Source: Candidatus Kuenenia hertensis
Lineage (GTDB): Bacteria > Planctomycetota > Brocadiia > Brocadiales > Brocadiaceae
Assembly (NCBI GenBank): GCA_021646465.1
Contig: SOET01000039.1
Location: 1-40,984, forward strand
Reading direction: 5' to 3'
DNA length: 40,984 bases
Below the pieces are notes generated by a model. That model was not told where the DNA came from and did no database searches. It saw nothing but the letters and a program-made list of their open reading frames with translations. Position numbers and translations under genes: made by a program. The first letter of the stretch is position 1, and every line of letters starts with the position of its first letter. Positions 1-40,984 of the stretch are shown one piece after another.

Positions 1-2
1 AT

Positions 3-77
3 TTCAAAGAACATACAAAAAATTATGACTACGCAAATACTTATCCGGACAATACCGACTTTAACTTTAAAAAATAA
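3..77 (+). CDS. possible C-terminal end of a gene entering from the left edge
   Basis: Frame 3 is open from the window edge to a TAA at 75-77 and reads as a hydrophilic, Asn/Asp/Lys-rich tail of about 24 residues ending DFNFKK. The composition resembles a real protein terminus, but the piece is too short to assign. The next 227 bp up to the DUF362 gene show nothing I can support; a short open frame there (210-395) runs antisense into that gene and is not called. Confidence 0.3.
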   Translation, partial: FKEHTKNYDYANTYPDNTDFNFKK

Positions 78-304
78 ACATATTAATATTTAAGTTTACT
101 TTCCTTAAGGTAGTATTATTTGGGATAAGTTGTTTTTTGTCAAAGTATTAAGTGTAGTTTTCTTCCCAATCTGTTTTTCCGATTCGGCTTTTCAGGTAAC
201 AAACCTTATTTGAGAACGGATACTCGAGATTTACAAGATATCAGAGGAGGTGGTGAATTAAAAACACACGCTATCCTGATGTTGTCTTTTCTTACGGTAT
301 ATTT

Positions 305-1369
305 TTATATCCGGAGTTTTATGTACTCAATATCTTTCATATCAAATTTGCCTATTCCTTTCTTTTCTGCATTTGCGATATGTTTTGCTTTTTGAAAGAC
401 GGGGTTTAAGCGATTTTCCCTGCGTTTTGCATCTATTATATCAAGTCCGATCCTGTCTATTGCAACAGGATCCGTTCCGAAAAACAGTTGATCTTCATTC
501 CAGATAGTGTTGGGTGCTTTTGGCCTGGGACCTCCTGAAAAGCATGCCTGTAATGCGTCTACGATATGTAATCGTAATTTATCCTTAATGGCAGGATGGG
601 CACATACCTCAGCCGAAGCAGGGTCGCAATAATAAGGGGATGGATGAAACCGCGGGGTATTATTTATTACCCCAAATCCGATATTTTTGAGACATAAGGT
701 TACCCCGGCAATACCATGGTCTTTCATTACCGGCACATTAATAATCGCAGTTGCTTGTTGCGTGACAATCCTGCTGAAAAGTGATCTTGGGCCGTCATCC
801 TGACGTAATTTTTTGTCATCATTATGCGATTCATAATAAACATCTCTGTCATACCCGGTACTATGTTCCGTGCCATAATACCGTACTCCGCTGGTTCCTC
901 TGTTTAATTCATAGCCCGCGCTGACTAAATGTTCTTCAAAACGATCCCAGACGATAATATTATTTTCCTTTACCCCTGCGGCAACCAGGCCAAGTATGAT
1001 AGCATTTACAACCTCCGGCCGCGTAGAGAGCATTTTTCCGCCTATGGGGTTCACCTTGATACCTACAATATCCTCTGGCGTAAAAAAACAGCGCCAAGCG
1101 TCTTTAGTATTTTTTTTGCCGGTAAGCGCAAACATCCCTTCATCCACCATTTTTTGCACTCGTTTTTGATCGGGAGTTCCTTTGCTTATAATCCCGCGGT
1201 CTTTTACGGCAACTACTGTGCTTCTTTTTTTTTCATCAGGAACCGAATCTGCACCGATGGCTTCTCTCAGGCCGTTAATCCCTATAGAGCCTATTCCGAT
1301 GCCAACAGCGCCGATGGCGGTGTGCTTTAAAAAATCCCTGCGAGAAAAATGATTATTTGTAAAACCCAT
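305..1369 (-). CDS. Tat-exported DUF362 family protein
   Basis: A 354-residue protein whose N-terminus carries a twin-arginine signal (SRRDFLK at residues 9-15) followed by a Gly/Ile/Ala-rich hydrophobic stretch, so it is probably exported folded. The body resembles DUF362, a family often linked to iron-sulfur or redox chemistry; the biochemical role is unknown. The open frame extends 19 codons further upstream, but I chose the ATG at 1369 because AGGAG (1376-1380) lies 6 nt before it and the Tat motif then sits at the usual distance. The longer start would overlap the racemase-like gene. The gene follows that gene by 13 bp on the same strand, so the two are probably cotranscribed. Confidence 0.8.
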   Translation of the reverse strand: MGFTNNHFSRRDFLKHTAIGAVGIGIGSIGINGLREAIGADSVPDEKKRSTVVAVKDRGIISKGTPDQKRVQKMVDEGMFALTGKKNTKDAWRCFFTPEDIVGIKVNPIGGKMLSTRPEVVNAIILGLVAAGVKENNIIVWDRFEEHLVSAGYELNRGTSGVRYYGTEHSTGYDRDVYYESHNDDKKLRQDDGPRSLFSRIVTQQATAIINVPVMKDHGIAGVTLCLKNIGFGVINNTPRFHPSPYYCDPASAEVCAHPAIKDKLRLHIVDALQACFSGGPRPKAPNTIWNEDQLFFGTDPVAIDRIGLDIIDAKRRENRLNPVFQKAKHIANAEKKGIGKFDMKDIEYIKLRI

Positions 1370-1382
1370 AACATTCTCCTTA

Positions 1383-2189
1383 TTAAAAATCCAGGCATAT
1401 TTCCCGTATTTCTTCTTGAATCCCAAGTTTTCTTATTACTGTTTCGAGTGATCTCTTTTCCTGAGATGCTAATATCTCCAGACGTCCTTTTCCTGCCGCA
1501 GTAGTAAAATTTCCTTCCAATAGCTTTGTCGCTTTTTCGGCGACGAGCTTTGCCGGGTCTATTAAATGAAGCCCTGGCCTTAGTGTAGTAAAATATTCAT
1601 TTAAAAAAGGGAGATGTGTACTCGAAAGAGTAATTGTGTCAACTAAGTTATCAATTTCATCCAGCATTGAAAGTTCTTCTGAGATCACCTGACGGCTTTT
1701 TTCTTTATTTGATAAAAAATCCCCCGTTTCCACGAGCTCTACCATCCTGGAAGCATTAAATTTTGTAATCTTTACCGGAGACGGAATATTCTGCGATTGT
1801 ATATACTCGTCGAGTTCTAAACTCTTTACCGTGTTTTGCGTTGCCAAAATAGCGATATGTCCTGTTTTTGATACCGTTATTGCCTCATGTATCGGTGGAA
1901 ATACTCCTATAATTTCACTATCGTTTTTTTTGATTTCATGAAGCACCTGAATGGAAGGAGTATTGGAGGCAAGCACTATGAGCTTTGGGCTGAAATTTTT
2001 AGAAAGATACTCGATTGTGTTTTGAACAATGTTTAATAGTTCAGTATGTGTTTTTTTCCCATAAGGAAAGTGTTTTTTATCTGCGAGATAAATGTAATTC
2101 TCGCAGGGCAACGCATTTCTAATTTCCTTTATTATTGAAAGGCTTCCAACTCCTGAATCAAAAATTGCTATTGGGTTTTCGTTGTTCAT
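1383..2189 (-). CDS. glutamate racemase homologue with both catalytic cysteines replaced by serine
   Basis: A 268-residue member of the Asp/Glu racemase superfamily with the MurI signatures FDSGVG (residues 10-15), PYG (42-44) and a THLP motif (191-194). MurI makes D-glutamate for peptidoglycan using two cysteines, in the motifs ACNTA and GCTH. Here the equivalent segments read LASNTPS and LSSTHLP, so both cysteines are serine (S75, codon TCC; S190, codon AGT). The length is normal and the frame intact, so the fold is probably kept. Cys/Cys racemase chemistry should be lost or much weakened. A non-catalytic role, another substrate, or a separate true MurI elsewhere are all possible. Transcription probably continues into the DUF362 gene. 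Confidence 0.8.
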   Translation of the reverse strand: MNNENPIAIFDSGVGSLSIIKEIRNALPCENYIYLADKKHFPYGKKTHTELLNIVQNTIEYLSKNFSPKLIVLASNTPSIQVLHEIKKNDSEIIGVFPPIHEAITVSKTGHIAILATQNTVKSLELDEYIQSQNIPSPVKITKFNASRMVELVETGDFLSNKEKSRQVISEELSMLDEIDNLVDTITLSSTHLPFLNEYFTTLRPGLHLIDPAKLVAEKATKLLEGNFTTAAGKGRLEILASQEKRSLETVIRKLGIQEEIREICLDF

Positions 2190-2851
2190 AAATGTCTGTT
2201 GTTAATTATAATTATTACTGATTTCGGAACTACATTATTTTTATTGGTGATATATTCAGGAAAACAATAATATTTTACCTTCGTAACAATGTTTATGCAA
2301 AAAAATACTGAATGGAGAATTGTAAAATATCTTTGCAATAAAACCTGAAACTGTGTTTTCATATGATTCCATGAATGAGGAACTAGTGCATTTCAGCCAA
2401 TTTTTTATCTGAAAAGTTATTTGTAAAGGCATAATATATTGCTAAATAATCACATACGAAAAAATTCATCATTTTGGCACAAAAAATGCGCATTGCTTAT
2501 GAACAAGTACAAGAAATAAAAGTATTAAAAGCGGAACAAAAACAACTTCTCCCGAAAAAAATTCGTTGCTTTTTGCTCAAAAGAGTAATTTTCCGCATTT
2601 TTTTCGCTTAATGCCGCCTTGCTATCTTTTATAAAATTTTTTTTTAAAAGGACGAGGAGTAGGGCACACATAACTCTTTATTTTTTAAAAGGTTACAATT
2701 TACGTTGAATTTGATCTGTTTATTGGGAATAAAGTTTGCTTTCGTCAGTAAAGGGGGTGAAATATGAAATCTACAAAATAAAATACGAGTCGTCTATAGA
2801 AATAAAGATAGCTGATATTTTGTTATGATTTATTGGGAGGGAGAACCCAGA
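2190..2851. other. long AT-rich intergenic leader between divergent genes
   Basis: About 660 bp separate the racemase-like gene from the chemoreceptor. I see no supported protein gene. It holds a sigma-54-like promoter (2476-2491), a five-codon mini-ORF behind a strong ribosome-binding site (2764-2781), and several A/T runs. No riboswitch consensus was recognised. Confidence 0.5.
2476..2491 (+). promoter_or_regulatory. candidate sigma-54 (-24/-12) promoter
   Basis: TGGCAC at 2476-2481 and TGC at 2488-2490 place GG and GC exactly 10 nt apart, as in the RpoN consensus TGGCAC-N5-TTGC; one T of the -12 element is an A. It points toward the chemoreceptor and would give a leader of about 350 nt. 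No activator-binding site was identified. Confidence 0.4.
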
Positions 2852-5800
2852 ATGAAGATGTCCTTAACGGCAAAAATAATTCTATTGTTTGTCATGGCGG
2901 GAGTAATACCCTTAATTGCCATAGGTGTGTTGAGTTATATAAATTCCAGCAGAGCATTAGAAAAACAGGCATACAACCAGTTACAGGGGGTACGCGAAAT
3001 AAAAAAGGCGCAAATAGAGCAGTTTTTCCGTGAACGTGAAGGTGATATGGGGGTACTGGTTGATACCGTCGGTACACTGCGAAAAGAGGCTTTTGAAAAA
3101 CTTGTTGCAATTCGTGAAGTAAAGAAAGCCGAGGTAGAACGATACTTTCAAACGATAAGCGATCAGGTTGTTTCCTTCTCTGAAGATAAAATGATCGTCG
3201 ATGCTATGCGCCAGTTTAAAGAATCTCTCCGAAATGTTCGTGCAGAAAATACGGTAAGTAATGAAACCTTTGAGCATATGAAGAATGAAGTGCTTTCATA
3301 TTACACCGGAGAGTTTACTTCGGAATACAAAGAAAAAAACCAAGGGAAAACACCCAATATAAATAACTATTTTACAATGCTGGATGAAGATTCCATAGTG
3401 CTCCAATATTATTATATCCGTGATAATAAGAATCCCCTCGGTTCAAAGCATTTGCTTGATCGGGCAAACGATAATTCTCAATACAGCAAAATACACCAAA
3501 AGATACATCCTATATTGAGAAATTATTTGGAGAGGTTTGGGTTTTACGATATTTTCCTCGCAGACTCGGAAACAGGAGATATCGTGTATTCGGTATTCAA
3601 AGAATTGGACTACACCACCTCGCTCATCGATGGCCCTTACGCCAAGACCAATTTTGGTGAGGCATTTCGCAGGGCAAATGCGGCTGCAAGCAATGATACA
3701 GTGGTATTGGTAGACTACGCGTCATACACTCCCTCATATGAGGCTCCGGCAAGTTTTATTGCATCTCCCATATTTGACGAAAACAACAAAAAGATAGGTG
3801 TTGCGATGTTTCAGATGCCTATAGACCGCCTGAATGCCATAATGGGCGAACGGTCAGGGTTGGGGAAAACGGGAGAGACATATCTGGTGGGTCCTGACAA
3901 ACTTATGAGATCGGATTCTTATCTTGATCCGGAGAATCATACGGTAATAGCATCGTTCAGGAATCCCGTAAAGGGTAATGTGGATACAGACGCTTTACAT
4001 TCTGCGCTTGCTGGTAAAAAGGGAGCAGAGGTAATAAAAGACTACAACAACAATCCAGTGCTTTCCGCCTATACTCCGGTAAAAGTGGGAGGATTGACGT
4101 GGGCGCTTCTTGCCGAGATAGATGTAGCAGAAGCATTCTGTCCTTTTGACAGCGATGGAAAGTACTTTTTTGCCAAATATATTGAAAAATACGGATATTA
4201 CGATCTGTTTCTCATAAATCCCGACGGGTATGTATTTTATACAGTAACCAGGGAGGCAGACTACCAGACCAACATGGTAGACGGGAAATACAGCAGTTCC
4301 AACCTGGGGAAACTTACACGCAAGGTATTGGAAACAAAGCAATTCTGTCTTGCCGACTTCGAACCCTATGCCCCGAGTAACGGAGAACCGGCATCCTTCA
4401 TCGCACAGCCTGTCATAAACAACGGCAAAGTGGAGGCAATCGTAGCGCTCCAACTTTCCATTGACGCGATAAATGGTATCATGATGCAACGCGAAGGCAT
4501 GGGAGAAACGGGAGAAACGTACCTTGTTGGTAACGACAAACTTATGAGATCGGATTCCTATCTCGATCCAAATAACCATACGGTAAAGGCTTCCTTTGCC
4601 AACCCTGCAAAGGGAAAGGTGGATACGGAAGCGAGCAGGGATGCATTGGCGGGAAATACCGGTTCAAGGATTATTATCGACTATAACGGGAATCCGGTGT
4701 TATCTTCCTACACTCCTATTAAGGTTGGAGACACAACATGGGCGCTGCTTGCAGAGATCGACAAGGCGGAGGCATTTGCCGCGGTAAACAAACTTGGCAT
4801 GTGGATGATCGTCATCGGCGCCTTGTCCGGCGGGTTTGTGGCAGGGCTGGGATTCATTGTAATCAAACTGACGAACAGGATATCGAGCCTGTTCAAAAAC
4901 CTCCTTGCGGAATTGACGGGAAGCGCGACACAGCTTGCGTCAGCGTCGGAACAGATATCGGCGTCAAGCCAGAGCCTTTCGGAGGCTACCTCAGAGCAGG
5001 CAGCATCCATAGAAGAAACGTCTTCAACAATGGAAGAGATGTCGTCAATGACGAAGCAAAACGCAGACAATGCGAAGGAGGCAGCGTCCCTTGCAAAACA
5101 GTGTAATGATTCGGTGGAAAAAGGAAACCAGGCGGTAGTGGGCACGGTTGAAAACGGAAACAGTGCGGTGATAGAAATGGCAGGGGCGATGAATGAGATA
5201 TCGGAGAGTAGCGGAAAGATTGCGGACATTATAAAGATCATAGAGGGGATAGCGTTCCAGACGAACCTGCTTGCATTAAACGCAGCGGTAGAAGCAGCGA
5301 GGGCAGGGGAGCATGGGAGAGGGTTTGCGGTGGTGGCCGAAGAGGTGAGGAATCTTGCGCAGAAGAGTTCTACGGCAGCGAAGGATATAACGGCGCTGAT
5401 AACGGATAGTGTGAAGAAGGCGGAGACGGGGAAGGAGTTGGTGGATAAGACAAAAGGGGTATTGTCGAGCGCGGTTGAACAGGTGAAAGAGGTATTTTCC
5501 GGAGTAGTGGAACAGGTTCAGAAGGTGGTGCAATTGGTGGATGAGATATCGACCGCCTCGGAGGAGCAGTCGAACGGGATAGATCAGATAGGGAAGACGG
5601 TGCAGCAGATGGATCAGGTGACGCAACAGAATGCGGCAAATGCGGAGCAGACGGCGGCGGCAAGCGAAGAACTCACGGCGCAGGCGCAAGCGCTGAATGA
5701 TTTGGTGGATAAGATAGCAATAGAGGTAAATACGGGGAGCGATTTGAAGGAAGAGGAAAGGAAGGCGGTGACGGCTCCGGCAGCGGGAAAGAGGCAGGCA

Positions 5801-5935
5801 ATCCCTGCGGCGGAAATAGCGGCGACAGTAAGGAAAAAACCTGCGCTGAAAGGAAACGGTAAGGAGGCTGCACAAACAAAGACAAACCCGCGAAACATAA
5901 TTCCTATGGAAGATGATGATTTTAATGATTTTTAA
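2852..5935 (+). CDS. methyl-accepting chemotaxis protein with tandem duplicated Cache-like sensor modules
   Basis: A transmembrane chemoreceptor of about 1027 residues. The start at 2852 follows GGGAGGGAG (2835-2843) at normal spacing; an upstream ATG at 2825 has no such site. Order: N-terminal membrane helix, helical region, large extracytoplasmic part with two related dCache-like modules (shared GETYLVG, DKLMRSDSYLDP and TWALLAEID motifs, about 3870-4130 and 4508-4780), second membrane helix (about 4799-4866), then the cytoplasmic signalling coiled coil. The conserved hairpin tip, with AFQTNLLALNAAVEAARAGE, lies near 5255-5320. No clear HAMP domain separates TM2 from the coiled coil. The tail ends in an acidic stretch, DDDFNDF, rather than a recognisable CheR-binding pentapeptide. 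The ligand is unknown; Cache modules usually bind small organic molecules. Confidence 0.93.
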   Translation: MKMSLTAKIILLFVMAGVIPLIAIGVLSYINSSRALEKQAYNQLQGVREIKKAQIEQFFREREGDMGVLVDTVGTLRKEAFEKLVAIREVKKAEVERYFQTISDQVVSFSEDKMIVDAMRQFKESLRNVRAENTVSNETFEHMKNEVLSYYTGEFTSEYKEKNQGKTPNINNYFTMLDEDSIVLQYYYIRDNKNPLGSKHLLDRANDNSQYSKIHQKIHPILRNYLERFGFYDIFLADSETGDIVYSVFKELDYTTSLIDGPYAKTNFGEAFRRANAAASNDTVVLVDYASYTPSYEAPASFIASPIFDENNKKIGVAMFQMPIDRLNAIMGERSGLGKTGETYLVGPDKLMRSDSYLDPENHTVIASFRNPVKGNVDTDALHSALAGKKGAEVIKDYNNNPVLSAYTPVKVGGLTWALLAEIDVAEAFCPFDSDGKYFFAKYIEKYGYYDLFLINPDGYVFYTVTREADYQTNMVDGKYSSSNLGKLTRKVLETKQFCLADFEPYAPSNGEPASFIAQPVINNGKVEAIVALQLSIDAINGIMMQREGMGETGETYLVGNDKLMRSDSYLDPNNHTVKASFANPAKGKVDTEASRDALAGNTGSRIIIDYNGNPVLSSYTPIKVGDTTWALLAEIDKAEAFAAVNKLGMWMIVIGALSGGFVAGLGFIVIKLTNRISSLFKNLLAELTGSATQLASASEQISASSQSLSEATSEQAASIEETSSTMEEMSSMTKQNADNAKEAASLAKQCNDSVEKGNQAVVGTVENGNSAVIEMAGAMNEISESSGKIADIIKIIEGIAFQTNLLALNAAVEAARAGEHGRGFAVVAEEVRNLAQKSSTAAKDITALITDSVKKAETGKELVDKTKGVLSSAVEQVKEVFSGVVEQVQKVVQLVDEISTASEEQSNGIDQIGKTVQQMDQVTQQNAANAEQTAAASEELTAQAQALNDLVDKIAIEVNTGSDLKEEERKAVTAPAAGKRQAIPAAEIAATVRKKPALKGNGKEAAQTKTNPRNIIPMEDDDFNDF

Positions 5936-5976
5936 TAGTGATTCCTGTGTAGTGTCTAACTAAATAGTTGTCAAAT

Positions 5977-6011
5977 CCTGCCTGCACCAGCTAACACCGG
6001 GTGCAGGCGGG
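5977..6011 (+). terminator. GC-rich hairpin after the chemoreceptor gene
   Basis: A 12-bp stem (5977-5988 with 6000-6011, one T-G pair) encloses an 11-nt loop. No T tract follows, so it is either a factor-dependent terminator or an mRNA-stabilising or REP-like hairpin between the chemoreceptor and the response regulator. Confidence 0.4.
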
Positions 6012-6083
6012 AAACCTGCGGTTGTTAACAGGTGTATTTTCCGATGTAAAAATTGTTTTTAGGTTTGTTGCAACCAGATTACG

Positions 6084-6458
6084 ATGGCAAAACCAAAATT
6101 GTTATTAGTAGACGATGATAAAAACGCTCTTGATGGTTTGAAAAAAATTCTATCACGTTATGGATATGCCGTTTCTGGTGTTATTTCAGGAGATGCGGCG
6201 CTGGATGTTTTGTTGCAAAAAAAATTTGATATTATCATAACAGACTTAAATTTGCCGGGAATGGGTGGTTTGACGTTAATCCAGGAAATAAGAAAGAGAG
6301 AATTGCCCGTATCAATAATTGTTCTTACGGCATATGATGAGGATATCGCAATAAATACAAAAAAATATGGAGTGGATGATTATCTTGCAAAACCGGTAAA
6401 TGTAGATAAACTTGAGTTGGCGCTTGAAAGGTTGTGGGAAAGACAAAAAACCAGTTAA
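6084..6458 (+). CDS. single-domain response regulator (receiver only)
   Basis: A 124-residue CheY-like receiver domain with no output domain. The expected residues are visible: acidic D10/D11 in LLVDDD, phospho-acceptor D54 in TDLNLPGMGG, T82 in LTAY, and K103 in LAKPVN. It lies 148 bp downstream of the chemoreceptor on the same strand, separated by a hairpin. A link to chemotaxis or to a two-component phosphorelay is plausible, but no kinase is present. The conserved switch residues suggest a functional phosphorylation site. The promoter is not obvious. Confidence 0.92.
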   Translation: MAKPKLLLVDDDKNALDGLKKILSRYGYAVSGVISGDAALDVLLQKKFDIIITDLNLPGMGGLTLIQEIRKRELPVSIIVLTAYDEDIAINTKKYGVDDYLAKPVNVDKLELALERLWERQKTS

Positions 6459-6496
6459 AAATGTTTTTTTCTGGCTGTTCCTTAGAAACATAATAA

Positions 6497-7399
6497 ATGA
6501 ATTTTGAATCACAGAAGATAAACACACTCATTCAACTTGCTATCCAGGAGGATATTGGCCCGGGCGATATCACAACGGAAAGCATTTTTTCCCCCCATTT
6601 AATGGGTGAAGGGGAATTCATTGCAAAGGAAGACGGAATCATCGCAGGATTGCCTGTCATTGGTCACTTTTTTTCAAAAATTGATGAAAATATTTTTTTG
6701 AAAACGTTTATTTCGGATGGAACGTTTGTCAAAAAGGGTGAAGTCTTTGCTTCCGTCAATGGCAGGGTGCAGTCATTGCTTTCAGGAGAAAGAATTGCTT
6801 TGAATTTTCTTCAGCGGCTTTCCGGCATTGCGACTTTTACTGCGCAATTTGTTGAAAAAGTGAAACCCCTGAAAGTAGCAATTATGGATACAAGAAAAAC
6901 AGTTCCCGGCTGGCGTTATTTGGAAAAGTATGCTGTTACCATGGGCGGGGGAGTAAATCACCGGATGGGTCTTTATGATCAGGTGCTCATAAAAGACAAC
7001 CACCTGGATTTTATGAAAAAGGAGTTATCGGCGGAGGAAATTGCAGATGCCAGTGTTATCAAAAAAACAATTTCAAAGGTGAGAAGAAAAACCGGAAGTA
7101 ATATTTTAATTGAAGTGGAGACGCGTACGTTGACTGAAGTGGAAGATGCAATTAATGCAGGAGCTGACGTTATATTACTTGATAACATGAATCCTGCCGG
7201 GATAAAAAAAGCCGTTTCACTGGTCAAAAATTGCAAATATGGAAAGGAATCGTATCGGCCCTTAACAGAAGCCTCCGGGAATATTACCTTAGATAATGTG
7301 AAATCAATCGCTGAGACAGGCGTTGATCGTATTTCCATCGGAGCCCTTACCCACTCTGCAAAGGCATTGGATATTTCATTAAAAATTTCCCGGAAGTAG
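6497..7399 (+). CDS. nadC: nicotinate-nucleotide pyrophosphorylase (quinolinate phosphoribosyltransferase)
   Basis: Converts quinolinate and PRPP to nicotinate mononucleotide, CO2 and pyrophosphate in de novo NAD synthesis. The 300-residue length is typical. Diagnostic segments: EDIGPGDITTES near the N-terminus, DTRKTVPG followed by GGGVNHRMGLYDQVLIKDNH, then IEVETRTLTE, VILLDNM, and SGNI with ISIGALTHS at the C-terminus. DTRKT-PG and the HR/KDNH residues form the phosphoribosyl and quinolinate site. The gene starts 38 bp after the response regulator and converges with purD, leaving 7 bp between stop codons; I see no terminator there. No strong ribosome-binding site precedes the ATG. Confidence 0.96.
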   Translation: MNFESQKINTLIQLAIQEDIGPGDITTESIFSPHLMGEGEFIAKEDGIIAGLPVIGHFFSKIDENIFLKTFISDGTFVKKGEVFASVNGRVQSLLSGERIALNFLQRLSGIATFTAQFVEKVKPLKVAIMDTRKTVPGWRYLEKYAVTMGGGVNHRMGLYDQVLIKDNHLDFMKKELSAEEIADASVIKKTISKVRRKTGSNILIEVETRTLTEVEDAINAGADVILLDNMNPAGIKKAVSLVKNCKYGKESYRPLTEASGNITLDNVKSIAETGVDRISIGALTHSAKALDISLKISRK

Positions 7400-7406
7400 T
7401 CTTTCA

Positions 7407-8672
7407 TTAACTGGCGTTAATGCCAATATCTTTTCTGTAATACATACCCTCAAAAGTCAAACTGTTAATTGCGCTGTAAGCGATGGTTCTTGCTTCACTC
7501 ACGTCCTTTCCCAATGCCGTTACCCCCAGGACACGCCCTCCGCTTGTTACGATATTGCCGTTATCCTTAGCAGTACCAGCGTGAAATACCTGTACGTTTT
7601 TAAATGCTTTCACGGATTGTAATCCGGAAATGGGCAGTCCCTTCTTGTATCTTCCAGGATATCCCTTTGACGCCAATACCACACAAACTGAATGGCTGTC
7701 ATACCATTCAATTTCTGCCTTATCCAAAGAGTTGTTGATAGCAGCCATGAAAAGTGATACCAGATCGCTCTTCATCCTTACCAGAAGGGCCTGAGTTTCC
7801 GGGTCTCCAAATCTCGCATTAAACTCAAGTACCTTTGGTCCTGCATTTGTGATCATCAGGCCCGCATAAATAATACCATTGTAAGGACGATTTTCTCTTT
7901 TCATGGCATGGACGATTGGTACTAAGACATTTTCCTCTATATAAAGCTGCAGGTCATTGGTAATGAGAGGCGAGGGAGAATATGCCCCCATGCCCCCAGT
8001 ATTGGGGCCTTTATTTCCATCATAAATCGCTTTATGATCTCTTGCAGAAGAAAACGGGATAATAGTCTGCCCGTCAGTAATAGCAAGGATAGATACTTCT
8101 TCACCCTGGAGACATTCTTCTATCACCACTTTATCCCCTGCACTGCCGAATATCTTTTCCACCATTATCTCTTGTAAATGCTCCTGTGCCTCCTCAAGCG
8201 TTTTACATACAAAAACGCCTTTTCCCTTAGCCAGGCCATCTGCTTTAAGCACAATGGGGACAGAACATTTTTCCAGATATTTTTCAGCCTTTTTTATGTC
8301 TTCGAATACGCGAAAGTCGGCAGTGGGAATGCCGTGCTTCCTCATAATATTTTTTGCAAAGACCTTGCTTCCTTCAATAATGGATGCCCTTTTGCTGGGG
8401 CCGAAAATATTGAGTTTGCCGTCCTTAAATTTATCAACTATGCCTGCCAACAATGGATCTTCAGGGCCGACAACGGTCAAATCGATTTTTTGTTTGGAAG
8501 CGAAATAAAAAAGGTCTTCTATATTGTCGGCGTCGATATCAACGCATTCGGCAACTTCTGCGATTCCGGGATTTCCGGGAGCACAAAATATTTTTTTTAC
8601 CCTCGGCGATTGTGCTATCTTCCATGCGATAGCATGTTCTCTTCCGCCGCTTCCGATAATCAGTATTTTCAT
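7407..8672 (-). CDS. purD: phosphoribosylamine--glycine ligase (GARS)
   Basis: ATP-grasp enzyme of purine synthesis: phosphoribosylamine + glycine + ATP gives GAR. It is 421 residues, full length for the monofunctional bacterial form. Motifs: ILIIGSGGREHA at the N-terminus, VGPEDPL, FGPSK, the ATP-grasp segment VLKADGLAKGKGV, ARDHKA, GPNTGGMGAYSP, and the metal-binding EFNARFGDPETQ. A GAGGTGA site precedes the ATG by 9 nt. No other purine gene is adjacent, so it appears to be a lone transcription unit, diverging from the initiator tRNA. Confidence 0.97.
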   Translation of the reverse strand: MKILIIGSGGREHAIAWKIAQSPRVKKIFCAPGNPGIAEVAECVDIDADNIEDLFYFASKQKIDLTVVGPEDPLLAGIVDKFKDGKLNIFGPSKRASIIEGSKVFAKNIMRKHGIPTADFRVFEDIKKAEKYLEKCSVPIVLKADGLAKGKGVFVCKTLEEAQEHLQEIMVEKIFGSAGDKVVIEECLQGEEVSILAITDGQTIIPFSSARDHKAIYDGNKGPNTGGMGAYSPSPLITNDLQLYIEENVLVPIVHAMKRENRPYNGIIYAGLMITNAGPKVLEFNARFGDPETQALLVRMKSDLVSLFMAAINNSLDKAEIEWYDSHSVCVVLASKGYPGRYKKGLPISGLQSVKAFKNVQVFHAGTAKDNGNIVTSGGRVLGVTALGKDVSEARTIAYSAINSLTFEGMYYRKDIGINAS

Positions 8673-8764
8673 GTATATTATTCACCTCATTGTAATTGGA
8701 TCGTATTAAGTAATTTGAAACATTCTATCAGAATAAGGAAGAAAAAAGGAAAGTTTTTTTGCTC

Positions 8765-8792
8765 TTGACAGTTTTGCATTGGCTGATATACT
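8765..8792 (+). promoter_or_regulatory. sigma-70 promoter for the initiator tRNA
   Basis: A perfect -35 TTGACA (8765-8770) and -10 TATACT (8787-8792) with a 16-nt spacer. Predicted transcription starts near 8799, about 58 nt upstream of the mature tRNA, as expected for a strongly expressed stable RNA. Confidence 0.8.
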
Positions 8793-8856
8793 GATTTCAG
8801 TAACTGCACACAAAAATGTACAATTTGTTTTAATTATGCTATTTACACTTTGGCAA

Positions 8857-8933
<77 letters not shown>

Positions 8934-8941
8934 AATAACAT

Positions 8942-8977
8942 AAGGGATTGCGGCTTCTGCCGTGATCCCTTTTTTTT
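8942..8977 (+). terminator. Rho-independent terminator of the tRNA gene
   Basis: AAGGGAT (8942-8948) pairs with ATCCCTT (8965-8971). The inner CGGC/GCCG stem has a TTCT loop, and eight T residues (8970-8977) follow. It starts 9 nt after the CCA end. Confidence 0.9.
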
Positions 8978-9058
8978 GTCTACAGTACTAAAATTATACT
9001 AGTTTTTTTCAGTCTCATTTCGTTTTTTGACTTCTCCTGGCGCATGCATAAAAAATAC

Positions 9059-9087
9059 TTGCATATGTGTTGCATTTGTGAGACAAT
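9059..9087 (+). promoter_or_regulatory. putative autoregulated promoter of the relB/yafQ-type operon
   Basis: Two adjacent 11-bp direct repeats (9059-9069 and 9070-9080, 10 of 11 identical, core TTGCAT) sit directly upstream of the antitoxin. The first TTGCAT with GACAAT (9082-9087), 17 nt apart, would make a -35/-10 pair. Transcription would then start at or next to the ATG at 9094, which has no Shine-Dalgarno sequence. The repeats could be an antitoxin operator. Confidence 0.4.
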
Positions 9088-9093
9088 TTTACC

Positions 9094-9354
9094 ATGAGTA
9101 AATCAGCAACTGTTCATGCAAGAATAGAGCCCGAAACGAAAAAGAAGGCCGAAGGCGTTCTGAAAAAATTAGGAATAAGCCCCACAGAAGCAATCCGCAT
9201 TTTTTATAAGCAAATTTGCCTTCGTGGCGGTCTCCCCTTTCCCGTTCTAATCCCTAATGAGACGACTAAAAAAACCCTGGAAAAAAGTAGCCGGGGCGAA
9301 GATATTCAATCCTTTAACTCTCTCGAAGAAATGTTTGATAGTTGGGAGAAATGA
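9094..9354 (+). CDS. RelB/DinJ-family antitoxin
   Basis: An 86-residue ribbon-helix-helix antitoxin. The N-terminal strand-helix-helix (TVHARIEPETKKKAEGVLKK, then GISPTEAIRIFYKQI) is the DinJ DNA-binding and dimerisation domain. The tail (SFNSLEEMFDSWEK) is the usual toxin-neutralising segment. It overlaps the toxin start as ATGA at 9351-9354, the usual coupling in these operons. The upstream repeats suggest autorepression. The antitoxin frame is intact although the partner toxin is split. Confidence 0.9.
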   Translation: MSKSATVHARIEPETKKKAEGVLKKLGISPTEAIRIFYKQICLRGGLPFPVLIPNETTKKTLEKSSRGEDIQSFNSLEEMFDSWEK

Positions 9355-9619
9355 AAAAACTATCCCAATCTCATCAATTCTTAAAAGATGTTAAAAGAAT
9401 GAGAAAACGGGGCAAAGATATTAAAAAGTTGCAATCCATTGTGACCAAACTTGCCAATAACGAAACACTCCTCCCAAACACCATGATCACCCTTTGATAG
9501 GCGAGTGGAATACCTATCGAGATTGCCATATTGAACCAGATTGGATTCTCATCTATTACACCGATGAAAATAGACTACGTTTGGAACGTACTGGCAGCCA
9601 TAGCGACCTGTTTGAATGA
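9351..9619 (+). pseudogene. YafQ-type mRNA interferase, split by a -1 frame change
   Basis: The first frame (ATG 9351, overlapping the antitoxin stop) encodes a typical YafQ N-terminus and stops at TGA after about 48 codons. The rest of the toxin continues intact in the -1 frame from about 9479 to the TGA at 9617-9619. That part has the expected YafQ catalytic residues in order: His in DHPLIGEW, His/Asp/Trp in CHIEPDW, and His/Phe in GSHSDLF. Joined, the product is about 89 residues, normal for the family. The switch lies exactly at C_CCA_AAC (9473-9479), a heptamer of the X_XXY_YYZ type in the right register. A deleted A (from CCAAAACAC), a sequencing error, or programmed -1 frameshifting could each explain it. 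Confidence 0.8.
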
Positions 9620-9669
9620 TATCCTGCTTACAACAAATGGATATAATTCCAATGATAATAAAGCCTTAT

Positions 9670-11130
9670 TTACGGTGGATTATTTTTTCTATGAGTGTGA
9701 AAGGTTAACTTAAGCACTTTTTTTGTACCGGGAGTAATCTTGACGCTGTCATCCAGGCAAACTCCAACAGCCCATATCGGTTGATTGTTCATGGAAACTA
9801 TAGGAATGTGGTTGCGTTTTCTCCAGGGTATTTTTTTATCGATGAAAAGCTTTTTCAATTTCTTATGACCATGAGTACCTAATGGAGAAATGGTGTCTCC
9901 GTTTCTTCGATTCCTAATGATTACAGGAGTTTTAATGCATTCAAAATCCAGCAACTCTTCGTAGTTTGTTTTCGAGGATTTAAATTTTTCGAGTGATATA
10001 TCACTCCTTTCCAAAAGTTCTGCGGTTAAACTTCCAATATCTCCGATCTGTGTCATCCCGGGTATTTTGACGAAAATCTCCGGTAATTCTCTAAATGTTT
10101 TTTGAAAAAGTTCTTTTTCTAAAAATAGTTTTCCCTGTTCATGCCATAAGGTGATTTTCCCCGGTAATTGAAACCTCCAGTTCTTCCCTTTTTTCGCTAG
10201 TCCTTCGAGTATCATGGAATAATGTCCATAATTTAAGGCTTTTAAAGGAATATCCATTGTGTGCAACAGTTTTCGAAGGAGTAAATACTGTAAAATTTTT
10301 GGTTGTTTTAAGAGAAAATCAGTATCAAGAATATGTGTACGATCTGATTTGTAAATGGTCGCATTTTCAAATGCTGTTTTGCATTCTGCAAAAAGATGTT
10401 CATTGTTTATATTGAGGATTTGGGATAGTTGAGAAAGGGCATTTTTTATATTAGGGTTATATTTATTTTCCAATAAAGGAATGAGTTCAAGACGTATTTT
10501 ATTCCGTGTGTAATCCTTTTCGTAATTAGAAGCATCGATCCGGTATTTTGTATGGTCTTTTTTGAGATATTCAAGAATTTCACTTTTCCAGGCAAATAAG
10601 AGCGGACGAATGATGAATACTGACGTGTGGTGCGATAACGGTCGTTTAATGGGTATCCCGCCAAGGCCAAGGACACCGGTGCCCCTGATTATTCTGTGGA
10701 GTAAGGTTTCTGCATTGTCGTCCGCGGTATGCCCGGTTGCTATATGAGAAACATTGTAACTCTGCGATGCCTCCAAATAAAATTTATACCTTTCTTTTCG
10801 TGCGGTTTCTTCCAGAGAAAGTTTGGTTTCTGAGGCAATTTTTCTTATGTTTACCCTTTTTGAGATAAAGGGAAGTGAAAGTTCTTTTGATAGATTTTGA
10901 ACGAATTGTGCGTCTTCTTCAGAAAAATCGCCCCGGAGCTGATGGTTAAGGTGTGCCACATAGAGCCGCAGACGGAGATTTTCTTCGGAATTAAGAGCAC
11001 AAAGTGTTTTCAAGAGTGCAACGGAGTCAGGTCCCCCGGAAACGCCTACAATGATTGAATCATTTGGCTGAATGAGTTGGTATTTATTAATAACTGCGAG
11101 TGTTTTTTTGACAAATGGGTGCAATTTCAT
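9670..11130 (-). CDS. tilS: tRNA(Ile)-lysidine synthase
   Basis: Uses ATP and lysine to convert C34 of the CAU-anticodon tRNA-Ile to lysidine, so that AUA is read as Ile. It is 486 residues with the N-type ATP pyrophosphatase domain (VGVSGGPDSVALL near residue 30; HLNHQLRG; GHTADDNAETLLHRIIRGTG), a linker, and a C-terminal TilS domain with RNRRNGDTISPLGTHGHKKLKKLFIDKKIP. All expected parts are present. It is divergent from the DUF192 gene and convergent with the toxin remnant. The 50 bp between 9620 and 9669 hold no gene. Confidence 0.96.
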   Translation of the reverse strand: MKLHPFVKKTLAVINKYQLIQPNDSIIVGVSGGPDSVALLKTLCALNSEENLRLRLYVAHLNHQLRGDFSEEDAQFVQNLSKELSLPFISKRVNIRKIASETKLSLEETARKERYKFYLEASQSYNVSHIATGHTADDNAETLLHRIIRGTGVLGLGGIPIKRPLSHHTSVFIIRPLLFAWKSEILEYLKKDHTKYRIDASNYEKDYTRNKIRLELIPLLENKYNPNIKNALSQLSQILNINNEHLFAECKTAFENATIYKSDRTHILDTDFLLKQPKILQYLLLRKLLHTMDIPLKALNYGHYSMILEGLAKKGKNWRFQLPGKITLWHEQGKLFLEKELFQKTFRELPEIFVKIPGMTQIGDIGSLTAELLERSDISLEKFKSSKTNYEELLDFECIKTPVIIRNRRNGDTISPLGTHGHKKLKKLFIDKKIPWRKRNHIPIVSMNNQPIWAVGVCLDDSVKITPGTKKVLKLTFHTHRKNNPP

Positions 11131-11273
11131 ATTGATTAAGACTATATCTTTATCCTGAGCAAATCAAGTAGAGAAATGGATTGACTTTGGCAGTGAGGTT
11201 CGTAAAATATTCATATATAATGAAATCGCTGATTATTATGATAGGCCTGGTAGGAGATAATAAAATAAATAGA

Positions 11274-11750
11274 ATGTTAAAATACTTTTTTCTTGCTGTA
11301 CTTTCTGTTTGTATAGTATACAATTACCCGAAAATCAGGTGTTACGGCAGTCCTGAGAAAAAAATAGAGCAGATGACTGTTTCCGGAATAGATATTGAGG
11401 TCGAGCTGGCGGTTACCCATGAAGAGCATATGAAAGGGTTAATGTATCGTGATAGATTGGAAGATAACAAAGGAATGTTCTTTGTTTTTCCCGAGGAGAA
11501 AAACCTTTCCTTTTGGATGAAAAATACCTATGTACCGCTTTCTGTTGCTTTTATCAATGCAGAAGGAAGGATTACTCAAATAGAAACGATGAAACCGCAG
11601 AGCCTCGATCTCCATGAGTCACGGGAAAAGGTGCGTTATGCCCTGGAAATGAAATCGAATTGGTTTGAAATTCATAATGTACGGGAGGGGGATGTGGTAA
11701 GAATGCCGCGCATTATAGCAAATGATGAATCCGGTGACAGTAAAAACTGA
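11274..11750 (+). CDS. exported DUF192 family protein
   Basis: The C-terminal domain of about 110 residues is DUF192, recognisable from HMKGLMYRDRL, GMFFVFPEEKNLSFWMKNTYVPLSVAFI and ALEMKSNWFEIHNV. The function is unknown; members are usually secreted or periplasmic. I chose the ATG at 11274 because it gives a classical signal peptide (MLKYFFLAVLSVCIVYN). Starts at 11181, 11220 or 11238 are in frame but place 12-31 residues before the hydrophobic core. None has a convincing ribosome-binding site; an AGGAG at 11252 is 17 nt from the chosen ATG. The SUMF1-like gene starts 16 bp downstream. Confidence 0.78.
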   Translation: MLKYFFLAVLSVCIVYNYPKIRCYGSPEKKIEQMTVSGIDIEVELAVTHEEHMKGLMYRDRLEDNKGMFFVFPEEKNLSFWMKNTYVPLSVAFINAEGRITQIETMKPQSLDLHESREKVRYALEMKSNWFEIHNVREGDVVRMPRIIANDESGDSKN

Positions 11751-11766
11751 AAACTGAAATATTTTT

Positions 11767-12420
11767 ATGGAAAGTATGCATATGACACAACAAAGTATTA
11801 TTAACGAAAAAGATGGTTCTGAGATGGTGTATGTAGCCCCCGGTAATTTTATTATGGGGGAAGATAAGAAGGTTGTGTTTGTAGATGCTTTTTATATTGA
11901 TAAATTTCCAATAACAAATTCTCAATACAAGAAGTTTATTGATGAAACGGGCGCCAAGCTCCCCTTTTTTTGGAATAACGAACGATTTAACAAGCCATTG
12001 CAGCCGGTGGTGGGGGTGAGCTGGAGTGAGGCTGTTGCATATGCGAAATGGGCGGGGAAACGGCTTCCCAAAGAAAAGGAGTGGGGCAAAGCGGCGCGGG
12101 GCGTTGATGGAAGGGAATATCCATGGGGAAACATGCAGCCTGACCATACCATGGCTGTTTTTAATCTTGACCCAAATACCGGTATGCCTGCAGCGGTTGG
12201 AGATCGTAAGGAGGGAGCAAGTCCTTATGGTTGTTATGATATGGCAGGAAATGTTTGGGAATGGTGTGAAGATTGGTATGAAGAAGGAAAATACCGGGTA
12301 GTGAGGGGTGGTTCATGGTTGAATCATCATTATATTCTCAGGTGTGTGTATCGCAGTTGCAGTTACCCGGAAGGACGGGATAACAATGTAGGTTTTCGCT
12401 GCGTAAAAGATGTGGAATAA
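11767..12420 (+). CDS. formylglycine-generating enzyme (SUMF1)-like protein
   Basis: A 217-residue FGE-sulfatase domain protein: MVYVAPGNFIMG at the N-terminus, FYIDKFPITNSQYKKF, VVGVSWSEAVAYAKWAGKRLPKEKEW, EYPWGN, SPYGCYDMAGNVWEWCEDW, VVRGGSW and the terminal GFRCVK. True FGEs oxidise a sulfatase cysteine, but many short bacterial members, like this one, have other or unknown roles. No sulfatase gene is in the window. There is no signal peptide, so it is probably cytoplasmic. Downstream ATGs (codons 4 and 6) are alternative starts. Its stop codon directly abuts the convergent Minf_1886-like gene, with zero bases between. Confidence 0.88.
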   Translation: MESMHMTQQSIINEKDGSEMVYVAPGNFIMGEDKKVVFVDAFYIDKFPITNSQYKKFIDETGAKLPFFWNNERFNKPLQPVVGVSWSEAVAYAKWAGKRLPKEKEWGKAARGVDGREYPWGNMQPDHTMAVFNLDPNTGMPAAVGDRKEGASPYGCYDMAGNVWEWCEDWYEEGKYRVVRGGSWLNHHYILRCVYRSCSYPEGRDNNVGFRCVKDVE

Positions 12421-12858
12421 TTAACTTTTTTTAATTCCCAGGGCGCTTAATGACATCCGGATATCATAGTTGCCTTTAAACTCGTATTCATCTTCAAAAA
12501 CCTTTTTAAAGTTATAAATATTTTTAAAATCGTCTTTCGAGTCCGTTTCTGTCTTTCCCATCAACCCGCTTTCAACAAGGTTGAATACGATGTTTCCAAA
12601 ATCTATATCCTCTTTTATCCCCCATTGCTCAAATACGGTTAAGGTCATAAAACCGAATTGCTTTAATGCAAAACGTTTAATCCCTTCCATGAGTTCTTTT
12701 CCGGTTACGTGGCGGTCATAATCAGAGGTTTTATATTGGTTTTTACCAAGCATGTTTGTGGTGAATTCGAGCGCCTCGAATACAAATTGATAAGCAAGAG
12801 GAGAATAGCTAGGGTCGTTTTTGACTATTTCCTTTATTTTGCTCCAAGAGTTTTTCAT
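12421..12858 (-). CDS. Minf_1886-family conserved hypothetical protein
   Basis: A 145-residue cytoplasmic protein with YSPLAYQFVFEALEFT near the N-terminus, HVTGKELMEGIKRFALKQFG and VFEQWGIKEDIDFGNIVFNLVESGLM. This pattern matches a family I know as Minf_1886 from Planctomycetes and Verrucomicrobia; its function is unknown. The frame is open 28 codons further upstream, into metG. The ATG at 12858 was chosen because GGAG lies 8 nt before it; the ATG two codons earlier is only 2 nt from the same site. It lies 25 bp after metG, as the last gene of the PSP1-metG operon. Confidence 0.7.
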   Translation of the reverse strand: MKNSWSKIKEIVKNDPSYSPLAYQFVFEALEFTTNMLGKNQYKTSDYDRHVTGKELMEGIKRFALKQFGFMTLTVFEQWGIKEDIDFGNIVFNLVESGLMGKTETDSKDDFKNIYNFKKVFEDEYEFKGNYDIRMSLSALGIKKS

Positions 12859-12883
12859 ATTCATTTCTCCAAGAAAAAGTGTT

Positions 12884-14449
12884 TTATTGTTTTTTTGATG
12901 GAATGATTGTCTCTTTTCCGGGTATATCAGGCTCTTTTTCAATCCTTGGGAATAGGGGGTTTCCCTTTTTTACGATAATACCATTTTTTATAGACTGGTG
13001 ATATTCCAGGCAAGGGGATTCATTGTTTTCCAAAATACCAAGTTGTTTTTGTATTTCAATGCAGGTATCTGGCATAAAAGGGGAAATAAATATTGAAATA
13101 TCTTTGATTGCCTTTGCCAGCGAGCTGATGACGTTTTTAAGCTGAGGTCTGTCCTCACTTGTTTTTGCAAGCGTCCATGGTTTTTTTTGTTCAATAAATT
13201 TATTTGCGTTTCCTATAAATTCCCAGATAACTTCCAGTGCTTTGCTAAATTGAAGATTTTCCAGTTCGTGGTTTATTTTACTTTGGGTAAGTTGTGAAGC
13301 CTCTTTCAACTCATCATCTTCTTCCGAATATTCAGGTATCACCGCATCGAAATATTTTTCGATCATAGTGAGTGTTCGTTGTAACAAGTTGCCAAGATCA
13401 TTGCCAAGGTCTGAATTAATTCTGGTTATTAAAGCAGAATAAGAAAAATTGCCATCAAGCCCGAAAGGTACTTCCCTCAGAAGAAAATACCGGTAAGCAT
13501 CGGTGCCATAAAGTTGGATAATGTTCAATGGGTCTATTGCGTTTCCTAATGATTTAGAAATCTTTTGACCTTCAATCGTCCACCACCCATGGGTAAAGAT
13601 TTTCAGAGGCAATGCTATGTTGAGCGATAGAAGAATAGCAGGCCAGATTGCACCATGGAACCACAAGATTTCCTTTCCTATGATATGGACGTTTGCCGGC
13701 CAGTATTTCTGAAATAGCTCCATATCATCATCATAGCCAAGAGCGGTAATGTAGTTTAAAAGTGCGTCAATCCAGACGTAAATTGTGTGTGTAGTATCCA
13801 TGGGTACCTGAATTCCCCAGGTTACTGCCGACCGGCTTATACTGATATCTTCGATGTGAGAGGTTATTCTTTGAAGTATTTCATTTCTTCTTGATTCAGG
13901 CTGAACAAATTCAGGATGCTTATTGTAGTGTTCAATAAGCTGTGTTTGATATTTGGATAACTTAAAGAAGTAATTTTTCTCTTTTACTTTTTCTACACTG
14001 CGCTTACATTCCGGACACCGTCCTTCATCGAGTTGTGTTTCTGTCCAAAAAGTTTCACAGGGGACGCAGTATCTTCCCTCGTATTCTCCTGGATAGATGT
14101 CGCCGTTTTCGAATAACTTCCGGAATATATTCTTTACACGCCGAACGTGTCTTTCATCAGTGGTACGTATAAAGTCATCATTGGAAATGTTGAGATGTTT
14201 CCACAAGTCTTTAAACTTATCTACGACTGTATTGACAAAATCATGGGGGGTTTTGCTGCAGACTTCGGCTGCTTTTTGAATTTTTTGTCCATGTTCATCA
14301 GTGCCGGTTAAAAAGAATACGTCACATTGCTGCAACCTTCTGTATCTGGCTAAAACATCTGCTGCTATGGTGGTGTAAGAGTGGCCAATGTGCGGTATAT
14401 CATTTACGTAATAAATAGGAGTGGTAAGATAGAAAGACTGCTTACCCAT
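12884..14449 (-). CDS. metG: methionyl-tRNA synthetase, short form
   Basis: A class I aminoacyl-tRNA synthetase charging tRNA-Met. Seen: YYVNDIPHIGHSYT (HIGH signature), FLTGTDEHGQKI, a zinc knuckle with two Cys-X2-Cys pairs (CVPC and CPEC), W-rich ILWFHGAIWPA, and KISKSLGN (the KMSKS loop). At 521 residues it ends after the anticodon-binding helical domain and lacks the C-terminal EMAP/Arc1p-like tRNA-binding domain of the longer forms. Its ATG lies inside the end of the PSP1 gene (8-bp overlap) with AGAGG upstream, indicating translational coupling. The initiator tRNA gene is also in this window, but in a separate unit. Confidence 0.97.
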   Translation of the reverse strand: MGKQSFYLTTPIYYVNDIPHIGHSYTTIAADVLARYRRLQQCDVFFLTGTDEHGQKIQKAAEVCSKTPHDFVNTVVDKFKDLWKHLNISNDDFIRTTDERHVRRVKNIFRKLFENGDIYPGEYEGRYCVPCETFWTETQLDEGRCPECKRSVEKVKEKNYFFKLSKYQTQLIEHYNKHPEFVQPESRRNEILQRITSHIEDISISRSAVTWGIQVPMDTTHTIYVWIDALLNYITALGYDDDMELFQKYWPANVHIIGKEILWFHGAIWPAILLSLNIALPLKIFTHGWWTIEGQKISKSLGNAIDPLNIIQLYGTDAYRYFLLREVPFGLDGNFSYSALITRINSDLGNDLGNLLQRTLTMIEKYFDAVIPEYSEEDDELKEASQLTQSKINHELENLQFSKALEVIWEFIGNANKFIEQKKPWTLAKTSEDRPQLKNVISSLAKAIKDISIFISPFMPDTCIEIQKQLGILENNESPCLEYHQSIKNGIIVKKGNPLFPRIEKEPDIPGKETIIPSKKQ

Positions 14450-15320
14450 GGTTGCAATCCTCTTTGCAGGATTGATGGCAATCGCCTCTTTCTTTTTGCG
14501 TTTTTTGTGCAGGCTTATTTTGCACCCTGGAGATATCTTTAGTTGAAGCGGTAAACCGGCTTCCGTTTTCTAATTCAACGGTGACAAGTTGTTGCAAAAT
14601 ATCGTGGTTGATTATTTCTCCAATGCCTTTTGCAGTCTTCACAGAAGTCCCTTTTTTAGGAAGGCGTTGTTTTAGATCTTCATAAACGCGGTCTTCGTAA
14701 CGCAGGCAGCACATAAGCCGGCCGCATCTCCCCGATATTTTTGAGGGGTCCAGGGTGGCTTTTTGGTTTTTTGCCATCTTCATAGTAACCGGTTCTAAAT
14801 TTTTCAGGAAAGATCTGCAGCAAAGCTCCTGCCCGCAGTGTTCGTAATCCGCCAGGAGCCTTGCTTCATCACGTACGCCAATTTGTTTCATCTCTATTCG
14901 TGCCTGATATTCTTTTGCCAGGTCTTTTACCAATTCTCTGAAATCAACACGTCCATTGGCAAGAAAATAAAAGATGATTTTTTTACTCCCAAATAAATGC
15001 TCTACGTATGCAAGTTTCATGAGGAGCTTATGTTCTTTTATCTTCATCTGGCAAAATTTCGATTCGTTTGGAATGAATTCTGTATCTATTTTTTTTTGTT
15101 TTTCTTTATCCTCCGGGGTCGCTTTTCGTAAAACTTCGCCAAGATTTTCTACGGGAGCATCGTCTTCTATTTCTCTCACTTTGGCAACGACAGTGCCAAA
15201 TTCTATACCTCTGTTCGAGCGGATTATAACATCATCGCCCTTTTTTATAGAGTTCATTGGTGCAAAAAAATCAGCAGTATTTTTTAATACGCCGTACCGG
15301 ATGGTTAAAATTTGTTGCAT
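14442..15320 (-). CDS. PSP1 domain protein (RicT/YaaT-like)
   Basis: A 292-residue PSP1 protein. Known relative RicT (YaaT) of B. subtilis belongs to an iron-sulfur complex that controls RNase Y and mRNA processing. Seen: ILTIRYGVLKNT at the start, KKGDDVIIRSNRGIEFG, FYFLANGRVDFRELVKDLA, and two cysteine clusters (CGQELCC and CGRLMCCLRYED) that could bind Fe-S. A Lys/Gln-rich tail ends in several Cys and His residues. The start at 15320 (MQQILTIRYG) gives the usual family N-terminus; an in-frame start 17 codons earlier adds a hydrophobic stretch I consider untranslated. First gene of the PSP1-metG-Minf_1886 operon. Confidence 0.88.
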   Translation of the reverse strand: MQQILTIRYGVLKNTADFFAPMNSIKKGDDVIIRSNRGIEFGTVVAKVREIEDDAPVENLGEVLRKATPEDKEKQKKIDTEFIPNESKFCQMKIKEHKLLMKLAYVEHLFGSKKIIFYFLANGRVDFRELVKDLAKEYQARIEMKQIGVRDEARLLADYEHCGQELCCRSFLKNLEPVTMKMAKNQKATLDPSKISGRCGRLMCCLRYEDRVYEDLKQRLPKKGTSVKTAKGIGEIINHDILQQLVTVELENGSRFTASTKDISRVQNKPAQKTQKERGDCHQSCKEDCNHG

Positions 15321-15454
15321 GTAAAGTATTAAAGAAAGGTATAATTTAATAATAATAAAAACGAATGACAAGTGTGAATAGTAGCAATTGTGTTGATCAA
15401 TGTCAAGCGTTTACGCTTAATTTAATTTTATGTAATTACTTAATTACAACGTAC

Positions 15455-15484
15455 TTGCATTAATTATTTTAATTATGATATGAT
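15455..15484 (+). promoter_or_regulatory. candidate sigma-70 promoter for the secreted coiled-coil protein
   Basis: TTGCAT (15455-15460) and TATGAT (15479-15484) are 18 nt apart, about 50 bp before the ATG at 15535. The surrounding DNA is very AT-rich, so chance matches are possible. Confidence 0.45.
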
Positions 15485-15534
15485 TATCTGGGTAAAAAGA
15501 GAAAGTTTTATTAATTTTTTGAGAGGAAACACAG

Positions 15535-16092
15535 ATGAGAAGATTTTCTATTATTGTATTATTTATAATATTTTTTGTTATTATTGGCAAAAATTCATTT
15601 GCTCAGGACGTGTCAAATAAGTTGCAATTGCTGGAAATTGTTATTTCAAATCTGGTATCCCGGGTCGAATCGCTCGAAAAGCGCATTAATGTACTGGAAA
15701 AACATCTCACGGGAGTTACCGGGGAGACGCCATCTGATGTGAAATCGAAAAGAAGGATGGATGCAGAAGTTTATAGTGAGAATTTTATTCAACCTCCCGC
15801 TATGGAGGGATATGAGGATATTGGTAATGGATTTTTTGTCAAAAACGTACGTTTTAGCCCTTTCGGTGAAAACGTCTTATTTACAGGAGAAATCACGAAT
15901 AAATCCGGTAAAAATTACCGCTTTGCAAAGTTTAAAGTGAAAATTTATGATGATCGGGGCGCCTTTTTTAAAGAAGAAGAATTTACTATTCCAGATATTC
16001 CTAAAGATAGTACAAAATCTTTTGAATCGATGATCATCGGATTGCCGTCTGCTTTTATAAGTAAATATGAGATAAGTTTCGTAAATAAGTAA
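15535..16092 (+). CDS. secreted protein with coiled coil and C-terminal beta domain
   Basis: A 185-residue protein with a clear Sec signal peptide (hydrophobic residues about 5-18, probable cleavage after SFA, before QD). A heptad-like coiled coil (LLEIVISNLVSRVESLEKRI) and a charged linker follow. The last 90 residues (NVLFTGEITNKSGKNYRFAKFKVKIYD) resemble FxLYD-type beta-sandwich domains found in exported proteins. The function is unknown. AGAGG at 15522-15526 lies 8 nt before the ATG. It stands alone, divergent from the PSP1 operon, and is followed by a strong hairpin at 16234. Confidence 0.8.
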   Translation: MRRFSIIVLFIIFFVIIGKNSFAQDVSNKLQLLEIVISNLVSRVESLEKRINVLEKHLTGVTGETPSDVKSKRRMDAEVYSENFIQPPAMEGYEDIGNGFFVKNVRFSPFGENVLFTGEITNKSGKNYRFAKFKVKIYDDRGAFFKEEEFTIPDIPKDSTKSFESMIIGLPSAFISKYEISFVNK

Positions 16093-16233
16093 TAAGTTTA
16101 ATGTATGTTACGATTTATTTATTTTTCTGTATTGACATTGCATAAAGAACTGTTTAGAATTCTAAACGTTTTAAAAAAGAAACGTTTATTATTGCAAACA
16201 ACAATCTCTCACATCTCCCAACTGAGAGACCCC

Positions 16234-16269
16234 TATTCCTCCAACAATTTCTTAATTGTTGGAGGAATA
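16234..16269. repeat. perfect 16-bp inverted repeat with a 4-nt loop
   Basis: Left arm 16234-16249 and right arm 16254-16269 are exactly complementary, with loop TCTT. An A3T4 stretch follows, but there is no long T tract on the plus strand. It could terminate the upstream gene, in either direction, or be a small mobile hairpin element. A spurious 73-codon frame (16105-16326) crosses it. Otherwise 16093-16440 holds nothing I can support. Confidence 0.7.
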
Positions 16270-16441
16270 AATTTTGCATATTTTTGCACGATTTATTTTT
16301 CTTTGGCAGTTCCTGCAGAACGATAAATTAAAAATTCGTTTGAGGAAATAGCCAAATGCATATCATAATCTACGAATAAATAGTAAGTTACAGCTTTTCG
16401 TTTCATGTAACTGAAAGGGACGAAGTCCATCTGGCCAACGA

Positions 16442-16609
16442 GAATCAATAAAATCCTTCCAAAAAAGTTTAAAACTTAAAAATGATCTTCTTGTTAAAAG
16501 CGATCATTGCATTATTTGCGTTGCATATAATGAGACAAAAGATACAAAAAGTTTTTTCGTTGCGGCCGGATTAGTCATGCACTATAAAGAACTGCTTGAG
16601 TATGATTAG
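16442..16609 (+). pseudogene. decayed coding remnant of unknown family
   Basis: One frame is open from 16415 to a TAG at 16607-16609. From about 16480 it reads like real protein (DLLVKSDHCIICVAYNE, then FFVAAGLVMHYKELLEYD). There is no start codon with a ribosome-binding site. A short protein-like stretch in another frame lies just upstream (TERDEVHLANENQ, about 16410-16451). Most likely the frameshifted end of a lost gene. I do not recognise the family. Confidence 0.35.
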
Positions 16610-16780
16610 GAAAATTATATTAAAGCATGCAACTCCCACCAGGATATACCTCTATGGTTCACGGGCAACCGGAGATTCCGGTGAAACGAGTGATATTGAC
16701 ATAGCGCATAATGAACTGTCATGCCTATTCTGAAAGAGGCAAAAGAGGTAATTGATGCTATAAAGAAAGCGCGGGAATAG
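16602..16780 (+). pseudogene. broken MNT-type nucleotidyltransferase
   Basis: From the ATG at 16602 the frame reads IYLYGSRATGDSGETSDIDIA, the hallmark GS-X10-DxD motif of minimal nucleotidyltransferases, then runs into a TGA at 16731 after 43 codons. A second frame (16721-16780, PILKEAKEVIDAIKKARE) resembles the usual C-terminal helix of such proteins. The middle of the domain, including the third catalytic Asp, is missing. Downstream, 16781-16911 holds only degenerate sequence, including a short run resembling the CGCAAAGA-type repeat near 16789. Confidence 0.65.
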
Positions 16781-16911
16781 TTTATTGTAAAGGGCGCAAA
16801 AGACGCAGAGGAAACAGATATCTGTGTTTATGCTAATGAGGTGCCTGCGTAATTTTTTGTATTACTCTGTAACCTGCGCGTTTTAAGGTAAGCAGATCGG
16901 AAGATTTTCGA

Positions 16912-17271
16912 GTGGAAAAAACTGATGTATTAAATATTTTCCAGTTAAATTACCCTGAACGGTTTGGGCTAAGAGACATCATTGTCGAATTAACAAAAAA
17001 CTTTCCAACTATAAAAAAGGCAATCCTCTACGGCTCAAAGGCAAGAGGTAATTTTCTCGAGAATTCAGACATAGATTTACTCCTCATTACTGAAGGCAAT
17101 ATTTCGATGCAGTTGAAGTATCAGATATTCGATATTGTTTACAAGCATGAGTTGTTAAACGATATTGTTGTTTCAGTTATCCTGGTATCCGAAGCAGATT
17201 TTGAAAATAAATTGAATACACTTTTCATGAAAATAAGAAAAGAGGGAATAATTCTATGGTCGAGCGAATAG
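16912..17271 (+). CDS. MNT-domain nucleotidyltransferase, probable antitoxin of an MNT/HEPN pair
   Basis: A 119-residue minimal nucleotidyltransferase starting with GTG (GGAAG lies 8 nt upstream). The motif AILYGSKARGNFLENSDIDL matches GS-X10-DxD, which binds the nucleotide and metal. In studied MntA/HepT systems this protein AMPylates and silences the HEPN RNase. It overlaps the following HEPN gene by 16 bp, so translation is probably coupled. The C-terminal part (VVSVILVSEADFENKLNTLF) is typical of partners of UPF0332 HEPN proteins. Confidence 0.85.
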   Translation: MEKTDVLNIFQLNYPERFGLRDIIVELTKNFPTIKKAILYGSKARGNFLENSDIDLLLITEGNISMQLKYQIFDIVYKHELLNDIVVSVILVSEADFENKLNTLFMKIRKEGIILWSSE

Positions 17272-17660
17272 GCAAGGAAGAAGGGAAACTTCTCGCTCAG
17301 GATGAATTACAAAGGGCAATAGATGAACTCAATGCTGCAAGGATATTGCATGAGAACAAATTTTATTATAAAAGCATATCAACCGCGTATTATTCGGTAT
17401 ATCATGCGGCAAAAGCCGCTCTTTTGCTCAAAGGAATAGTCCCTCAAAGCCACGAGGGAGTCGTAAGGATGTTTAGTTTGTATTATGTAAAAGTGAATGA
17501 GATAAGCATTGATATAGGAAAGATTATTGGACGACTCATGAAGCTAAGAGAAGAGGCAGACTATTATCCCGAAACATCTTTCAGTTGTGATGATTCTCTC
17601 GATACCTTGGAAAAAGCGACCATGTTTGTTGAAAACATTAAAAATATTGTTAAGATGTAG
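17256..17660 (+). CDS. HEPN-domain protein (UPF0332-like)
   Basis: A 134-residue all-helical HEPN protein. ARILHENKFYYKSISTAYYS-VYHAAKAALL is the typical two-helix core, and the C-terminal REEADYY motif is typical of UPF0332. The residue usually Arg before AYY in this family is Thr here, and no RX4-6H RNase motif is obvious. It may therefore be a non-nuclease HEPN or use other residues. It overlaps the MNT gene in front, forming a two-gene MNT/HEPN unit. Confidence 0.82.
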   Translation: MVERIGKEEGKLLAQDELQRAIDELNAARILHENKFYYKSISTAYYSVYHAAKAALLLKGIVPQSHEGVVRMFSLYYVKVNEISIDIGKIIGRLMKLREEADYYPETSFSCDDSLDTLEKATMFVENIKNIVKM

Positions 17661-17705
17661 AGTAGTTGTTCCGGAAAAGTATTTCAAAAAACTAAACGAT
17701 AAAAT

Positions 17706-18038
17706 ATGGAAAGTCTTTTAAGCGGTCTTAATCGGCAAAGAGAAAAAAGGTATATTAGGGCCAGATATGTTATAAAAGACCTCGTAAAGATTCTGGTAGA
17801 AAAATACCATATAAAAAAGATTATCCTCATAGGTTCTTGTTTAAATAAGAATAGTTTTCATTTTCATTCTGATATTGATCTTTGCGTTAAAGGACTTGAA
17901 GGCAGCCTTTATTTCAAGGCACTTGGTGAACTATTAATAAAGGCGGGAGAGTTCAATGTAGACCTCATTCCAATAGAGAATGCTACAGAAAGAATGAAAG
18001 GATATATAGATAAAGGGGAGGTCTTGTACAGTGAGTGA
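17706..18038 (+). CDS. MNT-domain nucleotidyltransferase, second copy
   Basis: A 110-residue minimal nucleotidyltransferase. GSCLNKNSFHFHSDIDL gives a GS-X11-DxD motif, one residue longer than usual; VDLIPIENA is the third-strand segment. It starts 46 bp after the first HEPN gene and overlaps the next HEPN-like gene by 8 bp, forming a second MNT/HEPN unit. The sequence is clearly different from the first copy, so the two pairs were probably acquired separately rather than by recent duplication. Confidence 0.8.
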   Translation: MESLLSGLNRQREKRYIRARYVIKDLVKILVEKYHIKKIILIGSCLNKNSFHFHSDIDLCVKGLEGSLYFKALGELLIKAGEFNVDLIPIENATERMKGYIDKGEVLYSE

Positions 18039-18504
18039 CGAATTGACTATTGAAAGGATCATCTCTGAAATAAAAGAAGAAACAAGTAGTTTAAGAGCCT
18101 TGAGAGATGAATATAAAAATTTTCTTGAGAAATACCCTCTTTTGGATAGATACCTTTTAAGGACAAAGGCATCCTTTCTGGCGGATTTTTATATGGGTGT
18201 TGAGAGGATATTTAAGATAATTGCTGAGGAATTAAACGGAGGAACTCCAAAAGGGGAGGATTGGCACAAAAGATTGTTGCTTGATATGAGCCTCTGTATA
18301 GGTGAAAGACCTCCTGTAATTTCAAAAGAATTGTATCGCCAACTTTTAATGTTTCTTGGTTTTAGGCACGTAGTAAGACAGGTTTATGGTTTTGAACTGG
18401 ATGAGAAAAGGCTGGAAGCCTTATCTGTCCATTTTGAGCCTGTATTAGAAAAGTTTATAGAAGAAATGGAATCCTTTTGCCGATTTTTAAGGAATCGCGG
18501 ATAG
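18031..18504 (+). CDS. HepT-like HEPN protein with a substituted RNase histidine
   Basis: A 157-residue helical protein resembling the HepT-like RNase toxins whose signature is FRH-X2-RHAYG, containing RX4HXY. Here the segment reads GFRHVVRQVYGFELDEKRL: the catalytic-position His is Gln (codon CAG) while the Arg and Tyr remain. It may be an inactive toxin or a member with a moved active site. It overlaps the preceding MNT gene by 8 bp; start GTG at 18031. Confidence 0.75.
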   Translation: MSDELTIERIISEIKEETSSLRALRDEYKNFLEKYPLLDRYLLRTKASFLADFYMGVERIFKIIAEELNGGTPKGEDWHKRLLLDMSLCIGERPPVISKELYRQLLMFLGFRHVVRQVYGFELDEKRLEALSVHFEPVLEKFIEEMESFCRFLRNRG

Positions 18505-18597
18505 ATAAGACACTAAATACAATAAAAACGTTCTTTGAAACGTATAAATGCGAAAATATCGGAATAAATTTAAATTTGAGGTATGAGGTGATTAGCA

Positions 18598-18728
18598 TGA
18601 AACCAATAAAAGCTTTAACTGGAAACATTAAAAGCGTTCCTCACTTACATTTGCATATATTGTTAACGGAGGAAGACGGTGTTGTTGTTTGCACGTTGTC
18701 TGGATTTTTCAGTGTCCAGCCACGGTGA
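18598..18728 (+). CDS. small hypothetical protein, possible antitoxin remnant
   Basis: A 43-codon frame with a good ribosome-binding site (GAGGTGA a few nt before the ATG). HLHILLTEEDGVVVCTLSG vaguely resembles the first strands of HicB-like antitoxins, after which the sequence ends early. It precedes a broken PIN-like toxin, which fits an antitoxin remnant. I cannot assign it firmly. A longer frame opening at 18477 overlaps the HEPN gene and is less likely. Confidence 0.4.
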
Positions 18729-18988
18729 AAGAAAGAAGGTTTTACCTTAATAACATTTGACAAACATTTTGAAACATCCTTTTGTATCCACCCAAAGAGT
18801 ATCATGGGATTATTCGCATTAACATTCACCCGCCTGTTTTAGAAGATATTTTTTCAGCCTTTGACAAATTCTTTAAAAGTTTTGATCTCTTGAAACTTTC
18901 CGGGGGTTTGGTGATACTTGAGAAAAAAGGATTCAGAAAAAAAGATAATGCAGAGAACAAAGATGCGGGTTTGTATCTTGAAATATAA
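18729..18988 (+). pseudogene. DUF5615 PIN-like toxin, N-terminally truncated and frameshifted
   Basis: KKEGFTLITFDKHFETSF (18729-18782) is the central LxTxDxxF stretch of DUF5615. YHGIIRINIHPP, FDKFFKSFDLLKLSGGLVIL and a Lys/Arg tail follow in the next frame to 18988. The two parts join if one T is added to the TTTT run near 18779-18782. The usual first 40-50 residues, with the leading PIN aspartate, are absent. Confidence 0.65.
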
Positions 18989-19029
18989 GATTTTTTAATT
19001 CAAAGAATTCTTTTTTAGTTTTTGATAGA

Positions 19030-19058
19030 TAAAGCGTGATTTTTATTAACCCGGACAG
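19030..19058. repeat. 29-bp copy of the junction between two radical-SAM genes
   Basis: Matches 35262-35290 at 28 of 29 positions. There the sequence holds the end of the SPASM gene and the start (GTG) of the next radical-SAM gene. Here it lies between toxin-antitoxin remnants with no such gene around it. The adjoining 198 bp of that same region are copied at 22689-22886. Confidence 0.75.
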
Positions 19059-19068
19059 TAGTTCGTAG

Positions 19069-19085
19069 GGTGGGCATTGCCCACC
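19069..19085. repeat. short hairpin GGTGGGC-ATT-GCCCACC
   Basis: Seven-bp perfect stem with a 3-nt loop, directly after the 29-bp radical-SAM copy. It has the look of a dispersed REP-like hairpin. Only one copy is seen in this window. Confidence 0.5.
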
Positions 19086-19161
19086 AGAATATTTCGTACA
19101 CGTTGATTGTTTTTCTGTGATACTGCCTACAGAACTTGTGATTCAAAGGCTGTAATAGAGG

Positions 19162-19284
19162 ATGAAGAAGATGCTTACCATAAGAAAGATTATTAAGGAT
19201 ATGATTGATGCTATACCAGAAGAAGAACTTACTAAAGTCTTTGAAACTCGATATGCCAGAAGACGCGTTTGGGGCGCTTCGTAA
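19162..19284 (+). pseudogene. possible antitoxin N-terminus overlapping the UPF0175 gene
   Basis: A 40-codon frame whose start, LTIRKIIKDMIDAIPEEELTK, looks like the N-terminal helix of DUF2281-type antitoxins. It then runs out of frame through the UPF0175 gene to TAA 19282. Most likely a remnant joined to the UPF0175 gene by deletion. Confidence 0.3.
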
Positions 19285-19483
19285 AGACCCGGATGAGTTT
19301 GTTAGGGAATTGCGTCTTGCGGCAGCGGTAAAATGGTATGAAATGGGAATAGTATCACAGGAAAGAGCAGCCAAAATAGCTGGGTTATCCAGGGCAGAAT
19401 TTATATTTTCTTTGGCAAAATTTGGAGTATCACCTTTTCAATATTCTATAGAGGAAATCAAAGAGGAGCTAGCCCGTGGGTAA
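19205..19483 (+). CDS. UPF0175 family antitoxin
   Basis: About 91 residues with the UPF0175 core: MPEDAFGALRKDPDEFVREL, LAAAVKWYEMGIVSQERAAK and IAGLSRAEFIFSLAKFGVSP. The RAAKIAGLSRAEF part is a helix-turn-helix-like DNA-binding segment. These antitoxins normally precede a DUF3368 PIN toxin, and the start of one does follow. The exact start is uncertain: TTG 19205, ATG 19208, or ATG 19253 at the conserved block. The N-terminus may have been remodelled by fusion to the upstream remnant. Confidence 0.78.
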   Translation: MMLYQKKNLLKSLKLDMPEDAFGALRKDPDEFVRELRLAAAVKWYEMGIVSQERAAKIAGLSRAEFIFSLAKFGVSPFQYSIEEIKEELARG

Positions 19484-19604
19484 TCTGTGGGTTTGTAACG
19501 CATCTCCTCTTATACTACTCCATAGAATAGGACGGCTTGAGCTTTTAACTACTTTGTGCGAAAAGCTGTCGAGCTTTTATGCCTTAACGGACTTTCAGGC
19601 CTAA
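19476..19604 (+). pseudogene. DUF3368 PIN toxin, N-terminal fragment
   Basis: Starts with GTG overlapping the UPF0175 stop by 8 bp. It reads CNASPLILLHRIGRLELL, the N-terminal strand and helix of DUF3368 PIN toxins (first metal-binding position replaced by Asn, as is common in this family), then stops at TAA after 42 codons. The remaining two thirds, with the other acidic residues, are missing. The antitoxin is intact, the toxin is not. From 19605 to 19702 I see nothing. Confidence 0.7.
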
Positions 19605-19702
19605 ATCTCGAAACCAGGCCAACTTTCATTTTACTGTATAAGGGGATTGGTAATGAGGTTGCTTTTTTATTATTCTGAAACAGTAAAGCCCTCTTAAATA
19701 AA

Positions 19703-19963
19703 ATGAGAATTTATTTTGATAATTGTAGCCTTCAAAGACCGTTTGATAATAAATCTCAACTTCGCATCAGAATTGAGGCCGAAGCGATTTTAAGTATTAT
19801 ATACACCTTAAACATGGTATTGAAGAGGAAATACATGAAAGATAATGACTATCAACGTTTCCTTGATTGGATAGAAGATGAGGGATTAGCGCGGGCAATG
19901 AATGAGGTTAAAAATAAAGTGTCCCTTAGTCTTGAGGAGGCATTAAAAGAACTTGAAAAATAA
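19703..19963 (+). CDS. chimeric remnant: PIN-toxin N-terminus joined to an antitoxin C-terminus
   Basis: The first 33 residues ([20 protein letters not shown], then [10 protein letters not shown]) are the start of a PIN-domain toxin with the leading Asp. From about residue 45 the sequence ([33 protein letters not shown]) instead resembles the tail of a Phd/YefM-like antitoxin. The frame is open, but neither protein is complete, so the product is probably non-functional or an accidental fusion. Confidence 0.55.
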
Positions 19964-20055
19964 TGAAGACGGAACATTTGCCAAGAACGATTAAACTACC
20001 AGGGGAAAAAGTAGAAAGAGAGCTTATACAAGGAAATAGCATTTCTTTTATATAG

Positions 20056-20071
20056 CAGAGGATATACTTCT
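20056..20071 (+). repeat. 16-bp sequence repeated exactly at 23638-23653
   Basis: Both copies lie just after the last readable codons of toxin-antitoxin remnants. Flanks differ. It may be a relic of a mobile or recombination site, or chance. The surrounding gap (19964-20183) holds no supported gene. Confidence 0.4.
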
Positions 20072-20183
20072 CAGGTGAAGTCAGTATTACTCTCCAATCT
20101 AAAAAAGTTGCTATAACATGACACCTTTTTTGTGATATTTTATCCTCAAACTGGAAGCTTGAGTTATTATTCTCCCTCTATTA

Positions 20184-20288
20184 ATGGCATCTTTACAGAA
20201 AGTCGGGAGTGCACAAGGCATTCTTGTAAAAAAGATGTGCAATGATGAGCAGAAACAAGTTAATCATAAGACTAAAAGATTTCTTTAA
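20184..20288 (+). pseudogene. MazE/AbrB-like antitoxin, N-terminal fragment
   Basis: The first 17 codons (MASLQKVGSAQGILVKK) match the start of the SpoVT-AbrB fold found in MazE-type antitoxins (LQKxGNSxGI pattern). After that the frame loses resemblance and ends at TAA 20286. It overlaps the start of the MNT gene at 20242 in another frame, so insertion or deletion joined the two. Confidence 0.5.
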
Positions 20289-20688
20289 CAAAAACGCCTG
20301 TTTTTATGATATTGATATGGCGTTTCTTTATGGTTCATGGGCGAAGGGATTTCCAAAAGAGACGTCTGATGTGGATATCGCTGTCTTTTCTTATCCGGAA
20401 AAGAATTTTGAAGATGAAGAATTTAGTATGATTACAGATATTTCTCTCCGGCTCTCAGCAATAATAAAAAAAGAAATAAATATTATTTTAATCCACGCAG
20501 ATTTCAGAAAACCAATGCTTTATTATAATGCAATCGTTTTAGGTCTACCAATTTATATTAAAAATACTGAGAGATATATTTCATTAAAGAATGAGGCGAT
20601 TTATCAAATGGAGGATTTCAGCATTTTTGGAATTGGATGGCAGCTTCTGATTGCAAAAGAGAATTTAAGGAGGTTAAGAAATGCCTGA
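20242..20688 (+). CDS. MntA-type nucleotidyltransferase antitoxin
   Basis: A 148-residue MNT protein. AFLYGSWAKGFPKETSDVDIAV contains a perfect GS-X10-DxD motif, the hallmark of MntA AMPylating antitoxins, and EINIILIHA carries the third strand. It overlaps the HepT-like gene by 8 bp. This is the best-preserved toxin-antitoxin pair in the island. By analogy with known MntA/HepT, it would add AMP to a tyrosine of HepT next to the RNase site. Confidence 0.85.
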   Translation: MMSRNKLIIRLKDFFNKNACFYDIDMAFLYGSWAKGFPKETSDVDIAVFSYPEKNFEDEEFSMITDISLRLSAIIKKEINIILIHADFRKPMLYYNAIVLGLPIYIKNTERYISLKNEAIYQMEDFSIFGIGWQLLIAKENLRRLRNA

Positions 20689-21127
20689 ATTCTATTATGC
20701 AAAGGGACGAATCAGTGAATCATTAGGATATATCTCAAAAGAGATGGAAGAGTTTGAATCTGATTATTCAGAAAAGACCTGGAGCGATTATCAATCTGAT
20801 AAGAAACTTCAAAAACTCATGGATAGAACTGTTGAGAATATTCTGACTGCATTGATAGAAATTTGTGGAACCATTCTCACTCAGGAAGGAATAAGCTGTG
20901 AGAATTATGGTGATGTCCTCAGGCGAACAGGTGAGTTATTTGGTTTTTCAGAGGATGAGCAAGAAACGCTGGCGAAATTAGCCATACAAAGAAACAGGCT
21001 TGCCCACCGGTATCTAAACTTTCGCTGGCAGGTAATGAAGTTTTACAACGATAACAAGACGCTGATTCAAAGACTAGTATCCTTAATACTTGAAAGGGAA
21101 GTTAAAAAACAAGAAGGAAATTTATAA
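20681..21127 (+). CDS. HepT-type HEPN ribonuclease toxin
   Basis: A 148-residue HEPN protein of the DUF86/HepT type. AIQRNRLAHRYLNF contains the complete RX4HXY motif: Arg and His for RNA cleavage and the Tyr that MntA modifies. AsII helices before it (LMDRTVENILTALIEICGTI) fit the family. Translationally coupled to the MNT gene in front. With both partners intact, this should be a working MntA/HepT module, in contrast to the degraded neighbours. Confidence 0.85.
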   Translation: MPEFYYAKGRISESLGYISKEMEEFESDYSEKTWSDYQSDKKLQKLMDRTVENILTALIEICGTILTQEGISCENYGDVLRRTGELFGFSEDEQETLAKLAIQRNRLAHRYLNFRWQVMKFYNDNKTLIQRLVSLILEREVKKQEGNL

Positions 21128-21190
21128 GGAAACTCCTGCCACTGCAGGGAATTGGTTTCTGTGGCGATTGAAAGGGGGTGAAGGTAATTT

Positions 21191-21384
21191 ATGAATGATC
21201 GGATTATTATAGATACTCATATACAGAATGGTAAGCTTGTTATTAAGGGAACAAGACCCACTGTCGTACGGATTATTGTGGGGGCTTGCAAGTGGTGACT
21301 AAGGAGGAGTTAATACAGGAATATGAGGTGAACGAAGAGGAAATCAGCGACGCTTTAGCCTATGCCAGTGAGTTTATTGAATAA
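21191..21384 (+). pseudogene. DUF433 antitoxin, frameshifted
   Basis: Behind a strong GGGGGTGA site, the ATG frame reads RIIIDTHIQNGKLVIKGTR, the DUF433 N-terminus, and stops at TGA 21296. The rest (TKEELIQEYEVNEEEISDAL, AYASEFIE) continues in the other frame to TAA 21382. One missing G in the GGGGG run near 21280 would restore a normal protein of about 64 residues. Its usual DUF5615 partner does not follow. Confidence 0.75.
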
Positions 21385-21627
21385 GAGGAATTTCATCCTC
21401 TTGCAAAGTAAAAACAGTATGAAACAGTATAAAGTTGATGTGTTACCCTATTCATGGTTTAGTCATCGGAAGTTGGGTATTAAGCATAAAGATATTAATA
21501 GCCATATCAGTAAAAATATAAGTTTTTTTTTATATGACATGCCCGCACACTCCATTATAGAAAAAAATGTTGAAGGAGGCTCATATATTATTAGCTGTGT
21601 TAGTATCTTCTCATCGTCGCTTTTTAA

Positions 21628-22688
21628 AAAAATTGTAACTCCTATGACCCTCTTGTGGAGAAGATAATAAGGCATAATCTAAAATGGGTACCATTTCTAA
21701 TTTTAGGTCCATGTTATGCCACCCCTGAATGGTTTCAAGTTTCTAGTGAGAGCGTTTTTGCAAAGTGTATCGAACATAGTATCGAATCAAAGATTCAATC
21801 TATATGGAATCCATATTTACCGAAATATGTTGATCGTTTTATTGGTATTTTCGCAAAACATTATCAATCGCATAACTTGTTTGAAAGTATTACGCTTGGA
21901 ATAAGTGGAAACTGGGGTGAAGCTATGTATCCAGTGGGTGGAGGGTTTGGAACAAATTTTCATACCCATAGCGGATGGTGGTGTGGTGATAAATATGCTC
22001 TTGAGAGTTATAGATAGTATCTTTTTGAAAAATACAAGGATATTAAACAAATTAATGATTTATACAAGACCTGCTTTACTGATTTTCAAGAGATAACATT
22101 CCCAAGAAAAAAACAAACTAATTTAGATAAATTGGAACTAAAGATAAAAGAAACATTGCCTGGCCAAGTAAAGCAGCTATTACGCCCTTTTTACAAAACT
22201 ACTAAAAGTTTCTGGGCTAATGTAGTAAGTCCATGTATCAAGAGGCTAAATTCGGATTTTACAAAAACATATTTGATGCATGAGCAGCACAGATGGGCAG
22301 ATTTTGTTACCTGGTATGTAGAATCAATGAATGAATGGTCTGATTTTTGGCTCAGTATAGCGAGAAAATATTTTACGGATACAGAAATATATTTAGTCAC
22401 TGGTGGTTATGGTTTACCTCAGGCAGGTGCTGATTTTTCTGCACAAACCAAGGTGGCTAAGAAATATAACGCTGGTATAAGAATAACGAACCAGACGGAT
22501 AATTATTCAGATAGTTTTATTTATACCCGTCTGGTTTCATCCGCGTGTAGGCATTACGGTTCTTATTTTACTACAGAAGAGGAATTGGTTAACCAGCCTA
22601 ATGGTGTAACGATGCGTATTTTTGATGCTGCTACTTCTGGAGCCAAGGGTGCATATTTTAAATATGGGTTTTGTATAAAAACCACTAC
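21628..22688 (+). pseudogene. glycoside-hydrolase-like protein, interrupted by an amber codon and truncated
   Basis: A single frame from 21628 to the junction at 22688 encodes about 350 residues, broken only by one TAG (22015-22017, between ESYR and YLFEKYKD). Segments such as KWVPFLILGPCYATPEWF, GISGNWGEAMYP, VTGGYGLPQAGADF, ITNQTDNYSDSFIYTRLV and FDAATSGAKGAY resemble TIM-barrel glycosyl hydrolases annotated in polysaccharide loci (GH14-like, uncertain). A frameshift in the T/A run near 21621-21632 separates an N-terminal open piece (from 21420). The C-terminus is replaced by a copied radical-SAM tail. Confidence 0.6.
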
Positions 22689-22886
22689 CGTGAATTCCAG
22701 CGTAAATATGCCATAGGAAATATTTTTCAAACTCCTTTTAAACAAATTTGGAAATCAGAAAAATATTCCCAATTTCGCAACAGGGTTCATAATAATGTTG
22801 TACCCGTCCAGTGCCAGTTTTGTCCTTCGTTCCATGTATCTACGTACCAAGAGGATTGTGAAGAACTCAAACTATGGGAAAATTAG
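22689..22886 (+). pseudogene. copy of the SPASM tail of the radical-SAM gene at 34144-35271
   Basis: Closely matches 35068-35265 over about 190 bp, with only scattered differences. It encodes REFQRKYAIGNIFQTPFKQI and the cysteine-containing VPVQCQFCPSFHVSTY. The match starts sharply at CGTGAATTCCAG; left of it lies hydrolase-like sequence in a different frame. A recombination joint is therefore clear. No radical-SAM core is present. Confidence 0.85.
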
Positions 22887-22919
22887 GGATGATTTTTGTA
22901 GGTTTTTAAATAAGGTAAA

Positions 22920-22982
22920 ATGAAGATTATTTGGACAAAACATGCAGAATAACGACAGAAGGTATGGGGAAAAAGATATTGA
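22920..22982 (+). pseudogene. DUF4258-like N-terminal fragment with internal stop
   Basis: MKIIWTKHAE, then TAA, then RQKVWGKRY and TGA. It resembles the start of DUF4258 proteins (IIxTKHAxER pattern), which normally precede DUF2283 genes, as seen here. Confidence 0.4.
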
Positions 22983-23041
22983 GAATAAAATATGATAGCG
23001 AGGCAGATGTTCTCCTGTTTATTAACAAAAAATCAATATAG
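22964..23041 (+). pseudogene. DUF2283-like antitoxin fragment
   Basis: A 25-codon frame reading ILRIKYDSEADVLLF, the conserved first strand of DUF2283, then TAG. It overlaps the DUF4258-like fragment, the usual order of that pair. The rest is missing. Confidence 0.5.
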
Positions 23042-23053
23042 CAAGAAATCTGA

Positions 23054-23368
23054 ATGCAAGAAATAGATTACATTATTTATCTGACAGCCGAGTCAATTGA
23101 CAGGTTGCGTGTATGCGCACAAAAAGAGAAGGGCATAATTCTTGAATTTGTTGTCCAATATGAAGCATTAATATCAGAGCAATGGCAACCGATAGTGAGA
23201 TATGATACAGCACATGGTTTCGCGCATAAAGATGTAATGAAAGCGGATGGTAAAACAATAAAACAACCGTTATTCTTTGAAACTTATAACCTTGCTTTCA
23301 CGTTTGCTACAATTGATTTGAAGGTAAACTGGAAAAAATATAGAGAAGACTTTAGCAGAAGGGATTAA
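23054..23368 (+). CDS. conserved hypothetical protein paired with DUF5647
   Basis: A 104-residue protein with EFVVQYEALI, PIVRYDTAHGFAHKDVM and FATIDLKVNWKKYREDF. I recognise the pattern from small uncharacterised proteins (DUF7718-like; name uncertain) that sit beside toxin-antitoxin genes, but no activity is known. The conserved RYDTAHGFAH block could be an active or binding site. The DUF5647-like gene follows after 2 bp, so the two are one operon. The frame is intact, unlike the debris to its left. Confidence 0.65.
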   Translation: MQEIDYIIYLTAESIDRLRVCAQKEKGIILEFVVQYEALISEQWQPIVRYDTAHGFAHKDVMKADGKTIKQPLFFETYNLAFTFATIDLKVNWKKYREDFSRRD

Positions 23369-23370
23369 AT

Positions 23371-23628
23371 ATGACGAAAGATGAAATTATTAAAAAAAAC
23401 TTAGATTTTCATGGTGAATGGATGAGGTATGTTTTTGAACATCCGGATGTGCTTGATAGGATACCGAAAGGAGCGGTTCTTGTGATACTACCAGAAGATG
23501 ATGAGATTCTGTATGATGAAAATTACAAGATTCTGGAAGAAAATAGAATGAAGGGGATACCTGTATTTGTGGTCACAATGAAAACTCCAAAACCTCAAAT
23601 TTCAAATATTGAAGTCGTAATTGCATAA
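23371..23628 (+). CDS. DUF5647-like protein
   Basis: An 85-residue protein with IIKKNLDFHGEWMRYVFEHP, VLDRIPKGAVLVILPEDDEI and a final strand ending VEVVIA. The IPxGAxLVILP pattern fits DUF5647. The function is unknown; its position directly behind another small protein suggests a two-component module. A more divergent relative lies at 30880-31140 behind an MNT/HEPN pair. Confidence 0.65.
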   Translation: MTKDEIIKKNLDFHGEWMRYVFEHPDVLDRIPKGAVLVILPEDDEILYDENYKILEENRMKGIPVFVVTMKTPKPQISNIEVVIA

Positions 23629-23709
23629 TATTAAAAACAGAGGATATACTTCTATAGGTATAGCCAGGAAATTGGCCGACTTAACAAAATGGGAGTTTAT
23701 TGGTAACTA

Positions 23710-23849
23710 TTCAGCGTGAGATACACACCCCGTCAGCTACGCTGCCACCCCTCTTTTTAGAGGGGATTCACCTTGCATAACTTTCATAAAAACGTGTAAG
23801 TCCCCTCTATTAAGAGGGGATTTAGGGGTGTGTTATTAATTACGCTGAA
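23710..23849. mobile_element. MITE-like element of 140 bp
   Basis: Ends are imperfect terminal inverted repeats: TTCAGCGT then ACACACCCC on the left, and GGGGTGTGT then ACGCTGAA on the right. Inside are two perfect hairpins, 23748-23765 (CCCCTCT/AGAGGGG, TTTT loop) and 23801-23820 (TCCCCTCT/AGAGGGGA, ATTA loop). It has no coding capacity and no obvious target duplication. It fits a non-autonomous transposable element or large REP-type repeat. Confidence 0.65.
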
Positions 23850-23887
23850 GAGATAAATATAATTATAAAGTAGTTTTGCAAAAATGA

Positions 23888-24060
23888 GGTGAGAGAACAG
23901 TTCTTGATTCGACTCATTTAGCGCTAAGTCAACCAATTCCTGTTCAACAAGGAGCATATATTAAAATCTGCATTGTAGATGACAAAGAAGAAGCGGGTTT
24001 AGGCAAGAAGTGTCTAAAAAACATTTATTAAAAGCCTACGAAGAGGATGATGCAATTTAA
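23888..24060 (+). pseudogene. decayed antitoxin-like fragment
   Basis: The first frame reads ERTVLDSTHLALSQPIPVQQ, GAYIKICIVDD, resembling the beta-strand core of AF2212/AbrB-like antitoxins. After a frame change near 24005 it ends EVSKKHLLKAYEEDDAI at TAA 24058. No start codon is visible. The following 200 bp (24061-24261) up to the flippase gene hold no supported feature. Confidence 0.4.
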
Positions 24061-24261
24061 ATGATAAAATATTGATATTGAATAATGAAGGTGACCCTCT
24101 GACCCTCGTAACAAGAAAGAATGCAAGGGGCGTCCTGCGTTCAATTATAGCTATAACTTTGAACCGCGGACCTTTAGAAAAAAACCACACCTTAATCTCA
24201 ACCTTAACCTAATGTTTTTTAAGTCTTAACCTTCGAAAACCAGACACTTCCAAAGTCAGAA

Positions 24262-25644
24262 ATGAATTATACTATAAAGAAATGCCTGCCGTCGTTTATC
24301 CGCATGAGATTAGAAGGGCGCAATAACCTGCAAAATATCCTGGCGAATACAGGCTGGCTCTTTGCGGACCGTATCCTCCGTATGGGTGTTGGGCTGTTTG
24401 TTGGCGTATGGATTGCCCGATATATGGGTCCTGAGCAGTTTGGCGTCTACAACTATGCCATAGTGTTTGTTGCTATGTTTTCTGCTTTATCCAATTTGGG
24501 GTTAGATGGTATCGTTGTGCGCAACATAGTTCGTGATCCTACATCCAAAGATGAGATCTTGGGTACTGCCTTTTTCCTGAAGCTCGCCGGGGGAATTATA
24601 ACCTTCATAGTATCCATAGGAACCGTTTTGTTTTTGCGCTCGGGCGATAGTGTGACCTGCTGGTTTGTAGGAATCATCGCAGTTGGAACAATTTTTCAGG
24701 CCTTTGATGCCATAGATTTCTGGTTCCAATCTCAGGTAAAATCAAAATATACTGTCTATGTCAGAAATACAGCATTTTTAATCATTACCATCGTCAAGAT
24801 TATACTTATTATGACCCGATCGTCGCTCATTCTCTTTGCCTGTGCAGGGCTTGCAGAGATCATTTTAGGTACAATTGGACTCGTCATTGCCTATCGATTA
24901 CATGGATATTATCTCAAAAAGTGGCGAATTAGTCTTCAATACGCGAAGGAGTTACTTACAGATAGTTGGCCGCTGATACTATCGGGTCTGGTCGTGGGGC
25001 TTTTTATGAAAATCGATCAGGTTATGCTGAGGGAAATGGTTGGAAATGAAGCTGTGGGAATTTATTCCGCAGCAACGCGTATTTCCGAAGTCTGGTATTT
25101 TCTTCCTGTTGTAATTGTTTCTTCTGTCTCTCCTTCAATCATAGATGCTAAGAAAATGAGTGAGGAACTCTATTATCAGCGATTGCAAAGGCTTTTTAAT
25201 CTTATAGCAGGACTAGCGTTTGTGATTGCTATTCCTATAACGTTTTTATCGAGACCGCTGGTTTTGCTGCTTTTTGGTGAAAGCTATGCAGCCGCAAGTC
25301 CTATTTTAGCAATACATATTTGGGCAACACTCTTTTACTTTTTGGGGATTGCGCAGGGTCCATGGAATATAATAGAGGGTCTTATGAACTTATCGTTACA
25401 AAGAACGTTAATTACGGCAATGGTAAATATTATTCTTAATCTTATACTTATACCTCTTTATGCTGGTATCGGTGCTGCAATTTCCACAGTGACTGCATAT
25501 GTTTGTGGCGCATTTTTAGCAAACATTATGAATGATAAGTCACGTCGGATATTTTTTCTTCAGGCAGAGTCAGTATTCTTAGTAAGGTATTTTAAGCAGA
25601 TAGTTGTGAAAAACTTATTTATTCTTTATGAGAGAAAAACCTAG
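24262..25644 (+). CDS. Wzx-type oligosaccharide flippase
   Basis: A 460-residue polytopic inner-membrane protein of the MATE/MOP exporter superfamily. The start pattern NILANTGWLFADRILRMGVG, IARYMGPEQFGVYNYA and a dozen or so hydrophobic segments match polysaccharide flippases that move undecaprenyl-linked repeat units across the membrane. First gene of the polysaccharide locus. It overlaps the family-2 glycosyltransferase by 17 bp, so translation is coupled. No clear promoter was found in the degenerate DNA before it. Confidence 0.9.
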   Translation: MNYTIKKCLPSFIRMRLEGRNNLQNILANTGWLFADRILRMGVGLFVGVWIARYMGPEQFGVYNYAIVFVAMFSALSNLGLDGIVVRNIVRDPTSKDEILGTAFFLKLAGGIITFIVSIGTVLFLRSGDSVTCWFVGIIAVGTIFQAFDAIDFWFQSQVKSKYTVYVRNTAFLIITIVKIILIMTRSSLILFACAGLAEIILGTIGLVIAYRLHGYYLKKWRISLQYAKELLTDSWPLILSGLVVGLFMKIDQVMLREMVGNEAVGIYSAATRISEVWYFLPVVIVSSVSPSIIDAKKMSEELYYQRLQRLFNLIAGLAFVIAIPITFLSRPLVLLLFGESYAAASPILAIHIWATLFYFLGIAQGPWNIIEGLMNLSLQRTLITAMVNIILNLILIPLYAGIGAAISTVTAYVCGAFLANIMNDKSRRIFFLQAESVFLVRYFKQIVVKNLFILYERKT

Positions 25645-27138
25645 AATACTTATTTTTGTTGTTGCTTATGAGGCACAGGCAACGCTCGAAAAAGTTTTAA
25701 ACAGAATTCCAGAAGATGTTTTTCATTATGATACCGAAATTTTAGTTATCGATGATTCTTCTCAAGATAAAACTTTTGAAGTTGGCGTCAAATACTCTGA
25801 AAGCAAAAATAAATATTCTATTACTGTCTTATATAATGTAGAAAATCAAGGGTATGGAGGAAATCAGAAACTTGGTTATTCTTATGCAATAAAAAACAAT
25901 TTTGATATTGTTGTCTTACTTCATGGCGATGGACAATATGCCCCTGAATATATACCGGCCTTGGTTGAACCTTTGCTGGATAATTCTGCCGATGCAGTTT
26001 TTGGTTCACGTATGTTAACAAAAGGCGCTGCACGAAAGGGAGGGATGCCTCTCTACAAATTTATAGGTAACAAAATTTTAACAAAGATTCAAAATTTCTT
26101 ACTGAAAGCGAATTTTTCCGAGTTTCATTCAGGTTTCAGGGTATATAGTGTTGCAGCCCTTTCACAAATTCCCTTTCAATATAATTCAAACGATTTTCAT
26201 TTCGACACAGAAATAATTATTCAGCTCATCATGGGCAATTTTAAAGTTAAAGAATTGCCTATTCCTACCTATTATGGAGATGAAATATGCCGGGTGGATG
26301 GGATCAAATATGCAAAAAATGTTATTATGACAACGCTGTTAAGTCGATTTCACGCAGTTAATCTCTTGTATGACAGAAAATTTGACCTTCATAAGAATAC
26401 CAATCTATTCTATGATTTAAAACTGGGGTACAAGTCATCTCATACACTTGCGATAGATGAAATCAAACAGGGAAGCCGAGTCTTAGATATAGGCTGTGGT
26501 CCCGGTAACTTTGCAAGGGAGTTACGTAAGAAAGGTTGTGTGTTAACAGGAATAGATATGTATGAACCAAAAGACAAAGAGGTTTTTGAAAAATTTTACC
26601 TGTGGGACGAGGCAAAAGATATTTTTGCATAGGATTTAAGCTCTTACGATGTTGTTCTCCTCTTAGATGTTATTGAGCATTTTAAAAAACCAGAGGCATT
26701 TTTAGATAGTTTACGAAGGTGTGCCAGTACTAAACATCCTAAATTGATAGTGACAACGGGTAATGTGGCTTTTTTTGTTGTGAGATTACAGTTGCTGATG
26801 GGTCGTTTCAATTACGGGCAGAGGGGTATTTTGGATATTACCCATTCCAGGTTATACACGTTCAAAACACTGCAAAAACTTTTTGTGCAATGCGGTTACA
26901 AAATTGAGAAAATACGGGGCATTCCTGCGCCTTTTCCAAAGGCAGTAGGACTGAATTTGTTTTCAAAATATTATTCTCGATCAATGATTTTTTGATACAT
27001 GTCTCAAAGGGTCTTTTTTCTTACCAGATATTTATGGTGGCTGTTCCCACTCCAACAGTAGAGGCTATTTTAGCCAACTCTATCAATACGAGCAGGCTAA
27101 AAGCCCGGGAAATTCTCAACGAGGTGAAAAAAACATAG
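25628..27138 (+). pseudogene. family-2 glycosyltransferase fused to a SAM methyltransferase, with an amber codon and a frameshift
   Basis: Residues 1 to about 235 are an intact GT-A domain of the dolichyl-phosphate-mannose-synthase type (ILIFVVAYEAQATLEKVL, ILVIDDSSQDKT, HGDGQY, GSRMLTKG, HSGFRVYS). After a linker comes a methyltransferase domain with VLDIGCGPGNFARELRKKG. It is broken by TAG at 26630-26632 (between DIFA and DLSSYDVVLLLDVIEHF) in the same frame, then shifted near 26970; the true end (SKGLFSYQIFMVAVPTPT) runs to TAG 27136. The glycosyltransferase half (25628-26632, 334 codons) may still be made and active. Confidence 0.8.
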
Positions 27139-27139
27139 T

Positions 27140-28762
27140 ATGTTTTTACGGTCAAAATCCGGAATGATTACTCTTCTCTGTATCTTTGCCGCTTATATTC
27201 CAGCGATGATGCTTTTACAGCAGTGTGAGTATTTTCTGGTCAACGACTTTCGGCCTTATCATATAAGTTACTTTGAAAGCTGGCCTCAAAGATTGTTAAG
27301 TTATTTTAATCCCTTCGATACCAACGTATGGCTGCATCGCCCGCTTCCTGAGTCTTTTGAGTGGGTGTCTTCCCTGGTATTTAAAGGACATCCGGGCATG
27401 TGGCATATTGTAACACTTTCCTTTCGATTGCTGACTATTGCGCTTGTATGGAAGCTTTTAGGGTGTTTCAATTGCTCGAATCATGCAAGAATTATAGGGA
27501 CGCTCTTTATCGCTTTTTTCCCTGCGTTCCCGGAGTCCCAGCTTATATTTGCAGAGACGCTGTTAGTTCCTTTGTTGTTGATAACGTATATAGGTTTTAT
27601 GTCTATGCATAAAGAGGCGGGGGCACATAATACAAAGGTATCCTTGGTCATCATTACCACTGCTTCATTTATTCTCATGACCATGTGCAAGGAAATCCTA
27701 GCGCCTCTCTCCTTCGTTTTCCTTATCTCTTTTTACTTTGTTCTGTGGAGAAAACAAGCAGGCGTTCTGAAGACTCTTTACATAATTATGTCATTAGCAA
27801 CCCTGCTCCAATTCCAGCGTTGTTATATGACAATTTTTCAACCATATGCGCATGGCGATGAAAATACGGGACATCCCTTGATGGCAATGATTACCAATCT
27901 GCTGTGGATTTTCGGAGATACTTTTTTATTAAGGACAAATATTGCGCTAACGACGTTACTCCTTTTTTTCTTCTTTGCTATTGGAATCTATCAGCTGGTT
28001 TGCATGCTCAAAAACAAACTGACGTGTAATGTTGTGGTATTTTTATGTTTTTTTTCATTTACCACGTGTGTAGCGATTCATATTTTGACACCGTACAGGG
28101 CGCTTCGATATCTGTATCCTGGTGCGATTTTATTGGTTCCTATAATAGCATATGGGTATAATGCCTTTTTTCCTTCAAAAACAAGGATAAAGGCCTGGAT
28201 TTTCAGGTATCTTGTCTTTACAATGTTCCTTTTTAACTTGCCAGGTATTTATGCCCAAGTACTCTCTATGCAGGCATCGAGCAAGGCGGATTGGGCCTTT
28301 TTATCTTATATTGCCCAGCAATATTCTTCAGGCAGGGACATTGTATTTATCCAAGACCAGGATTATGAACGCAGTATCTGGACGCAATCAGAATTACGCG
28401 GGGTTAATTTAACTGGCCAACTTAGGTTAGAAAACCATGGACACATTTCAGAAGTTGAGAGAAACTTTGACTTCGGGCATATTAATCCAAATTCAATAGT
28501 TGTTGTTACCCCAGTGCTATATACGGATAAAAACAAATTAGATATCTCAGCACTCAAGGTCGATAAAAAGTTTGATTTTACAAGACAAGGAACACCGTAT
28601 GTGATCCTCTCATATATTCAAACTATTGCCAAAACCTGTAATCCATTTTTCCAGTTTTTGGCCGAAGGAGGTTCTTCTCCTTTTCCCGGTCACTACTGGC
28701 AGACTTACGTGCCCATTCTGAAGAATGTGAATTCCGAACTTCCTTATTTATCAATTGAATAG
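27140..28762 (+). CDS. polytopic membrane protein of the polysaccharide locus
   Basis: 540 residues with around ten hydrophobic segments, then a soluble C-terminal part of about 170 residues. The first loop after TM1 has an acidic/aromatic stretch (NDFRPYHISYFESWPQRLL). The architecture resembles GT-C glycosyltransferases or O-antigen-type membrane proteins, but I see no decisive motif, so I leave the function open. It starts 1 bp after the broken methyltransferase stop and is probably cotranscribed. It could be the polymerase (Wzy-like) or a lipid-sugar-dependent glycosyltransferase of the locus. Confidence 0.75.
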   Translation: MFLRSKSGMITLLCIFAAYIPAMMLLQQCEYFLVNDFRPYHISYFESWPQRLLSYFNPFDTNVWLHRPLPESFEWVSSLVFKGHPGMWHIVTLSFRLLTIALVWKLLGCFNCSNHARIIGTLFIAFFPAFPESQLIFAETLLVPLLLITYIGFMSMHKEAGAHNTKVSLVIITTASFILMTMCKEILAPLSFVFLISFYFVLWRKQAGVLKTLYIIMSLATLLQFQRCYMTIFQPYAHGDENTGHPLMAMITNLLWIFGDTFLLRTNIALTTLLLFFFFAIGIYQLVCMLKNKLTCNVVVFLCFFSFTTCVAIHILTPYRALRYLYPGAILLVPIIAYGYNAFFPSKTRIKAWIFRYLVFTMFLFNLPGIYAQVLSMQASSKADWAFLSYIAQQYSSGRDIVFIQDQDYERSIWTQSELRGVNLTGQLRLENHGHISEVERNFDFGHINPNSIVVVTPVLYTDKNKLDISALKVDKKFDFTRQGTPYVILSYIQTIAKTCNPFFQFLAEGGSSPFPGHYWQTYVPILKNVNSELPYLSIE

Positions 28763-28836
28763 AATGTGTTAAAATTATTTATCAAACAATAAATAGTCAC
28801 CATCCTTATTTTTTTATTTTGAAAAGGAGGTCATAA

Positions 28837-29014
28837 ATGACTGTTATGTCACCAAAATTGGGTGAGGTTCTGGTCAAAACAACACATTCAAAAAACACTA
28901 TGAAGAGATTAAAAGACAGTGGATATAAGCCAATTTCTCCTTCCATTGCTCGAAGGTCTTTCTAAACGTCATTTTGTTGAGAAGGTAGATATTCAGACAG
29001 AGGTGTTTGTATGA
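28837..29014 (+). pseudogene. small frameshifted gene coupled to an MNT gene
   Basis: A perfect AAGGAGGT (28824-28831) lies 5 nt before the ATG. Frame 1 (MTVMSPKLGEVLVKTTHSKN, TMKRLKDSGYKPIS) stops at TAA 28963. The +1 frame continues with FLLPLLEGLSKRHFVEKVDI, QTEVFV and ends at a TGA overlapping the MNT start codon (ATGA at 29011-29014). The joined product would be about 59 residues. I do not recognise the family; its position suggests a partner of the MNT protein. Confidence 0.45.
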
Positions 29015-29364
29015 AAACATTTCCGGTGGCAGAAAGAGAAAAGCTATTAAACGATGAGTTAAATCGTATCATCGAAATTATTAAAAGGTATTATGAACCC
29101 GAAAAGATAATTGTTTTTGGTTCCCTGGTTAATGGGATGGTTCATGAGTGGAGTGATATTGATATCTTGATAGTTAAGGAAACAACAAAGCGACCGATAG
29201 AAAGATGTTTAGAATTGGGGAAACTCCTCAAACCAAAGGTTGGGATAGATTTGTTTATTTACACACCTGAGGAATATAAACTTCTCCTTGATGAGAGATT
29301 TTCTTTTTTGCGCAACATCCCTCTCAAGATGGGAAAGATTGTGTATGATATGAAACAATTCTAA
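29011..29364 (+). CDS. MNT-domain nucleotidyltransferase
   Basis: A 117-residue minimal nucleotidyltransferase. IIVFGSLVNGMVHEWSDIDILIV has the GS-X10-DxD motif, and VGIDLFIYTPEEY carries the third acidic strand. It resembles the MNT gene at 30153 only moderately. Its HEPN partner was probably the broken gene that follows (tail at 29387-29521), so this antitoxin seems orphaned. It is translationally coupled to the small frameshifted gene in front. Confidence 0.8.
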   Translation: MKTFPVAEREKLLNDELNRIIEIIKRYYEPEKIIVFGSLVNGMVHEWSDIDILIVKETTKRPIERCLELGKLLKPKVGIDLFIYTPEEYKLLLDERFSFLRNIPLKMGKIVYDMKQF

Positions 29365-29386
29365 ATGAAGAAGACGCCATTTTCCT

Positions 29387-29521
29387 GAACAGCATTACAG
29401 GGAGAGATATCCTTCTGATTTAGGGCTTCTGCCATGGGGTGAGCCTATGGAAAAAGATGCAGAAAAGGTGCTAAATATGGCAAGAGTGATGGTTGGGTGG
29501 GAGAAAAAATTAAATAAATAA
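29387..29521 (+). pseudogene. HEPN-domain C-terminal remnant
   Basis: HYRERYPSDLGLLPWGEP then AEKVLNMARVMVGWEKKLNK and TAA. It aligns with the end of the HEPN gene at 30485 (ARYPSELGLLPYGKP). The N-terminal two thirds, with the helical core, are missing. The next 210 bp (29522-29731) contain one open stretch (FCIYQANKSGISVIDKKRF) that I cannot assign. Confidence 0.7.
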
Positions 29522-29731
29522 TTACTGTGAGTTAGCACAAGTAACTTGCTGAGAGAGTTTCACTTCCTCTTCCTGGTCACAACTAGCAAACGTACCCAAA
29601 ATCATTCGGGAGAAGGTGAATCCTGAGTTCTGTATTTACCAAGCGAATAAGAGTGGAATTTCTGTGATAGACAAAAAGAGATTTGTAGAGAAAAATGGCA
29701 TGCTTGGCTCTAAACAACACAAGATGGAAAA

Positions 29732-29826
29732 ATGAATCTCCTGCTCATCAATCCATACTTTAAAGGCCGTGTTTATACACCATCCATCGGTCTTTTAGTG
29801 CTTGCTACCACACAGTACGCAGGGAA
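29732..29826 (+). pseudogene. copy of the start of the radical-SAM gene at 31182
   Basis: About 95 bp closely match 31182 onwards: MNLLLINPYFKGRVYTPSIG, LLVLAT, then a 2-bp insertion breaks the frame. It is followed abruptly by MNT-like sequence. An 8-bp inverted repeat (29839-29846 with 29854-29861) lies just past the joint. Promoter-proximal, but not capable of giving a functional protein. Confidence 0.8.
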
Positions 29827-29861
29827 TTGCCGGGTGGCATGGACAAGCTTCGTTTGTCCAT

Positions 29862-30128
29862 ATAAAGCAACTTGTTGAAAAATTGAAACCTCTGAATCCT
29901 GAAAAGTCCCTATTGTTTGGAGGCTATGCACTTGAACGGCCTTGTCAGTACCGTGACATCGATTGGATGGTCGTTCTAAGAGACGATTTTATGCCGGAAA
30001 ATTTCAAGGAGAATGTGGAGGCGTATTTGAAAGCGACCGCACTCCTGAGGAATTTGAAAAGGAGAATTTCCATAGACATGATTGTGTATACAAGGCCTAT
30101 GTATGAAAGATTTGTTGAATGCACTTAG
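29862..30128 (+). pseudogene. degenerate MNT-domain copy
   Basis: KQLVEKLKPLNPEKSLLFGG, RDIDWMVV and SIDMIVYTRPMYERFVE align along almost the whole length with the intact MNT gene at 30153, but the GS of the active site has become GG and the loop is altered. It lacks its own start: the frame joins the radical-SAM fragment. A decayed tandem duplicate. Confidence 0.7.
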
Positions 30129-30152
30129 TTTATAAGATAGGCCAAATAAACC

Positions 30153-30488
30153 ATGAGACTTGATGAAGATATAAAAAATCAAATTGTAGAAAGATTGAAA
30201 CCGCTAAATCCGGAAAGGGTTATTCTTTTTGGCAGTTATGCATATGGACAAACCCCCTCCAGGGATAGTGACATCGATCTGATTGTGGTCACTGCGGACG
30301 GCTTTGTACCACAAAATTTCAAGGAAAATAGCGATATGTATTTGAAAGTTTCTAGGCGGCTTAGAGATATTCAAGTAAAAATACCTATTGACCTGATTGT
30401 ATTTACAAAACCTATGTATCAAAAATTTGTTGAGTTAAAGAGTATGTTTTCGAGGAAGGTTTTGAGAGAGGGTATTACTTTGATATGA
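30153..30488 (+). CDS. MNT-domain nucleotidyltransferase of an MNT/HEPN/DUF5647 operon
   Basis: A 111-residue minimal nucleotidyltransferase: VILFGSYAYGQTPSRDSDIDLIVV (GS-X11-DxD) and IPIDLIVFTKPMYQKF. It overlaps the HEPN gene by 4 bp (ATGA). With the following two genes it forms a tight three-gene operon inserted between the membrane protein and the radical-SAM genes. The catalytic residues look complete, so it is probably active, either as an AMPylating antitoxin or a related function. Confidence 0.85.
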   Translation: MRLDEDIKNQIVERLKPLNPERVILFGSYAYGQTPSRDSDIDLIVVTADGFVPQNFKENSDMYLKVSRRLRDIQVKIPIDLIVFTKPMYQKFVELKSMFSRKVLREGITLI

Positions 30489-30880
30489 AGTTTCTGGCTG
30501 GTGAATGGTTAAGATCTGCTGAAAGTGATATTGAAACCATTGATGAAATCATTGACAACCCACATCTAACCCACGTCGTTGCCTTCCATTCACATCAATG
30601 TATAGAAAAATGCCTTAAGGCTGTTTTTGAAGAGTACGAAATAGAGATGGATAAAGTCCACAATCTGCTGAAGCTTTACAAGGACGTAAATCATGTGTTC
30701 AATATCGAACTCGACCAAGATAAACTCGAATTATTAAGCAAACTTTACATTGATGCGCGTTATCCTTCAGAATTAGGGCTTCTGCCTTATGGAAAGCCGG
30801 CCACAGGAGATGCAAAAGAATTTCATAGATTTGCAGTGGATATCCACGATAAAATTAAAGATTTTCTGGAAAGCAAGTGA
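30485..30880 (+). CDS. HEPN-domain protein
   Basis: A 131-residue PF05168-type HEPN protein. WLRSAESDIETIDEII, VVAFHSHQCIEKCLKAVFEE, VHNLLKLYKDV and DARYPSELGLLPYG follow the family order. No classical RX4HXY motif is seen, as is usual for this subgroup, so whether it is an RNase is open. It overlaps the MNT gene (ATGA) and the DUF5647-like gene (TGATG). Confidence 0.82.
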   Translation: MKFLAGEWLRSAESDIETIDEIIDNPHLTHVVAFHSHQCIEKCLKAVFEEYEIEMDKVHNLLKLYKDVNHVFNIELDQDKLELLSKLYIDARYPSELGLLPYGKPATGDAKEFHRFAVDIHDKIKDFLESK

Positions 30881-31140
30881 TGAATAAATATGCTGAATTT
30901 TTGACAATGGTCTCGACAGAGTTTCATAGATACTTAATGGAAAATCAGAAATTTACAGACAAAATCCCAGCTAATGCACTAATTATATTCCAGGTTGAAG
31001 GGGAAGAAGGATTCAATAATTGGCATAAAGAGACCTCTCTAAAAAACAGAGAAACAGATCAGCCTGTAATATACATTTATGTCAAGAAGTGGATGAATCG
31101 TTCTTCAATTGAAGAGTTAAGCATGACAGGTGTTGCATAG
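30880..31140 (+). CDS. DUF5647-like protein
   Basis: An 86-residue protein with EFHRYLMENQKFTDKIPANA and LIIFQVEGEEGFNNWHKE. It shares the layout of the gene at 23371 (long helix, then IPxxAxxIF strand), at low similarity. The ATG overlaps the HEPN stop as TGATG; a GTG one codon earlier is possible. The overlap means it is translated together with MNT and HEPN, suggesting a shared function. Confidence 0.6.
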   Translation: MNKYAEFLTMVSTEFHRYLMENQKFTDKIPANALIIFQVEGEEGFNNWHKETSLKNRETDQPVIYIYVKKWMNRSSIEELSMTGVA

Positions 31141-31181
31141 GCTTTAACTAAACCATATCAAACTGAAGGAAACAAAATAAA

Positions 31182-32645
31182 ATGAATCTCCTGCTCATCA
31201 ATCCCTATTTTGAAGGCCGTGTGTATACACCATCCATCGGACTTCTTGTGCTTGCTACCGCAGTCCGCAGGGAAATGGGTATATCGGTACGAGTTTTAGA
31301 ACCCTCGCTTCAGGGGTATTCCTTTCAACAGGTTGTCGATATTGCGAAGGATTATACCCATGTAGGTATCTCTTGTTATACCGAGTCACGTTTTTCTTCG
31401 GTAGACCTTGCACAGGCAATCAAAGGGGCAGACCACAATAAAGTACTCATATTTGGGGGACCTCACGTTACGTCATTGGGTAGTCCCTTTTTGAAAGAGT
31501 ACCCTGCTGCTGATTTTGTGATTCGTTCTGACGGAGAAAAGGCATTATTAGGGATTCTCAAGGGATCTGATTACTCAGCTCTTCCCGGGCTTGTATACCG
31601 GGATACAGACGGTCAGATTGTTGAAAACCCAATCGTAAGGGACAAAAAGGTTAACTGCCTGGATATTGATTACGACTTTATTGAAGATGTTATTGTTGAC
31701 TGGAAGGATTTTGAAGTGCCAGGATGGCTTTTCAGGAAAAGGCATCTGCCTATTATGGCTTCCATGGGGTGTCCGTTTCAATGCCGTTTTTGTGCGGCTC
31801 CTGAGTTAGGAGGGGGTTTGTGGCGGGGCACAGAACCGCCCGTTCTGGTCGACCACATGGAGAGGCTTATCAAGAATAGGGGGATTGGTTACTTTCGTTT
31901 TTATGACCCTCTCTTTACCGCCAATGAAAAGAAGATTCAGGAATTCTGCAAAATAATTATTGAACGAAAAATATCGGTAAACTTTCGGGTCGATATCCGG
32001 GTCGGTACGCGAAAAAACACCCTCGAATTGCTTAAAAAAGCCGGCTGTGATGTGGTAGGATTTGGAGTGGAAACCGGTTCTGATAAACTTTTAAAAGTAG
32101 TCGGTAAGGGTGTTTCCAGGCGCCAGGTGCTTGAAACTATTCAGGAGTGCAAGAATTTGGGGTTTTGGATTATTGGTTTTTTTATTTACTTTTTTCCCCA
32201 TGAAGATGAGCACGACCGAAGGCAGACTATGGACTTGTTCAAATATTTTGATGTACTGAATATCCAATTTTTTAAGATTTATCCGGGAACCTCATACTAC
32301 CAGGAGTTCGTTGCAGAAAAATTTATGCACGAATCTTTTTGGCTTGACCGTACGATTCCTTCAGATACATATTTTTGCAAGGAGACTTTTCCGCAGGCGG
32401 AATTTTCCATGAATGAAGGAATGAGAAAAATTGCTATGTCCTATGACCTTATTAACTTGAAATCTTTTGCCAATACTTTTAAAAGAAATGGCTGGAAGGG
32501 TTTGATATCTCTGGTATATTCGGCTGCCCATTACACTTTATTGCGTTCTGATATTTTATTTAATCTAAAAAATTATCTCGCCCGTCGCGGAATGCTTGAA
32601 CCACTCAAGCGACTGTTGGCCCATGCCAGAGTTAATCCCTGGTGA
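31182..32645 (+). CDS. B12-binding-type radical SAM protein
   Basis: 487 residues. The N-terminal 140 form a cobalamin-binding-like Rossmann fold (LLLINPYFEGRVYTPSIGLL, VGISCYTESR, VLIFGGPHVT), without the classical DxHxxG histidine. The radical-SAM core has CPFQCRFC (CxxxCxxC, [4Fe-4S] and SAM) and GFGVETGSDKLLKVVGKGVS. Relatives methylate or rearrange unactivated carbons; the substrate is unknown. The next gene overlaps or nearly overlaps its stop. It is a paralogue of that gene. A broken copy of its start lies at 29732. Confidence 0.88.
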   Translation: MNLLLINPYFEGRVYTPSIGLLVLATAVRREMGISVRVLEPSLQGYSFQQVVDIAKDYTHVGISCYTESRFSSVDLAQAIKGADHNKVLIFGGPHVTSLGSPFLKEYPAADFVIRSDGEKALLGILKGSDYSALPGLVYRDTDGQIVENPIVRDKKVNCLDIDYDFIEDVIVDWKDFEVPGWLFRKRHLPIMASMGCPFQCRFCAAPELGGGLWRGTEPPVLVDHMERLIKNRGIGYFRFYDPLFTANEKKIQEFCKIIIERKISVNFRVDIRVGTRKNTLELLKKAGCDVVGFGVETGSDKLLKVVGKGVSRRQVLETIQECKNLGFWIIGFFIYFFPHEDEHDRRQTMDLFKYFDVLNIQFFKIYPGTSYYQEFVAEKFMHESFWLDRTIPSDTYFCKETFPQAEFSMNEGMRKIAMSYDLINLKSFANTFKRNGWKGLISLVYSAAHYTLLRSDILFNLKNYLARRGMLEPLKRLLAHARVNPW

Positions 32646-32665
32646 TGATACGGGAATGGTTTACT

Positions 32666-34132
32666 ATGCAAGTTGCACTCATTAACCCATATTTTGGCGA
32701 AGGGTCTAACTGGGAGACCAGCGGTGCCGTTCATAGCCCTCCTTTGAATCTGGGCTTTATAGCAACCTATTTGCGGGATCATGGTAGAATAACGTGTCGG
32801 GTGTTCGATCCCTTTCCCCAGGGAATGAGCATCGAGGATACCCTGAAGGCGATGGCAGATTATAACGTCATAGGCCTTGCATGTTACACCGATACTCGCC
32901 ATTATTGTTTTAACTTTGCAAAGAGACTGAAGGAACGCTATCCCGATAAATTCCTTGTGGTAGGAGGTCCTCACTGTTTCACTCTGGACAAACTTATCTT
33001 GAATCATTATCCGTTCGTTGATGCGGTTATCCGGGGAGAGGGTGAGCAATCATTGCTTGGGTTGGTACAAGGTGCAGATCCGTCAACGATTGATGGTCTT
33101 ACCTGGCGCAACGGAGAGCACATTGTTCAGAACCCAAAACGACCGTTGTTAGCAGATATTGACTCACTATACGTAGATTATGATCTTTTACCTGACATGT
33201 CATATTACAGTGGTGACAATGAGGCGCCTGAGAATCTCCGCAATTTACGGCAGGTGTATTTTATCTCTTCAAGAGGGTGCCCGTTTCAATGTATTTACTG
33301 CGCAAATGATCACTGGGAACGGAGCTGGCGTCCAATGAGTCCTGATGTGCTCGTTAGTCACATGGAACGTATTGTAAAAAAATATGGTGTTGAATATTTC
33401 CGATTTTATGACGATCTTTTTACGGTAAATAAGAAGTGGGTGACGCGGTTTTGTGATCTCCTTGAAGAACGATCATTAAAAGTAAAGTTCAGAGTACTAA
33501 TTAGAGGCGATACCAAGCCGGAGGTAATTCGAAGATTATGTCAGGTTGGGTTGGTAGCGGTAGGTCTGGGGGTTGAATCAGGGTCTGATCGCATGTTAAA
33601 AGTGATTGCAAAGGGTATCACCTCAAAACAACTCATTGAAACCATGACTGAATGTAAAAGATTGGGCTTGTGGCTGGTTGGTTCTTTTATCCTTTCACTC
33701 CCCGATGAGACACCAGCAGACTTTAAAGCAAGCAAAAAATTGATGGCGTACCCGGATGTTTTTCAGGCTCCGATCATGACGATTTTTCCAGGCACGCCCC
33801 TTTATAATCAACTAAAAAACAACGGCGAGATCAATGACGAGATATGGTTTGATACAGCGCAACAAGGCCGAATTTTATATTGTAAAGAAAATTTCCCATC
33901 GGCACGCTATTCAAGAGAGGAATTGAATAAATTACAGCTTTATGTTCATAATTATAAAAACTTGATATCGCCCCTGGCTCTCGTTCGTCTTTATGGACCT
34001 ATCAGAGGCAGTATAAACCTCGTTAAATCAGCCATGGATATTATAGCTCAGGGCAGGGTTACAAAGATAATTGAGCAGAATCCTCATGTAAAGAAAAAGA
34101 TATTGAATTTTTTCCGTTTAAAGAAAGTGTGA
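32666..34132 (+). CDS. B12-binding-type radical SAM protein, paralogue
   Basis: 488 residues, the same architecture as the preceding gene: QVALINPYFGEG, VIGLACYTDTR, FLVVGGPHCFT, CPFQCIYC and GLGVESGSDRMLKVIAKGIT. The two share motifs throughout, including YFRFYD-LFT before the C-terminal part. The start at 32666 aligns with the paralogue; ATG 32645, which overlaps the previous stop (TGATG), would add seven residues. Tandem duplication followed by divergence is likely. Confidence 0.86.
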   Translation: MQVALINPYFGEGSNWETSGAVHSPPLNLGFIATYLRDHGRITCRVFDPFPQGMSIEDTLKAMADYNVIGLACYTDTRHYCFNFAKRLKERYPDKFLVVGGPHCFTLDKLILNHYPFVDAVIRGEGEQSLLGLVQGADPSTIDGLTWRNGEHIVQNPKRPLLADIDSLYVDYDLLPDMSYYSGDNEAPENLRNLRQVYFISSRGCPFQCIYCANDHWERSWRPMSPDVLVSHMERIVKKYGVEYFRFYDDLFTVNKKWVTRFCDLLEERSLKVKFRVLIRGDTKPEVIRRLCQVGLVAVGLGVESGSDRMLKVIAKGITSKQLIETMTECKRLGLWLVGSFILSLPDETPADFKASKKLMAYPDVFQAPIMTIFPGTPLYNQLKNNGEINDEIWFDTAQQGRILYCKENFPSARYSREELNKLQLYVHNYKNLISPLALVRLYGPIRGSINLVKSAMDIIAQGRVTKIIEQNPHVKKKILNFFRLKKV

Positions 34133-34143
34133 ATTAATCAAAT

Positions 34144-35271
34144 ATGCCTTCATTACAAAAAGCTAAAAAAATATTCCGGGAACAGGGTGTTCGGGGTGTA
34201 TATAATAAACTATGGTATACTATGACTTACGGGAAAGATACTCCCCGCAAGCTGATTTTAAAAACACTCTTTCCCTATTTGCTCCATTTGCCGAGATTAA
34301 TCGAGGTGGAAACAACAACCCGATGCCATCTGAAATGTGTGATGTGCGAGCATACGTATTGGAATGAAGTTGGGAGGGACATGAGTTATGACGAATTTGT
34401 TTACATTATTGGGCAATTTCCCCACCTGAAATGGGTAGGCATGACAGGCATCGGCACCAGTTTTCTGAACAAAGATTTTTTGAGAATGATCGAATACGTT
34501 AAGTCAAAAAAAATAGACGTTGAGATCTATGACGCATTTCATCTCTTAACAAAAGACCGGGCAAAGGAATTGGTACGGCTGAAGGTCGATAAGATCATTG
34601 CCTCTATTGATGCCGCAACATCGGCAACCTATGAAAAAATTCGCATCGGTTCAAATTTTGAACAGGTGAAACAAAACCTTTCCGATTTTTTTGATATCCG
34701 TCGTGAGGCTGGGCAAATTTATCCTCAGGTGGTGTTTCACTATATCATTTCCAAATATAATTTGTATGAAACAGAAAAATTTATTGAATTACTTTACGAA
34801 GTGACCCGGGGCAAGGAGCGTCCTTCTGTTTTCTTTACGAGTATCCTTCATCAATATAAGGAAATTGAAGGACTTCCTACGGTTATTCCCGAAGAAATTG
34901 TAGAGGCTACCAACCGCAGGGCATTGGAACTGAATGTACTCGCAGCCTGGAATAAGAACGTTCCCCGTAGAAAGGCAGATGTTTGCAATTGTACCTATTG
35001 GAGTATGCCATTTATTTTTGTGGATGGCACTGTTATACCGTGTTGTGCTGGTAACGAAGGGAATCGTCGTGAATTCCAGCGTAAATATGCCATGGGAAAT
35101 ATTTTTCAAACTCCTTTTAAGCAAATTTGGAAATCAGAAAAATATTACAAATTTCGCAACCGGGTTCATAATAATGTTGTACCCGTTCAGTGTCAGTTTT
35201 GTCCTTCGTTCCATGTATCTACGTATCACGAAAATACAGAAGAACTTAAACTCTGGGAGAGTAAAGCGTGA
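34144..35271 (+). CDS. radical SAM/SPASM domain protein
   Basis: 375 residues. The radical-SAM core has VETTTRCHLKCVMCEH (CxxxCxxC) and GMTGIGTSFLNKDF. The C-terminal SPASM-type region has several cysteines (ADVCNCTYWSMPFIFVDGTV, IPCCAG, VQCQFCPSF) that would bind auxiliary Fe-S clusters. SPASM proteins modify peptides, sugars or cofactors; a role on a sugar of the polysaccharide is inferred from context. Its last 200 bp are copied at 22689. It overlaps the next gene by 4 bp (GTGA). Confidence 0.87.
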   Translation: MPSLQKAKKIFREQGVRGVYNKLWYTMTYGKDTPRKLILKTLFPYLLHLPRLIEVETTTRCHLKCVMCEHTYWNEVGRDMSYDEFVYIIGQFPHLKWVGMTGIGTSFLNKDFLRMIEYVKSKKIDVEIYDAFHLLTKDRAKELVRLKVDKIIASIDAATSATYEKIRIGSNFEQVKQNLSDFFDIRREAGQIYPQVVFHYIISKYNLYETEKFIELLYEVTRGKERPSVFFTSILHQYKEIEGLPTVIPEEIVEATNRRALELNVLAAWNKNVPRRKADVCNCTYWSMPFIFVDGTVIPCCAGNEGNRREFQRKYAMGNIFQTPFKQIWKSEKYYKFRNRVHNNVVPVQCQFCPSFHVSTYHENTEELKLWESKA

Positions 35272-36461
35272 TTTTCATTAACCCGGACAGCCGTACCAAC
35301 AAAGATATTCCTAACCTTGCCGTTTCCTATGCCACTACAGTATACCGAAGCAGGGTGATCGATCTTAATACGATGCCCGATCCGGGCGACCGCTTTTACG
35401 ATGAAAAGGAAAATGACTATGTTTTGTCGGTTCAATCAAGGAATTACGGTCATGCCCGGAAGATAAAAGAAGAGATACTCTTAAAACGCCCACATGCCAG
35501 CGTTCGGACCCTCAAGGGCATTCTGGATATCCAGTGCTGTTATCCGTTTGTTACGTTTGATGAGACCTTGAGTATTGATATCCCTTTTTCAGACCATCTT
35601 CCGTTTCCTGATTATTCATTGCTTGATTCGTTTCAGATTTTTCTGGCAAAATGGCAGTCAGGTGAGTGGTATTACCCCCTTATGACAAGCATTGGCTGCC
35701 CGTTTCAATGTACCTATTGTATGAGTCGTCGCAGGGTTTATAAAACCAGGTCGGTAGATAATTGCATTGACGAATTGCGACATGCCCAGGTGAAATGGGA
35801 CATTAAAAAATTTTGCATCATGGACGACTGTTTTAATCTTAAAAAAGGGCGTGTCTTAGAATTTGCCGCAAAGACCAAACCGCTTAACTTGGAATGGATT
35901 TGTTCGAACGGGCTTCGCGCGGATTTGTTTGATGAGGAAATCGCTGATGCGATACGGGCTTCCGGGTGCCGGCACCTTAGTTTTGGCGCTGAATCGGCCT
36001 CTGATAGAATTTTGGAAAGGATACAGAAAGGTGAAACCCTTGCCCAGATCGAGAAGGCTGTCTCAATTGCCAAGCCACGTTTTGATTCTGTAAATGGATT
36101 TTTTATCTTCGGTCTGCCGGGAACTACCATGGAGGATGATATCGAGAACTTGTGTTTTATCCTGAAACATGGGATTAATGCCCATCTTAGCGTATATGTT
36201 CCGTTCGATAAAGGCTTACAAATAGATGCTATCTTTAACAAGACCTCTTCCGGAGTGCCTCTTGATAACGATTTGTCTTCTCAATCTAACCGGATGTTAC
36301 GTTGGGCTGAGTGGATTGGGATCAGGGAATCGTCGCTTCCGGCAATTTTCAAGTATATGTGCAGATTAATCTTTCTCATTAAATACAGACCGGGTCTTCT
36401 TCCAAAACAGTTTCTTACTATTATGAGAATGGTTTATGCCAAGAGTTTATCATCTAACTGA
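35268..36461 (+). CDS. radical SAM protein
   Basis: 397 residues starting with GTG. The N-terminal part (MIFINPDSRTNKDIPNLAVS) looks like a shortened B12-binding-type domain. The core has CPFQCTYCMSRRRVYKTRSV (CxxxCxxC), FCIMDDCFNLKKGRV, LSFGAESASDRILERIQKGE and GFFIFGLPGTT. Fourth and last of the consecutive radical-SAM genes. It overlaps the next glycosyltransferase by 26 bp, so the whole group is translated as one unit. Confidence 0.85.
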   Translation: MIFINPDSRTNKDIPNLAVSYATTVYRSRVIDLNTMPDPGDRFYDEKENDYVLSVQSRNYGHARKIKEEILLKRPHASVRTLKGILDIQCCYPFVTFDETLSIDIPFSDHLPFPDYSLLDSFQIFLAKWQSGEWYYPLMTSIGCPFQCTYCMSRRRVYKTRSVDNCIDELRHAQVKWDIKKFCIMDDCFNLKKGRVLEFAAKTKPLNLEWICSNGLRADLFDEEIADAIRASGCRHLSFGAESASDRILERIQKGETLAQIEKAVSIAKPRFDSVNGFFIFGLPGTTMEDDIENLCFILKHGINAHLSVYVPFDKGLQIDAIFNKTSSGVPLDNDLSSQSNRMLRWAEWIGIRESSLPAIFKYMCRLIFLIKYRPGLLPKQFLTIMRMVYAKSLSSN

Positions 36462-37683
36462 TACACTCCCATATAGCCATTCTGTTTGGGGTGGAGCCGA
36501 ACAACTTACGGCAAAATATATTTCTGCACTTCGGAAACGTGCGCCAGGGAGACATTTTATCATTTGTCTTTTCCCTTCAACACCGGAAATTTACCAGGAT
36601 GCGTATTTTATCAGAAGCGCCTCATCGAAAATGAAATTTGGGCAGATGGTTGCTGACTTTACACACTTTGATCTAATAGCCTGTCTGGATCTGGTTAAAT
36701 TGTTTTCCCGCCTTCCGGCAAATTCCATTATTCATATCCATAATTGTAAGTATCTCTTCTTTCCTGCAATATTCGCAAATTATTTAACCCGGATACGTAT
36801 GGTTATGTCTATTTACGATTATTGGATACTGTGTCCAAAAATTTCGCTTGATAGATCCGGGGAGTTTTGTATCGCAATGGAAGGGCGTATGTGTGCAGAT
36901 TGCTATGGCAGACCGAAAAACAGGGTGAAACAAGCCTACCATCACTGGCGAAGAAAGTTTCTTCATACCTTTCTCAGACAAATTTCTCTGTTTCATGTAC
37001 TTTCACGTTCATCCGGGGATATCCTCCAAAAAAGCGGGATATCAGAATGCAAGATCAGGATTCTTCCCCAGATTGTTGAGTACGAACAAATTGATGCAGT
37101 TCCTCCTTTTCAATTTTCTTTTCCTGCAATATTATTTTCAGGCTGGATGGACTCAAAAAAGGGGCTGCATATTGCAATCGATGCCTTTGGAAAAATTGCT
37201 TCTTCTCATCCAACTGCCCGCCTCGTTATTGCAAAATTCAACGCTAACGAAGCATATGAAGCTCAAATCAGATCGAGAATTAGCGACCTTGGATTACAAG
37301 AACGTATCGTATTTTTTGATCGATTGAAACGGAATGAATTTCTTGCCTTTCTGAAAGGATGCGATTGTTTGATTATTCCCGAACAGTGGGAAAACATGTC
37401 GCCCGTGGTTTTGTGCGAGGCTATGTATACGGCCAAGCCGGTCATTGCTTCAAGGGTGGGAGGAATACCGGAATTTATATCTGACGGCTACTCCGGTATC
37501 CTCGTGGAACGAACCGATGTGGATGGATTTGTGCGTGCAATGGACAGCTTACTTTCTTCTGAAAGAAAACGCCTGATGATGGGGTCTTGCGCCCAGCAAA
37601 AAGCAGAAGTTGTATTCAATGAAAACAAGATACTTGATGGTCTTGATGAAATTTACCGGAAGGCCTCTGACAGGAAAAGTTGA
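36436..37683 (+). CDS. GT4-type glycosyltransferase
   Basis: 415 residues with a GT-B fold: LTDTLPYSHSVWGGAEQLTA at the N-terminus (nucleotide-sugar/acceptor domain), then ILFSGWMDSKKGLHIAIDAF, ARLVIAKF and the catalytic E-X7-E region SPVVLCEAMYTAKPVIASRV. It probably adds one sugar of the repeat unit. Unusually, it has several cysteines (IAMEGRMCADCYGRPKN) in the N-terminal half that resemble a zinc-binding knuckle, seen in some family members. The next gene starts 7 bp downstream. Confidence 0.9.
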   Translation: MPRVYHLTDTLPYSHSVWGGAEQLTAKYISALRKRAPGRHFIICLFPSTPEIYQDAYFIRSASSKMKFGQMVADFTHFDLIACLDLVKLFSRLPANSIIHIHNCKYLFFPAIFANYLTRIRMVMSIYDYWILCPKISLDRSGEFCIAMEGRMCADCYGRPKNRVKQAYHHWRRKFLHTFLRQISLFHVLSRSSGDILQKSGISECKIRILPQIVEYEQIDAVPPFQFSFPAILFSGWMDSKKGLHIAIDAFGKIASSHPTARLVIAKFNANEAYEAQIRSRISDLGLQERIVFFDRLKRNEFLAFLKGCDCLIIPEQWENMSPVVLCEAMYTAKPVIASRVGGIPEFISDGYSGILVERTDVDGFVRAMDSLLSSERKRLMMGSCAQQKAEVVFNENKILDGLDEIYRKASDRKS

Positions 37684-37690
37684 TCTTTAA

Positions 37691-38413
37691 ATGAATCCTT
37701 GTAAAACAAGCTGCGTTGTACTTTGCGGGGGGAAGGGGAGCAGGGCTTATCCTCTGACCCTCAAAAAACAGAAGACCATGATTACGGTTTATGAACGGCC
37801 AATTCTTCAATATATTATCGATTATTGGTCTGCCTTTGCCTCACATTTTATCTTTGTTGTTAAATATAAAAAAGAGGAAATTATACAATACGTTTCTTCA
37901 CTTTCAATTCATGCGTCTTTTGCTGAACCTGACGAATTGAGAGGTATAGCGAACGGACTGCTTTGCACTGAAAAACTGGTTCGTGAGCAATTTATTGTCG
38001 TTTTGGGTGATTGCCTTTGCAAGGGAAGTTTTCAATTGTCACCCACCTTCGAAACAGGCGTGGGCGTTTATGAGACAAATTGTCCCGATGATATTCAACG
38101 CAGTTATTCAGTTGAAATTTCAGAAGGGAAAATCTTTCGGGTTGTAGAAAAACCGAAACTGCTTCCCAACAAACTTTGTGGAATGGGATACTATTTTCTT
38201 GATCACGATGTATTTGATTACATCATTAAGACCCCAACCTCGCCGCTGAGAAATGAGATTGAGATTACCGATGTGCTTCAGAAGATGATCGAAGACGGAA
38301 AGATCCTGAAACCATTTACTTTTACTGGAGATTATCTCAATCTTACTTTCCCGGAGGATTATAATCGAGCATTGGAAATATTTAAAGACGAGAAATCTCT
38401 TGGAAGAAATTAA
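37691..38413 (+). CDS. sugar-phosphate nucleotidyltransferase
   Basis: 240 residues of the GT-A-like NTP transferase family: VVLCGGKGSRAYPLTLKKQK (nucleotide-binding GGxGxRxxPLT, with Gln in place of the usual Pro), ILQYIIDYW, VLGDCL (metal-binding Asp) and VVEKPK, GMGYYFLDHDVFD. It would make an NDP-sugar from a sugar-1-phosphate and NTP. RmlA, GlmU-N and mannose-1-phosphate guanylyltransferase families are all near; with gmd downstream GDP-mannose would fit, but the specificity cannot be read. Confidence 0.85.
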   Translation: MNPCKTSCVVLCGGKGSRAYPLTLKKQKTMITVYERPILQYIIDYWSAFASHFIFVVKYKKEEIIQYVSSLSIHASFAEPDELRGIANGLLCTEKLVREQFIVVLGDCLCKGSFQLSPTFETGVGVYETNCPDDIQRSYSVEISEGKIFRVVEKPKLLPNKLCGMGYYFLDHDVFDYIIKTPTSPLRNEIEITDVLQKMIEDGKILKPFTFTGDYLNLTFPEDYNRALEIFKDEKSLGRN

Positions 38414-38418
38414 AATTT

Positions 38419-39528
38419 ATGAAAGTTTTATATGACCACCAAATATTTGTTTTTCAAGATTATGGAGGAATTTCAAGATATTTCTACGAACTTACGAATG
38501 TGTTTAATAATCAAGAAGACATTCACTTTGATCTGCCACTTCTGTATTCAAATAACCATTACATAAGAAAGACAAATTTTTTAAAGTGTAAACCTTTTTT
38601 GGAAGCAAAAAATTTTAGAGGCAAAACCAGACTTCTAAATTTTATACATAAATATACCGAGAAAAAAATATTGCGCAAGAAAGGGTTTGATGTTTTTCAT
38701 CCAACATATTACGATCCTTATTTTTTAAAGTACATAGGAAATAAGCCTTTTGTACTAACCATATATGATATGGTTTACGAACTATTTCCTCAAATTTTTT
38801 CCACAAGAGATAAAACAAGTGTAAATAAAAAATTACTAGCCTCAAAAGCTGCAAAGATAATTGCCATCTCCGAGAATACAAAACGTGATGTAATAAAACT
38901 ATTTGGCATTAAAGAGGATAAAGTAGAAGTCATTTATCTTGGCAATTCACTTTGTTTCGGCATCACTGAAAAAGTGAAAGGAATGAGCAATGAAAACCCT
39001 CAAAAATATTTACTGTTTGTGGGTAACAGAAGGGCATATAAGAATTTTGATACATTTATTGAGTCGATTTCACCATTATTAAAAGAGGATAAAAATCTTT
39101 ACTTAATTTGCGCGGGTGGAGGTAAATTTACCCCGTCAGAAATAGCTAATTTAGAAAAGTTAGGAGTTATAAAGAAAGTAACTCAATGCTCATTCGATGA
39201 TAATATACTTGCGCAACTTTACAAAAATGCATTGGCTTTCATATTTCCATCTTTATATGAAGGTTTCGGGATTCCTATTTTAGAAGCTTTTTCTTGTGGA
39301 TGTCCTGTTATAACTAGTAATATAAGCTCACTTCCCGAGGTTGCAGGTGATGCTGCGGAATACTTTGATCCAATTGATAAAATATCAATTTCAAGTACTG
39401 TTAAGAAGGTAATATATGATCATGATTTGAGGTGTAAATTAAAATATAAAGGATACGAAAGGTTAAAAAATTTTTCCTGGGAAAAAACAGCAAATCAAAC
39501 AAAGATGCTATACAAAAGTATACTATGA
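38419..39528 (+). CDS. GT4-type glycosyltransferase
   Basis: 369 residues, GT-B fold. KVLYDHQIFVFQDYGGISRY is the typical N-terminus of this branch; YLLFVGNRRAYKNFDTFIES, FIFPSLYEGFGIPILEAFSC and VITSNISSLPEVAGDAAEYF form the nucleotide-sugar site with the E-X7-E pair. It starts 5 bp after the nucleotidyltransferase and overlaps gmd by 4 bp. From here on, the DNA is visibly more AT-rich than in the genes before it, hinting at a different origin. Confidence 0.92.
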   Translation: MKVLYDHQIFVFQDYGGISRYFYELTNVFNNQEDIHFDLPLLYSNNHYIRKTNFLKCKPFLEAKNFRGKTRLLNFIHKYTEKKILRKKGFDVFHPTYYDPYFLKYIGNKPFVLTIYDMVYELFPQIFSTRDKTSVNKKLLASKAAKIIAISENTKRDVIKLFGIKEDKVEVIYLGNSLCFGITEKVKGMSNENPQKYLLFVGNRRAYKNFDTFIESISPLLKEDKNLYLICAGGGKFTPSEIANLEKLGVIKKVTQCSFDDNILAQLYKNALAFIFPSLYEGFGIPILEAFSCGCPVITSNISSLPEVAGDAAEYFDPIDKISISSTVKKVIYDHDLRCKLKYKGYERLKNFSWEKTANQTKMLYKSIL

Positions 39529-40538
39529 AAACGGCGATTATAACGGGTATAACGGGCCAAGATGGAGCATATTTGTCGGGTTTTTTGCTAAATAAAAATT
39601 ATAGGGTTATTGGTATTGTAAGAAATGCATCAGTAGTGAATGCTAAAAACCTGAAATATCTTGGTGTTTATGATAAAATTGCGCTCATAGAAGCTAATCT
39701 TTTAGATCTGTCAAACATAATCAGAATCCTGGACAAAAACAAACCCGATGAATTTTATAATTTAGCAGCTCAAAGCTCTGTAAGTTTATCTTTTGAACAA
39801 CCAATAGGAACCTTAGAATTTAATATAGTTAGTGTTGCAAATATTTTAGAAGCAATAAAAATAGTTAATCCAAAGATAAAATTTTATCAGGCTTCAAGCA
39901 GTGAAATGTTTGGTAATGTCAGAAAAGAAAATCTACCCGTGACGGAAAATTTTGTTTTTCATCCTGTAAGTCCCTATGGAATTTCTAAAGCTGCAGCACA
40001 TTGGATAGCGGTAAACTATAGAGAGGCTTATGGTATATTTTCGGCATGCGGTATTCTTTTTAATCACGAGTCGATTTTAAGAGGCAATCATTTTGTTACA
40101 AAAAAGATTCTTAATACGGCTGTTAAAATAAGCATGGGAGAGGCTGAAAAATTAAATTTGGGAAATCTGAAGATTTATAGAGATTGGGGATATGCGCCTA
40201 AATACATTGAAGCAATGTGGTTGATGGTACAACAGGAATCTCCTAAGGATTATATTATTTGCTCCGGAGAGGCACATAGTCTGGAAGAATTTGTTCAAAA
40301 GGTTTTTGAAAAATTAGATTTAGAATTAGAGAAATTTGTAACGATAGATAAAAATCTTTATAGACCTGTAGACCTTGAAATAATATACGGAGATAATTCG
40401 GAGGCTAAAGGGAAATTAGGTTGGAATTATGACATGAGTTTTGAGCAACTCATGAACAGGCTTATAGAGGATGAAATTCAGTATGTTAGATTAGAGTTAC
40501 AAGATGTCAGCACACCACCAGATGTTACACTTGAGTAG
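39525..40538 (+). CDS. gmd: GDP-mannose 4,6-dehydratase
   Basis: Converts GDP-mannose to GDP-4-keto-6-deoxymannose, precursor of GDP-fucose, GDP-rhamnose and related sugars. 337 residues of the extended SDR family: TGITGQDGAYLSGFL (NAD(P) loop, residues 7-21), catalytic SSSEMFG (S124-E127), YGISK (Y151, K155), FNHESILRG, and RDWGYAPKYIEAMW. All catalytic residues are present. The overlap with the previous gene suggests one transcript. No GDP-fucose synthase or reductase follows inside the window. Confidence 0.96.
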   Translation: MKTAIITGITGQDGAYLSGFLLNKNYRVIGIVRNASVVNAKNLKYLGVYDKIALIEANLLDLSNIIRILDKNKPDEFYNLAAQSSVSLSFEQPIGTLEFNIVSVANILEAIKIVNPKIKFYQASSSEMFGNVRKENLPVTENFVFHPVSPYGISKAAAHWIAVNYREAYGIFSACGILFNHESILRGNHFVTKKILNTAVKISMGEAEKLNLGNLKIYRDWGYAPKYIEAMWLMVQQESPKDYIICSGEAHSLEEFVQKVFEKLDLELEKFVTIDKNLYRPVDLEIIYGDNSEAKGKLGWNYDMSFEQLMNRLIEDEIQYVRLELQDVSTPPDVTLE

Positions 40539-40698
40539 TAATTTAATAAGGTATTTTCGTTTAACGCTGGCTGACTGTCATGGTATCCCATTTCCGGTCT
40601 ATTCTTTGCCTGATTTAATATCTAAAAGCAAGTATGACTTAGAGAAACTTGCAGCAGCGTATAAAGGGCGCCCGATTAATGGATTTTTGGTAATAGTT

Positions 40699-40727
40699 CA
40701 CCGCAAAGACGCAAAGAACGCAAAGAA
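40699..40727 (+). repeat. short tandem CGCAAAGA-type repeat
   Basis: Three near-copies of CGCAAAGA(A) in a row directly before the GxxExxY remnant. Such repeats are a frequent leader of GxxExxY genes. A degenerate version lies near 16789-16802. The stretch 40539-40698 has an open frame (from 40504) without convincing protein character. Confidence 0.5.
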
Positions 40728-40736
40728 AAACTTAAA

Positions 40737-40874
40737 ATGACAAAAGAGGAAGATAAGCTATCGAATGAAATTTTGGGAGCAGCAATCGAGGTACATAGCC
40801 ATCTTGGGCCGGGATTATTGGAATCAGCTTATGAAGAAAGTCTTTGTCATGCCAGTTTATTTTATGCCTGCTAA
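40737..40874 (+). pseudogene. GxxExxY-family protein, truncated
   Basis: 45 codons: LSNEILGAAIEVHSHLGPGL followed by LESAYEESLCHA, the N-terminal half of GxxExxY proteins (including GLLESAY, the family signature), then an abrupt change and TAA. The C-terminal half of the protein (another 70-80 residues) is missing. Confidence 0.8.
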
Positions 40875-40961
40875 TATTCCATCACTAGCACAATGATTCT
40901 ATAATAATATTGCAATATGATATTTTTTATGGCATATTTACCTCAAGACAAGGAGGTGAAG

Positions 40962-40984
40962 ATGCCATTTGAAAGAAAAAGACC
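40962..40984 (+). CDS. start of a gene running off the right edge
   Basis: AAGGAGGTGA lies 2-3 nt before the ATG at 40962 (SD core GGAGG centred about 9 nt upstream); the codons read MPFERKR. Too short to identify. A 12-bp perfect palindrome (ATATTGCAATAT) near 40907 lies in the upstream region. Confidence 0.5.

Follow-up and report, generated by a model that had tools for sequence, protein, structure and literature searches.

One gene of the window (the whole stretch of 40,984 nucleotides analysed here), which comes from an anammox-type bacterium, encodes a neofunctionalised protein of the MurI fold, in which serines occupy the positions of both catalytic cysteines of glutamate racemase. This Ser/Ser protein almost certainly belongs to a separate MurI-derived subfamily, real, conserved and apparently uncharacterised, in which the serines would replace the thiol proton shuttle. 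It is very probably no functional thiol racemase, and the automatic annotation as "glutamate racemase" is probably mistaken. The best explanation as a whole, a MurI-derived Ser/Ser enzyme that carries out thiolate-free chemistry on a glutamate-like compound while another enzyme makes D-glutamate, has about an even chance of being correct.

The protein reads IVLASNTPSIQV around S75 and TITLSSTHLPFL around S190, and both serines align on the cysteines of the CNT and CTH motifs of Bacillus subtilis RacE and of other solved MurIs. The frame starts with ATG, encodes 268 residues and has no internal stop. Thus, the preliminary description was right in reporting an intact frame with both catalytic cysteines changed to serine. 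Its statement that the rest of the signatures are intact holds for part of them. According to the alignment with solved MurIs, the active-site set besides the cysteines is retained (the FDSG Asp and Ser, the PYG Tyr-Gly, Asn-Thr behind the first catalytic position, Glu, and Thr-His behind the second), all in columns that vary little or not at all, including the pocket residues D11, Y43, G44, E154, T191 and H192. However, GxGG has become GxGS, NTA(S/T) NTPS and GCTHY SSTHL, and a third cysteine of MurI is Ala146. Positions of all features are given in Table 1.

Table 1. Location of the Ser/Ser gene, its catalytic-site codons and the other genes discussed (window positions, or positions within a named locus).
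Feature	Position	Strand	Evidence or remark
Ser/Ser MurI-like protein, 268 aa	1383..2189	(-)	ORF, translation, TIGR00067 151.2 bits, AF2 pLDDT 93.8
Ser75, codon TCC	1965..1967	(-)	Aligns with C74 of B. subtilis RacE, the first catalytic Cys
Ser190, codon AGT	1620..1622	(-)	Aligns with C185 of B. subtilis RacE, the second catalytic Cys
Tat-signal DUF362 protein, 354 aa	305..1369	(-)	PF04015 67.7 bits, TIGR01409 25.7 bits, both obtained without the first Met
Methyl-accepting chemotaxis protein, 1036 aa	2825..5935	(+)	Divergent from the Ser/Ser gene
GDH-like-MurI fusion, ~916 aa	L074:8457-11207	(-)	G000, contig C19; also L079, L077, L082, L081, L075
Shorter fusion, ~720 aa	L152:8588-10747; L156:8310-10475; similar loci	(-); (+)	Family f4
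Diiron oxidase copies of G022, 237 aa each	L076:4609-5322; L075:12192-12905	(-); (-)	~11 kb apart
Diiron oxidase and 525-aa GltS-like gene pair	L074:12357-14718	(-)	Also L149, L150, L151, L153, L154
Molybdopterin oxidoreductase/aminotransferase protein, 1137 aa	L074:2715-6128	(-)	

Profile comparison with Asp/Glu racemase families confirms a MurI-like and not aspartate-racemase-like protein: its score passes the cut-off of TIGR00067, the NCBIfam glutamate racemase profile (146.65 bits), whereas the asp_race profile gives only 24.6 bits. The Pfam search returned no family, the gathering score of PF01177 not being reached. An AlphaFold2 model built from 36 sequences (mean confidence in Table 1) has as its best PDB match 1zuw_C, B. 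subtilis RacE with D-Glu (TM 0.87, E 6e-21). By prediction, therefore, the protein has the MurI fold and keeps most of the glutamate pocket. It shares with MurI/RacE (TIGR00067; 1zuw, 2jfn) fold, length and pocket, at 27-28% identity to the solved structures, but these have both catalytic cysteines, the third cysteine, GxGG, NTA and GCTHY. Furthermore, D11, S12, G13, T117, T120, E154, T191 and H192 are invariant among 36 MurI-type proteins, including five anammox Ser/Ser proteins. Judging from the alignment, Ser75 and Ser190 would both face the ligand of the cleft.

A survey of 59 genomes (that of the window, G000, and relatives) identified orthologues in six of them, query included, with 61-87% identity to the query. 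The carriers are G000 and its congeners G001 and G002 (genus g1), together with G022, G025 and G027 from two other genera; the gene of G027 is split across two contig ends. All six orthologues, from separate assemblies, have serine at both sites. In a phylum sample of 392 genomes, no further Ser/Ser protein was found: with the first match outside the Ser/Ser set, the score falls from 500 to 123 bits, and each of the ~60 other MurI domains examined in the phylum is Cys/Cys. Scans of viral contigs for a viral origin of the gene gave no relatives.

Among the five orthologues compared at codon level, the first serine is encoded by TCC or TCT and the second by AGT or AGC. Each is one base from a cysteine codon, yet they belong to different serine codon families and vary only synonymously, which points to two separate changes that were retained. 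In three within-genus pairs, omega is 0.11-0.19 (dS 0.7-1.0), close to that of nadC from the same window (0.12) and above that of purD (0.055). This low omega, joined to serine codons that change only synonymously, indicates that the protein is maintained. The gene shows one trait of a MurI pseudoenzyme, catalytic residues lost under purifying selection, the other trait being a lack of catalytic activity. A decaying or mis-assembled murI would account for the loss of both catalytic residues, but its probability is negligible: there are six separate assemblies, the frames are intact, omega is low, the sites use two serine codon families with synonymous variation only, and relatives occur in two further phyla. 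Sequencing error and pseudogene status are ruled out by the six assemblies and the codon data.

These distant relatives were obtained by tblastn against plasmid records. One (39% identity) lies on a megaplasmid of Phyllobacterium zundukense (WP_262291953.1, annotated "Asp/Glu racemase"; locus L182), the other (36%) in a 2.1-Mb record of Fusobacterium vincentii labelled as a plasmid (locus L183). That record (NZ_CP084075.1) has the look of the chromosome, with murI, pyrimidine and ribosomal-protein-like genes on it. Both relatives are Ser/Ser, with the motifs ASNAPSI and TLSSTHLPW, at 35-39% identity, and a characterisation was found for neither. Their TIGR00067 scores (99.4 bits for Phyllobacterium, 97.4 for Fusobacterium) are under the cut-off, and PF01177 gives the Fusobacterium protein 25 bits for a gathering score of 31. 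They have ASNxPSI and TLSSTHLP in common with the window protein and fall in the same clade, but differ from it by their neighbourhood and by Ala at S12 and T77 (FDAG, SNAP). These two changes suggest that their ligand may differ, or that catalysis may be lost altogether.

In a maximum-likelihood tree, seven Ser/Ser proteins are separated from 32 Cys MurIs with support of 100/100, and the clade keeps an SH-aLRT of 100 after deletion of the two motif stretches. In eighteen columns, the Ser/Ser set has an invariant residue that is rare in the Cys set; examples are Ser16 (Gly in the Cys set), Ser75 (Cys), Pro78 (Ala), Ala146 (Cys), Ser189 (Gly), Ser190 (Cys) and Leu193 (Tyr). Thus, the subfamily is marked by GG to GS, ACNTA to ASNxP, GCTHY to SSTHL and the replacement of the third cysteine by alanine, while D11, G13, G15, Y34, D37, P42, Y43, G44, E154, T191 and H192 are common to both sets. 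The same serine pair preserved in three phyla indicates a separate protein family and not a broken gene. The clade lies outside the family's own MurI, so that a recent conversion of the latter was considered and rejected. A MurI conserved but for two replacements, as initially pictured, is not supported: about 18 subfamily-specific columns are different, and the gene is no recent derivative of that MurI. By contrast, the initial idea that the gene has been selected for a changed role and is not decaying is supported: the pair is found in 6/6 orthologues and also in two further phyla, stays unchanged over deep divergence, and belongs to a clade of its own under strong purifying selection.

The thiolate is the accepted base of racemases of the Asp/Glu superfamily, for which serine is a poor substitute (PMC8142540). 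For example, OpaE C90S keeps 4.8% of activity, and C199S and the double mutant at most 0.3% (PMC12661438); EcL-DER C197S has zero activity, according to a citation in PMC12838360. Natural members with one cysteine exist, as Thr/Cys and Ala/Cys dyads (PMC12838360, PMC12661438), whereas no natural Ser/Ser MurI, nor any Ser/Ser dyad in this superfamily, was found in the open-access literature. Racemases of the EcL-DER/RacX type resemble the Ser/Ser proteins in belonging to the same superfamily and in having naturally lost one cysteine, but they keep the second, which is needed for activity; all Ser/Ser members have the equivalent of Ser190 there, and thus neither cysteine. Taken together, the accepted role of the thiolate, the crippled serine mutants and the lack of two-serine members in that literature suggest that glutamate racemisation has been switched off and the pocket kept. 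By the usual thiolate mechanism, this reaction would be impossible for the Ser/Ser protein.

The peptidoglycan of K. stuttgartiensis, a likely congener of the window's organism, contains D-Glu (PMC4432595), and MurD is present in G000. The preliminary description raised the question of a second, Cys-containing murI in the genome. As a stand-alone gene, none was detected there by PF01177 or by a Cys-MurI profile; PF01177 also missed both MurI-type proteins that are present, so its silence alone proves nothing. In the same way, the Cys-MurI profile revealed no stand-alone Cys MurI in genus g1, and no murI remnant was found in g1 beside nadE, the site of the G022 copy. A second Cys/Cys MurI does exist as a domain fused to a glutamate-dehydrogenase (GDH)-like protein. 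The GDH-like part precedes the MurI domain, which has both cysteines (FACNT, LACTHY). At full length, this fusion occurs in exactly the six Ser/Ser genomes and in none other of the 59. It resembles the window protein by its MurI domain and its distribution, but differs from it in being Cys/Cys, in its GDH-like part and in the tree branch of its MurI domain. Its modelled structure (mean pLDDT 41) was too poor for use.

This MurI domain is the somewhat favoured source of D-Glu in the genus of the window. DapF, also present, is a possible second candidate by analogy with Chlamydia, where it is a source of D-Glu (PMC5885031). D-amino-acid transaminase was dropped as a distinguishing trait, since nearly all relatives have aminotransferase class IV genes, which makes the trait uninformative. 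That the Ser/Ser protein itself continues to serve the genus as glutamate racemase, its serines acting as base and acid, would agree with the NCBI equivalog cut-off that it passes, with D-Glu in K. stuttgartiensis peptidoglycan, and with a genus that has MurD but neither a stand-alone Cys MurI nor a remnant beside nadE. This is nevertheless improbable considering the crippled Cys-to-Ser mutants of the superfamily, the complete Cys/Cys domain of the fusion, DapF as another possible source, and the persistence of the Ser/Ser gene in genomes that own a Cys/Cys MurI. Such a MurI accompanies it in G022, G025 and G027, and elsewhere in the same record in F. vincentii.

Shorter fusions are found in family f4. 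They join a GDH N-terminal-like domain, devoid of the NAD domain and of the Lys motifs, to a Cys/Cys MurI-like domain with MDTG in place of FDSG. In most f4 genomes, this is the sole MurI domain found.

The Ser/Ser protein was initially described as coupled to a Tat-exported DUF362 protein. The most likely start of the DUF362 gene, at 1369, lies 13 nt downstream of the Ser/Ser gene and has its own Shine-Dalgarno-like TAAGGAG. The two genes are adjacent in G000 and G002 but not in the other four Ser/Ser genomes, and this coupling was therefore rejected as a functional clue. The co-occurrence with the fusion (six genomes) and the adjacency to an oxidase/GltS-like cluster (three genomes) are better conserved. 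In G022, G025 and G027, the Ser/Ser gene adjoins a gene for a heme-oxygenase-like diiron oxidase (CADD/BesC-like), which in G025 and G027 is directly followed by a 525-aa GltS-like gene; the cluster of G027 also includes RidA, an aquaporin and the fusion. The oxidase gene that adjoins the Ser/Ser gene in G022 is a second copy; there, the cluster that contains the GltS-like gene, RidA and the fusion is located 11-18 kb from the Ser/Ser gene on the same strand. The fusion-containing cluster and the Ser/Ser gene are on different contigs in G000 and G002, and in G001 the fusion lies ~90 kb from the remainder of the cluster. The Ser/Ser protein of G025 is nearer those of g1 (70-76%) than that of G022 (63%), whereas its fusion is nearer that of G022 (86%) than those of g1 (66-71%). 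These opposite affinities indicate different histories, with transfer between lineages likely.

Outside this phylum, the Phyllobacterium gene neighbours a serine/threonine-dehydratase-like PLP enzyme, and the Fusobacterium gene lies beside rplS-like and pyrimidine genes, as read by eye. Among the neighbourhoods compared, no neighbour gene is common to all three phyla, which counts against the best explanation.

Other features of these regions can be mentioned. The two diiron oxidase copies of G022 have identical first 30 residues. The oxidase and GltS-like gene pair is conserved across families of the order. Locus L074 also encodes, in a single frame, a protein that combines a molybdopterin oxidoreductase part with a class-V aminotransferase part. 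In the window, the sensory region of the chemotaxis protein is repeated internally, upstream of the signalling domain.

The most serious competitor of an enzyme with altered chemistry, although the less probable one, is a non-catalytic pseudo-racemase. It would serve as a subunit for ligand sensing or regulation, binding glutamate or a precursor of the cell wall and acting via a partner such as the MurI domain of the fusion. The strict co-occurrence of the full-length fusion with the Ser/Ser gene (six genomes of 59), both genes being patchy in genera g10 and g11, speaks for it, as does the fact that MurI proteins form dimers. Furthermore, the GDH part of the fusion has GGGM or GGGI in place of the GGGK motif, whose lysine is the catalytic lysine of glutamate dehydrogenase; this loss suggests that non-catalytic domains are in play. 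However, few independent events underlie the co-occurrence, because g1 supplies three of the six genomes, and no second MurI domain was found in the Phyllobacterium megaplasmid record, the part of that genome which the search covered. In addition, serine is kept exactly at both catalytic sites over ~35% identity, which is more than a mere binder needs. This retention, with no drift to other small residues, speaks for a role of the hydroxyls. An enzyme with altered chemistry rather than a non-catalytic binder is given roughly one chance in two.

Retention for a moonlighting role alone, as a MurI-type inhibitor of DNA gyrase, is very unlikely. Gyrase is inhibited by the MurIs of E. coli, B. subtilis and mycobacteria (PMC10886550), an effect that need not involve turnover. 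However, it is published for four homologues only, sequence and context give no hint of gyrase, and the conserved serines at the catalytic sites would be left unexplained.

In the altered-chemistry enzyme, the cleft probably still binds an acidic amino acid, or a compound closely derived from one, which the hydroxyls of both serines would touch. The substrate would most likely be glutamate-like, and the reaction, an accessory step of amino-acid metabolism, would proceed without a thiolate. It could be, for example, a proton transfer or a beta-elimination, on a substrate whose alpha-hydrogen is more acidic or which has a leaving group at the beta position. D-glutamate would be supplied by another enzyme, most likely the Cys/Cys domain of the fusion. 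The Cys/Cys MurI kept besides the Ser/Ser gene in F. vincentii, G022, G025 and G027 favours this explanation. Against it, the Ser/Ser gene is the only stand-alone MurI homologue in the genus of the window, so that a cell-wall role would be favoured if the fusion proved inactive. A bolder proposal, tentative and rather unlikely, is that the Ser/Ser proteins form a catalytic family performing PLP-independent chemistry on an amino acid via the serine pair and, in anammox bacteria, constitute one module with the fusion.

These data show a MurI-derived subfamily present in three phyla, whose anammox members pass an automatic glutamate-racemase cut-off without the residues that define the reaction. 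For the peptidoglycan of the genus of the window, the unusual GDH-like-MurI fusion becomes a candidate source of D-glutamate. Should the two serines prove catalytic, cofactor-independent racemases would have a wider chemistry than is known today.
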